64,000 bases of DNA from Elmis aenea (Eukaryota > Arthropoda > Insecta > Coleoptera > Elmidae), in the NCBI GenBank assembly GCA_947652605.1, contig OX393580.1, positions 17,690,159 to 17,754,158 on the forward strand. The letters are read 5' to 3'. The translations under genes were made by a program, and so were the position numbers. Every line of letters starts with the position of its first letter. The stretch's first letter is position 1. Positions 1-64,000 of the stretch are shown in pieces. The notes beneath the pieces are model-generated. The model saw only the letters and a list, made by a program, of their open reading frames with translations, did no database searches and was not told the DNA's origin.

Positions 1-639
1 TTTGTAGATTCTCCCTCAAAAATTATGGCTCTACTTAATTTGTGTTTTCAAGTTAAAATAAAACGATTTGCTTAATGTACTACGGTTCCTTTACAAAGCG
101 TTTCTAACCAACACGCCATTAACAAAATAAGGAGTTACAGTAGTAAACTAATAATTCACTTTTATTATTATCTTGTTCTCCGTTTTTATGGTCCATGCGT
201 GCAGAAATTGGCATATTACTTCCCATAAGGGCCTTTTATCTCTAGCCCTCTTTTAAGACATGCGGTACTTTTGTTCTTTATTCGGTTTGCGCGCCAATAA
301 AGGGGTTGTAACTTAATTTCCGATGGCATTTAGCAAAGTGGATAATAGTCGTCAACGGTTAACATTGTACCTGGCCATTCAACAAAATTGAAAGGATGGG
401 ACGATTTCTGTGGATTACACAAAATTCCATAACATTTTGAGAAGATATTATTTACTAAAGTTCATTAGCTGTTTTCAAAAGTATATATTAAAAGTCTGCA
501 TAAGGAATAAGTTTCCTAAAACTTATTTTCTAAAAGTTTTTTATTTCGTAGAAATTTTAGTTTCTTAAATATTGGTCTAATTTTAAAAATCATATATTTT
601 TTTAAACACCTTTTATGGTGTTTGAGTTATTAATACTTG
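1..639. other. No gene seen
   Basis: AT-rich sequence without a supported gene, repeat pair or terminal inverted repeat. No open frame here shows a recognisable domain. Confidence 0.5.
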
Positions 640-868
640 TCTTCAATTTTTTTTCTAATAAATCTTAAAACTAAATACTTAAGAACTAGATTGATGTCTT
701 CTAGATTGTTTTGACTATATTGTATGCATTCTGACTCGCGCATTATGCTCTGCTTTTTACACAAAACACACTACACGAGTTTAAAGGGCTTGGTCTTCTT
801 CAATCTTCGGACAAGATGTTGGTTGTCAAGCAGTTGAAGAGCTTCTGCATTCCATATGGCAATCCGTA
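640..868 (-). mobile_element. Jockey-like non-LTR retrotransposon, 3' end
   Basis: The reverse strand around 770-860 encodes the same C-terminal tail of the reverse-transcriptase protein found at 18400-18473 (S-T-A..Q-P-T-S-C-P-K-I-E-E), followed by the same 3' UTR (text around the tgtgttttgt and gcagagca motifs). It directly follows gag-like remnants on the same strand (912-1483), so the copy appears to have lost most of its second ORF. Family assignment rests on these internal matches and on the gag type; decay is clear. Confidence 0.65.
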
Positions 869-911
869 AGTCTTGCTGTTGCATTATTTATTTTCTGGTT
901 TATCGAACCTG

Positions 912-1483
912 TTATTTATTTGGTCCATCATTTTCATCATTCTTTGCAGCATCTGCATCATGGATGGATCTGACAGACCTAGATGAAGCAAATTCTCCAT
1001 GTTTGTTTCCAGTTACTTGAGCGTATGAAATTCCAGTTATGACATTATTAGGGTTAAATGTTTTTGGTTGATAAGCTGGTTTTTTAGCCTTAATAGCATT
1101 GTCACTTCTCATTTGTAATTCTTTGGCAATAGTACACCCTCTGTAATTAGCAGGATGTGCTTCTGAGCAGTTTATGCACTTCGCAGGAGTATTCCTAGGT
1201 TTAGAGCAGGCCTCTGTCAAGTGGTCGCCCTGCGCACTTAACACAAATAGGATTGCGCTTGCAGAATTTTTTGGGTGTGGCCATATCTCTGATATTTTTT
1301 GCATTGCGGTATAAGTTTGTTACTTCTTACCGCTTTAATTTTAACCTTCATATAGTTTGTGTATTGTATGCCATATATTTTGTTAATGTCATCCGATTTA
1401 TCGAAGGTCATCATATAGTACAAAGGCAGGCGATTATATTTTACATTAGACCCATCTTCAAGTTTTTTGAGTTTTTGCGTCAT
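912..1483 (-). pseudogene. Jockey-like retrotransposon ORF1 (gag) remnant
   Basis: Two overlapping frames on the minus strand together carry a gag-type ORF1 signature. The upstream frame (1238-1483) has the PRE_C2HC-like motif I-P-Q-C-K-K-Y-Q-R-Y-G-H-T. The downstream frame (912-1304) has a zinc-knuckle-like motif, C-I-N-C-x-E-A-H-P-A-N-Y-R-G-C, then a segment ending near A-Q-V-T. In this family ORF1 is a nucleic-acid chaperone that binds element RNA. The two halves sit in different frames, so at least one frameshift separates them, and no reverse-transcriptase core follows. I treat it as a broken, internally deleted copy. The 3' end lies immediately downstream on the same strand. Confidence 0.75.
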
Positions 1484-1554
1484 TTCTTTGGTTTTGAATC
1501 CTCTGTTTCCAATGGGCTACACTAAACGCATGTTATAATTTAGATTCAATAGTA

Positions 1555-1800
1555 AAACCGAAGCCCTGCAGCTCTTGAACAACCAACATCTAGTGAGAAA
1601 GCTTAAACGGACCAATAAGTAGTTTGAGTTAGCGAGTTTTGTAAAGCAGAGCACTGTGCGGTTGTGTAAAGTGTCGTTCTTGAAAACAAGAATACAGAAG
1701 AAAAAAAGAAGACACCAACGGGTGGACTCTTAACTTAAGTAGAACTATCACAAAGACATATTGCTGGTTGGCTAAAGTAGCTAGGTGCAATAAAAAATAC
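1555..1800 (+). mobile_element. Jockey-like retrotransposon 3' fragment
   Basis: Around 1565-1640 the plus strand encodes L-L-N-N-Q-H-L-V-R-K-L-K-R, matching the C-terminal tail of the Jockey-like copy at 60666-60962 (L-L-D-N-Q-Q-L-V-R-R-L-K-R). It is followed by a 3' UTR with the gcagagcactgtgcg motif and an A-rich tail near 1790-1815. It lies head-to-head with the minus-strand copy upstream and is a 5'-truncated fragment of a sister subfamily. Confidence 0.6.
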
Positions 1801-2045
1801 AGTAAAAAAAAATAGTAATAGGAATTAAAAAATCATAAATTATTCTGTAAGTTGAAGAAATTCTTAAATTATTTAGGTTTATTTGTGTTTCATTAAGTAC
1901 AGCTAGTTTATTTACGTAATGTTTTGTTTTGTTTTCCAGTGGCCACTTTGATTAAACTTAACAAGTACCTACTATAATATTGTTATAACTTGCTTATTTT
2001 TAAAAATAAACCTAACAACTCATACATCAATGAAACGAGAAAAAA

Positions 2046-2418
2046 AATCTCTTTTTAATGGTGTCATAGCCAACTACGACCCGTATTCAAAATAAGAAAT
2101 TTGATGTTAAAATTTAAAAAAAAAAAAAAATGAAGGTAAGTAAAATTTAATAACAAATTTCAATTCTACGCAAAAAAAATCCTAATAATGTCGAAAAATA
2201 TTTTGGGTATGATTTTAAATAAGCAAGTTACAATCAAAACTCGAAAACGTAATTTTTTGTTTTTTACGAATAGCGCAAAAACTAATTTTTTTTTCAAGAT
2301 TTTTGTTTATAGAATAGCTGCTCTTAAATCATAGATCATTCTCTCCCATTTAACCAACTCTGTATCTCTTACTGATTACGAGATCTTCATGCAGTTCACG
2401 TTAACTGGGACACCCTGT
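2046..2418 (-). mobile_element. Partial Tc1-type MITE
   Basis: The segment starts with a gtcatagccaactacgac stretch that resembles the inner arm of the MITEs at 10945 and 20610, and ends with gggacaccctgta, the usual outer end of this type. Only one end is recognisable, so this is a truncated or diverged member. Confidence 0.4.
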
Positions 2419-3340
2419 ATACTGTCAAACGATTACTAAAAATCATAATAAACGTAAAAAAGTTTATGCAGGTTTAAAATATATATATAAGTATTGTCTA
2501 GCAAAAATGAATTATGATTGGCTGTAACTTTAGCTAGTTATAATGTTTAACAATTTTGTACGTTAGTGCGGTACACAAACATTTCAGTTCAGAAGATAAA
2601 TTAGCTCACATCAAGAACTGCAGTACGGCTAAAGCAAGACGTCTTAATTTTGCGGATTGCAGAATGCAGTGAATATTTGATTTCAAGTAAATAAACATCA
2701 CAAGCATGCGGTAATGTACGAGTTGTACAAATGCATTATTGTTCATGGCGCATGTAATTTGTTGCAGTGTATTCTAGGCCACATTCAGTTCGCATAAATT
2801 TTCCTTTGTGCCAAAATGGAACACTCGCGACCTCAAATTCCTTTAATGCGATCATTGTTTGCGTTTATTAGGATTCTTATTTTAGCAGAGTATGAAAAAT
2901 ATAAATCTGAATACAAACGTTATTACACCGTACATTTTAATGCCAAAAATATCAAATATAAGATTTTTTTTAATCTAGTAAATTGTTTAAAACAAAAAAG
3001 TTACTCAAAATAAGGGCAATTATTTGATAGGTAAAATCAAATAACAAAAACAGCCTCTCCTTATCTTTTAATTACTCAAGAAAATTTAATATATTTGAAA
3101 AGTTTATTACAGTTTACTATTCGGTGATTTAAAAACAAATGTTTGTGCTTATTTAGCTTAGACTAGTTTTCTTTTTAAAACTGGCGTCCAAGTAAATATG
3201 TAATTGATCAAAATTTGTTAGGAATTTTTCCGAAAATCAACGCTAGCATTTGTAAAAGTTTATACCTACACAATTTTTAAAAGTATTGCGATTATTAAAA
3301 TAATTTTAAAATACGAGAAAAAAATAGTTTTTTCACGAAA
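2419..3340. other. No gene seen
   Basis: AT-rich, no supported coding signal. The 65-codon open frame near 2816-3013 has no recognisable domain and looks like chance. Confidence 0.5.
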
Positions 3341-3880
3341 TTACCTTCATCTGTCAAATTTGCGTTTTTAACCCACTAATCTTAAATCTTCTAGAGACTA
3401 CCAATAGGAGCATTATTACACGGTAATAATTTTACATTCCCCGTCAGATGTTGATCCTCCTGTCAATTTGCGTTTTCGACCAATAACAAACTTAGATTTC
3501 CTTTAAACGGCCAATAAACATAATCATACACTGATAATTTACTTTTCGCAATTAACAGATTTTCATGCGATTATTGGTCGCTTCTAAGAAATCTGAGTTT
3601 GTGATTGGTCGAAAATATAAATTTGGAGAGGTAATTAAATATTTTGGTCGTGATAATTTTTTGACGAATTTCGCCGACCAGTAGCGTTACTTTAATATAG
3701 ATTGAACCACAGCCCTGACGCATCACTCTGACAGTACTTGTAAAATTTGACTTATCATACATTAATTTGACAGGCAGGTTAGCTGAAGGAAATTTTCTGA
3801 CAAAATATAACTAGTGCACTACAAATAATCTATAATTTTTAACAATTCTTCACTCATGCAAGTTAAATTTAAAAAAATCA
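3341..3880 (+). repeat. Interspersed repeat family X, copy 1
   Basis: Shares long runs with 50570-51215 (same strand) and 41248-41836 (opposite strand): the ctgtcaaatttgcg start, the taggagcattattacacgg block, the attggtcg blocks, and an end around gctgaaggaaattttctgac. It starts after ATTA and CCTTCA. No coding capacity is evident; probably a non-autonomous DNA element of about 0.55-0.65 kb. Confidence 0.7.
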
Positions 3881-4554
3881 TAGTTTATTTCAAAAATTTT
3901 TTATCCCGTCCACAAATCCGCAAATTTCTGGACGCCCTTACAAAAATCACCACACGCATAAATAAAAATATCACCCGCAACTTCACATCTGGAATTTTTC
4001 AGCCAAAATTGAATAGTGTTCATATTTTAACCAAATGCTAGCAAGGCGAATTTCCTTCGGAAATCGCTTCCTCGTGAATTACGAGACAAAACGCAACAAA
4101 GTCCTGAGAAAGAAAGTTTTTCAATCGGGCCACTGCCTTTTAATCCAGAAACTTCGTCTCAAAAAAAAATTTTACAATCTAGAACTTCATTGAAAATCCA
4201 CACGTAATACAACGATAAATAATTGTTGGAGTACTTTAGTTAGCCCTGATTTGTAGGTGACATAAAATTCCCTGACACCGTCGTCTCTGTTTTGTTTTTT
4301 GTGTATCTGCATGCACCGCTCGTATATTCGCGTAATTGGGAAATTTTAGGTTTAGTTTCTATAACAATGCAGGTTTTTCCACTGTGATACGCGTCCAAAT
4401 CTGTTGCTTTTATAATAAATTTAATAAAACGTTGGTTTTTCTCGTGAACACGTCGACTGAATTATTTTGCGCGCTGGATAAACTAAAACCGTGCCACACA
4501 AAAACGGAATAGAAAATTCTAATTCTGTTATATAGTTTGAGTAAAAGCTCGACT
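3881..4554. other. No gene seen
   Basis: No domain, repeat pair or RNA gene recognised in this stretch. Confidence 0.45.
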
Positions 4555-4764
4555 TTAAAATGCATGTTTTTTTACGTAGGTTAATGACACCAGTGGTGGA
4601 CATGTACCATGAACCCAATTTTGGACACTTGAGATTTCAAATTGCAATAATAAGCATTTGAGACATTTTCTATCTCTTTTATTGATACCATTAGAATACT
4701 GCACATCTGTACAACAATATCTGTTCTCGTGTGATTTACTTAGAACATTTGATTTGCAAAACAA
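4555..4764 (-). other. Cys-rich 69-codon frame, possible transposase tail
   Basis: The minus-strand frame contains C-C..C-L-K-C..N-W-V-H-G-T-C, which loosely recalls the PHD-like zinc finger at the C-terminus of pogo/Tigger transposases (compare 13925-14111). Spacing is irregular and no other transposase part lies beside it on the same strand. Function unknown; it may be chance. Confidence 0.2.
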
Positions 4765-5071
4765 AATCGCATCAATGATACTAACCTCTCACCCGACCAA
4801 AAGTGTGTTTTGTAGTGATTGTTGTTAAGCTAGGCAAGTCTAGTTAATAGGGTTTTATTTTGTTACTGAGTGCATTACATATTTTTTATTTAGTTTTCTG
4901 TTATTTAAACATGTGTTAGACTACTACTATGGCGTTCCTATATAAAATTTTCTTAATTTGCGTTTTTAAGGCTCGGTGTTCAATACTGGATTACAACAAT
5001 TAGTTACGTTTCAGTGTTGGACACTTTGTCCAAACTAGGTAATTTTAAAGTAAACGTAGATTTCTCTGATG

Positions 5072-6065
5072 TAGTGTTGCCGCCGAGACGAGACAATTAA
5101 TTCTCAATCTCGTCTCGTCTCGAATTTCGAGATCGAGACAGGCATTTTTCTGTCTCGAAAATTCGAGAGGAGATTAACAATCGTCTCGAAAATTCGAGAC
5201 GAGATCCTCGAGATTCTCGATCTCGACAGTATTTTTACATGAAGAAAAACTACGAAAAAATTTAATATATATTTTATTTATTTCACATTATGCCTACGAC
5301 ATATACATAAATAGTCTCGAGCCATTCTGTAGAGGTTTGGATATAAAACTTGATGACTTTCCCACCAAACCAATACATCTACATCTTCATTTGCTCGTGG
5401 CATTGCTATATAGTCATCGATTTCCGTTCTTCAGTTGTTAATTGTTGCTGTGGACTTATTAAATAGGGCAGTTAAATTAAAAGAACCCATTTCGTCAGAA
5501 TCGGAATCATCTGGTCCAGAATCAGCTGATAATTGATTTTGGTTTGGTGAATTATCTCTGTAGTAAAAGTTTTTATAGACTTCCTAAAATTGTTGTATTG
5601 CTTCTGTTTGCAATTGTCGGCCCCAGGACGTTAGTGCAAATGTTACATTAAATACGTAATTGTGAATATATCTTTCAAAATAACCGATTCGTACGTGGAG
5701 TGCACTCCTGTGTTAAAAATTTCAAATAAAATTTGTTTACCCTTTTAAGTCTTTTTTTGAGTGACCTTTGCTGCCCTTGTAAGAGTTAAAGAAATAATAG
5801 CATGCATCTAATAATATGCGTTCACATTATTTGCTTACACAGGGGAAGCACCGAACTTAAAACAACAGCGTTCTTTCTGTATATCATCAGGAACACTTAG
5901 TTAAAGCATTGCAATGTATAAATTCGGTTTGCATGAACTAAAAATTCGAGACTCGAGATTCTCGAATTCGAGATCGAGATTGCACGTTCGAGAATTTTCG
6001 AGATCGAGATCGAGAATGGATAAATCTCGTCTCGTCTCGTCTCGTCTCGTCTCGTGGCAACACTA
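5072..6065. mobile_element. hAT element with TCTCG subterminal arrays
   Basis: Ends are tagtgttgcc and ggcaacacta, perfect inverted repeats. Flanks are ctctgatg (5064-5071) and ctttgatg (6066-6073), an 8-bp target duplication with one change, as expected for hAT. Both ends carry dense tctcg/cgaga repeats (5085-5230 and 5945-6055), likely transposase-binding arrays. The interior keeps only a C-terminal transposase remnant, so the copy is non-autonomous. Confidence 0.85.
5290..5560 (-). pseudogene. hAT transposase C-terminal (hATC) remnant
   Basis: Reading the minus strand through about 5435-5290 gives E-I-D-D-Y..V-L-V-W-W..L-Y-P-N-L..M-A-R-D-Y-L, the well-known start of the hAT C-terminal dimerisation region (the W-W followed by P-x-L and A-x-x-Y-L). 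Upstream on the same strand is an acidic Ser/Asp linker (5560-5470). The rest of the transposase, including the catalytic triad, is absent, and stops interrupt the linker. It lies inside the hAT element with matching ends, so this is the element's own decayed gene. Confidence 0.7.
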
Positions 6066-6689
6066 CTTTGATGTATTACTAGCGAGCCCATGACAGATTA
6101 AAAACTATCAGTTTCGATGTTCTAAGCTGCATATAACCAATTTTGGACACTGGTGTCCATTATTGGTTGTACCTGGTGTCCATTATTGGTATACAATATA
6201 CATAAATATTCAGCGATGACAATGTAGACTACCCTGAATGTATTGTTCAAAGAACACGGGCAAATTTATTTTTTAATGAATCTGCCAAATTATAAATAAA
6301 TGTAACCGCAGCAGCATTAAAGAATAACGAATTTCTTAAAAGAGTTGAAAGCATAATACCACAAGACAGTCTGATTCAAATGAAAAATCACAATATGGAA
6401 GAAAAATTGATGGGCCAAAAATGTATATAAGAGCTTAATAACCTTTGCAAAAACATTAAACAGATAAACAAAGAACCAGAAACATGTACAGAATTAAAGG
6501 AACATGGTGATCAAACTGAACTAAAAAAAAAATTGGCGACAATTTTAACATAAATTTATGAACCTTACATGTACATTCAACGCCGATTAATTCACCCACT
6601 AAGTCGAACAAGTATGTATTATCTACATCCAATAATATCCAATAATAAAAAAATCTGATATATTACCTTTTAAAAGGGTACTTTTTTGA

Positions 6690-6940
6690 CCAGTCTTCAA
6701 ATGACACAAAACCGATCAGCAACAAAAAGAGACTTCCATCTCTTCTTACATCTGAGGCATGGCAGCAATATTTTAACAAAAAAGAGGTAGAAAAGGTACT
6801 TAAGGAGAAAAATAAAGAAATTAGGAAACACGAGAGGGAGAGGAGCAAAAAAAATATTAAAAAAATTAAATTGAAACAAACAATAAAAAGCGGGAAAGAA
6901 AGATGCAAAAAATGGATTGGATATACTAAAGATTAACGTA
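6690..6940 (+). pseudogene. pogo-like transposase C-terminal remnant
   Basis: The plus strand encodes R-L-P-S-L-L-T-S-E-A-W..Y-F-N-K-K-E followed by about 40 residues of Lys/Glu-rich helix. This order (short conserved box, then a charged coiled region after the DDE domain) is the usual C-terminus of pogo/Tigger transposases and parallels 13050-13260. An acidic S-D-S-D run follows after frame breaks near 7095. No DDE core remains. Sequence between 6240 and 6560 may belong to the same decayed gene but I cannot place it. Confidence 0.45.
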
Positions 6941-7250
6941 ACGTGGAGAGATCAAAACTTTTTGGGAAAAAAAGCAAAGTGGTTCAGTTCATATCATGTC
7001 AAAACAAAGCTCATATAGCGTATGTATTAATAAACAATAAACATTAATAAATCTGGTGAAGAATATTTGTATCAGAATTGTAACGCAACAAATAATGATA
7101 GCGATTCCGATTAAGATGTGTAAAAACTAATTTTGTGTTAGACCTAAACTTAAAAATTATATGTGTACAACTAAATGTAATAAATAGTTACAAATTATTC
7201 TTATTGTATTATTTATTCAGTTTATAATAGAGCATATCCATTACCGGATA

Positions 7251-8828
7251 TTAACCCTTATAATACCACAATTTTTTTGTTACACGTAATACCACTCGGG
7301 TCATATTGACCCCAAAGCTCTTTACTGTATAAAACTATGATTATCAAGTAAAAACGTTTTTCCAAGCTGTTTATACATTGTTTAAACAACATGGTAATAT
7401 CAAATACTTAAAAATAGTTACTAGTAATTTATTTTAATTAATAATAACTATAAAAAGATCTAACAATTCTACGTTTATGTTACGTTTGCAGGCCGCACAC
7501 GCAATTGTCTGGTGATTATTAGAAATAAAGCGACTGCAATGGTTGCAAATATTTGAATGCTTTCTATCTAAATTTCTTGGACATTCACAAAATCTACCAC
7601 GTTTGAGTTTTTGCGACTTTTGTAACTACTGCCTCTTTGGAGTTGATGGTTTCTGTAACTCTGTTTCAGTAGCCGCTGGTTGTTTTCCTAGTTGCATAAG
7701 GAACTGTCGCCGTTTGTAGCAAATTTTTGCTTGACAATTTTTATTTAGGTAACACCATAATAATGTAGGCTTTAATATCTATAATATTATAAAAAGCTGC
7801 AACAGGCCATCTTCGTGTGTCTCTTTACAGTATTATGTTCGTACAAGCTAGTCCATGGTATCAACGCCTGATGTTGTTTTATTATAGTGAATTATTATTT
7901 GCGGTTTATTTTTGTCACCTTCAGAAACCTCTCCAATGTCGTGTGTTGTTGATAGTAACGTAACACTTTTTCCCTTTTATGGACAATAAGACAAGCAATG
8001 TTAGATTCTTTTCTTTCAAATCTCTTGCAAGTTGGAGACTCGTAAAAAAATATCGGTGGTCACATCTCTCCCTGATTTCTCTAACCCCTTATCATTTCTA
8101 AAACTACTCATTTGTCTTGATTACGTTCACGCTGGTCACCTGTTTTACCACTGTGAAATGAAAATTGTAAACGTATGCCTTTATGCCATATTTTCCAGGC
8201 TGTGATGATAAATACTGTTTGAAGGGAAACCTACCTCGGAAAGTTAACAGCTGTTCGTCAACCGTTATGTTCTTATAGGGAATGTAGAGTAGGTAGCTAT
8301 AATTCAAAAAGTGTTCGAATTGGTGCCAGTTTACTTGGGCTCGAATTTTTCTTCTTGCTTCAGCATTATCAAATCGCAGGCATTGAGAAATTGCAGTGAA
8401 TATGTTTCTACTAAAAGTTTTGTTGAATATACGACGTCCATCTTCAACATTCCACAATTTAGTAATCCCTTCGTTATGAGATTTATAAACTAATATCAAC
8501 AGACCAATGAAGCGTAAAAACTCCTTGGCAATCACAAGCAGACATTGAGATAAAATTATAACTCAGACAAGGCTAAACAACGTTCTAAAATCAATGCACC
8601 TTACAAACTATTAGGGGTCATTGGTGACCCCAGTGGTATTACGTGTAACTTAATTAAATTTTTAAAAACCGATACATCCTACAAAAATCGTATTGTACCA
8701 TCACATAATATATACTCTTTTGTGTAAAGTCAATTTTTTTTGAAATTTTAGGAAGCAGCATTTCAAAAATATACAGCTTCAAAGAGCGTTTGGGGTCTCC
8801 AGTGACCCCATGGTAGTATAAGGGTTAA
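7251..8828 (-). mobile_element. Decayed piggyBac element
   Basis: Flanked by TTAA at 7251-7254 and 8825-8828. Ends are cccttataatacca and tggtagtataaggg, near-perfect inverted repeats. Palindromic blocks of the type ggggtca..tgacccc sit near both ends (about 7292, 8611 and 8790). It carries a decayed transposase on the minus strand and is inserted in the older pogo-like element. Confidence 0.85.
7440..8535 (-). pseudogene. piggyBac transposase pseudogene
   Basis: The best-preserved frame (8104-8535, 143 codons) matches the DDE_Tnp_1_7 core. It contains L-W-N..G-R-R-I-F-N, then I-T-V-D-E-Q-L-L-T-F-R-G-R-F-P-F-K-Q-Y, which holds the first catalytic aspartate, and K-Y-G-I-K-A-Y. Downstream, in broken frames, 8090-7950 gives G-R-D-V-T-T-D..F-F and 7590-7490 gives a Cys-rich tail (C-x-x-C type), as expected for the C-terminal zinc region. 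Several frameshifts and stops make it inactive. Lengths fit a piggyBac protein of usual size. Confidence 0.8.
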
Positions 8829-9070
8829 ACTGTCCAAATTAGAAATTGGCCATCTTGGTGGTGTTCAATACTGGATAAGTGACACATGTACATTTTTTGT
8901 GATTTTTATCACCAAAACTGTTAACTATAATAATCAATTTTCATTACTTAGGTAAAAAGTAGAAGCTTCAAGCTATCATTTGGCCTATTCATTTTTAATT
9001 AATAAATATGTGGTACAAAAAGGTTATTTTTTTTCCTAAAGCAGCCACTTACAGTGTCCAACACTGGTAT

Positions 9071-9930
9071 GTTTAGCCTACATTCAACGAAGTTTGTATT
9101 TTCTACTTATTTTTTTGATGTTTCCGATACAAAGCGGTCCCTCGAGTGGCAAGGGGATTTAAAAACATTATCAGCGCATTAAATTTGTAGTGTTAAAAAA
9201 ATTGTTTGGCAAATTTTTCTCAATATTTTCGCATCAAGTATTTCCTCTTTACAAAATTAGTGGTCGCGTTTAAAAATATTTCCAGAATAAAAAGTAGGGC
9301 TTAATTTAAAGTACATAACCAACCAGAGTCAACTATATAAACTTTAACGACGACAACAATGAAAACTTAAGGAAGGAAAACCAAATGAATTTTCCCCTAA
9401 CAACAAACTAAGATACTAGATTATACCTTTATGTTAACTATACCCCTGCTTCGAGTTATTTTAATAGATTTTAATGCCCTGATAATTCCGAAATTGTAAC
9501 AATACAACACCGGATAACTGCCGTAAAAGTGTTTTAGCATAATGGGACATTAAAGTGAAAATATCGTCAACTGTTTTAACTTATTGCTGTCATTTGTCTG
9601 TACAATTGTGTATGTTGAATTTACGCGCGCGACCATAAAATATAAGCGGCAATTTCTCGGATTTAAAATACATTTCGAAAAATGTTCTGCAGGAAGAGAA
9701 TAATGTAGAATTATTTTAAATTGGAGTAATATCACCAGAGTTCTGCAACGAAAAATTTTATCCTTCCGGTTCAGTGCCTCAAAGTTTATTCGTTTCGTTT
9801 CATATTCTTCCAAAATTTCGTTCTATTCTAGCTCCCAATTAAAATATTGTTTGTTTCCGCATATTTCACATTTATAAACAAATGATCGAAATTAATGACC
9901 GTCGTTTGTCAACAACAAGCAATTTTTATA
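9071..9930. other. No gene seen
   Basis: Unremarkable AT-rich sequence. The 87-codon frame at 9550-9813 (minus) has no recognisable domain. Confidence 0.5.
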
Positions 9931-10185
9931 TTAACCCTTTGCGATCCAATTACTTTTCCCAAAATTCCACCCATTAATTTTTCAAAATTATAAATTAATT
10001 CATTTAAATGTTTTTGGCAGCGACATCTCCTGATAACAGTCCCTTATACCTACATCATACAACTTACAGGTTTCTATAAATATAATGAAAATGAGCGGCA
10101 GTCATAATGACGTAAGCCGACCTTGGACCGCAAGCGTTACAATATGCGGTCAGGGGCGCACCGACATAGGACCCCAAAGGGTTAA
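9931..10185. mobile_element. piggyBac-type MITE (255 bp)
   Basis: TTAA at both ends (9931-9934, 10182-10185). Inner ends ccctttgcgatcc and ggaccccaaaggg form an inverted repeat with two mismatches. No coding capacity. Ends differ from the other TTAA elements here, so it is a separate subfamily. Confidence 0.75.
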
Positions 10186-10394
10186 GACATTCTCTTTTTA
10201 TATTTTAAAAAATGACACAATATATTTGTTAATTTTTGCAAAGCGTTTATAAAATTGCATATTTACTGAAAGTCGAGAAATAATTTATTTAATAATAATA
10301 TTGACTTACTGTGCTTTCTAAAAAAAAAATTTTAAGTTTGCCTTATATCTCAAGAATTAAAATCGTTGCAGAAATTAAAATACCTCTTAAATTA

Positions 10395-10758
10395 TCTATC
10401 TTCTATCTTATATAAAAGAGCTTGTTTGTGTGTTTGTTTGTTTGTGTGTGTGTGTGTGTGTGTTTGTTTGTTTGTGTGTTTGTTTGTTCGCTATAAAATC
10501 CTAGGTCCGTTGGCCGATCGGGACCAAATTTTGCACAGTTACTATTTAGGACCTAACGGATCAAACGTCGTATTAAGAACGGCCGGAAATGCCCGGGAAC
10601 GGCCGGAAACGTCCACCGAGCGCGAGCGCGGAGCGCGAATAGTCTGTAATTGAACGTCTGAGAACGTCCGCCGGGCGCGAGCGCGGAGCGCGAGTAGTCT
10701 GTGATTGATAAAAGAGAATAATTGTAATCACCCGTGCAACGCCGGGTAAATCGCCTAG
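10395..10758 (+). mobile_element. Non-autonomous Helitron, copy 1
   Basis: The 5' end is tctatcttatataaaagagc (starting at 10402, or 10395 if the preceding tctatct is included). The 3' end is CTAG (10755-10758) followed by T, preceded by the short hairpin acccgtgc..gccgggt. No terminal inverted repeats, as expected for rolling-circle elements. A (TG)n/TTTG stretch lies at 10424-10490. A GC-rich segment of about 70 bp (gcgcgagcgcggagcgcga) occurs twice in tandem. A closely related copy is at 33384-34212. No Rep/helicase gene. Confidence 0.88.
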
Positions 10759-11189
10759 TTCTCTAATAAAGCTATCAAATACTTTTGTGACTCAATGTTC
10801 AATATTTTAATTGATAATCATTTACAAAAATCGTGAAAATATTCCATCTTTGTTTGTAACGAAAAACGAATAATTTTTTCTACAAATCTGAATTGTATTT
10901 ACGTCAAAAAAGTAGACAATGTATAATGTATGATGATATATGTACAGGGTGGTCCAAATTCGACGGGATTACATTGGTATCTCGCTTAATAGTCAAAATA
11001 GACAAACGGTTAAATTACCAAAAATGTGCAGTTTTTGGAGACAAACTTAGAACAGTTCTCAAATATATTCTATCATTCCCGTTTTTGTTTTTTTTTCACA
11101 GCCTACTTTTTGTTGCTCATCTTTAACAAAATTTAAAAACCTTTGTAACTTGCGTATCATTGAAAATAAATACATCAACCCTTATACAT

Positions 11190-11724
11190 TTAACCCTAGG
11201 AGGTTCAAGGATTTTTTGGCGCTAACTGGTACAACTAGGTCTGCGCAGACCTATATGGGATTTGTATGGGAATGCATAGGCAGGTGTCCTAAAAGTGTTT
11301 GTAAATGTGTTTCGACGGTATATACTGGGTGAAGCGCGTGCGGCCTCGGTACGGTAACAAGTGCTCATCAATAGTTATCTGGGCACCCGGAACATATAGA
11401 CGCTCCAAGTTCTTCATGAGCACGTTCTACATACACGTTTTACACACATACAAGTCAAAACCGGTTTTAATTGCCTGCCCCACCATTCATACCATTCATA
11501 GGTCTGCACAGACCTGCTTGTACCGTATGAACCATTTCGTTTGTAAACACGAATAAAACCGAACACAAACACATAAGCGGTCTGATTTTGTGCTCATTGT
11601 GTTCGCCATAGCCGCTTCTAGGAAGTAATGGACGGATTCGTCTCTAACACGCAAAACAAAAAAGTTATACACACGTTTACAAGCAAAAGGTCTGCACAGA
11701 CCTGGTTGAACCTCCTAGGGTTAA
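11190..11724. mobile_element. piggyBac-type MITE with GGTCTG palindromes
   Basis: TTAA at 11190-11193 and 11721-11724. Ends ccctaggaggttcaa and ttgaacctcctaggg are perfect inverted repeats. The palindrome aggtctgcgcagacct (or aggtctgcacagacct) occurs three times (about 11238, 11500, 11688), a likely subterminal protein-binding repeat. No coding capacity. Inserted in the left half of the MITE at 10945. Confidence 0.88.
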
Positions 11725-12619
11725 AAAGGGAAAAAATAAGAAATTTAAATAGGTCATAGCCAACTATAACTTCTATTTGAAAAAAGTTGAGTTTGTGTCC
11801 TAACTTTATAACGACGAGTGTAAAAAAAAATGTGTATCTACCTACTTTCAAAATCTACATAAAAATATCTAAAAATAATTTTTATAAACTTTTTGATATT
11901 TAAAACAATAAGGGAGATATGCCATATTATAAATGTAACAAAAAAACAGTTTTTCTTACATAACTAAAAAAAACGGATATGATAGAATATTTTTAAAAAC
12001 GGTTCTGAGTTTGTCCTAAAAAATTGCACGATTTTGGTAATTTAACCGTTTCTCTATCTTGAGATCTTGACTATTAAGCGAGACACCTAGGGTAAAACCC
12101 CCAAACGTTGGCACTTCACCAATGGTTGGCACTTCCTTTATATTTTCCTCTATATATAAAAAAGTAAGTTAATTCAGCTGTTAGGAATATTTTTTATGAA
12201 ATCTGACAACATCGAAGTGCATCCTCGAACCATTACGCATGCCTTTGTTTCAAAGATGGCTGAATTATGCGGTTAAATGTGTGACGTCTTCTTCATAAAA
12301 GTAAGTTTTTATCAATTTTCATAGTAGTAGGCTATAGAAACAAGTTGGGTTACTGGCTAGTTTTGTAGTAGTATTATTTGCAAGTTTTTAGTAATAGTAT
12401 TTTATGATTTTCTGTTGATAATTCTTGTACAAAACATAAGATTGGTTAACTTTTTAATAAAAAAACAGCGGTGCCAACATTTGGTATAGCAATATAGGCT
12501 CCCGCTAAATATTGGCACCCGGTGCCAACATTTGGGTAAGATAATTTTTGAATTTCGCCAAACATTGGCACATCTATCAAAGTTAGGAATAGGCTCCAGG
12601 GTGATGTGTTTTTTTCCAA

Positions 12620-12992
12620 ATGCCCAAGATTAAGAAAGATAAAAAATATGTGAAGAAATATTCTGAACAGATTCTTCAAAGTGCTCTGAATGAAGTCAAG
12701 TCTGGCATACCTAAGAAAACAGTTTCAAAAAAATACGGAATACCAAGGTCAACTCTCCAGTTTAGGTTGGGGTCAAAGTTCACAAAACCCGAATTCGGAA
12801 GGCATACTTATCTCACGAAAGAAGAGAAAAATACACGTTGAGTATATCCTGGAAAGTCATAAGAAAGGCTTTCCACGAAGAAAAATCGACATTCAGTGTT
12901 CAGTCAAGGCTTTCTTAGATGCAAACCAAAGGCCAAACCCATTTAATAACAACATACTAGGAAATCATTGGTATAACATAACTAAAAACTGA
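12620..12992 (+). pseudogene. pogo transposase N-terminal HTH region
   Basis: From the ATG at 12620 the protein starts with a Lys-rich run and a psq/CENPB-type helix-turn-helix: A-L-N-E-V-K-S-G-I-P-K-K-T-V-S..Y-G-I-P-R-S-T-L. A frameshift near 12830 moves the reading to a second frame, which continues with the expected second DNA-binding segment, G-F-P-R-R-K..V-K..N-P-F..G..W-Y. In the family these two HTH units bind the subterminal repeats. The sequence then jumps directly to the C-terminal region at 13009, so about 300-400 residues including the catalytic triad are missing. Inactive. Confidence 0.8.
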
Positions 12993-13008
12993 TATAGCAG
13001 AATATCTC

Positions 13009-14111
13009 TTGCACCCTAAAACACCCGAAATAAAAGGAACATACCAGTCTAGAAGATCTTCTTATGTCGTCACCTCTAAACAGTATAAAAAAGAAATGGA
13101 AGTAAAAGAAAAGGCCAAAGAAAGAAGAAAAGAAGAGAACAGACAAAAGAAATTGATCAAAGAAAACGCTAAGAAAAACATAATTTCAGCGAAAAAAAAC
13201 TCAACTGCAACGAAGAAAAACTCAACTCTATACATGAAAAACCAGAAGAACAGAAACACTTTTGCAGATAAAAATGTTAAAATTGGAACTGATGCTAAAG
13301 AGAGTCCTGAAAGTCAATCTCTGAAGATTGCATTTAACCCTTTCAATACGGTATTTGAAGAATAAGGTTTTCAAATATTTTCGGTAATATTTTGGCTTAA
13401 TAAAGTATAAAAAGAAGCTTTATTGGAAAAACATTTTTTTTTTCAAACAGATTCTCTTGGAGAAGGTGGTACATATATGTACCACTAGGGTTATATGTGG
13501 TTATAGTGTGGTATATATAAGTATCACCAGTGTCTAACAAAACCAAATTCTCTTGTTGTGTTGTGTAAAATACTTCAGTGGGCGCACTTGCAGCGTAAAC
13601 TGTACAATTTGACACTAGGTAGACCTATAAAACTGACTGGTACCTACATATCAGAACCATTCACAATGATAAATTACAGTTCTAGTATTTTACAAACTTT
13701 CGGTGGTACATATATATACCAGCAGTATGGAAAGGGTTAAAAGTTCTAATAAAATTTTCAACAAGATAAATCGCGAAGTAAATCCAGGAGATTCATGTAG
13801 ACGCGAATCTGAATCTGAGAAGAAAGAAAAAGAGCGTCACATAAGAAATCTATTTGAGGATAGTGATTCAGATGAGGACTCAGATATTCCCTTGACAAGT
13901 AGCGTGCATTATTCACCACCAAAAAACAATATTGTCATACGTAGAGGCCTTTGTTTCATTTGTACCCAGACCATCTACCTGACAAATGTGGGGATCGGAT
14001 GTCAAAAATGTCGTAGAACCTATCATGTTCAATGCCTAAAGTAACGCCAAAACTTCAAGGAAAACTTTATATGTCAAACATGCGCATCACGTGGCTCATT
14101 ATTGGGCCTTT
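13009..14111 (+). pseudogene. pogo transposase C-terminal region, split by a MITE
   Basis: 13009-13333 encodes the post-DDE box H-P-K-T-P-E-I-K-G..S-R-R-S-S..V-V-T-S followed by a long Lys/Glu-rich coil. The piggyBac MITE at 13334-13740 interrupts the frame; leaving one TTAA, the frame continues exactly at 13741 with an acidic S-D-S-D-E-D stretch and a PHD-like finger (C-F-I-C near 13956, C-Q-K-C, then H-V-Q-C). A stop at 14042-14044 lies inside the finger; in the same frame the last C-Q-T-C pair follows, ending at 14109-14111. So the decay consists of the DDE deletion, a frameshift, the MITE and this stop. PHD-like fingers are known at the C-terminus of insect pogo-type transposases. Confidence 0.8.
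13334..13740. mobile_element. piggyBac-type MITE inside the pogo ORF
   Basis: TTAA at 13334-13337 and 13737-13740; ends ccctttcaatac and gtatggaaaggg. Several ggtac/gtacc palindromes (ggtacatatatgtacc near 13467, ggtacatatataccag near 13705) lie within. No coding capacity. This is the youngest layer of the nest. Confidence 0.85.
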
Positions 14112-14659
14112 AACACTGCAGTATTATATATTTTTGTTCCTCGGTTAATAAGTATTATTTTATGAAGAATTTTTTTAATTTTTATATATTTTTATAATCT
14201 AGATTTTTCAACAATAAACATTATTTTGAAAGTTATATTTTATTCTATTATACTATGTATCTAAGGTAATCATAAAAACTATATTTTAATAAAACTACCC
14301 TCCCAACCAACCATACCACCCTACATCCCAATGGTTCTAACGAACAGTAAGGGGTGCCAATTACTGGAATAATTCAAGTGCCAATCATTGGTATTAATGT
14401 GCCAATGACTAGAAAATCGGACCAATTTTATAAATTTGAGGAAAAATTAACATAATTGATCTTAAAAAGAAAAAAATGCAACTGTAAAAGTAAGAACTAA
14501 CTTTGCGGAATGTAATAAAAATTCATTTTTGGGCTTTTACATGATAAATTGTTAAATAAACCGTTTTATTTGTCTCTATAGCCTTAAAGTGCCAATGGTT
14601 GGGGGTTTTACCCTATGTAATTCCATCGAATTTGGACCACCCTGTACAATAAATAAAAA

Positions 14660-15175
14660 TCAACTGTAATTTAAAATAAACATTTCTACAAAATATAAAG
14701 GTAATTGCAAAAATTCTGAATATTTGGGAACAAAAGTTGCAAGGTTATACAAGTATATTATACTCTTGTAATTTTTTAAAATTTGGATAGCAGTTAAAAA
14801 TAGTTTTAGGCCGTTTTGAACAAGCTAAAAGTAAAAATGCAATTCGTAGGGTCTCTTAAACATTTCTAGCAAATATAAAATTTTTGGAACAAAATAAAAG
14901 TCAAAATTAAACATTTCTGGAAAAAATAAAGGTGATTGCAAAATTCAAAATTTTTTGGCCGTTTTTGAATAAACAAAAAGAAAAAAATGCAATGCGTAGA
15001 GTGTCTTAAATATTGCTTGAAAATGATTTTAAAAATTTTTAATTTTTGTCAATAATTAATGCAAGGTTCGAACATTTTTCGAAATTTCGTATAGCAGTAA
15101 AAAATAGTTTAGGGCTGTTTTTGAACAAAGTAAATTGCATTGCGTAGGTTGGGTGTCTTATACGATTTTTGACTG
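14660..15175. repeat. Degenerate tandem repeat, about 150-bp units
   Basis: Three diverged units share aacatttct..aaatataaaggt..attgcaaaa and a block ggccgtttttgaa..aaaatgcaatgcgtag. The latter occurs near 14811, 14958 and 15112, spacing 147 and 154 bp. No coding signal. Confidence 0.55.
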
Positions 15176-16399
15176 TTTTAATATTCTTTGAAAATTTTTG
15201 AGTTCCACTTTTTTTCCGTTTGTTTTTGATTATATTTCATTTCTGTTTCCTATTTAAACTATATGTTAAGAAAACTTTTAGCTAAGCATTAAAACTACTT
15301 CATTAATCTTAAAATAATCTCGACCTATTTTATTCGCGTTTAGCATGGAGAAACGCAAGAGATATTCAGAACTTCGCTCATTAAAAATGTTAGATTATCA
15401 AAATAAAGCTACATAAATAAGAGAAAGAGGATAATAAAGTTACTTCACGTAGCTGAATGTTTAATTTGCCGAATTTTACTTTTTTTTAAGTACCTAAATA
15501 AACCTGCCGGAACGTTCTCTCTATTGTTCTGACTTCATAAACATTCAAGCAGATGATGAACTATTAAAAAGTTATGTCCTGGGTTCAGGAATTAAATGAA
15601 GTCGTCAATTTTTGGCAATCAAATGTAGTCTTTGCGTTAAACGAGCCTTGCATTTATGTTTTAATTAAGACAAACAAATAAATTTAAAGACGTTTAAACT
15701 TAATTTAGTTGTGGATTTTCTATGATTCCTAATAAAACTTAAATTTACTTTCAATCCCTTAACTTTAATCATTTTTAAAACACATCTAAAATATTTGCTT
15801 ATTTTGTTGCACAAACCATTATAAATTTATTCCTGAACTCTTTATGTTGAAGTTAGTTTAGCCCTAAATGAATTTAAAACTTTGGTAACTAAGCGAAAGC
15901 AGTTTGTTTTATAAATTAATTTCAGTTTTCCATGATCGATATCATGAATGAAAAACCCTTGTCTAAAATAACAAAGTTTAAAATTTGTAACTCCGACCGA
16001 CGACATTTGCGTCGTTTCAAATTTATTGTGCTGTAACATCGTAGATAAAGTTTATGTATTGTTTTATTAAAAACTCGGTAACGTATTCAAAACTCTCTAG
16101 AAACTTGGAGTCCGTATTGCAGATAATGCATTTAGTTTTGCAACTTTTATACTGACGATAAGCTTACGAAAATTTTATAAGGCTCCGAAACATCTGTATT
16201 TATCATGACATGGCGAATAAAATAGATTTGATGAACACAGAAAACGACTTTGCTTAGTGTAAAACATTTTTTTTGCTTTTTCTGTTTAAACTTAAAAGTA
16301 ATTATAATAAATCCAAGTTTAATACATATTCATCGACCTTTTTTTGGGCTTAATACTCATTTTTTGGTAGAATGTATAAGAAGATATACTGCAGAAATG
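15176..16399. other. No gene seen
   Basis: AT-rich, nothing recognisable on either strand. Confidence 0.5.
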
Positions 16400-17117
16400 A
16401 TCCTGTGAAGTACTGTCTGCAGTTTTCGACACAGGACATAAAATTACCAAAACGCTTCCTAAGCAATACGTAGATTTCTTAACATCATACAGACTCTACA
16501 GAACAAAACAAGAAGATGAACATTCCGACTTGAAGGAGATAAAAGCAGGCGTACCACAGGGGGTAGCGTCCTTGGTCCTGTCTTTTATCTGTTATACACT
16601 AGCGATATACCAGTACCAGAAGAAGTTACTGTAGCCACATTTGCAGACGACACTGTACTACTTGCAGTAGGCAAAGATCAGGAAACATCCACTAGGGAGT
16701 TACAAACAGCCAGTAACGTAATGCTCAACTGGACCAAACAATGGAAAATTAAGCTTAACGAGTCCATCCATGTCAATTTTACAAACAAAAGAATAACAGA
16801 TCTACTGCTAGTTAATATAAATTGGGCTATAGTGCCATATAAAAATCAAGCGAAATATCTTGGCATGACCCTTGACGCAAAATTGCGATGGAAAGAACAT
16901 ACTTAAAAGAAAAAAACCAAACTTAATCTAAAATATAGACAGTACTTTTGGCTTCTTGGAAAATATTCCAAATTATCATTATATAATAAGATTCTAATAT
17001 ACAAGCAGGTCCTGAAACCGGTGTAACTTTAGGGCGGGTATTCAACTTTGGAATTGCACCAAAGACAGCAATATTACATCTATCCAGACTTTCCAAAACA
17101 AATTGCTACGTAATATG

Positions 17118-18273
17118 TAGGGATTGTAATACCGGTAAACCGGTTTACCGGTTTACCGGTAAATCGCAAAAAATGCTCTTCAAATTTTACCGGTAATTTT
17201 CCAGTTTTTTACCGGTAATTCCGGTAATTTTACAATATCTTTTTAATCATGATAAAAATCTAAATCAAATAATCGAAAAAAAATTTACGTATTTTCAAAG
17301 AGAAAAAAAGGGGAAATCATACAAATGGCATATGATTGTTTACTCACTACACGACTAGGGATTGTATTAAATCGCAAAAAATGCTTTTCAAATTTAACCG
17401 GTAATTTGCCAGTTTGTTACCGGTAATTCCGGTAATTTTCAATATCTTTCTATTCATGATAAAAATCTAAATCAAATAATAGAAAAAAAATTGAAGTATT
17501 TTCAAAGAGAAAAAATAAGGGGAAAGCATACAAATGGCATATGATTGTTTGATTGTTTACTCACTACTCGACCAACAAGTGTAGTAGAATCTTAAAAGCT
17601 TTTTCCGCGGCTGGATTATTTTGTACAAAAATTAGGTCGCAATTAGGAGACGATAGTTAAGATAAATTATATTTTCTACGTGGTTATTTTTTAAGAAAAG
17701 TTTAAAATAAAAAATATTGTTAATAGTTTGACATCATAGGTATATTATGTTAAATCATTTTATATTTTATGTCCAGAATAGTTTTATTTTCATGTGTTTT
17801 TTGTAATGCTGGATTATATTTTTTGTAATATTTTTATTTTATATATTATATATTGTCATTTTATATTGTGTCATATTAATATTACATAAAAATATATTAG
17901 ATTCGTTAATGGCTGTTAACTAATATATTGTATGAAACTAATTGGGATAGTTTAGGCTCTCTCTATCTCAATCAGTTCCATAATAAATAAATGTATATAA
18001 ATATATTTATTTTTAATATGGTTTTCGGAGTTTATCCGGGTAATATTTAAATTGGCTCGACGTTTCGGCAAGCTCTCACTGTAGGGGAGACGCGGATAAA
18101 CTCCGAAAACTACATTAAAAATGTTAGTAACCGCAAAAAATCTAAAAAAAAACAATATAATATAAATATATATAATAATATGATTTACCGGTAAATTACC
18201 GGTAAACCGGTTTTGATTGACAGTTTTACCGAATTACCGGTAATTCAAAAAGTCGGTAAATTTACAATCCCTA
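17118..18273. mobile_element. hAT element rich in ACCGGTAA motifs
   Basis: Perfect 8-bp target duplication gtaatatg (17110-17117 and 18274-18281); ends tagggattgtaa and ttacaatcccta are perfect inverted repeats. The accggtaa motif is repeated at both ends. The left end is duplicated in tandem: 17118-17351 and about 17352-17575 share tagggattgta, aatcgcaaaaaatgct, and the caaatggcatatgattgttt block. No intact transposase. It splits the Jockey-like copy. Confidence 0.9.
17995..18125. repeat. Inverted repeat with cgacgtttcggc block
   Basis: Arms ggttttcggagtttatccg (18018) and cggataaactccgaaaac (18094) flank a loop with cgacgtttcggcaagctctc. Such cgtttcggc blocks recur in arthropod repeats and Penelope-like element ends; I cannot assign it further. 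It lies inside the hAT element. Confidence 0.45.
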
Positions 18274-18630
18274 GTAATATGGTAAACGCTCTATGGTACG
18301 TCCGCAACTTTGATTTTCATCGAGATCTTGGTATGCCAATGGTTAAGGAAGTTATTAAAAGGTTTGCTGGTAAACACGAAGCCAGACTCCACCATCATGA
18401 GAATGTGAGAAGCTCTTCAACTGCTGGACAACCAACATCTTGTCCGAAGATTGAAGAGTACCAAGCCCTTTAAACTCGTGTAGTGTGTTTTGTATAAAAA
18501 GCAGAGCATTGTGCGCGAGTGAGAGTGCATGCAATATAGTCAGAATAATCTAGAAGACATCAATGGATGGACTGTAGTTGTTAAGTATTTAGTTTTAAGA
18601 TTTATTGGAAAACAATTGATGGTTGACCTA

Positions 18631-20212
18631 TTAGACCAGTATTAACAACTCAAAATCCATAGGTGTTAAAAAAAAATGCATTTACTTAGCTTTGTTAATG
18701 TCTTAAAGTACCTTACCTTAGATGACTTATTGTAGAATAATAGAATTCATACCTGGAATAAAAAAAAGTTTTAGTAAATTGTTTTATCATCCAGCAACTA
18801 ATAAAACCAAATTTTTCATACTTTTGATACTGCAATAATACAATAAAGGCAAAAAATCGCAGAGAATCGCCCTACATCTAAACAAGAGGTTTTAAAATTT
18901 GAGCTTTTGAACCCAACCACAATGGGGATTTTTTTATGTAGTAAAATCTACTACAGTGCCTTTTCTTTATAACCAAAGTCTTGATGTTAAAGTATGGAAG
19001 TAGCAATAATTAAACCAACGCAAAATTTAATAAAAATACAACAGTTTAATGTTTTTAACCTGAATATACAGGAAAACTAAAAAGGGTTTAATATGTTATG
19101 GATTTATTTCTGGGGCAACATTTTTGTTGTTTGGATATGATTGTGTGGTGTTCTGCTTTAAACTATAACAAAAAATTGCAATATTTTCATGTAAAAAAGG
19201 GAAGCTACACACAAATAACTTTGATTCTAAAAAGGCGCATGAAATTTTAAGTCAATATTTTTGAATTAAATTAATTTTGCGTAATCTAAAATGTCATACA
19301 TTAAAATTGTACACTTTCATGTTCATTTTATAACCGATCGGTTTAAACTCTACCAGTTTAATTAAATTTCATAGATAAAGAAAGTCTATTAAGGGTTGAA
19401 AGTTGAATAAATTCATGCAATTAGTAAAATAAATGCCAGAAATTCAAATCCACCTCGTGTCAATGAAAACATTTAGAAATTGCAACGCCAACGAAACTCG
19501 TAGCAGCTACAGAATTTGTAATAACCAATTTAATTAACTTTTAAATCTTTTACAGACTGGGGTTTCTATTTTATAATAATATCAGCGCTGATGTAACTTG
19601 TTTAAAAATGTTTGATGTGAAATTTGCCTAAATATTCAAAGTTGTCCTGTATGTTAAGTAATTTATGATCACAAACCGCAGTTTTGACTTCCCACTTTTA
19701 TTTTCATGCATGTGTTGTGGTCACATCGACTGAATACGTATGGTTAAACCAACTTTTATTTCGTTTTTTTGTTAACAATTTATCAACTATAATCCAGTTG
19801 TAAATTCCGAAGCAGAAGTAAGTACTCCGGGATTTATTTTGACAGAGTTTATTCACTAGGGCGAAGTCGCTTTACACAAAACTTTTGCAATACGTTTGCC
19901 TAGATCAAAAACCCATTACGTAAACATTAAGTTAATTTAATAAGTTTTCAGATACCTCAAAGATAAATAGGTTAAAGTTTGTACTGAACTTCGGATGTAT
20001 CGCCCCTGTCGAAAATAGTTCGATACTCAAACGAATACGAAGAGAGATATTGGTGGTATTTCAATCCTAAAGCATCTTGGTGTACTTTATTACAAAACAC
20101 TTTCAACTTTACGGGTTGAGAAAACTCTGAACCCTTTAATATCGACCGTGTTAAGCAAATTTCTGTCTATAAAAATAGGTGGCCATTACAATGTAATAGC
20201 CAAATATCGCAG
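18631..20212. other. No gene seen
   Basis: Long AT-rich stretch without recognisable coding or repeat structure. Confidence 0.5.
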
Positions 20213-20650
20213 GGATAGGGAGTTGGAGTCGAAGTCGGAGCTTTTTTGAGGAGTCAAGAGTCGGAAAAGTACCGACTCCCGTTTTTTTTTTGATTTAGTT
20301 TTTTTTTTCGAGGATGAGATCAGAATGAAAAATTTTAAACTAAAACATAATAACGATTTCAATCGATTTTTTTTTAACGGAAACGGGTACGATTAAAATA
20401 ACGCAAACTAGTATTAAATGTAAACGTCCAAATTTTATCTGCAAAAAATACGACTAGATAAGGTTTATAGACAGCGCAAGAATACAAAACGCATGATTAG
20501 TGTGATGTACAGCAGGGTAGAAAACCAAATCTTACCCCGTGTTGACATTCGAAAGTGTTCGAAAGCCTATAGTGCCTTTATTTTGAAGTTTTTAAGGTCA
20601 GGAGATGTACAGGGTGGTCCAAATTCAATGGGATTACATGGTTATCTCGC

Positions 20651-23288
20651 TTAACTCTCTCATGCATGAATTTTCTTACACACATAAAAAATATTAAACC
20701 TTCATTTTTGGGCAACATTGGGTCAAAGAAACGACTTAAAACTTAATTTCCAAAAAAAAAACACTTTATTTGTCATAAATAAACTAAGTTCTCACATGGG
20801 TACATTATGTGATAATGATTACAAGCAATTTGTCCTCAAATGGGGACGGATAATTAAAAATATAAACAAGAACGTATAATAAACATAACAAAAAGTAAAT
20901 AATGATATTTATTATTATGCAATCATTTTTTAACACTTTTCTAAGAATGATAGTGTTCGAAACATTCGGGACATAGGGCAACTGTACACCGACCGCAAAA
21001 ATATCTGGTTTTACGTTTGCATTGTGTATTTTTGCAGCGAGATGCGTTTTTTGCATTATTTTTTTTAGGGTAGTGATTTCCTTTGTCTAACCTCTCTTCA
21101 GTGGGTACATAAATTCTTGGTCTTTTAATAGATTTTGGAGGAGTAGTGCTACGGGGACGGCCCGGATTTTTTTTCTTACTCAAACTTTCACCATGAAAAA
21201 TCAAAGCTGTTGCAATGCGACTTTTGAATTGGAGCAAATCAATAACGTCGTGATTGTTCCAGCGCCATATTAACCAACAATTTACTATCGTTACATTCAC
21301 GAAATGGTAAAAAATTCTCATATACCATCTTTTGTTTCTAGTGTAATTTCGATAAAGTGCCACTAACGAATCCATAAGATCGACACCGCCCATGTGATTA
21401 TTATAAATTTTTATAGCATAAGGTCTTGAAATGTTTATGTGCTCCTTGTGCTGTCTAGAAAATCTCCTAACTTCGTCAATAGGATAAATACCTGCATAGT
21501 TGGAGATAGTATGAACCAAATTGTTGTCAAACCATCTAATAATTGTTATACCATCATCCGATGTAACAACTGATGAACTTCCCCGCCCATTTGCTTTTAA
21601 ATCTTTTTCAAGTCTATTGCTTCTTACAGTACCCAAATAAAAAATTTGTTGCTTTGTTAATTCCAAAATTAACGGAATACTTGAAAATAAATTGTCTGCA
21701 AAAATTTTATAATTTTCTCCTTTTATATCATGACATAATCTGACCACTACATCCCCTGCAGCTCCTAAATCACTTATTTCTTCTCTATCACCAGAAGCAC
21801 CTTGAAATGCCTCAAAACAATATACGTAACCTGATGTTCCCGCCCTGACCCAAATTTTAAAGCCCCATTTTGTAGGCTTTTTGGGTAAATACTGTCTTAA
21901 AGATGATCTTCCTTTGAAGGGAATCATCATTTCATCAATACTCATAAATTCCTCGTGGTCTACAGCCGAATGATAAGTTTCATGTAAATGGTTTAGCACA
22001 GGTCGCAAACGGACCAATTTATCTCTATTGGTTTCCAATATTGTTGTGGAATCCATAAAATGTAGATATCTTCTAATTTCTTCATACCTATTACAAGTCA
22101 TGGCATCTGCGATAAATTGCATCCGTAATCCACCTTCTGACGACCAATAATGTCTTATTCTCGGGAACTTTATGTATGTCATCATTGTAGTGATTCCCAA
22201 AAAAATTTTAAGTTCGCCAAGAGTTAAATTAAAATTAAATTTATTGTTCTGATGGGCATATAAATTTGTTTGGTAAACAATTGTATCCAAAAACTCATCA
22301 GAAAAAAAATATTTAAAATAGTCAATAGGGGTGTTTCCCTGGATATTAATTTTGCGAGTTTTTTTACACGTTGGTATATTACCGGATAATGGATTATCTT
22401 TTTCAACACTCCATTTTATATCTTTTTTCTGGATCCTGAGTTCTCGTTTACATGTTGCTTTCTTTTTTGCAACTTTTTTTGGGCAATCTGCTTTGGTGTT
22501 TTTTTTGTTTTTTGGACTTTGAGTAAACAATAAGAGCTGTTTTTCGTCTTCTGAATCACTAAAATAGCTATCAGTGGATTCGTCTACCCTAAAATTTAAA
22601 TGACTTTCATCGGAATCTATCTCTAGACCATCTTCAGAACAGTTTGCTAGATCTTCCAACTCTTTTTCACTTAGTGGACGTTTTCTAAAACTCCAAGAAG
22701 ATCTAGTACTTATATTGTGTTCTTTTTTATCATTCGTAATTTCCAAAGTTTCTTTTGTTACTGCTTCCGTCATTTTTATCTAAAGATTTAAAAAAAAAAC
22801 GCATAATTTAATTTATAAGATTTACAGTTTGCCTAATGAATTTAATAATAATGACCAAAACTAAAACCAACACACAAATGTTATTCCAAATAGTACACAT
22901 TTAAGAACATTAGTATTTTTGGTTGAATACAAAATTTGTTTAAATTTTTAGGCTTTAAAATAGTGCTATTTGATTACTTAACTATTATTTTACATAAAAA
23001 TAATTTTTATTACCTTACTTAGTTTGTTTTTTTTCCTGTACTTAATAAAACAAGAAGGCGCTGCACATGCCACACTAATAAACTGTCACTCGTCGCAGAT
23101 TTACATAGAGTTCTGCATTTAAACTAACAATATTCTTAATACTGCCATCTAACATGTTCAGATAATATTAAAAACAGTCTCATATGAGGACATTATGCAC
23201 ATAGATTTAGAAAAAAAAAAGCTGCAACTGTGAAATTTAATTTTGAATTAATGTCCTCGTCCATGGACGCCATGCATGAGAGGGTTAA
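20651..23288 (-). mobile_element. Complete piggyBac transposon
   Basis: TTAA duplications at 20651-20654 and 23285-23288. Ends ctctctcatgcatga and tcatgcatgagaggg are inverted repeats with one mismatch. Further gtcctc/gaggac palindromic blocks lie near both ends (about 20833, 23184, 23255). It encodes an uninterrupted 610-aa transposase, so both parts needed for self-mobilisation appear present. Element length without duplications is 2,630 bp. Confidence 0.92.
20941..22773 (-). CDS. piggyBac transposase, intact
   Basis: A 610-residue open frame of the DDE_Tnp_1_7 family, which excises and inserts the element at TTAA by a DDD-type hydrolysis and strand-transfer reaction in the nucleus. Visible parts in order: acidic Ser/Asp/Glu N-terminus (about 35-80), Lys-rich possible nuclear-localisation segment (about 85-120), the catalytic core, and a Cys/His-rich C-terminal zinc region (about 575-610: C-K-N-T-Q-C..F-C-G-R-C..C-P-E-C..H-Y-H). 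The three expected aspartates are present: S-I-D-E-M-M-I-P-F near 279, F-A-D-N-L-F near 360, G-G-V-D-L-M-D near 464. The ATG at 22771-22773 opens a full-length family protein. No frameshift or stop; flanked by matching terminal repeats, so it may be active or recently active. Confidence 0.93.
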   Translation of the reverse strand: MTEAVTKETLEITNDKKEHNISTRSSWSFRKRPLSEKELEDLANCSEDGLEIDSDESHLNFRVDESTDSYFSDSEDEKQLLLFTQSPKNKKNTKADCPKKVAKKKATCKRELRIQKKDIKWSVEKDNPLSGNIPTCKKTRKINIQGNTPIDYFKYFFSDEFLDTIVYQTNLYAHQNNKFNFNLTLGELKIFLGITTMMTYIKFPRIRHYWSSEGGLRMQFIADAMTCNRYEEIRRYLHFMDSTTILETNRDKLVRLRPVLNHLHETYHSAVDHEEFMSIDEMMIPFKGRSSLRQYLPKKPTKWGFKIWVRAGTSGYVYCFEAFQGASGDREEISDLGAAGDVVVRLCHDIKGENYKIFADNLFSSIPLILELTKQQIFYLGTVRSNRLEKDLKANGRGSSSVVTSDDGITIIRWFDNNLVHTISNYAGIYPIDEVRRFSRQHKEHINISRPYAIKIYNNHMGGVDLMDSLVALYRNYTRNKRWYMRIFYHFVNVTIVNCWLIWRWNNHDVIDLLQFKSRIATALIFHGESLSKKKNPGRPRSTTPPKSIKRPRIYVPTEERLDKGNHYPKKNNAKNASRCKNTQCKRKTRYFCGRCTVALCPECFEHYHS

Positions 23289-24071
23289 GTCAAGATAGAG
23301 AAACAGTGAAATTACCAAAAACGTACAGTTTTTTAGGACAAACTCAGAACCGTTTTCAATAATATTCTATCAAGTCCGGTTTTTGAGTTATTAAGGTAAC
23401 TGTTTTTTTTTTTGTTATATTTGTAATGTGTCATATCTCCCTTATTGTTTTAAATATCAAAAATGTTTATGAAGCCTATTTTTAGATATTTCTATGTAGA
23501 TTTTGATAGAACTTAAAAAAAATATTTTACCGTCGCCGTTAAACAGTTATGGCACAAACTCACCTTTTTTAAATAAAAGCTATAGTTGGCTGTGACCTAT
23601 TTAAATTCCTTATTTTATTCTCTTCAAGTGTTTGTATTAATACGCCAGATTTTACGGGAAATAAAAGCAGAAATGGGATTCATTAAAAATATGTATTTGA
23701 TAACATATTTTTCACATTAATATGGTTACTATAAAATTATAACAGGTTCATCTTTCACATTTAAGATTTAACAGCCCTAATATACGATTACAGTAGGTAT
23801 TATATTACTTTTAGTAAAATACAAAATACAATGGAAGTCGCTTATAACGCGGGTCGGATACAACGATATTATTACATTTTTTTCATTATTTAATAAACAT
23901 ACGAAAATAAACTCTGTTTACCATTATAAAATACACTTAAGAACGAAAAAAAAAAACTGGCTTTCACTGTAACAAATATATACTCATTTCGTTTTCTTTT
24001 AATGAAAAACGGTTTTAAATAATAGCGACTCAGGAGTCGGCAGTTTTTTTTTTGCCGACTCCCGATCCCCG

Positions 24072-25264
24072 CCTTAAAGTCTGAAAATTGGCCGAAAATT
24101 CTTTTAAACATTTTTTCAAAGACTAATCAAATTTTATATAACCCAAATCGATTCAAAAATGAGCGAAAACAATCATATTTGTTGTTTCTTGGAACATGAC
24201 TTGTCATATGTGATATATTAGCTCCGTTTGCAAACGCTTAGTTTAATAAACATTTGAGTAATTTTATTTTAAATTTCTACACAAAGTTTTATTTATTCAG
24301 GTCTGGTAAACACTAATAAAAAACTGGAAATGTGATATAATGTAAGCCATCGAATTATTGGTCTTTTAAGCAAAATATCATTTTACAAAACGCCTCTATG
24401 GTTCCCTTTAGTTCAGTTCAGGATAAGTAATATAAATTTAAATACGAAATTTATCATACAAATTATTGTAAAACTCCTATGTTACATCTAAAAATTGTTA
24501 TGAAGTAACCTTCGCAACGTTCAGTACTTTAATCATAGTAATTGCAGGAGCATATGCCACTTAAGTTACAATTATAATCAAATGGAGTTAGGGCAGTTTT
24601 TATGAAAATTTGATACGTTTACCAGCTTATAAAGGAAATATATCCGGAAGTTCTTCAAATTCAACAACTGCAAATTTCATCAAATCTACTTTATTTGCTA
24701 AACGAGTTTCACAGTCCTACATTTTGTCTTAACTCGAACATTTCTATGCAATGTTGCGGGATAAAACTGCATTTCTTTCCATTTTAAATGAGGACAAAAT
24801 CGATGAGACTCGTCTCAGTTTAAGAAACCGACAACAATGAAACTGGCTGACCGAAAGTAACCAAAGATTTAAAGTGAGAATGTAAAGAAAAGTGTGAAAT
24901 ATTCCAGATCGCTAAAAACATTCAAATAATAAGGGACGGATTTTTTCTTTGTGCTGAAATAGCGAGGAGCTTTCAGATTTGCTAAGGACAATGGATTCAG
25001 CTTTCATCATCGTCACAAAGACAATGTTGAGAGACGGTTATCCGCAATTAAAATACGTGAAATGTAAAAGTAACCGCTAACAAATGATAAAACGTAAAAC
25101 AATACACAGTCCTTGTTTCCTTAGAAGTATAAGCGTTTTTTTTTTTAAAATAAATGGTCCTTATTATAGGCCTAAAAACATGATTTAAAATAAAACAGAT
25201 CGTTAATAGCAATCATTTTCTTTGCATTGTTCGATCTTTTTCTGTTAAACATAGGCGTATCGTC
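24072..25264. other. No gene seen
   Basis: AT-rich, no domain or terminal repeat recognised. Confidence 0.5.
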
Positions 25265-25266
25265 TA

Positions 25267-25590
25267 CACTGATAAAAATAGTTGTGTAAAATTACAGTAC
25301 TTTACGTTGGCGCTCATATGACCAACGTAAAGTGCTGTAAAATTACATAACGTCGTGTAAATTTTAATTTACACAATATATTATGTAAAATTACATAGTA
25401 TTATCGCGCAACAGTATGTACTTTTACTATGTAAATTTCCCTTATTTGTACTGTTTTCGCCGCTTACATAGTAAAATCACATAGTAATATCGCGTAACAC
25501 AGTATTTTTACTATGTAAATTTCCCTTATTTGAACTGTTCTCGCCGCTTACATAGTAAAATTACATAGGAATAATTAAATGTAATTCTTG
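25267..25590. repeat. EnSpm left end: subterminal and tandem repeats
   Basis: After the terminal repeat comes a hairpin, agtactttacgttgg and ccaacgtaaagtgct (25302-25343). Two tandem copies of about 95 bp follow (about 25420-25515 and 25510-25575), sharing ttactatgtaaatttccctt and cgccgcttacatagtaaaa. These are probable transposase-binding arrays. Confidence 0.7.
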
Positions 25591-25670
25591 ATTGCATTCA
25601 GGGAGAAAAAAAAATGTATACTGCTAAAATTATTTAATGCTGTATTGAAATACAAAATGTATAATATATA

Positions 25671-26615
25671 CAGGGTGTAACTGAAATCAGGCTCACCTTC
25701 TCTTTTTTCTTGTTTTCATTTAAGACAAATGAAATTTTAGACATATATGTGCAAAAAAACAGATTAATTGAACATGTGTACACCATTGTTTCACTTCCGG
25801 TTTTGCCGGAAATGACCACAATTTTTATTGAAAATGGAACACACTGTATATTTTAACATTTTTGAAAAAAGGATGCAATTTTGAATAGAACTGCATTATA
25901 TTAGATAGTATTTACAACCTCCAATATTTTTTAGGCTAATTTTTTATTTTTTTATTGACCTGCATACAATGTATTTTATTGTTTTAACAAATGTCGGAAA
26001 AAGGTTTTTGCAAATTTGAATAAACATTTAGCTTATTTTAATCAGCTTTAAAGGCTGCGAAATCAGTTTTTTGACAGTCCATTTTTTTTAATGGAACAGT
26101 AGTGGCTTATGGGGTTATTTTAATAAAGCATTTTTGGACGAATTCAGTAATAACAATATCTTGGTAACATGCTCTATTTAAATAACCGCATGAGCCACCA
26201 TCGTTCCATAAAAAAATTGTCAAAAAAAAAACTGATTGCGCAACCTTTAAAGCTGTTTAAGTAACATTACTATTAATGAAAATTTCCAAAAATACTTTTC
26301 GGGCACTTGCTGATACAATAAAATAGGATATACATAAACAGGTCACGGCACACTTAAAACAAATTATTTTTGCCAAAAAATTATTTGGAGTTATAAAAAT
26401 TAATAAAAAATGTGCTGTATTCAAAACTGCTTCGTCTTCACAAAATAAAAAAATATACAGGATGTTCCATTCAAAATAACCAAGTTCCGGCGAAACCGGA
26501 AGTGAAGTAATAGGGCGCATTTGTTCAAATAATCTGAATATTTGTACATATCATATGTCTTAAAACCAAAACTAAAGAATACAAATGGGTTGAGCTTGAT
26601 TTCAGTTACACCTGG
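25671..26615. mobile_element. Long-palindrome MITE inside EnSpm element
   Basis: TA flanks (25669-25670, 26616-26617); ends cagggtgtaactgaaatca and tgatttcagttacacctgg. Each arm is itself bounded by a second end (gaacacactgta at about 25841-25852, tacaggatgttcc at 26457). The centre (26040-26265) is another inverted repeat (aaatcagtttttt..tggcttatgg against ccgcatgagcca..aaaactgatt). It lies beyond the 3' end of the accessory gene. Confidence 0.8.
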
Positions 26616-26735
26616 TATATATATATATATATACATACACATAAATAAAGTAAACATAAATAAAATGAACACAAATAAAGTACACATCCGTAAAAAACAC
26701 ATTAATAAAGTACGCATAAGAATAATACACTAAAA
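26616..26735. repeat. TA microsatellite and short tandem repeat
   Basis: A (TA)n run at 26616-26632, then about six imperfect copies of acataaataaagt-like units to 26735. The open frames through it on both strands are low-complexity artefacts. Confidence 0.7.
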
Positions 26736-26827
26736 TATAAATATATACTTACAATAAAAACTAAGATACTAATTATTGTTCATAAAAAAGTTACACCAAA
26801 AAAATACACAAAACTCTGACGCAGAAA

Positions 26828-28580
26828 CTATACATTGTTTTTAAATTTGTTCATAAAATTAAAAATCCTTTTTTTTATTGCTGAGCCATTCTTCGATTTT
26901 GATCCGGTATCAGGATGAATTTTCAGAAACATTCTTTGAAGTAATTCCAATGTTGCCTCAAATGTTTTTGGGTATTTTATGTTCAAAATAAAGAAAAAGG
27001 AAAACGCCACCTTCAAAGCTTCTTTAAAAGTTTTGTAGCCTTCGGGATCAATATCCATCCGCTCAATATACACATAAAAAATTGAATCTAAAAGTGATTT
27101 CAGTTTTAGTATTATAGACAATTTTGTTTTTATTTAAGTAAATTTGCCAATGAGTAAAGTAAAAAGCACTGACAATGCAAAATATATATACAAACTGAAT
27201 TAAATTGATTATTTTAAAATCATTATGCAAAAAACACATGAAAACTGCTTACCAATTTGTATTATGGTAGGAGATAGCTGAATATTATCCACATTAATTT
27301 CAGAAACATCCTGCAAATATTCGTGATTAAAATAAAGAATGAATTACTTTTAAATGCTGTTACCTTGAAATTCAAGAAGAAGTCCTCAAAAGTTTCCTTA
27401 AAATAAAAACCCAATTGTTTTAAACAATTTATTTCTATACATGAAACATCTTTATTGATCTCGAGTTTTAATTTTTGGTTTGTAAATTTTATTATGTTTT
27501 CGGCTGTTTCTGAGAAATTGTCTAACAAATTAATGTCAGAATTCGTTAATTTACTAAAATGCCAAAATATAGCATTTTTTGAAAAAAGAATAGGCCAATC
27601 TTCTTTAATTTTTTGAACTGTAGGTAGGTTTTCTTCTACGTTCAAATATTTCCTTATATTACAGTATGTATTTTCCAAGACATCAATAAAATTTGGGTCT
27701 GTACTTTTGATAAGTTTCGCATCTTCGTTAGTAGTAGTAGAATCAGTAAAATCGGGATTCCAGTTCAAACAGCCGGCTCTAGCACTCACAAATTGTTTTT
27801 TCGATCGAACTGGACATGGGTTGTTAGAGTTGGGTCGTCTCCGATTGGGACGATTTAAATAATTATTTCGATCTTGCAATTTGTTTACAAGAGAATGGGT
27901 GCCATCTCCAAGCACTATTCCATCATGATCAACGTCTCTGAATACTTTGGGGTATTTATCAATAATTTTTTTGGCCACATACTTAAATGCCTTCGTTGGA
28001 ATAATTTTTTTTGTTGATCTCATATCATTTACTGTTATTTGTGTAAGAAATGTTATAGTCACTTTATTTTTAATACCTCTTTCTAACTCATCAATTTGTT
28101 TTATATTTAGTTTTTCCCATGGTATTTGAAAGTTTGTCCACAAAAATTCAGTGTTGCAGTCCACACTGTATGCAACATCTACATTTTGATAGTCTTCTTG
28201 AATTTCCAATACAACGTTCTGATGTTCTATTTCATTTGACGAATTTGTTGTCGAGAGTGAAATGTTAGATAAAATTTCTGAAGACGACACCCATTTTTCA
28301 TCTTTTTCTAATAAAATAAATACTTCTGATTTTACATATTCTACTATGTCTTCTTCAACAGGGGTCCCGTTTGATTCTAATACCAGAGACGTTCCGTTGA
28401 TTTCCAACTTCATCGATGCTTAAAAACAATAACTTATTCTTAATAATGCACATTAGTAAATATTTCTTAATTTTTACCTTTTTGTATTAAGCTTTCATAC
28501 GGCTGTTCTTTTTCAGCATCAATTAAAATAAAAGTTTTTTTGTCCCTCCTTGCGGACCACACTGTATACAATGTTTTCAT
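26828..28580 (-). CDS. EnSpm accessory protein: CIDE-N-like plus SAMD3-like, four exons
   Basis: I assembled four exons on the minus strand with GT-AG borders and preserved frame: 28580-28478, 28418-27364, 27310-27253, 27087-26828 (introns 59, 53 and 165 nt; 491 aa). Residues about 3-76 look like a CIDE-N domain: Y-E-S-L-I-Q-K-A, then T-S-L-V-L-E-S-N-G-T-P-V-E-E-D, F-I-L-L and E-K-W at the expected spacing. CIDE-N is the homotypic-interaction domain of DFF40/DFF45, CIDE proteins and fly DREPs. The rest resembles uncharacterised SAMD3-like proteins: K-Y-P-K-V-F-R-D near 190, a basic R-P-N-R-R-R-P segment near 227, D-W-P-I-L-F near 308, and a C-terminal K-Y-P-K-T-F..L-Q-R-M-F-L-K-I-H-P. The first short exon is needed to complete the CIDE-N fold. 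It lies downstream of the transposase on the same strand. Its job is unknown; protein-protein assembly is a guess. Confidence 0.72.
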
Positions 28581-28823
28581 TTTCTTAAATTGCTGTGCGT
28601 TTACAATTTACAAACACATATATTTATAAAAAATAATCTATGACAGTAGTAATTATACAGTAATGAAAAATCCTGTTGGTAATATTTTAAAATAAACTAT
28701 ACAGTGCTGATATGGCTTTCATGATATTCTCTTAAAAAGGTTTAAATTTAAACACCAACATTTCTAGGAGTAATATGACTTTGTATGTACATCATACCAC
28801 AAAATGTTATTTTAAAGAATTAA

Positions 28824-28981
28824 AAGGTCCACACACACCGGCGCGATCTCGACGCGGCCGCGGCCGCGGGCGCGATCACTATGATTGGTATCAATGGTAA
28901 CCATGTTACTTACTTACGTAACCAGGTCACTAATTATCGTGACCGCGGCCGCGTCAAGATCGCGCCGGTGTGAGTTGACCC
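28824..28981. mobile_element. GC-rich Harbinger-type MITE, copy 1
   Basis: TAA flanks (28821-28823, 28982-28984). The 158-bp body is a near-perfect palindrome, with arms caccggcgcgatctcgacgc and gcgtcaagatcgcgccggtg, containing gcggccgcgg runs. A second copy is at 61679-61824. 3-bp TAA duplications and gggtc-type ends suggest PIF/Harbinger. It sits between the two EnSpm genes. Confidence 0.78.
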
Positions 28982-29024
28982 TAAATCTATCGAAAGAAAA
29001 CCAAACAGCAAAGTTTTTCTTTCT

Positions 29025-31682
29025 TTACAGTTTTTCGAAAGGGGCTGATTTAAAATAAAACACATTAGTCAACTCAATTTTCTTAAACAAAATTGGTTCA
29101 GTACATATTATTTCTTCGAATGCTACACAGACATCAAAATCATTTTGATCAATTTTATCAAAGTAAAAAACTTCGTCGTACAAACCAGTACACCCATTAT
29201 ACGTTACTTTAACCCTTTTTCCAACAAAATAAACATCTGTCAGTTCTTTTCCAACAAGAATATATTTAATTTTGCATAAATTGTAATAACCATATGAATC
29301 TTTTTCATAACAAATAATCATATCTTTTTTGTAGGATATTCCTCTATGCGTTACTTCTTCTGCAACAAAATTGTAGTTTGATAAATCATACTTACGTGTA
29401 AGTAACTTCAAAAATTCCTGGGAATAATTATTAATATTAAACAGATCTAAACAATCAGATTTTACCTTGTTACAATAAAGACTACCGTATTCGGTATTTA
29501 AGGCTTGTAAAAACTGATGTTTTGTAGTTAATGACTGTAATACATTTTTATAATTCGGTGAATGGCGCATGTGATTTTTAAAAAATCTATGTTTACTTTC
29601 GAATCTTAATGTCCACAAATGTCTTAACGGGCCAAACGTTTGAATTAAGTATGGATAATGTAAAATGTAATGATGTTTTGGTCTCAAGTTAACATTTGGA
29701 AAAAGATTTTGCCTAATTTCTACGTATTCGTACAATAAACATTTTAAAACTGCTATTTGATCAATAGATAACTTAAATGCCATTAAAATGTTAACCATTT
29801 TTCTAAGACATAAAACCATTTCCCAAATTTCACAGCCTTCAAGGCAATCTAGTTTTTTGTATAACACGAAAGGAAAAACATTTAAAATGTATAATATGTC
29901 TGATGCTGTTCCAATTAGCTTTTCTCCCTTCTTTATCTTTGCAATTTTGTGCTTTTTTTCATTAGGCAATGAAAAATTGCTAAATAATAAATTTAAATAT
30001 TCGTACGTTACTATTTTTTTTTTGACAAAATAATTTATGCACAACATTAAATCGTGAGGAACAATACCTTCAAACAAGTCGTGTGCTATGCAGGGTGGTA
30101 ATCCCGGAGAACAAACATGAAAATATTGTAGCTCGTTCAGTGGTGATTTAAATTTAGTACCTTTGTAGGGATTTTGTACCATTACCGCTATATTCACATC
30201 TTGATCATACGATTTTTTAGTTCTTAGTTGTGAGTAGGAGTGTGCATTAGTAAAATTGTTTATTTCACAATAACGACAAAAATATGAATTTATTTTAAAA
30301 GTTTCTGTGAATCCTCCGATTTGATGACTGCCTAAATTATCTCCCACGACTACAGCAACCGTTCCTTTTGCAATTAAAGTATTATCAACTCTTATTCCTT
30401 CTACTTCAAGCTTTTTTAGGTCTCTTATTAAAATTTTAAGAATAGCTGAAAATCCGAAATGTTTTGTTTGCTTTTCGTAACATAGTGCTACTAAATAAAT
30501 TTGTTCGACCCGCGTCCTATTCCAAGGTAAAACATTGGCAAGAGTCATGTAGATGCCTACTAATTTATGTTTTAGTCTACACGAACCCAACGGATTGCAA
30601 ATTTCAAATGCATCTTGGTATAAAATTATACTAAGTGCATTCATATTATTGTGAAAAAATGGGTTGCTTTTATAACAAGAGCCGTCAAAAAAATTTTCAT
30701 ATACACCTTCAACTGACGTAAACGGAGAAAAATATTGTTGAACAATATTTTTATCCTGAAGAAGTAGTTTCAAGGTTTTTAACACAGGCACATAATAAAA
30801 AAAACTATTTTTGTTTCCAATGTTACCCACGCTAACTTTTACAGGCTCAATAAAACTAACATTTTCTTTATAATATTTTTTTCGCAAATAGGTTGAACGT
30901 AGAACTCCTGTTTCTGAATTGTGCGAGTTTTGAAATAAACTTTTGTATTCATTATTTAATTTTGAAACGTCTACATGACTGTTGGCCAACTGTAATAAAA
31001 TATACTCTTTGTTCAAATTTTCCAAATCCGAGAACCCTTCAATAATAGTTTTAAGCGAATTATCGGAAACAAAATATTTTGACTGTAACGTTAAGTACAT
31101 AGTAGAAAACAATTTTAAACTTAACTTTTCGATCTTTTCAGCATTTTCATGTTTTTCTTTTACTGATATAAATGTGTTATTAGCAAACTCGAAAGGATTC
31201 ATATCGTCGTTGTTTGATGTCGTGAAGTCAATATTACTTATTACGCCATTATCAGTACTTCCATCAATATTACTTACTGTATCGTCAAAATGTTTTCTAT
31301 TAACGTGTGATCTTAAGCTGTTAATATTTTGGAACACTGTATTAGTTTTACAGTTATCTAAAGGACATTTCATCGGTATTCCGTTTCTTATATGTTTACA
31401 AATATGAGCCATAAACAATTTTTTAGAATTGATGCTACGTTGGCAATTTGCTAAAGTACAGACAAATAATGTACATTTCTTTTTATTGAGGTGTAATCTG
31501 TATATGTGTTGTTTAAATCCAACATATGTTTTAAAAACGATATTGCAATTAGCATACACACAGTAAAATTCAGCCCCTTTCCAATTACGATGTAAGTATT
31601 GGTGAATTTCGTATTTTCGCATAGTACAACATCGAAAATTACAAAGCTTACAACTAAACATTATTATTATTATTATTACCAA
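29025..31682 (-). CDS. CMC/EnSpm transposase with C2H2 fingers
   Basis: An uninterrupted 885-codon frame. The first codons are a low-complexity Val-Ile run; the Met at residue 8 (M-F-S-C-K-L-C) is the likelier start. N-terminal C2H2-type fingers occupy about residues 11-130 (C-K-L-C..H, F-Y-C-V-Y-A-N-C..H-I-Y-R-L-H, F-V-C-T-L-A-N-C.., M-K-C-P-L-D-N-C..H-V-N-R-K-H). The core carries motifs of animal EnSpm-type transposases: Y-Q-D-A-F-E-I-C-N-P-L-G-S near 355, V-V-G-D-N-L-G-S-H near 446, C-R-Y-C near 480, and P-P-C-I-A-H-D-L-F-E-G near 530. The conserved Asp residues in the first two are candidate catalytic residues. The enzyme would cut and rejoin the element ends. It sits at the 5' end of the transposon next to the right terminus, which may hold the promoter. 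No break seen. Confidence 0.85.
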   Translation of the reverse strand: MVIIIIIMFSCKLCNFRCCTMRKYEIHQYLHRNWKGAEFYCVYANCNIVFKTYVGFKQHIYRLHLNKKKCTLFVCTLANCQRSINSKKLFMAHICKHIRNGIPMKCPLDNCKTNTVFQNINSLRSHVNRKHFDDTVSNIDGSTDNGVISNIDFTTSNNDDMNPFEFANNTFISVKEKHENAEKIEKLSLKLFSTMYLTLQSKYFVSDNSLKTIIEGFSDLENLNKEYILLQLANSHVDVSKLNNEYKSLFQNSHNSETGVLRSTYLRKKYYKENVSFIEPVKVSVGNIGNKNSFFYYVPVLKTLKLLLQDKNIVQQYFSPFTSVEGVYENFFDGSCYKSNPFFHNNMNALSIILYQDAFEICNPLGSCRLKHKLVGIYMTLANVLPWNRTRVEQIYLVALCYEKQTKHFGFSAILKILIRDLKKLEVEGIRVDNTLIAKGTVAVVVGDNLGSHQIGGFTETFKINSYFCRYCEINNFTNAHSYSQLRTKKSYDQDVNIAVMVQNPYKGTKFKSPLNELQYFHVCSPGLPPCIAHDLFEGIVPHDLMLCINYFVKKKIVTYEYLNLLFSNFSLPNEKKHKIAKIKKGEKLIGTASDILYILNVFPFVLYKKLDCLEGCEIWEMVLCLRKMVNILMAFKLSIDQIAVLKCLLYEYVEIRQNLFPNVNLRPKHHYILHYPYLIQTFGPLRHLWTLRFESKHRFFKNHMRHSPNYKNVLQSLTTKHQFLQALNTEYGSLYCNKVKSDCLDLFNINNYSQEFLKLLTRKYDLSNYNFVAEEVTHRGISYKKDMIICYEKDSYGYYNLCKIKYILVGKELTDVYFVGKRVKVTYNGCTGLYDEVFYFDKIDQNDFDVCVAFEEIICTEPILFKKIELTNVFYFKSAPFEKL

Positions 31683-31849
31683 CAGTATTTTGCATACTTA
31701 CAAGCAATTTTAACAAAAATTTACAGACACTGTAGTTTACATGCGGCACACACAGCAATTTTAGGTTATGTGTGTTAGTTTCGCGATGGTTTCGCGGTAT
31801 TAAAGCGGTTTGCGCAGACTCGCTTCCTTTGCTACATCGTGTACTCTTG

Positions 31850-32025
31850 GCTTTACATAATATATACTGTAAAAGTACATTGTAAAAGCGAAACATGCCT
31901 CCTGTACTGTAATTATACATTCTTTTAATTCATTACAGTCGAAATACTGTAAATAATATTTTACATGATATGTACTGTAATATTTACAGTATATATTATG
32001 TAAAACTACTATCATTTTTATCAGT
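31850..32025. repeat. EnSpm right end and subterminal repeats
   Basis: Repeated tactgtaa/ttacagta motifs (about eight in 170 bp) leading to the terminal actatcatttttatcagtg. This is the upstream end relative to the transposase gene, so promoter and binding sites probably overlap here. Confidence 0.65.
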
Positions 32026-32027
32026 GT

Positions 32028-32475
32028 ATATGTACCTATACAAATATGCGTGTTTTAAGGCGGCTCTGAAAATAAAAAATATTTTAGACTAGCTAACTTG
32101 ATTGATGGCAACGTACTCCGAAGTGATGTGAAAGTGGCAAAATGTCGTCTTTTGGGAAGATATCATAAATTTTGCTACGCGCTCGTCTCTTTAATGGCTG
32201 TAGGACGTTACGTGTTTTTAAGAGATATCCGCACCTCCTTTAGCATGTCCGAAAGTTCTTTAGTTTTCCGCTTTTTAGATAAGAGCACTTTTTCAATTTT
32301 TGATAAAAATCTTAAGCCATTTTTTTTTACTTTAAAGAGTATAGTCTTTACAATTTTATTATTTTTTATGAAAATATATTTACTTATAATTTCAACGATT
32401 TTCGAAGGTAAAAAGTTATTGGATGTGTTAATAACGTGCGTTTACAGTTTTTTAACTCCTTTATGTACACGCTCG
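32028..32475. other. No gene seen
   Basis: A 126-codon frame (32098-32478) runs through it but is Phe/Leu/Ser-rich without a recognisable domain; I do not call it a gene. Confidence 0.4.
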
Positions 32476-32529
32476 TGACATATACGAGCGCGTATGAAAT
32501 TGACAGTTCATACGCGCTTTGATATGTCA
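32476..32529. repeat. Small inverted repeat
   Basis: Arms tgacatatacgagcgcgtat.. (32476-32498) and ..atacgcgctttgatatgtca (32507-32529) pair with two mismatches around an 8-nt loop. Could be a relic MITE end or a cruciform. Confidence 0.5.
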
Positions 32530-32655
32530 CCAGCGACCGTTGTATATCATAATACAAATCTTTATCTGCTCGTGCTGCCGCTCACTTCATAGAATACTTC
32601 GTGATAGCAGTATCGAATTATATAAATAATTTTGATATTATTCTGAAATTTTGTG

Positions 32656-32762
32656 GTCAGTGATGGGGTGGGGGGAGGCAGTCAGCAAAAAAATAACGGA
32701 ATGCCGACTCTCGACTCCTGAGTCGATATTTTTTAACCGATTCCGACTTCCGACTCCCTTCA
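32656..32762. mobile_element. hAT end fragment, GACTCC family
   Basis: cagtgatggggtggggg followed by gactctcgactcctgagtcg and gattccgacttccgactccc resembles the terminal parts of the hAT MITE at 38091. No opposite end found; truncated. Confidence 0.4.
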
Positions 32763-33383
32763 TTAAAAGAAAACGTCATTAGAATATATTTACTACAGTA
32801 AAGCCGTGTTTTTTCTTTCCTAAGTGAATTTTATAATAGTGAACAGAGTTTATTTTCTTATGCTTTCTAAATAATGAAAAAAGTTTAAAAAAAACTGAAT
32901 CCTTTGGAAAACCTATTTCCTTGTCTATGTATGTCTGCTTAGAAGAAATCTTCCAAGTGTTCAAAGTATGTACCTATGATAAAAGAATATGAAAAGAATG
33001 TTTCTTATAAATAATAGAAATAAGATAGATTTTTGATGACATTGTGATGAGGGTCCCAGAAGTATCTATTTTAGTAAGTGTCTTTAAAAAAATTATACTC
33101 TAGCAGCGGTTCGTTTCTTATTATACAATTGTATGCATATACAAATTTTAAATTTTCTTACACGATTCATTAAATAAGTAAATTTGTATAACAATGAACA
33201 TATTATTGTACAAAAAATAATAAAATTCGCCAAAGTAGATAGTCACTTTTTGGGACACTCTGCATTTTGGAAATATTTGAAAATCAGTGGAACCGAAAAA
33301 ACAATTATTTTTTATTTTTTTAGTTCTCATGTCCCTATTTTTAGTAGTTAACAATCTGGTCACAATCATTTACCATAACTTCA
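32763..33383. other. No gene seen
   Basis: AT-rich. A gggacactctgcat block near 33252 resembles a Tc1-type MITE end, but I found no partner. Confidence 0.45.
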
Positions 33384-34212
33384 TCTATACCTATACCGAG
33401 TAATTCAGTTTGACTGTCGCACCCCTATAACGTTTTAATTATTGAAAATAACCCAAACAAACTTTATACTTTTAGAAACGGCAACAAATTCTCTATTAAA
33501 TAATGTGCATTTGTTATCTCTACGATGACGTAGCCTAATTTTTTATGTCGACGTTTATTACTTGTTTTTGTTTTAATTAAAAATTAATTTTTAATACTTT
33601 TCCATTGATAATTTTTAAGGTTTGGTCGTTTTTTGTTATGTTAAATAGACTGTTTGCTATGATTTGAATAAACGTTGAACTGATTTATCTCGAAAAATTT
33701 CTTATGTAAGCATACCTTTTTAACACGGTCAGATTCAGAATTAAATTCTCTATCCGAATCAACAACAAAATGTATACTATGTAATTAAAAAAAAAAAAAA
33801 AACAGTTGCCTATCGCGGAATTGACATACGTCATGGTAATGATAACAAATGTACATCATTTAATAGAGAATTTGTGGCCGTTTCCAAAAATATAAAGTTT
33901 GTTGGGGTTATTTTCAATAATTAAAAAGTTATAGGGATGCGACAGTCAAACTGAATCACCCGGTATATAAAAGAGCTTGTGTGTTTGTTTGTTCGCTATA
34001 GAATCCTAAGTCCGTTGACCGATCGTCAAATTTTGCACAGTTACTATTTAGAACCCAACGGATTAAACGTCCTATAAAAAACGGCCGGGAACAGCCGGGA
34101 ACAGCTGGGAACGGCCGGGAACGTCCGCCGAGCGCGAGCGCGGGGCGCGAGTAGTCTGTGATTGATAAAAGATAATTGTAATCACCCGTGCAACGCCGGC
34201 TAAATCAGCTAG
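33384..34212 (+). mobile_element. Non-autonomous Helitron, copy 2, split by a MITE
   Basis: The 5' end tctatacctata (33384-33395) is separated from tataaaagagcttgtgtg (33966) by a TA-flanked MITE (33396-33963). The 3' end is CTAG (34209-34212) followed by T, after acccgtgcaacgccgg. The body shares the aaattttgcacagttactattta and gcgcgagcgcgg blocks with copy 1 at 10395-10758. Confidence 0.85.
33396..33963. mobile_element. Tc1/mariner-type long-TIR MITE, family Y copy 1
   Basis: TA at 33394-33395 and 33964-33965. Ends ccgagtaattcagtttgact and agtcaaactgaatcacccgg; arms stay complementary for about 130 bp (for example cgcacccctataacg against ttatagggatgcg). A second member is at 45187-45451. 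No coding capacity. Confidence 0.85.
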
Positions 34213-36802
34213 TTAATTATAAAAATAGAACTGAAAGTTACAGAGATTTTTTACTAAACATTTTTATGCTTAATTTTTTTTTCCAGTTTTTTTTTAACGA
34301 CGTTAGTTTTTGAGATTTCCATTTGTAGTTCTTGACAATGTATTAATTTCTAAAACTCGAGGCTCCCAAGTTAAAATATGCTTGCTACGCCACTGAATTT
34401 TTTTTTAAACTTATGCCCTAGTAATAATTTTCTTTAATAAAAAAAAGTGATTTTTGTTCACCGACTTTTCGAAATTTATGTGTACGTTAAGGTTAAGGAA
34501 ATATCTAAAATAACTCTTGGTTTATTAATTGTTTGTTAATATTAATATTCAAAGATATTTCCAATACTTGTATACTTGTAACAAATTAGTATGTAACTTT
34601 AAAATGTATTTTTTACTGTTTGCGTTTATTTCATGAAGCAGCAGAAACTTTTGACTGTATAGTATTTTAAAAATCTTATTTCTTAAATTTAAAAATTACA
34701 TTTTCTCAACTGTATCTTAGATATATCATAGAATTTTCCAATAAAAATTATGTTTTTATTTTTATTGTTACATAGTTTATTTTCCAACTACAACTCCTTC
34801 TTGTTTTGATGGATCTTCCAAGAAGCTTTATGCTCTAAAAACGATAAACTTTTAAAACAAAATTGATGCACTCGTCCATTCTTCCATAATATTCTCTACT
34901 ACAAGCCACAACTATTTATTATTCCCATTGTGCAGTAAAATATGAAAGACATTTCCCCTAATGGTTATGTATCTGTCAATATCCATGATTTATAAATTTT
35001 AAAAGCTAATATACTCGGAAAAATCCTAGAAACCGCAACGGTTGTTTAAATCTAAAAACGGAAGTCGTACTTCATAACCCATGCCATATTTTGCGGAGCA
35101 CACACATAAAATATTCGAAACTTGAAGGTGTGGAATCATGGCATTCTCAAATTCAAATTCAGGTCGATTTTGTTTTGCCTTTTTGCGTATCTGACAAGGA
35201 ATATTGCAATGCTAGACATAAAGTTACTGTAATAAAACTTGGTGTGGAAAATCGATAACAATAAAACAATATATATAACTATCCACAATACCTTTGTGAA
35301 TACTGATACCGCGGTATAGTGGTTACAGAACACTTGCTGTAAACCACAGACTGGTAAAAAAAAACGTGCTGTATGTCTACACCTATCAAAGCCCAATAAG
35401 CAACAGAAAAGGTTTAAACAATTAGTCAATGTTGCTTAAATCTTAAAAGAATCTTATACAAAATATAATAAGTGGCAACAATGTCTGGATGTATTTATTG
35501 ATTGCTACAAATATCCTTAAAATTTCGCTTGTAGGTAATCTTCCAGTGTTTAAAATCATTGATCCGAAGTATGAAACATAAAATTAATTCTATTCTTTGG
35601 CCCAAACGCCAATTGATCCCTTGTAACAAACATCCAATAACATCGTCAACAATTTAATAAAACGTTCGAAATATAACGATGTAGTTAACACATTTTATAT
35701 AACTTGTACAGAACCTCAACACCCGGTTATAAAATAAATAAATCTCTCCACAGGATCAAATAGGACAGGGCTCAAAACGCACACGCCAATAAATTGCTAC
35801 ATGGGTTCAAAATAACGTTCAGGAGAGAGAGTATAAAAAATTACGTTGTTCGATGTAATCAAGCGAAAATATAAAATTGATGCTTTACGATTTTGTCTGA
35901 TGTTTTGTACAAAAAAGGATCAAATTAATTGACAGAGGTAACAAAAAATAAATAATGGTTTGCTTTGCTAAGCAATTTCGTTGGTGAATAATTGATAAAA
36001 ATATCAAAGAACTCTGCTTCAATCTAAATTAATCATTATCTAATAATGTTTTATTGTTTGAACTTCTTAAAATATTTTTTTGTACTGAACATTAGCAATA
36101 TCTGTAGTGAGTTTACAAATTTTGTATTAAAATTTAATCCAAAACGCATAGTACTTTTTTAAGAGTAAAATATTTAAAGCCAAAAATATTTTATTGAATA
36201 CAACTCAATTCTCGCTTTACGTTAAGCGCTTTTTTTGTGTGTACATGTAAAGTTTATTTGTGCAGTGTCGAATGTTAAATAACGTTGATTGATGCTTGTA
36301 AAAATGCTCCAATTTGGTAACCTAAACAATAAATATGTACTTGAATGTCGTCAGTTACTTTTTATAATAGAAGGGCAATCGCCTAACAGCGAAATTTGCA
36401 GGGCTGGAGAAAATACTATTACGCAAATCAAATTTTATAGTGGCAAATTTGGGTAGCGGTATAAGTGAATCTAAAACATTATTCATAACACAAATGTAAA
36501 TGACATTTCAACGAACTAACCCTACAGTCGACGCTTGTTGAGATTTTGCATTTAATTTGCATGGGAAATTCCTATATGACCTCGTATTTCGGTTAAATTA
36601 TTCGTAATTTATTGAATTAAAAGCTGTTTGTTAATTTTAAAATAATTGCACAAATATTTCCACTAGAATTTTTGGAATTTTGCGAAAGAATAGCCAGATA
36701 TAAATATTTCGTGGAGCCAAGAGTTTTATAACTAAAAAATTTGAAACAAAAATGTTCAAAATACTTGAATACAGGCATTTTTTTTAAGCTTTCAGATATA
36801 AA
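34213..36802. other. No gene seen
   Basis: Mostly AT-rich without structure I can name. Near 35310-35355 a short tRNA-like run (tatagtggtta..gaacacttgctgtaaaccacagac) appears but lacks a B box; see rejected items. Confidence 0.45.
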
Positions 36803-37006
36803 TACGAGGGCGTATTGAAAAGTAAGGTCTCCAACGATGCCATTTCCGAACGCGAGTTGCTAGGCAAAATTTGACAACAGCGCTGCATTCCTTGGTTCCC
36901 CCACCACAGTGTAAAACCATCCGCGAGACTTTGGGACGCTCAGCCGCTGCGTAGCACTCGTTTAGGAGGGAGCTCCCGCTTAGCTCGCCCGCCAGGTGCA
37001 AACTGC

Positions 37007-37257
37007 GCTCAGTCATTCGATTTTTGAATGCAAATAAGGTCTCTCCGATAGACATTCATCGCCAGTTAGTGGAAGTGTACGGTGCGAACCGTATGGACAT
37101 AAAAAACGTGCGAAAGTGGTGCCGGGAGTTTTCTGAGGGCCGGAAAAACGTCCACGATGAGCAGCGGTCGAGGCGGCCGAGTTTGCCGGAATCAACGGCG
37201 GCTCGAACCGACGAGATGGTGCGCAATAACCGGAGAATAGAGAATAACCCTTCATGA
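37007..37257 (+). pseudogene. mariner transposase N-terminal HTH, left arm
   Basis: The plus-strand frame holds the mariner/SETMAR-type HTH: F-L-N-A-N-K-V-S-P-I-D-I-H-R-Q-L, V-Y-G-A-N-R-M, V-R-K-W-C-R-E-F-S-E-G-R, D-E-Q-R-S-R-R-P-S. In the family this domain binds the terminal repeat. It ends at the palindrome centre after N-N-R-R-I; the DDD catalytic domain is missing, so no transposition function is expected. The right arm repeats the same region in reverse. Confidence 0.8.
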
Positions 37258-37271
37258 TATAAGGGAAGGTC

Positions 37272-37550
37272 TTAATGAAGAGTGTGGCTACGACCTTTCC
37301 TTATCTCATGAAGGGTTATTCTCCGGTTATTGCGCACCATCTCGTCGATTCGAGCCGCCGTTGATTCCGGCAAACTCGGCCGCCTCGACCGCTGCTCATC
37401 GTGGACGTTTTCCCAGCCCTCAGAAAACTCCCGCACCACTTCCGCACGTTTTTTATGTCTATACAATTCGCACCGTACACTTCCACTAACTGGCGATGAA
37501 TGTCTATCGGAGAGATATTTTTTGCATTCAAAAATCGAATGACTGAGCAC
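37272..37550 (-). pseudogene. mariner transposase N-terminal HTH, right arm
   Basis: Inverted counterpart of the left-arm copy. The minus strand reads F-L-N-A-K-N-I-S-P-I-D-I-H-R-Q-L, V-Y-G-A-N-C, K-W-C, shifts frame near 37425, then R-S-R-R-P-S-L-P-E-S and N-N-R-R-I-T-L-H-E-I, a few residues further than the left arm. Transcription across both arms would give a long hairpin. Confidence 0.8.
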
Positions 37551-37759
37551 TGAGCGCAGTTCGCACCTGGCGGGCGAGCTAAGCGGGAGCTCCCTCCTAA
37601 ACGAGTGCTACGCAGCGGCTAAGCGTCCCAAGGTCTCGCGGATGGTTTTACACTGGGGTGAAGGAACCAAGGAATGCAGCGCTGTTGTCAAATTTTGCCT
37701 AGCAACTCGCGTTCGGAAATGGCATCGTTGGAGACCTTACTTTTCAATACGCCCTCGTA

Positions 37760-38090
37760 TAATAAATAAAAATGGTGTGCACCGCTCATTAGAAAACTAA
37801 AAGTTGCCTTTGACATCTTAAAAACTAATCAGTCAATTTCGACAGCGGAAGTGTTTAAGACCTTTGTCTAAACAAACTATGTTGATTAAATTTTTGATTT
37901 TTACTCTCCGTAAGCAAAAGTTATGAATAAAGTTTTTTTACTGAACCTTTCAGGATATTTCAGGACATTCAGAAACTGGGTATAATATGCATATTTTTAA
38001 TTTGGTTTTCTACCAAACACGAAAAGTACTGATTTGGTCATTTAACAATCCTTCCATATGCCCCAAATCCTATTACTCTCCACATTTATT
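37760..38090. other. No gene seen
   Basis: AT-rich spacer between the mariner foldback and the hAT MITE. Confidence 0.45.
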
Positions 38091-38637
38091 CAGGGATGAA
38101 GGGGAGTCTGCAGAAAAAGACTCCGACTCCAACTCCTGAGTCGGTATTTTTTTAAACCGACTCCGACTCCCCACTCGGACTCCGACTCCGACTCCCCACT
38201 CCGACTCCGACTCCAACTCCCAACTCCGACTCCGACTCCAGACTTCGACTCCCACCTCCCGACTCCGACTCCCGACTCCGACTCCCGACTCCGACTCCCG
38301 ACTTCCGACTCCGACTCCCGACTCCCGACTCCCGACTCCCGACTCCCGACTCCCGACTCCCGACTCCCGACTCCCGACTCCCGACTCCCGACTCCCGACT
38401 CCCGACTTCGACTCCCGACTCCTACCCGACTCCCCCGACAAACTCCCGACTCAGACTCCTGACGCTGACTCCCGACTCCGACCCGACTCCCGACTCCGAC
38501 TCCGACTCCCGACTCCCGCATCCGACTACCGACTCCGACTCCCGACTCCTGACTCCCGATTCCCGACTCCCGACTCCCGACTCCCGATTCCCGACTTCCG
38601 ACTTCCGACTGACTCCTACTTCGACTCCCCATCGCTG
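38091..38637. mobile_element. hAT MITE expanded by GACTCC/GACTCCC repeats
   Basis: 8-bp target duplication with one change (catttatt 38083-38090, catctatt 38638-38645). Ends cagggatg and catcgctg, with ggggagt/actcccc just inside (cagggatgaaggggagt against actccccatcgctg). Nearly the whole body is gactcc and gactccc hexamer/heptamer repeats. Long Ser/Arg/Glu/Val-rich open frames on the minus strand are a by-product of the repeat. Related ends at 20213, 24054 and 32656. Confidence 0.85.
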
Positions 38638-38736
38638 CATCTATTTTCAAAAAGATTTCCAAAAATATAAAATGCTGGTTTTATTGCACAACACAAATTT
38701 TTAAGAAAAAAATTCCCTATGAATGAATTTTTGCTC

Positions 38737-39453
38737 ACAGGGGAAGGTCACGATACGTTGTCGCTAGAATTTGATTCCGGCTTTGTTTATTACATCAAGA
38801 ACATCAAAACTAAATGTTTTGCAGAGTTATACGTGCCACTGGCCATTACCTTCGGAAATATAGGGGAAAAACGGAACAGCTGATTAATAAAAGTAATATT
38901 TGCGATCGCGTTGGTCATAAAACCGTCAAAGACAAAATCGAAATTCTTCTATTTACCAATGCGCGCATCCTTTCCAAGTAAAATGGTGCAAAGTTTTTGC
39001 AAAATATCTTAAACGGTTCCGAAGAAAAACGCAAAAAACGAGGCCTTTGTAATAACGGTTTTCCCTATGTTAAACACCTATGCAAGTCGCATAGATATAG
39101 TAATACAGATAAACCACAACTTCTCAATACATAGCACTTATGCAGGGGTTTCGTTTTTGACGTTTTTCTCCGAAACTGTTCAAGATTTGTTCAAAAACTT
39201 TGCACCATTTTACTTGCAAAGGATGCGCCTATTGGTAAATAGAAGAATTTTGATTTTATCTCTGACAGTTTCATGGCCAACGCGATCGCAAAAATGACGT
39301 TTTTGAACCAATTTTTCCCCTATTTTTCCGAAGGTAATGAATGGCCAGTGGCACGTATAACTCTGGAAAACATTTAGTTTTGATGCCCTTGATGTAATAA
39401 TCACAGCCGGAATCAAATTCTAGAGACAACGTATCGTGACCTTCCCTTGTCAG
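38737..39453. repeat. Long inverted repeat, about 310-bp arms
   Basis: The left arm begins ggggaaggtcacgatacgtt (38739) and the right arm ends aacgtatcgtgaccttcccc-like (about 39433-39452). Matching blocks continue inward (gttatacgtgccactggcca against tggccagtggcacgtataac; gcgatcgcgttggt against ccaacgcgatcgc) to a spacer near 39050-39150. It is probably part of a foldback element whose right end may be the acaccctgta at 39602-39611; the left end was not found. Confidence 0.75.
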
Positions 39454-39612
39454 TACAAGATGTATTTGTACCAATCTTCATAAAATGAATGAAAATGCTG
39501 GTTACACAACTGAAAATTTTCACAAACTGCTTCTAAAAATGTTGAAAACTGGGTACTCTGGAGTGTTTAACCATCGGTTTTTCAAAATTTCCATGAATAT
39601 ACACCCTGTATG

Positions 39613-41040
39613 TTTTTGTCGGTGTGATCTTCTAATATTATTTCATATTATTACAAAAGAACTCGCTCCCGGTTGCAAAATCTCAACGCGAAACGTAATA
39701 TTGTTTGTTTCTTTATTTTAGGATTTATTTCAGTTCTGCACGACTGTCAAGTCACTTCAACGTACTTTTAATGTTTTTGATTGCTTATTACGTCGCTCTG
39801 TGTCCTTCATGGTTTAGTGCTGTGCTTTGTATTTCCTCTGAGCTCGTTAATCATGATCGGAAACGTGAAAGTTGTTGCTTGAAATGGGCGTCACTTGCGG
39901 ATCGCGACAGCTGCGGTTTATTTATGCCAGGATTTCTCTCTCGTTCGTCCTATCCCCACACGTCTCTCATCTTTCTCGTGTTAAAACGTCCTTAAAAGTA
40001 TTGTCACTATAATCCTTTGGGGATAAACAGAAACTCGTTTCACAGCGTCCCTTTAATTTTGTACTTTGGATAAAAGAATTATCATTGTCTGCACTGAAGG
40101 ATCCTTGCAAAAAACGTTCAAAGGAGTACTTAGTTTTGTAACTTTCTTGAGTTGTTTTGATCCAAAGAAATAAAAGCTTTTGGTACTAACTACAGTGTTT
40201 TATATACCTATACAAACGTTGCCATGTGTTTTTATTTGAGTGATAAACGTAGATTTAAAAAGTTTTGCTTCAGCATAAAGATAAATCAATAAAATGTTTA
40301 ATTTAATTTTTGATTTGCTATTTCAAAAAAGAGATTGATCTCAAAATTATCCTGTGTTGATTTTTTTCCGGTTTGATTTCGATAATCATCAACTTCTTCA
40401 TCCATTTTTCCCTTACCCATAAAATTATGAGAGTATAAGACACTCCTCAAACTTTATTAACCATTTATTCGTACAATATTGCTTGCTTAAGCCTACAGCG
40501 TGTTAGGATCGATAAATTTCAAGGCGAATGAATCAAGCATAAAGTTTCAAATTTGGAACTCGGCAATGACGCGTATAATTTCCCCTTAACAAGAGACGCG
40601 TCGTTGAACTAAGTTATCTCTCCGGTGTCAGTCGACATTGCATCTGCAGAAGCATGAAATGGAGAAGAACAATACACAAATACCTAAGAACGGATTTATC
40701 TCGACGATATTAGCGCTTCCTATTGGATAATGCGCGCCTGTATTTTACTATTATTAGATTTGCAGACTCGGATTGCGCCAGCGATATATTGGTACTTGCC
40801 GGAGGAAATTTACGGTTTTATAAACATGACACCGCCGTTGCAATAAACGACTATTTAGTAATTTTTCATTTCCATGGTAATGTTTCAAAGCGTTGTGTAC
40901 GCCTTTTTGAATGAAGTTTGTATTTACATTTAAAAGTGGATTAAAAAAACTACAATAACGAAAACAACGTTTGTATTTGCATTTTTTAAAGAAAAACTTC
41001 GTGAAAAACAACCAATAACCAAAAACGATTTTTAATCCGT
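39613..41040. other. No gene seen
   Basis: No recognisable coding domain. Open frames of 60-96 codons are present but unsupported. Confidence 0.45.
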
Positions 41041-42540
41041 TTGTCCGTTAGTCTGTAGGTTTACACAGCAACAATATCCTTAATTTTTAGACATATAAAG
41101 TTTAATAACCAAAAATTAAACACTGATATTTTAGTGACATTCGCAGGGAATGTATATTTTACCTAAATGAAAGTATCTTTTAAGTTCCATTAAAATTCCT
41201 TGGTTTTTCTGTCTGTATCCAACGCATGTACGTTTACACACCAAAATTGGTAGTAAAATAACAAGTGCATTGAAAATTATCGATAATTTATTGTAAATAT
41301 GCCCGAATGCAAGTTGAGCTGCATGAGTGAAGATTTGTCAAAAATTATAGATTATTTGCAATGCACGACTTATATTTTGTCAGAAAATTTCCTTCACCTA
41401 ACCTACCTGTTAAATAATGTATATTATGTCAAATTTTACAAGAACCTACTGAGTGGTGCGTCAGGGATATGGTTTAATCTTTATTAAAGTAACGCTACTG
41501 GTCGCCGAAATTCGTCAAAAAATTATCAAGAACAAAATATTTAATTCTCCAAATTTACATTTTCGACCAATCACAAACGTTTTTTAGAAACGACCACTAA
41601 ACGCATGAAAATCTGTTAATTGCGAAAATGATATTATCAGTGTATGATTATGTTTATTGGTCGTTTTTAGGAAATCTGAGTTTGTTATTGGTCGAAAACG
41701 CAAATTTGACAGGAGGATCAACATCTGACAGAGCAATGTAAAATTATTACCGTGTAATAATGATCCTATTGGTAGTCACTAGGAGATCTACGATTAGTAA
41801 TTGTTTGAAAACGTAAATTTGACAGTTGAAGGATTACCTTAATATTTAAAATAAAAAGTTAAATAACTAAAAAATTAAGAAAGATATTTTAATAAAATTC
41901 ACAGGTCATGTTTAATCCACGCATATGAATCTATCTTCTAAGTTTTATATAAATTTCCTATTCTGTCTGTTCGTAGCTAATGCACGTAGCCTAACACAGC
42001 AAATATTTCCTTAAATTGTAAACATAAAATGTTCAATAACTAAAAAGTTAAGGAAGATATTTTGGTAAAAGTTACTGGGCTTGTTTTATTTATATATATA
42101 CTAAAACTATCTTTTAAGATATATTAAAATGCCTCGATCTGTCTTTCCGATCCAATAGCTTTATACAGCAAAAGTATGCAATTTTCTTTTAACCCTATAA
42201 CGTTAAATAACTAAAAAATGAAGAAGCAAATTTCGGTGAAACTTACAGTCATGTTCATTTCACTAATATGAAACTAATTTCTTAGCTTTTTTAAAATTCC
42301 TTGATCTGTCTGTCCGTACCTTACGCCTGTAGGTTTACACAGCAAAATTATCCTTAATTCTTAAACAAACTATTTTCATAACTAAAACTTTAAAACAGAT
42401 ATTTCGGTTACAGGGCATGGTCATTTTAACCTTTCGAGTTTTAATTAAATTCCCTAATTTGTCTGTCCATACCTAACGCATGTAGCTTTACTCAGCAAAA
42501 ATTTTCTTAATTTTGGAAACGACTTTTCAAACAAAATGAA
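41041..42540. repeat. Satellite-like tandem array, about 155-175-bp units
   Basis: Units share tctgtctgtccgtacctaacgcatgtag, tttacacagcaaaa and ataactaaaaa-type blocks. The ctgtctgt..gcatgtag block recurs near 41045, 41207, 41963, 42137, 42307 and 42462; spacing inside continuous parts is about 155-175 bp. The array is interrupted by repeat X (41248-41836) and has degraded units at its right end. Confidence 0.7.
41248..41836 (-). repeat. Interspersed repeat family X, copy 2
   Basis: Reverse-orientation copy of the repeat at 3341 and 50570. Shares atcgataatt..gtgca, ttttgtcagaaaatttccttca, the attggtcg blocks and tttgacagttgaagg at the end. It interrupts the tandem array, so it inserted after the array formed. 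Confidence 0.75.
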
Positions 42541-43792
42541 TGATAATGTTGTAGTTCAAGAGTATTTTTGGACTTTTCTTGGACTTTTATCTAGCTTTTA
42601 TCGTTAAATTAAGTGTAAAAGGGTAGTTTACGATTCTCATAACATGTGATAATGTAAGTTGCTTTTTATGACATGTAAACTAAAACAACAAGCAAACGAC
42701 AGCTATTAAACGTTCGTTGTAACACCAATAAAAATTAACATTAGCATTGCCGGGGCAGGAATTGTCGACTCGACAACTCCTGTTAAAGTTTTTTTGCCAT
42801 AATTTAACTGCGAACACCTACTACATATTTTTTTTAATCAGCACTTTGTTATCTCTAAACAAAACTTAAAAATCATGACTGGCTTTGTTGTTCAACAAAA
42901 TTTTTAACTATTTACAGTTGTTATCGATATTTATTTAGTTGTAAACGCGAAACAAAGTTTAATATCAATTTTAACAAGCATTGGAACGTCAACAAAGTGT
43001 ACTCGGACAATTTGAATCAACAAAGTTTTAAAAATAATGGCTCTGAAAAGTTCTATAGACAAACGCATCCCCGAGTCCTCGTGTGTGACATATTGCTTTG
43101 TATTTCACATCAGATGGCGTTTGTCATGCAAAAAAATCCAAGGCTTCTCGGGAGACGAATCCTTCTCGGAAAATGAAATGTTTATAAAACTGTCGCTTGC
43201 GAACGGCATTCACCCACATTTGTATGAAAAAGCAAAATATATCCAAACTTTATTTTAAATTTGCAGACCGATTTAATTGAAATATTTTGCTTATTATTAG
43301 AGCTTTAGGATTTGGTATAATTTTCTGTTCAACTTCCTACAGGTAATGAATTTGCAACTTCCTAATTTGTTCACTAGCTCGCATCTATTTCAAACTACAT
43401 CGCCCAAATAATTCGTCCTGAAGAAACAAATACGTACCTACAAAAGTTTGAAACTACACAAAAGGCACATACAGAAATAGAACAATGCAACCGCTAAACA
43501 AGTAAAGCACACAAACTAAAAGCTGGAAATCGCACTTTCTCGAATCAGGGATGTATAAATCAAGGTGCTCTAATACAATAGAGGTGCGTTTGATTGTTTG
43601 TGCGGATGGGGAAAGTGCAATAATGCAGTCTTTTGTGTTTTAGCTGAATTAAAGAACAATACTTATTGCTATATGTCTTTCCTTTCTTCGTATAATTGAA
43701 CCGGGGGATCCCGGGCATCCCTTGCAGCTCCCAGCATCAGCGATTTTCACCTTAAGTCGTCATTTACTGACAAAAGTTATCGCTGTGACTTA
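42541..43792. other. No gene seen
   Basis: A 73-codon frame at 43037-43258 starts after an A-rich leader but has no recognised domain; no support beyond openness. Confidence 0.4.
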
Positions 43793-43794
43793 TA

Positions 43795-44875
43795 CAGGGT
43801 GGTCTACCTTTTAGTAGCAGGACTTTAACAGTTGAAAGAAAAGCTTATTTTAAAGCGAATATTCCATATCAACATGGGTTCATAAACGCTTCTTTTTAAA
43901 GATACAGGGTGTTGAAATTTTCGAAAATATATCGATAATTTTTAACCGTTTCCGAACCAGTAAATATATTAAAACCAAATTTGGTAGACAGCACCATTTT
44001 ACAGGTTACCACATTCGGTGAGAATGTCAAGGCCCACAAGCAACCAGTGGCGGAGTTGTAGGAGTTCAGTTTCAATAAATTTTATAAAAAACTAGTACGG
44101 CCCTGTTTAAAATCAATCTCAAACATGTTTTTGGGTAGAGCATTTTATTCTAAACAAAAAGTGTATCTTGACTTTTTTCGTATCTGTCACCATTTGGCGC
44201 GAAATTTGATTCATTTTACTATTCTCGTGAAAAATTAGCTTATAAATTGGATTTAAAAATATCACTAATGTTCGAAATAAAGAAGTAATTACCGATTTTT
44301 GCAGTTTTTAATAACAGGACATGCTAATAATGAGGGGAAAAGTTTCGCTAAATTAACGTCTAATGATCCACATTTTAAACACTTACTGTGCAACTTCCAT
44401 TTTCTGCTTTTCGCGATATTTTTAGATCGAACTTATGAGCAAATTTTTCGCGAGAATAGTAAAATAACACAAATTTCGCGCCAAACGGTGACAGATACGA
44501 AGAAAAGTCGAGAGAAATGTTTTGTTTAGAATAAAAATGAAATGCTCGACCAAAAAACAAGGTTGATTTTGATTTTAAACAGGGCCGTACTAGTTTTTTA
44601 TATAATTAATTGAAAGTGGATCCCCACAACTCCGCCACTGGTTGCTTGTGGGACTTGAAATTTTCACCGATTGTGGTTACCTGTAAGGTGGTGCTGTATA
44701 CCAAATTTGGTTTAAATATATCTACTGGTTGGGAAACGGTTAAAAATTATCGATATTTTTTCGATAATCTTTAAAATGAAGCATTTATGGACCCATGTTG
44801 ATATGGAATATTCGTTTTAAAATGAGTTTTTGTATCGACTGTAAAACTCCTGCTACAAAAAAGAGGACTAGCCTG
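43795..44875. mobile_element. Tc1-type foldback MITE, 1.08 kb
   Basis: TA flanks (43793-43794, 44876-44877); ends cagggtggtctacctttt and aaaagaggactagcctg. Arms of more than 400 bp pair along their length (accagtggcggagttgt against acaactccgccactggt; tagtacggccctgttta against taaacagggccgtacta; ctgtcaccatttggcgcg against cgcgccaaacggtgacag). No coding capacity. Confidence 0.85.
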
Positions 44876-44877
44876 TA

Positions 44878-45185
44878 TAACATACAAAAACGGCTCCTTA
44901 TTTGTGAATACGAATTATAAGATGCTTTAAATTTTTTAAACTGATATTTTATTACAACAACCCTTGAACAAACTGTTGCAAGGGCCTTATACCTTAGTTA
45001 TTTTAAAATTAATTTATTGTTCGCAAATCTGTGCTAAAATCTCTTTAGAATATCTAATTATTAACGCTATACACCTATCGTGGCAACGCAATTAATCCGT
45101 AGCAACCAATTCGTAGCCGCCAGCCAAAATCATTCAAAAATCATAATTTCTCTAGCACTTAAAACAGAAAGATACATTAAACTAT
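44878..45185. other. No gene seen
   Basis: AT-rich spacer. Confidence 0.45.
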
Positions 45186-45186
45186 A

Positions 45187-45451
45187 CCGGGTGGTCCAGT
45201 TTAAGTGTCGCACATCTATAACTATGATTTTAAGAGGAAAGCCCTATAAACCTTGTATTTGTGTAATACTCAAGAGCTTTTATATTAAATGACGTTGACA
45301 TTTTTTTTATGATAAAATGTCAGCTTGCCAATAGTCAACGTTTTTTTTGTAAAACGTATTTTTTTTGCATTTGAAAAACATAAGGTTTATAGGTGTTTCC
45401 TTGTGGAATAACAATGTTACAGGGGTACGACATTCAATCTAAATCACTCGG
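45187..45451. mobile_element. Tc1/mariner-type MITE, family Y copy 2
   Basis: TA at 45185-45186 and 45452-45453. Ends ccgggtggtccagtttaagtg and ctaaatcactcgg, with cgcacatctataac against ttacaggggtacg inside. Resembles the MITE at 33396-33963 but is shorter (265 bp). Confidence 0.75.
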
Positions 45452-45453
45452 TA

Positions 45454-46687
45454 TAGAGTGAAGTTTTATTTTTAAGCAAATAAATTGTTTTAAATGTATA
45501 CAAAAGAAAAGCTGCAATTTTTCAACAACAAAAAATTTTTTATTCGTTATGTGGCTTTGTAAATTGATAGCACTAAACAAAAGGGCTTTAAGTCTATTAC
45601 ACACAAATAAGAAAATAGCCTGTTGCGTTCAGGTCTCGGAAATTTCAGGAAATTGCTGTTTTATGTTTTGTACTTATTTTGATCCTCTCTCCAAGGTGTC
45701 CATTTATTAAATAAAGTCATCATTTCACATTCCGCGTCTATGAACCTAACGTCATGACGTAATGAAAGTCCTTTAGTCATTGTATCACACGCCATTAAGC
45801 AACACCAGAATAGAACAATAAAGTCCGCCTTAAAATCCAATGAGGTGAAAACTGTAGAGCCATGAAATTGCTGGCGTTTCACCTTTCGACTGTCACAAAC
45901 TTACAAAATAGTTATGAAACTATGCCGGGCTGTCAGTGTCGCCAAGACAATGTCTCGGGATATCATATCTCAGTGTTATTGCTTTTCTTTTTGCTGACGG
46001 TATATTTTCTTACTTTTAGTGCTTCCTGCATCATCATAAAAATGTGGAAATAAACAGTATTCCGCTTTCTCATAACACCTGTTACGGTATAGAACAACAA
46101 TCAACAAAGACAGATCTTATTATAAATCAATAATTATTTACGTTTTTTGTGAGTTCAATAACAAATAATACAATACCAAATTTTACAGTGTATTGGAAAA
46201 CTTTATTTAAAAATTAGTATCTCCGATGTTGTTTAAGACAAAATAATAATTTTTACGGCATTAAAAAGGACTCCGACTAGGCTACCTTTAAAGAAGGCCT
46301 GTGCATGCGGCCCCTCTCCCATTTTATTGCGGCCCGCTTCCCAGTAGTTGAGTATTACAAGCATTGCTGTTTTTAAACAGTATAACAATAAGTGTCATTA
46401 CATGTCAAAAAGGACTAAAAAAAAAAAAGATAAATTAACAGGTGATTTAAGAAGATAAAGAATAATGGGAATGAAGGAGAACTTAACGGGACAACAAAAC
46501 TTATTCAAAAATGCCTGTAAACAACAAAGCCTCACAACAATAGCAAGTTATGAAATTTTTAATACTTCGACTTAACATCTAAAACCGTTCTCTGATTGTA
46601 GTTTAATAAAAGAATGTATTAAACTTTATTTTCTCTAAGAAAAGTGTTTTTCTAATAATATTTTATTTAAAGGGTGACTCAACAACA
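45454..46687. other. No gene seen
   Basis: No supported gene. A short GC-richer patch near 46290-46340 (gcggcccctctccc..gcggcccgcttccc) may be a relic repeat end but I could not pair it. Confidence 0.4.
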
Positions 46688-46870
46688 GAGCTGGGCAAGT
46701 ACTGGTCAAAAAGTACTTAAGTCTTAAGTCTTAAGTACTTATGAGAAGTACTTGGATCTCAAGTACCAGTACCGCTATTTTTAAAAGTACTGATTCTTAA
46801 GTAAAGTACTTGCAAAACATACTTAGGTATTTCTCAAGTACTTTTCAAGTACTTTTTGCAAATATTATGT
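46688..46870. mobile_element. hAT end fragment with AAGTACTT repeats
   Basis: Starts cagagctgggcaagtact, a typical hAT-MITE end, followed by about a dozen aagtactt-type palindromic motifs to 46855. No opposite end or target duplication found, so one-ended. Confidence 0.5.
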
Positions 46871-47407
46871 AATAAATTATTTCTAGCGATTGTGTCCAAG
46901 AAAATATTTAAAACAAAATGTAATAACGCATAATGTAGGTTCATCAAATTTTCTTATACAACTTGCTTTGTAACGACAGTCGTTAGATGTACCCACTTGT
47001 ATTTAAAGTTTCATAAATTAAGTGCTATCTTTTAACAAAAGTTGAAATATACATTTCTATTTATTAATAACAAGCAACAACAATAAAAAAAATTTGCTGT
47101 TTATGGTAAAGAACATATAAGAAATTGTTATTTGATATGAATTCTACACTGTATTGTGAGTTTTGATTAAAATTTAGAATTGTTTTCTATCATATGTAAA
47201 TTTAAAATTTTTGTTTAGTTTATTATTTTAATCGTGGTCACATACAAAGTGAATGAATGCTATAGTACCTACATATAAAACAAACAAAAATAATTTGTCG
47301 AAATATAAGTTTTATTTTTATTTAAACAACAAATAAGAAAGCGGTAGGTACATAATAAAAATATATAATTTTAATTTTTAAATGAAAGTGCAAAAAAACA
47401 AATGTTA
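46871..47407. other. No gene seen
   Basis: AT-rich; may include the rest of the truncated hAT fragment. Confidence 0.4.
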
Positions 47408-47409
47408 TA

Positions 47410-48295
47410 CAGGGTGGGGCACGGGAACCGACTGTTTTTTAATTGATTAGTACTCGGCCATTAAGAAAGGTAGCGTCGTGTGACAGGTGTCATTTAATTC
47501 CTTAGCTCAAAGCATTTTATTATCAACTAACATGGAGCCGTGGACACTAGAGCACCGCGGTTCAGCGCGAGTTTCGCCGCAGTTTCAATATTCATAGAAA
47601 TGACTATGTTCCCGCTCATGACACAATTTTACGTTGGGTAAACTTTGCCACCTTCGGGCTATGCAGCGGTTTTTCGTGTAATTGTCGCGGATTTTCAGCA
47701 GCCCCATACCGACAATTTTTTCTGTTGACGGCCCCATTAAAGTGGAAATGGACCATCGCTCATGTCTACATTTTGCTCGAAGAGTGCAAGCATTTCCTGT
47801 GCAAAAGCAATCGTTGAGGGTAATCCCTTACATTCAATTTCTGCACAACCGCTTGTTTCTATGAATGGAAACGTAGTTCACCATACAAAATCCGTCTTAC
47901 AGTACGATTGCTGATGTGAGTGCAGCTGAATGTCTTCGAGCAGAGCGACCTGGGCTTCGCAGTTCCGCTTGTCTGACTCTTTCCACGTTCTTTGGAGTAC
48001 GCATAGTACGTTGGGGGCCGGGCGGATTCTTTTTCATCATTGGGAATCTTGTTCGAAGATTGTTTACCCAACGTAAAATTGTGTCATGAGCGGGAACAGA
48101 GTCATTTCTATGAATATTGAATCTGCGGCGAAACTCGCGCTGAACCGCGGTGCTCTAGTGTCCACGGCTCCATGTTAGTTGATAATAAAATGCTTTGAGC
48201 TAAGGAATTAAATGACACCTGTCACACGACGCTACCTTTCTTAATGGCCGAGTACTTATCAATTTAAAAACAGTCGGTTCCCGTGCTCCACCCTG
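47410..48295 (-). mobile_element. Tc1/mariner-type foldback with transposase remnant
   Basis: TA flanks (47408-47409, 48296-48297); ends cagggtggggcacgggaacc and ggttcccgtgctccaccctg. Arms of about 235 bp are nearly identical in inverted orientation. The centre holds further transposase sequence on the minus strand only, so the element arose by inverted duplication of its 5' end plus loss of its 3' end. Confidence 0.88.
47640..48175 (-). pseudogene. Tc1/mariner-type transposase remnant (DUF4817-like start)
   Basis: From 48175 downward on the minus strand: M-E-P-W-T-L-E-H, a short deletion with frame change, then Q-R-E-F-R-R-S-F-N-I-H..T-I-L-R-W-V-N, the DUF4817-type HTH of a group of insect Tc1/mariner transposases. 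Then R-T-P-K-N-V-E-R-V-R..S-P-G-R-S-A-R-R-H, a second HTH, and after more breaks A-E-N-P-R-Q-L-H-E-K-P near 47680, which matches the segment following the first catalytic Asp in the relative at 48712-49770. The catalytic Asp boxes themselves are lost. The first part is repeated on the plus strand in the left arm (47531-47645). Confidence 0.75.
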
Positions 48296-48297
48296 TA

Positions 48298-48711
48298 TAA
48301 TATTCACAACTCACACAAAATACAACTTATTTTTGAAACATAAACGAAATAAAATGTTATGTAGGTACATAGGTACCTATACGTATTTACTATATATTAC
48401 AATTACTGATACTGACATTATTTTTAATCTAACTTGGCATTAGCTTTCAGAATTACCAACTTTTCAAAATTCTGATCGCTTAATGCTGAATGCATTCCTT
48501 TTTGGTGCATTAATTTGTAGAAGTTCAAACTTCATTGAAATGAAAAAAATCTGTGTTGAGTGTTTCCTGTTCGGTTTCTTGTTCTTCCGCGGTATCATCT
48601 GTTTTGTCCGTCTGCATATTTGAAATTTGAAAAGTGTGCCATTTCCGTGTGTCAACTTTTTAGTCAGCCCTACTTAGTAACTGTCATGAGAAAACATTGA
48701 CATTTACGACA
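48298..48711. other. No gene seen
   Basis: AT-rich; likely includes the 5' part of the following transposon, but I found no terminal repeat. Confidence 0.4.
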
Positions 48712-49770
48712 ATGCCGCGTTACACTTTGGAAAAACGTTTGCTAATTGTAAAGACCCATTACAAACATGGAGAAAATTTTACAGTAACAATTCGCAAGTT
48801 AAGAGATCATTTTGGTGTGAACAATCGTCCGTCAAGGTCGGCTGTTTAAAATTTAATTAAGAAATTTGAGCGGACGTTTTCACTGAAAGATGAGAAAAGC
48901 CTTGGCCGTGATTGCCCTGGAAGTGCGGCCAAAAACATCGCTGCCGTGAGTGTCAGTGTTACAGAACACCCAAACACCTCCATCCGTCATCGCGCCCAAG
49001 AATTAAACATCCACCGCAGTACTCTCCAACGAATTCTGAAGAATGCCTACAAAACCCAGTTGACACAAGAATTAAAACCAGCCGACCATGGACAGCGCAG
49101 AAACTTTGCCAACTGGATCTTGGAACAACAGCAAGTTGACGATGCATTTCCTAACAAAATCATTTTTAGTGATGATGCGCACTTTCACCTCAACGGCTAC
49201 GTCAATACACAGAATTCTCGAATCTGGGGAGCAGAAAATCCACTTGCCATTCCAGAACTACCGATGCATCCTGAAAAAGTGACAGTGTGGTGTGCCATGT
49301 GGGCAGGAAAGAACATCGGACCGTACTTTTCTGAAAATGATGAAAGGGCCTCTATGACTGTCAATAGTGATCGCTACCGTGGCATGTTGACAAACTTTTT
49401 TTGGCGTCAGTTAGATGGAGTGGACTTGAATGGAATGTGGTTTCAACAGGATGGCGCGACCTGTCACACCGCACGTGAAACAATGGCGTTATTGCAAACG
49501 AAGTTCCAGGGTCGTGTCGTCTCTCGTTTTGGAGACCAAAACTGGCCACCAAGGAGTTGCGATTTAACTCCCTTGGACTTCTTTCTCTGGAGTTTTTTGA
49601 AAAGTAAGGTCTATGATGTGAACCACCATCAGACGATTCAACAACCAAAAGAAGAAATCACACGTAAAATTCGTGAAATCCAGCCACCCTTGCTACAAAA
49701 CGTCTTCCAAAATTTCCTGTATCGAGTTCACATCTGCCAACAGAACCGTGGCGGACTTTTCACACCTTAA
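48712..49770 (+). pseudogene. Tc1/mariner-type transposase with one in-frame stop
   Basis: A 352-residue reading frame from the ATG at 48712 is broken only by a TAA at 48847-48849 (codon 46). An open 274-codon stretch begins at 48946. The N-terminus is an HTH region (L-E-K-R-L-L-I-V..H-F-G-V-N-N-R-P-S), then A-Q-E-L-N-I-H-R-S-T-L-Q-R-I-L, a second HTH. The DDE core is complete: I-I-F-S-D-D-A-H-F (first Asp), M-W-F-Q-Q-D-G-A-T-C-H-T-A (second), and C-D-L-T-P-L-D-F-F-L-W (third), with 36 residues between the last two acidic positions by my count. The third residue is Asp rather than Glu. Terminal repeats were not found. Length is normal for the superfamily. The single stop suggests fairly recent decay. 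Confidence 0.85.
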
Positions 49771-50338
49771 AGAATCTCCATATCCACTAGAAAGTGGTGC
49801 GGTCTGTTACGATTTCATAAAATTTGCATTTGTCCCTATGGCTTAAAAGGTTGCACGGGCCTGCTTTAGAACGTCTCAAAATATTTTTGTCGTATACCTA
49901 CAAAGTATTCAAAATGAATACCAACTTTTGATTATTAAATACAATACCCTGTATATTGTTACATTTTTGAAATTCACAATTCATTTAAGGTTGTTTTTGT
50001 TTTGCATCGATTATGGCTAAACTGTATAGTTTTCAAGTTATTGGCATTTTTATCGTGGAACAATAACTAAGAAAAATTCGTCGCCTTTCATATTTTGTAG
50101 ATGTTAACGTTTTCGTCTTAGCTTTTTATCGTTGCTGGTTTTGTTGTGTTAGCGGTCTCTAACATGTTCAATGTATATACCCTGATATCTTATTAGCTAT
50201 AGGTATGTGTATTCCGGAATATTACAGCTATGATTAACGTCCTTACAATGTCTATATGTATACCATAGTTAGTTGGGGTTGTACACAGCAGGTGATTTAA
50301 TTAGTTTGTCCGGCATTGCACAGGATTATTGGTTTGCA
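49771..50338. other. No gene seen
   Basis: Probably the 3' flank of the transposase copy, then anonymous AT-rich DNA. A taccctgtata near 49947 recalls a Tc1-type end, unpaired. Confidence 0.4.
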
Positions 50339-50346
50339 CTTACAAC

Positions 50347-50520
50347 CAGGGGCGTCGAGAGGGTGGGGCGATTGAATTAATTCCCTGGGCCCAGAATTTA
50401 CACCGGCCCGGAAATCATCCTACAGTTTGTTTTTATAAAATAAATTTTTTTAAAATCTTTTCATATGAGCCCCATGTACAATTTTTTCCCCGGATCCGAG
50501 GAGGTCTCTCGTCGCCCCTC
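50347..50520. mobile_element. Short hAT MITE (174 bp)
   Basis: Perfect 8-bp target duplication cttacaac (50339-50346, 50521-50528). Ends caggggcgtcgagag and ctctcgtcgcccctc form an inverted repeat with two mismatches. Interior includes a gggcccag..ccggcccgg GC patch. Confidence 0.88.
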
Positions 50521-50569
50521 CTTACAACTAAAGCACAATTTCATCACAGTAAAAATATTCCTGAATATT

Positions 50570-51215
50570 ATTCAGAAAATTTCCTTCAACTGTCAAATTT
50601 GCGTTTTCAACCAATCACTAATCTTTAATCCTCTAGAGACTACCAATAGGAGCATTATTACACGGTAATAATTTTACATTCCCCAGTCAGATGTTGATCT
50701 TCTTGTCAAATTTGCGTTTTCGATCTATAACAAATTCAGATATCCTAGAAAAAACCAATAAACATATCATACACTGATAATATCCTTTCCCCAATTAACA
50801 GCTTTTCATACGTTTATTGGTCGTTTCTAAAAACATCTGAGTTTGTGATTGGTCGAAAATATAAATTTGACGAGGGAATTAAATATTTTGGTCTTGATAA
50901 TTTTTGACCAATTTCGGCGGCCAGTAGCGTTACTTTACAATAAATTAAACCACACGCTTTACATACCACTCTGACAGCACTTGTAAAATTTGACATAACA
51001 TACATTTAATTTTACAGGTAGGTTAGTTGAAGGAAATTTTCTGACGAAATATAACTCGTGCATTGCAAATAATCTATAATTTTTGACAGATCTTCGCTCA
51101 TGCAAGTTGAATCAGAAAAAATCAGCTCAACTTGCAATTATTGGGCATATTTACCAAAAATGATCGATAATTTTCAGTGCACTTATATTACTACTGATAA
51201 TTTCTGGCTTTAAAT
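50570..51215 (+). repeat. Interspersed repeat family X, copy 3
   Basis: Best-preserved copy. Starts around ttccttcaactgtcaaatttgcg, holds taccaataggagcattattacacgg and two attggtcg blocks, then aggttagttgaaggaaattttctgacga, and ends around atcgataattttcagtgcac..actactgat. Same strand as copy 1. Confidence 0.75.
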
Positions 51216-52815
51216 AAAACGGGCAAGTTGAAGCGATAATTTCTCAAGTGCCGGTTGTGAATCTCAAACAATTTTAATGCGTTTAAATAGAATTTCAATT
51301 TGCTGACCTATTATCTACATTAAGCTGTGTTTGTTTTAGTATGGGACTACGCTTTAATTTGGAAATCGAACCATCCGGTCCTCACAAAAGACATTTAACA
51401 CTGTTTGTGTCATTTTAGTGAGCACGTCTCTCGTTCAAGACTTTGCGCATAAATATTTGAGTATGAGATGTTGCCGCATTAGTTTGGAATCTAGTGGCCT
51501 TACGATTTGGGAGATCATGTCGAGGAATTGGTTGAAGTTTGGGTTGCGTCATGCATTTTCGCAACATTCTTGAGATAAAAATGGGCCTTAAATTTGGAAA
51601 AGTTTGTGAGAATACGTTTTTTACCTAATTTAATTGTCGAACGGTTGACAACTTGTAAAATAAAGACATTTTGAGGTTCAATGTCTACAAGTTTCATTTA
51701 GAAAAACATACTTATATAGCGCAGATTCTTTTTGAAGACATTTTAAACCAGTTTCGTCTTTTGCCAGTCGATTATTAATTTTTACATGCGCTATCGTAGC
51801 AAATCTCATCGTTGACAATGACTTTAATGTATGTTTGTTTGTATACTTCAACTATTTAACGTTTTTTGAATTCCCCTGTTTTTCATTTAAAAAAAGACAT
51901 CTAGACTTCTTGTTATCAAGAAAAAAACAAAGTTAAGTTAGATTAAACATTTTTTAAAACGTAATTTAAGTTTTGTTTATTAGTGTAATTACAAACGCCA
52001 ATCATAAACAAAAATAAAAGTTGTGCAATGGAAGTGGATATCTACAGATAAGCCCTTTGTTTTGGCTGCAAAGTTACTAACACTGAAACCATGTTGAAAC
52101 CATAATTTACTTATTGTTTGTTGATGAAATGTTTCAATATGTTAGGTTACATCGCTCCAACAGAGCATTAAATGTTATATTACTGTTGTTCCTGCTAGAA
52201 TGTCTAAAGTTATCATTGTTCCAGACTTAGTACCCGCTTGTAATTAATTTTGCAACTAGACAATATCATACCTTTCATTTAATTCAAGTTAAATTTAAAG
52301 TTCACACAGTCGAATACATTTTCAACAACTCCGAACCGAAAATTTGTTTTATTTGATTAAAACCGCACTTATTTAGAATAAATGTGTTATTGTACCAATC
52401 CTCAAAAAAACTTTGGCGCAATATTATATTTCCAAATGAAAGAAATCGAGCGACCGATGGAAATTCAAAGAAAGAAAGGATCTAAAAGAAAGACGTTTTA
52501 GGCATTTTAATGTCCAAAGACTTCGTTAATTTTCTTTTGACGAGAAAATTTAATCTAGACAGTCGTTATAAACATTCTTTTGATTTAAATACTTCATTTT
52601 TAAGACAAAGCTAAGAAATTGTATCCGAAAGTTTTTGCTTATTGTGCAGTTTTAATCCCGCTGAATACGATAAAATCGGTTTATCATTAATTTCAATTTA
52701 CAAAATTGATAAGGTTTAAAATGAACATAAATTTCGCCCACGATAAAAAAAAAAGGGTAAAGCACGCTAAGCTGCAAGTATATTTGTAGCTACATTCATC
52801 AGTTAGCGAGCTACA
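51216..52815. other. No gene seen
   Basis: Long AT-rich stretch without recognised features. Confidence 0.5.
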
Positions 52816-52936
52816 CCATGTATTAGGGATTCTGAAGTCTCGGCTTTTTTAAATTCCCGAGACTCGAGACACAAATTTTGAAAAGTCCCGGGAGTTTTAC
52901 TTTTGCATGGCAAAATGGGATTTTAAAAGTAGGTAC

Positions 52937-53770
52937 TAGGGTTTGTCGGTTTTTAAAAATCGGTTTTGAAAAACCGGTTTTTTTGAAAAAAATTATGTAT
53001 TCGAAAAACCGGTTTTTTTTAACTAAAAAACCGGTGTTTAAGCCTAGATTTAACAAGTAAAAAATAAATATCTACATAAAAATCTGTACACTTCTGCTTC
53101 ATTTGCAAAATCCAAAAAACGTTGTTACAAAAAAATCAAACATATTTCCGCTGGCTTCAAGAATTGATATAGTCAAGTTATCGGAAAAATATTATCTAGA
53201 ATTTACCCCAATTCTGCTATAGAATTGGAAACAAATTTCGATGAAGATGAAGATATTATTAAGGGTTTTTGGATTTGCTGTTTTTATTAAAGGTTCCTCG
53301 ATAAATCTAAGAATTGATTTCTCCATCTCTTCTTTCAAGACATTTCTTTTTCATTAAAGGCAGAATTTGCAGTATTTGAATCAACTAATAAAAGAATAAA
53401 GAATTTGGGCACACTGTTTGAAGCTTTAAAAACAGTAAGACTCAGCTCAATAGTCAGCGAACCAGTGTTTTCTGTATCTGGTAATTTTGTATCTCAAATA
53501 CGAACCAGATTAAGTCATGATTCCGTAAATGTTTTGTGTTTTTAAAATCATGTTTTTTAAAGAAAAAAGCAAATTAAAAAATTGCTATTTATGGTTTGTT
53601 GGAAGTTTAGAATTTTATTTTTATTTGTTATCTTATTATTTGGTTTCATTTGAAATTTGTTTTATATTTTATAAAATTATGAAATGTAAATTATTTTATT
53701 ACGTTTTAATTGTTTTTTTAAAACTATTCGAAAACCGGTTTTTCAAAAGTCGGTTTTTGTATAAACCCTA
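52937..53770 (+). mobile_element. Inner hAT element with AACCGG motifs
   Basis: Perfect 8-bp target duplication gtaggtac (52929-52936, 53771-53778). Ends tagggttt and aaaccctaa-type (aaaccctA at 53763-53770), with repeated tcggttttt/aaaccggtttt motifs at both ends. It holds a hATC remnant on the plus strand. Lies inside the hAT element at 52824-55081. Confidence 0.9.
53360..53570 (+). pseudogene. hAT transposase C-terminal (hATC) remnant
   Basis: The plus strand reads E-F-A-V-F-E..L-G-T-L-F-E-A-L-K-T-V, then S-E-P-V-F-S-V-S-G-N-F-V and I-R-T-R-L-S-H-D-S-V-N-V-L-C-F-L-K. This is the end of the hAT dimerisation domain, where the family usually shows S-x-x-x-E-R-x-F-S-x-x-G and R-x-x-L. The upstream catalytic part is missing, leaving a non-autonomous derivative of about 0.83 kb whose ends match hAT. 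Confidence 0.75.
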
Positions 53771-54105
53771 GTAGGTACCAATGCATTTAAAAAGGAGTCA
53801 GATAGCCAGCCTACTTCTAATTTTTGTGAAAAATATTGCTCCAATAGAAAATTTTCGCTCACTTTCCGTTGTTGTTGGCTTAATTGTGAGCAATGATTCA
53901 TATAAAAGATTAAGGTTCGGAGTCCGGTTTCCAGTTGATTCTAAAATCTGACACTCCTTTTGATAGTTGCATTTTTGGTTTTTACGGTTGAACTTCTTTG
54001 CTGGTTCAATAATTCATTGTTTAATTCTTTTTAAATCGACATATTAGCGAATAAAGTTGTGTTAAATTGAAGTAATTTTTTCACCAGAAAATTAACAATA
54101 ACTTC

Positions 54106-54610
54106 TTAAGTCAATAAAGTGGCATCTCGGCGACTCAGAGCTTCAACTGCCAGTTTTATAGAACCGAATACTCCAGAAATATTTTCCAGTACGTAAATAT
54201 TTGATTGATTCCAAATATCGCCACTATCGAGATCAATCAAAGATTTTTTGATGACATTTCGTAGTTTTAAAAATCCTTCGATCATGAGAATCAAGGAATT
54301 CCACCTTGTCTTCACGTCGAGGCATAAATTAAGATCAACATCAAATACGCTCTTCACGTGTTTTTGTAAAATCGTGTTTTAATGCACTTTTTTGAAACAA
54401 TCTGATAATTTTTCGAGTTTTATTTAGGGCTTTATCAAAGCTCGGTTTTATACACAGATTTGCATTCTGAAATTCTACACTCTTATTATTTTCACTGTCA
54501 TTTTTCTCGATATTTTGTTCATCATCACCATCGTTATCGTCATCTTCGTCAGAATCTTCAGTTGTTTGATGTTCATCCTCTTTTTGATATACGAAATTTA
54601 TTACGGCCAA
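54106..54610 (-). pseudogene. hAT transposase middle-region remnant
   Basis: Two minus-strand frames join near 54350 with a frameshift. The first (54341-54610) begins A-V-I-N-F-V-Y and an acidic Asp/Glu stretch, followed by N-K-T-R-K-I-I-R-L-F-Q-K-S-A. The second (54106-54357) has L-N-L-C-L-D-V-K-T-R-W-N-S-L, a very characteristic hAT box that lies within the catalytic region, then I-E-G-F-L-K-L. The N-terminal BED finger and hATC end are not visible. It is the gene remnant of the outer hAT element. Confidence 0.78.
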
Positions 54611-54790
54611 TAAATTTTGCTATATTATATAATAGTTATTTATGTATTAAGGCCAAAAAGTACGTTTTGGCCGAGGTGCATATTACATTTTTTGTGCGAT
54701 AGAATTAAAAACAATTTAAATTTTTAGTATTTTTCAAAAATATAGGTTAGAAACTACGTGACATTCTGTCCCTGACAGATGACGGCGTTT

Positions 54791-54916
54791 GTACTGCATT
54801 ACCGGCCCTTTCCTTAGCAACGGCCGTAAAAGTTACTTTTTCGGCCGTTGCTAAGGTAACGGCCTGAAAAGTAACTTTTATAGCCGTTGCTAAGGATAGG
54901 GCCGGTAATGCAGTAC
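54791..54916. repeat. Strong palindrome with TTAGCAACGGCC motif
   Basis: Arms gtactgcattaccggccc.. (54791-54840) and ..gggccggtaatgcagtac (54864-54916) pair almost throughout. The ccttagcaacggcc block appears three times (54821 forward; 54843 and 54882 reversed). It may be a tiny MITE or a hAT internal structure. Confidence 0.75.
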
Positions 54917-55089
54917 TTTATGGTTGCTAGCGCGTCCGACAAACAGCTGTTTCTAGTACGATCGCACAAAAAAACATTTATCGAAAAGTCTCGAATCCCG
55001 GAAGTTTTTTTTTGAAATTCCTGGGAATCGAGACACCAAAAAGTCTTGATATTCCCGGGTTGTCTCGACACAGAATCCCTACCATGTAT

Positions 55090-55929
55090 AAATGAACTGC
55101 TAGTACCGAGTATCGCGTTTGCAGCGTTGTTTGATCACGGTACCGTAAAATTTGCCCAAGTAAATCAAATTTTTAACGTAATATCTACTATCTAGTATTA
55201 TTGTGGATATTTTTACGAAACTCTTAATATTTTTAAGATTAGTCTTATATAGTTCTTGTCTGAAATTCTTAATGTGTAAGTATGTCAGTATACTTATACT
55301 TAAAATATAAGCAACAAAAAACCATTATCGTTTAGGTTTGCGGGCTCAGTAAGAAGGTTGTTTAGGTCCAAGCTTTTTATTTGAGAGTTTCTAAAGCTCT
55401 TATCCTGCAATATCTCCAAAAACAGTCGTGTAAATCAAGCTTAGCCTTTATCTGGAATGGACTCAAAGTTTCCTGTTGAGCCCATGAACTTTGTGTTTAA
55501 GCTGCGGTCAAAGTGTCGCTTTTTGGGTGTATCACAACCGGATACTTAAAAATTATTGACATTATTTATAAGTTTAAGAGTATTATAGCAAGGATAAGTA
55601 ACTTTTTAGTAGAATTTCTGGACCTAAAACTTTTTAGAAAATAATTGTCGACTTACAGAGGACTTTTTAAATATTTTTCGCTTTGTGTACCGGTATTAAG
55701 ACTTTTAATAATTCTTTACAGCTATTTATTATGGGATTTTTAAAGTTATCCTGTTTTTATTGCATGTTCAAAACCACATAAGCTCATTTATGGATTGGAA
55801 TGGAATTGGTCACTAAATTTAATTTGAAGTCCAAAGCAAATAAAAATTATAAATATCTTCAAGAAAACGTTTCAAAATATGTTAAAAAGAAAACCAGTTA
55901 TTCGTAGCTCGCTTTTTATAATATAAAGG
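55090..55929. other. No gene seen
   Basis: AT-rich with no supported features. Confidence 0.5.
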
Positions 55930-55931
55930 TA

Positions 55932-56789
55932 CGGGAGACCGGGGATGAAAGTAACATGGGTAGGTTGTAACAGTGCCTATAGTTTATTTAATTTTTGTTA
56001 TATGTCGCCCTAAGCGCTTGTGCAATGTTCATTTGCATCCACCTTCCTACCTACATTGCTAGTTTTCATCTGACATAGGGGTTAAGTTTTTGCCAGTCAG
56101 TCACTATTTTCCGCCGAAAAGTTAATGCGTTGTGTCACCGGTCGAGTCACTTTTAGGCGATCTCTAAAAGAGGAACAAAAAAGTACCTAGATTATTATGT
56201 TCTAAATTTTGTTGACTGTTGGTAGATGCAATACAATTTGACGTTGGAATCGTGGTTAATGGTGGATTACCTCCAATTTGTTTGTGTACACTTGGGGTCA
56301 AAAGTAAAAGTGTCACAACCAACCCCAATCAATGTTTTCACTTGCAAAAGTTCACTCTTAGCACATAATGGGTGGCTCTTCGTAGATGAGAACATAAATT
56401 TTCCAATTTGTAGTATTTTTTTGTTTCACATTTTTAAATATTTTTTCATTTTGCTAATGTGTATTTTGGAATCAAATAATAATTTTGTTGATGAATACTA
56501 ATATATTTACCCACTACTTATGAGCTGTGTAAATTAATTTGCCGTTACAACTTACCACGATCATTGTGTTACTTTTAGCCCCAACGTTGAGGTTGGAAGT
56601 AACAGCTGTCTTACCACAGATAAAAACAAATTTCTCACATATGGTTTACGAAACACATGAAATAAATATCTTGGAATGAATACAAATGTCCAATCTATCA
56701 TTAAATCAATTTGGATGTAAAAAACTTGTTATACTCTTTGAGAAATTAAATAAAAACAAAAAAAAAAACTTTTCATTCCCGGTCTCCCC
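55932..56789. mobile_element. TA-flanked MITE with GTAACA motifs
   Basis: TA at 55930-55931 and 56790-56791. Ends cgggagaccggggatgaaag and cttttcattcccggtctcccc. Subterminal variants of gttacaac/gtaacagt and aaccaacccc recur near both ends (55952-55972, 56313-56325, 56545-56600). No transposase. Likely a pogo or Tc1-group non-autonomous element. Confidence 0.82.
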
Positions 56790-56791
56790 TA

Positions 56792-58391
56792 CTCATTTTT
56801 GTGAGTAATTTCAAAAAATTAAAGAAGTATTAAAGGAAAATCCATTTGTGTCACATTTTCAGTTATTTGAAAGTTTAAAACCAATTTAAAATTGGTCCAA
56901 AATACTGCGTAGTGTTGTATTTCTCCTTAAACTCTTTTAGTGTCTACGATGCCCTCAACGGTCAAGTAATGTATATAATTTATTAATAAAAGATTGTACA
57001 TTTCACACTGACGGGAGTTAAAACTTAATAATTCGACGTATCTTGATGTCAAGACACAAACACACTAGATTGAGCCAGATATGCCCTTCATATTTGTGCT
57101 CTTTCAACCGTAGCCTTTATAACAAACCCCCAACATAGCTAGCAACTAAATAACGTTCTGTTGTTTGCAAACAACCTTTGGTAAATGCTTTCGTCTAAAA
57201 GTTGCCGACCCGGGGAGATGTTTTGTTTAGAGAAAACAGCATTCTCTGAAAGTTTCGCGAATGTTACATACTACCATAACTATAAGATATCCCTAGTGAA
57301 ACAATACATCCCTATGTAAAGAACACATACGTTAAAATCCTTTATATGTAAAGCTTAACTTGTCCTAATCTATCTGATCCGAAAAGGGATTTTCTGTGTA
57401 ATCTTTACAGTAGATATTGATCGGTAAATAAATTTTCAAAATTGGAGAATATTGCAAGATCGAAAAAGCTACTAAAACAGGGCTTTAAGTTGAAAACAAA
57501 TACTTTAAGTTCGTGTAAATTAATAATAAAATAGTTGTTCTTTCTGCATAATTAACAATTTGTAACTACAAATGAAAACTTGTTTGTTCAATGTTATTGA
57601 AAATTAGTGCCAGAAATTACAAATGTCTTAAACTTTTTGTTTTTGAGTGTAGTGGATAATTTGCTTTTTGTTGTGTTAAAAACTACACCTAAATGAACAA
57701 AGCGTGACAAAATAATAAACAAAAGAGAATGAAAATGAAAGACAAATAAAGACGTGATGTTACTGTTTATTGTGAGCTACATAAATACAATTTTATTAGG
57801 CGTATTTACACAAAAAAATCAATTTACATTTCCAAAATTTTAATTAAACACATTTGCGTAAAAGCACGCCTGACTCCCCACATTAAACGTACAAAAACCT
57901 TCTATTAAAATTTAGCTTAGAATATATATCTACTGCGTTCGTCTTAAGAGCCAGTTTTGTGACAAATGAAATGAATTTTCAGAAAATTACGTTTCTCCTC
58001 GTCCTTTTCTCCTAATTCTGTCAGGATCATCGTCCTCTCAGTGTTACAAAGCCCACTTCAAGCTCGAACGTGACTGTACCATTCGCTCGCACATGCGGGT
58101 AACCCAAAAAACAAAAAAATTTACTCGTTTCTGTACTTTGTACAACTTCTTATTGTAGAGCATGAGTAAGCTTTCAGATGCCACACCTTATATCTTGGTA
58201 TGATAAATCGTTTGCACACCTGCGGGTGAGTAAAAGTATTTGATGGATTTTACACAAATTTTTCATCTTTTCGTGTGAGGATAATTGCAAAATCTCAATC
58301 AGTCTAAATCATTCTCTAAATTTATCGTCTTTTTAAACAATATAATTCAACTATATAAGAGCTTTAATAAATCAACTAGGTGTTCACTGCC
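56792..58391. other. No gene seen
   Basis: Anonymous AT-rich sequence; no domain or repeat pair recognised. Confidence 0.5.
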
Positions 58392-58399
58392 CCTGTCAG

Positions 58400-59718
58400 C
58401 AGGGCCGTTTTTGGCGGGGGGCGAAAGTGTGCCCCGCACGTGGGCGGCCGAATTAGAGGGCGGCCAAGGGCGCAAGAGATGGCGCTGAAAATCCCTCTTA
58501 CACATAATGACAAATTTACAGTCATTCAAACAGTTTGCAACTAATGCAAAAAAATGTATTATTGATTTCTCAGAAAATATTATTCTTGATAAAAGTTGGT
58601 GCATGGTCTAAAACTAGTATTATTAGATGAAAAAAATTTCAGTAAAAAGTCATGGAACACTAGATTATAACGATTTTTGTAATATTCGCAGGAGTAAAAT
58701 GCCCCTATTTTAGGAGATATAAAAAAAAATTATAGGAAAAAGTTATTTAGAATCTCAAAATAAGGCTAGATTTAAATTTTGAAGGTCAAATTCTAATTTT
58801 TATTTTTTAAGAAATTTTAACATTCAAAAAGTCTACAACAAATGGAAAAGTTTTTTATTATCGATTTCTCAAAAAATTATATTCTTGATAAACGGTAGTG
58901 CATGGTCCAAAACTAATTTTAAATAAAAAAAAGTTTAATAAAGTCATAGGACACTAGATTTTAGCGATTTTTGAAATATTCGCAAAAGTAAAGTGCTTAA
59001 AATTTTATAATAATTGTAATTTTGGAATTTGACCGTCAAAATTTACATCTAGCCTTATTTTGAGATTCTAAATAACTTTATTTTACAATTCTTTTTTGTA
59101 TCTCTTAAAATAAAGGCACTTTACTCTTGCAAATACTTCAAAAATGGCTAAAATCTAGTGTCCAATGAATTTTTATCAAACTTGTTTTTATCTAAAAATT
59201 AGTTTTAGACTATGCACCAACTTTAATGAAGAATAACATTTTCTGAGAAATCAATAATAAAAAACTTTTCCATTTGTTGCAGACTTTTTGAATGTTAAAA
59301 TTTTTTAAAAAATAAAATTTTGAATTTGATCTTTAAAATTTAAATCTAGCCTTATTTTGAGATTCTAAATAACTTTTTTTTATAAATAGTTTTTATATCT
59401 CATAAAATAAGGGCACTTTGCTCTTGCAAATATTTCAAAAATCCTTAAAATCCAGTGTCCTATGACTTTTTATTAAACTTTTTTTTATCCTAAAATTAGT
59501 TTTAGACCATGCACCAACTTTTATCAGAAATAAAATTTTTTGAGAAATCAATAATAAAAATTTTCCCCATTTGTTGCAGACTTTTTGAATGACGCTGTAT
59601 ACATGTTAAATATAATACTTGCAACGACAATTATTTATTTTTTTATTTCAATTTTTTTGTTTACCGAGGCGGCGAAACGTACGTTAGCACGCGGGCCAAG
59701 TACTCAGAAACGGCACTG
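58400..59718. mobile_element. hAT foldback with four internal 285-bp units
   Basis: Perfect 8-bp target duplication cctgtcag (58392-58399, 59719-59726). Ends cagggccgtttttggc and aaacggcactg. The body (58540-59595) contains four related units, two forward and two inverted, sharing tgagaaatcaataataaaa / ttattattgatttctca, gcaccaact / agttggtgc and agccttattttgagattcta. It therefore folds into a hairpin of about 500 bp per arm. No coding capacity. Confidence 0.85.
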
Positions 59719-59794
59719 CCTGTCAGATAATCCACAATGTTATACAGTAGAAAAACTTTAAGAGATTTGTTTTTGTCTATTTTTACACTAAAAA

Positions 59795-60480
59795 ATGGTA
59801 AAAATATACTACTTAAGACTTGAAAGTGTCTTTAACATTTTCAGAAACTTTAACATAGGAAACTATAGGCCCATAGCAATACTCACAAACATTAGTAAGA
59901 TATTTAAAAAAATAATCTGCAACAGAATTGAAAATTACCTAGAACACTTTGGCATAATAAACAACGCTCAAAATGGATTCAGGAAAGGCAAAACTACCCG
60001 CGCTATTTACATGGTAATCCGAAATGTATTTCAATCCCTCAATAAAGACGAACACACCATAGTCATGTGTGTTGATGTCTCAAAAACTTTCGATGGTGTT
60101 GACCACGAGATACTACTAACGAAATTAGAACACTATGGTATACGAGGGACCGCCCATAACCTTATAAAATCTTATCTCTCGAAAAGAAACCTATATGTTG
60201 CCAGAAAAGACTCGTCAGATAGATTTGTAAAATCTAACAAAAAGAAAATCAAAAAGGAGTGCCGCAAGGATCAATCTTATACATACTGTACACTAATGAT
60301 CTTTCAGATTTTGCCAAAACTTCCCTTATACAATTTGTCGATGACACATCTGCTATTATTAGTGACTCGGATTCCAAAAATTCTGAACAAAAACGCTTAG
60401 ACTGCGTAGGCCAACATTGATTCACATTAAACAATTTAACCTTAAAAGTCAATAAAACTCAAGTAATAAAATTTTTACAG
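59795..60480 (+). pseudogene. CR1-like reverse transcriptase, 5' piece
   Basis: The plus strand encodes N-Y-R-P-I-A-I-L-T-N-I-S-K-I-F, G-F-R-K-G-K-T-T, V-D-V-S-K-T-F-D-G-V-D-H-E-I-L-L-T-K-L-E-H-Y-G-I-R-G and S-Y-L-S-K-R. After a frameshift near 60255 come G-V-P-Q-G-S-I-L, L-Y-T-N-D-L and the catalytic F-V-D-D-T box near 60335. The style fits the CR1/Daphne side of non-LTR retrotransposons rather than the Jockey copies here. It stops where the antisense Jockey-like copy begins (60481). The 3' piece is found at 61900-62480. The endonuclease is missing. Confidence 0.8.
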
Positions 60481-61625
60481 TTTTTTTTTTTAATTTAAAA
60501 TTTGCAATGCACCTAATCCAATAGATTAATAAACATTTTAACTTTAACCTAATTTACTACGTTTGTGTTTGAGTCTGGATGTCGCCAATGGTCCATCCTA
60601 GTCACTATTACAATCTACACTACACTACTGTGGCTACATAGCACTGTACTCTGCTTTTGTACACTTTAAGTCTTCACAAGTTCAAACGGTTTAATCCGTT
60701 TGAGCCTACGCACTAGTTGTTGATTATCGAGAAGTTGGAGCACTTCCATGTTGGAATGTCTGTGGAGCCTCTCCTCGTGGCTTTTGGCAGCTTTTTTAAT
60801 TTCTTCCTGGACAGATTCTACCTGGAGTTCCCGGTGTAAGTCGCTGTTCCGAACATACCAAGGGGCATTTACTATGCTTCTTAATACGCGGTTTTGGAAT
60901 ATTGAAGACAGTTGTAGTTGCTTTTTTTGGTACAGCCCCATAAATGAAGGCCATATGTCCAAACAGGCTTGAGCACCTGTTTGTATAGGAGCAGTTTGTT
61001 TTGGATAGAAAGCTGGGAATTTCTTCCTATCAGCCGATACATATCTCTATACTTTATCTTAAGCTGTTCCGTTTTCTTTTTGACGTGTTCCTTCCATTTT
61101 AACTTGACGTCTAAGTTTAGGCCAAGATATTTAGCGGTCTTTTTGCAAGGGATTATATTATTATTTAGATACACTGGTAGGTAGTTTATTCTTTTGTTGG
61201 TGAAATTAATGTGAACAGATTTTTCTTCGTTGATTTTTATATGCCACTGTTTTGTCCATGCATATATATTTGATTAATTGCGCTTTGGAGATTTTCTGTT
61301 GTTTCTTCTATGGTTGCTCCTGTAGTTAGAACTGCGGTGTCGTCGGCAAATGTGGCGAGTTTTCCGTTTTCTGTTTCTGGAATGTCATGTGTATACAGCA
61401 GGTACAATACCGGTCCAAGGACACTTCCTTGAGGTACCCCTGCTCTTATAAACTCGTTTTCCATTTTGACCTTAAACGTTCGCTGAGATAGATATGACTC
61501 CAGGAGCTGACTATATTGAACAGGTATCATTTTCTTGAATTTTATTAGTAGTTCTTTATGCCAGACTTTGTCAAATGCTTTAGCAACATCGAGGAATGTT
61601 GCCGAACACATTTTTTCTTCTTACA
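60481..61625 (-). pseudogene. 5'-truncated Jockey-like retrotransposon
   Basis: On the minus strand from 61611: F-L-D-V-A-K-A-F-D-K-V-W-H, A-G-V-P-Q-G-S-V-L-G-P, Y-T-H-D-I-P and A-T-F-A-D-D-T-A-V-L, the palm of a Jockey-type reverse transcriptase. After frame changes come Y-L-G-L-N-L-D-V-K-L-K-W-K-E-H (about 61130-61080), thumb sequence, and W-Y-V-R-N-S-D-L-H-R-E-L (about 60860). The frame closes at 60666, followed by a 3' UTR and a T-run at 60481-60493, the antisense poly-A. At least three frame breaks. It is inserted in the CR1-like element in reverse. Confidence 0.85.
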
Positions 61626-61678
61626 AAGTAAAATAACATCCAACTTAAAACTTTAAAATAATTCCAAAACTATAATAA

Positions 61679-61824
61679 GGGTCCACACACACCGCCGCGA
61701 TCTCGACGCGGTCGCGGGCGCGGGCGCGGGCGCGGTCACGATAATTGGTAACCAAGGTTACTTATTATCGTAACCGCGCCCGCGCCCGCGACCGCGTCGA
61801 GATCGCGCCGGTGTGAGTTGACCT
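61679..61824. mobile_element. GC-rich Harbinger-type MITE, copy 2
   Basis: TAA flanks (61676-61678, 61825-61827). Arms cgcgatctcgacgcggtcgc and gcgaccgcgtcgagatcgcg with gggcgc runs; 146 bp. Same ends as 28824-28981, with inner sequence diverged in a compensating, arm-matched way. Confidence 0.8.
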
Positions 61825-61899
61825 TAAATGCTGTTAATAAAATATCATTTCTTGGTTTATGTATTGACTGTCACTTTCGCACTTAAAAACCTAAAAAAC

Positions 61900-62480
61900 T
61901 GGTCAATACAAACGCGGCCAAAACTGCATCTCATGCATATGTTGAATTTTTTGGGGTACGCAAGTGACTCTGAACGCCTCTTCATTATACAAAAGCGATA
62001 TATAAGAAATAGATTTGGTCTAAACTACCGAGATCACTGTAAAGACACTTTTCGTGACAAAGAAATATTAACTTTTTACGGTCTATTCATTCTCGAAGCC
62101 ATCCTTTTCGTAAGAAATAATTTTGATGTGTTCGAATTGAATATAAGAAACCATTCAGCCAATACCCGATATAAAAAAAAATCCAAAGCCGGATTGCTTC
62201 AAATATACCTATCTTCAAAAAAATGTTGCCTCTATAATTATATTATACAACTAATTTAAAACATCACCTGAGAGTATATAAAATCTTCCCACTCACGACT
62301 TGAAGAAAAGATTAAGAAATGTTTTAAATTCTAAAGCTTACTGTGGAGTTAGTTAATACCATAGTGACGCTTACTTTAAGAACTCTTTTAAGTAAATATA
62401 ATTTGTGGGTGTATATTTGTGTATTATCATTATTGTGACATGTTCTTCACCTTTTTGGATATTCAGAACAAATAAAGACT
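61900..62480 (+). pseudogene. CR1-like reverse transcriptase, 3' piece
   Basis: The plus-strand frame contains S-E-R-L-F-I-I-Q-K-R-Y-I-R, Y-R-D-H-C-K-D-T-F, I-L-T-F-Y-G-L-F-I-L-E-A and F-E-L-N-I-R-N-H-S-A-N-T-R, the conserved C-terminal end of CR1-group proteins. It closes at 62257-62259. A 3' UTR follows to about 62480 (attcagaacaaataaagacta). It is the continuation of the copy at 59795-60480; the thumb between them is missing or lost. Confidence 0.75.
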
Positions 62481-63573
62481 ATTAACATAAAGACCTTTGG
62501 AAAATTTAAAATTTTTTGCCACAAACAAAATGCATGAAGGTATACAATCAGATTGTTTTTAAAACTTGCTGTTTTTAAACACAGTAAGGGTAGAAATATG
62601 CATTACTAAAAGTATCTCTAACATTTTCATAATATACAAAACACAAACTTTTGTGTTCTTTTTATTTATTTAGCGAAAATGTTTTCGTATATAAACATTT
62701 CGTATCTTAAAACCAGCTCACGTTACAAACTTTGTATCAGTTTTCATATTTCGTGTTTTTTTTTCGCAAATTAAAACCGTTTTTCTGGTGAGCTTAAATA
62801 ATATCTGGAAATATTTGTTTTTGTACGGGTGGAGTTCAATGGAAATTATTCAGGGGTTACTTCGTATACCCGTGAAATAGGATCAAAGAGATGAAACCAA
62901 GCGTTCAATGTATGTCAATTATTAAAGTATGTTTAGGTTTCGTAACAAAGAGAAAATTATTACTGATGTTTGTTGGTAGTTCTAACGAAACAGCATTCAT
63001 TTGGTTAAATTTTAACACTAACGCGACTCCAGTAAATAATACTTTTTTACAATGATGGAGCCTTTACATTCAAAACCTTTAGATTAGGTTTCGTGGTACA
63101 AAAAAAAAGGTTGATTGTAAATAGTAAAATCTTTTTTGTGCTAAGTATTGTAAAGATAAAATAAATCTATCTTGTATTCAATTTCATAAGCTCGTCAAAC
63201 AAAATTACAAAGTGACTCGACAGTTGAAGGTTATCTTTTTTATCAAGGCAAACGAAAATTGAGACATGAATAAAATTTCGCAAAAAACTGGGATATCATT
63301 AGTGGATATCACAAACGATAATTTTTTAGGAGAAAAATTTTTCCATTAGTTATATAAATGTTTTGTGTTCGTATAAGATTTGGAGTTCAGGATATCCACC
63401 AGATATTAAAATTTAAAATCGAACTAATAATATAAATATACTTGTTAAGTTTATCATTAAAAACTAAGTTAATTAAAGATCAAAATGATTCTAACACAAA
63501 ACACAAGATAAAAATCTGATAAAACAAAAAATTTCCTTCATGCTTAAAATCGACAAAGCATTTTTTTTTAGAG
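62481..63573. other. No gene seen
   Basis: AT-rich, nothing recognised. Confidence 0.5.
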
Positions 63574-63655
63574 CAGTGATTATCAACCTTTTGAATACCG
63601 TGTAACATTTCTGTGAGCAAAAACTTTTGACGGAACACTTGAAAATGTATATAGG
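63574..63655. mobile_element. hAT end fragment
   Basis: cagtgattatcaaccttttg matches the common hAT (Charlie-type) terminal repeat style. The other end is absent; the sequence runs into the next retrotransposon fragment. Confidence 0.45.
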
Positions 63656-63953
63656 AAAACAAGAGTTAGCACTTTATTCAATCACACCAAATTTAAAGAC
63701 ATCAGAGCAACTATAGGACTCGTCACAGGACACTGTGGGCTAAACAAACAATTCTACATAATAGGGCTCTCAGAGATCGATAGTTGCAGAGGATGTGGTA
63801 AAAAAGAAGAAACTCCTCTTCACGTAATATGCCAGTGTGACGGATTCACACCCTATCGGCGTAAACTTCTAGGGATGGAAAAAGCCAACCAAGAATTAAG
63901 AAAAACACTGTTAAAGAAAATCCTGGAGTTTTTCAAAAACACAAGACTTCTTT
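63656..63953 (+). pseudogene. R1/I-like retrotransposon ORF2 C-terminus
   Basis: The plus strand reads L-F-N-H-T-K..R-A-T-I-G-L-V-T-G-H-C-G-L-N-K, then C-R-G-C-G-K-K-E-E-T-P-L-H-V-I-C-Q-C and R-R-K-L-L-G, ending at a TAA (63951-63953). The C-x2-C..H..C-x-C finger after an R-x-x-I-G-x-x-T-G-H box is the usual end of reverse-transcriptase proteins that carry an RNase H region, in the R1/I/LOA group. Only the last 95 or so residues are present and the 5' side abuts a hAT fragment, so the copy is 5' truncated. The 3' UTR continues past the window edge. Confidence 0.75.
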
Positions 63954-64000
63954 AAGGGGCGATCACCAGAGGGTACAATAGACCAATAGGTCGTAGTACA

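Follow-up and report, generated by a model that had tools for sequence, protein, structure and literature searches.

The pairing of transposon ends in CACTA elements is understood mainly from plants. In maize En/Spm, TNPA is described as binding the subterminal repeats, with TNPA and TNPD both required for transposition (PMC2613891, PMC1636069), and TNPA-like proteins are reported to have little sequence in common from one CACTA element to another (PMC2613891). CIDE-N domains are discussed in apoptosis and lipid metabolism (PMC6292858) and at synapses (PMC4229683). They are reported to assemble basic face to acidic face and to bind CIDE domains of different proteins, and a single charge swap in DREP2, K13D, is reported to yield a monomer (PMC6292858). 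In the open-licence literature, we found no report of CIDE-N as part of a transposon, and none is made in the main text of PMC12339004. Here, a CIDE-N domain is placed in a mobile element that has relatives in both beetles and ants.

The element is a complete CACTA/EnSpm-type transposon of 6,760 bp, lying at 25267–32026 on the minus strand of the 64-kb stretch of DNA analyzed (the window). Its terminal inverted repeats, CACTGATAAAAA, match exactly between the 5′ end (32015–32026, minus strand) and the 3′ end (25267–25278, read on the plus strand). The sequence TACACTGATAAAAA occurs exactly twice within the 64-kb window, at 25265–25278 (+) and 32015–32028 (−). When exon 2 of the accessory gene was searched against the host genome, at least three full-length copies at 99–100% were recovered, along with at least three weaker fragments on C2. 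Besides the one in the window, the full-length copies include L010 and L011, each 6,759 bp long and with the same end bases; their match to the window, at 99.8%, spans 32028 to 25264 or 25265 and goes no further. They are identical to each other, and the window differs from them at 13 alignment columns, two in the transposase, five in accessory coding sequence (28389, 28388, 28280, 27469 and 27459) and six in non-coding sequence; of the seven coding differences, five are thus in the accessory gene, and six fall at codon positions 1 or 2. In all three copies, the ends begin CACTG, TA flanks both ends (32027–32028 and 25265–25266 in the window), and the 878-aa transposase and the 491-aa accessory frame are intact, as is each of the three GT-AG pairs. 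The flanking TA could have arisen by target-site duplication, or it could belong to a fixed target or to the end itself. No mutual similarity was detected among the six flanks of these copies (1.0–2.0 kb each) at E ≤ 1e-3, and hence the three copies represent separate insertions. The element is intact and has recently moved, and the location of the accessory gene within a transposon, as claimed in the first-pass annotation, is borne out by three near-identical copies with identical ends.

Repeats, among them TACTGTAA, TTACATA and TGTAAA motifs, occur near both ends. In the 5′ subterminal region (31680–32014), k-mer counts reveal repeated TACTGTAA, TGTAAA and TTTACATA motifs, with five occurrences of TACTGTAA, while the 3′ subterminal region (25279–25660) contains an 84-bp tandem repeat (25385–25573, 2.2 copies) and five TTACATAGTA motifs. 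An excess of shared 7-mers at least as large as that of the two ends was seen in 26 of 1,000 random pairs of segments, making these subterminal repeats suggestive rather than overwhelming. Two foldback elements are nested in the transposon, one of ∼960 bp with TATATA ends and inverted arms in its 3′ part (25664–26622), and the other GC-rich and 155 bp long, between the transposase and the accessory gene (28826–28980). The latter is present in all three young copies and missing from L012, an older copy on C2 that is broken and in which the transposase end still lies beside exon 1 of the accessory gene. Outside the element, inverted arms at 23869–24044 and 32707–32891 (80–87% matching, 8.7–8.9 kb apart) stand on either side of it; these may be a pair of copies of a different repeat, or belong to an older element that hosts the CACTA insertion.

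The transposase is encoded by a single open frame of 878 codons with a stop (29025–31661, minus strand), and a C2H2-like pattern of cysteines and histidines can be seen by eye at its N-terminus. A total of 447 homologues were found at E ≤ 0.001, and the aligned transposases share invariant acidic residues and a CxxC motif. The Transposase_21 (tnp2) domain, PF02992, is matched by 15 of the 28 transposases aligned, with E values down to 1e-7, and DUF4218 by two. The window transposase itself has no Pfam match to PF02992, even at E ≤ 10, and none to DUF4218; among the homologues listed (the best 120 of the 447), relatives 33–44% identical to it carry PF02992, and it is through these relatives that we assign it to the tnp2 type. 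Given the Transposase_21 relatives, the CACT- ends and the repeats near both ends, we classify the element, from its sequence, as CACTA/EnSpm in the wide sense.

The element resembles maize En/Spm in its CACT- ends, in the short repeats at its termini, in its subterminal repeats, and in coding for a tnp2-related transposase and a second protein, the latter likened to TNPA by description and not by sequence. It differs in that its ends read CACTG instead of CACTA and its second protein, which carries CIDE-N, is encoded by a gene of its own. Soybean Tgmt is reported to have a duplication of 3 bp, whereas here TA is found on both sides. As described in PMC1636069, TRC-type CACTA elements of animals (SmTRC1 and those of Tribolium and Aedes) likewise encode a Transposase_21 transposase and are bordered by direct repeats of 2 bp; CCC- ends are reported for them, and the available text of that paper mentions no CIDE-N protein, whereas CACTG ends and CIDE-N occur together here.

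The accessory gene lies on the minus strand and comprises four exons. Exon 1 (28478–28580) encodes the first half of the CIDE-N domain, exon 2 (27364–28418) the second half and most of a conserved core, followed by exon 3 (27253–27310) and exon 4 (26828–27087), whose stop ends at 26828. The first-pass annotation had joined the exon at 28580–28478 to sequence from 28418 on by a GT-AG intron, and this join proves to be in frame as described, across a 59-bp intron (28419–28477) with borders AAAG/GTAAAAAT ... TTTTTAAG/CATC. Two further GT-AG introns, of 53 and 165 bp, complete the model, the product of which is 491 aa long. To assess the reality of exon 1, we built an HMM from the exon-1 parts of 18 relatives, excluding the window row and five relatives whose N-termini are missing or aberrant. 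As targets, we used all 2,847 six-frame fragments of at least 15 residues. The frame at 28607–28470 (−) was matched with an E value of 1.5e-11, compared to 0.16 for the runner-up, in a test that is partly dependent, as the relatives were found via the joined model and the alignment was built with the window row included. The corresponding HMM for the exon-2 part gave 1.9e-18, with a runner-up at 0.22 among the same fragments. The gap between 1.5e-11 and 0.16 argues that exon 1 is not a chance frame. Contig ORFs of four relatives (P0006, P0022, P0156 and P0161) start into the protein at a shared A-S-x-K-L point, as if leaving an intron, and hence the position of intron 1 looks conserved across the accessory family. 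A Brassicogethes model (P0154) has an insert at this same point; together with the shared entry point, this makes intron 1 seem old within the family.

The CIDE-N domain covers approximately residues 3–78 of the protein (28288–28574, minus strand), with intron 1 inside it. Against PF02017, the 491-aa model matches over residues 28–77. The match has an E value of 6.9e-5 and a score, 23.3 bits, just under the curated cut-off of 23.5. When searched singly against the PDB, the window protein gives a weak match to CIDE-3 (E value 0.072), and it is via the closest relative that the expected ubiquitin-like CIDE-N fold was found. Among the first ten relatives scanned with PF02017, eight exceed the cut-off (best E value 7.6e-10), a beetle protein (P0002) falls under it at 17.2 bits, and no match was obtained for a fish relative (P0024) that has the core, suggesting that CIDE-N may not be universal among the accessory relatives. 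In a scan of another ten, eight again exceed the cut-off, P0154 lies below it at 20.4 bits, and P0157 has no match. Matches at E ≤ 0.001 were seen in 26 of 48 relatives; a CIDE-like strand motif, defined by a rough regular expression, is absent in 15 of the 48, several of these beginning inside or after the domain. Because most of the scanned relatives exceed the cut-off, the assignment is settled despite the sub-threshold score of the window copy. Profile matches, the fold of the closest relative and conservation among relatives thus confirm, at the level of sequence comparison, the first-pass claim that the N-terminus of the accessory protein is a CIDE-N domain.

This N-terminal fold is the one found in DFF40/CAD, DFF45/ICAD, DREP1-4 and CIDE-A/B/C, and four of six charged interface positions are kept in most accessory relatives. 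Compared to those proteins, the transposon protein is divergent, and its C-terminal core is unrelated. The host genome itself contains three CIDE-N loci above the PF02017 cut-off, one of which has an adjoining DFF40 nuclease exon (PF09230, E value 7.2e-63). In all three, the domain lies in a single unbroken frame, in contrast to the intron-containing domain of the transposon. Over the exon-1 part, the window copy shares 3 of 28, 7 of 29 and 5 of 28 residues with the three host domains.

The six interface residues of FSP27 were mapped onto the accessory family by eye, from the alignment. On the basic side, the R46 position is K in 18 of 21 relatives (including P0160, whose N-terminus is aberrant) and the R55 position is K in 19 of 21, while none of the 21 has a basic residue at the K56 position. 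On the acidic side, D occupies the D88 position in 21 of 24, and D or E the E93 position in all 24. The E87 position is acidic in just 1 of 24 and K or R in 14, and the three host CIDE-N genes lack an acid there as well; the reversed charge in the accessory family may reflect a different partner or geometry. At the R46 position, the window copy and its Photinus relative have T and P0002 has I; at the D88 position, all three have N. Relatives from an ant and from Coccinella have K at the R46 position and D at the D88 position. It may be, then, that the family overall retains most of its basic and acidic faces and that the branch of the window copy is altered. With T at R46 and N at D88, the window copy may self-associate weakly or in some other way.

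What follows CIDE-N is a conserved, mostly helical core of ∼350 residues with a conserved basic stretch, NRPHKR...KK; no fold, and no DNA-binding fold, was recognized in it. The accessory gene thus encodes, alongside the transposase, a second protein of this insect CACTA/EnSpm element, and on balance we lean toward the view that this protein is a TNPA-like end binder assembled through CIDE-N. In this model, the accessory protein would take the part that TNPA has in maize En/Spm. Its core, with the NRPHKR...KK stretch, would bind the TTACATA/TACTGTAA repeats near both ends, CIDE-N would join copies of the protein basic face to acidic face, and this self-joining would gather the two transposon ends and the transposase into a single complex. 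Several observations count against such assembly, namely the loss of K56 and E87, the modest 7-mer excess, the lack of a recognized DNA-binding fold in the core, the T and N of the window copy at R46 and D88, and the fish protein P0024, which has the core and no CIDE-N match. A further, more tentative proposal, which we regard as possible and rather doubtful, is that an insect CACTA lineage co-opted the polymer-forming module of apoptotic DNA fragmentation, such that CIDE–CIDE assembly builds the transposition complex on the ends. If this were true, one fold would organize DNA cutting both in cell death and in transposition. The element is compact, and its second protein offers, in a recognizable and structurally understood assembly module, a testable handle on end pairing in an animal transposon.

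The accessory protein might instead regulate transcription of the element, with CIDE-N as its dimerization tag; it would then correspond to the suppressor side of TNPA and have no direct role in cutting or joining. TNPA is described as repressing an unmethylated promoter and reactivating a methylated one (PMC1636069), and many of the repeats lie at the 5′ end. We consider this unlikely, and place it below the assembly of a transposition complex only because repeats sit at both ends. Less probable again is a host-directed role, in which CIDE-N binds proteins of the DFF40/CAD type so as to block or steer the DNA-damage and cell-death response that transposon cuts would trigger. Binding between CIDE domains across proteins, as reported in PMC6292858, would allow for this, and the three host loci, including the one with the DFF40 nuclease exon, would provide candidate partners. 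However, the divergence from the host domains noted above indicates that the transposon domain is no close mimic, and a host-directed role leaves the long conserved core unexplained. We find assembly of a transposition complex more likely than contact with host DNA-fragmentation factors. There is next to no chance that the accessory gene is a host gene or chance neighbor with a coincidental likeness to CIDE-N, a notion that could draw on the 0.2-bit shortfall from the Pfam cut-off and that would hold only if the three copies were duplicates arising in assembly, contrary to their mutually dissimilar flanks.

The pairing of transposase and accessory gene may extend to other insects. In the ant Cyphomyrmex costatus, a database gene model (P0121) consists of a transposase of the same family running straight into the start of CIDE-N, which suggests that the two genes are neighbors there as well. 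The lists of transposase and accessory matches also contain two short-contig pairs with the same odd lengths (6,913 and 7,367 bases), a hint of pairing elsewhere. Judging from such sequence matches, this type of element, with its CIDE-N accessory gene, has relatives in both beetles and ants. In two Hydra species, 10 and 7 CIDE-N domains are reported, whereas the count in five other cnidarians is 1 to 3, and CIDE-N is named as having expanded together with transposase and DNA-binding domains (PMC7642931). The available text of that paper does not place the Hydra domains in a transposon; their expansion may reflect the same kind of element.

The window contains other transposon-like sequences. 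An unbroken 612-aa transposase frame at 20941–22779 (−), which we take to be of the piggyBac type, matches PF13843 at 4.8e-81, and a second PF13843 fragment lies at 8104–8562. A 306-aa frame at 48850–49770 (+) has no Pfam match at E ≤ 0.001 and is presumably a mariner transposase, judging from its appearance. At 38073–38704, repetitive frames (GSRESGV and similar) are open on both strands; this is probably a simple-sequence array, not a gene.
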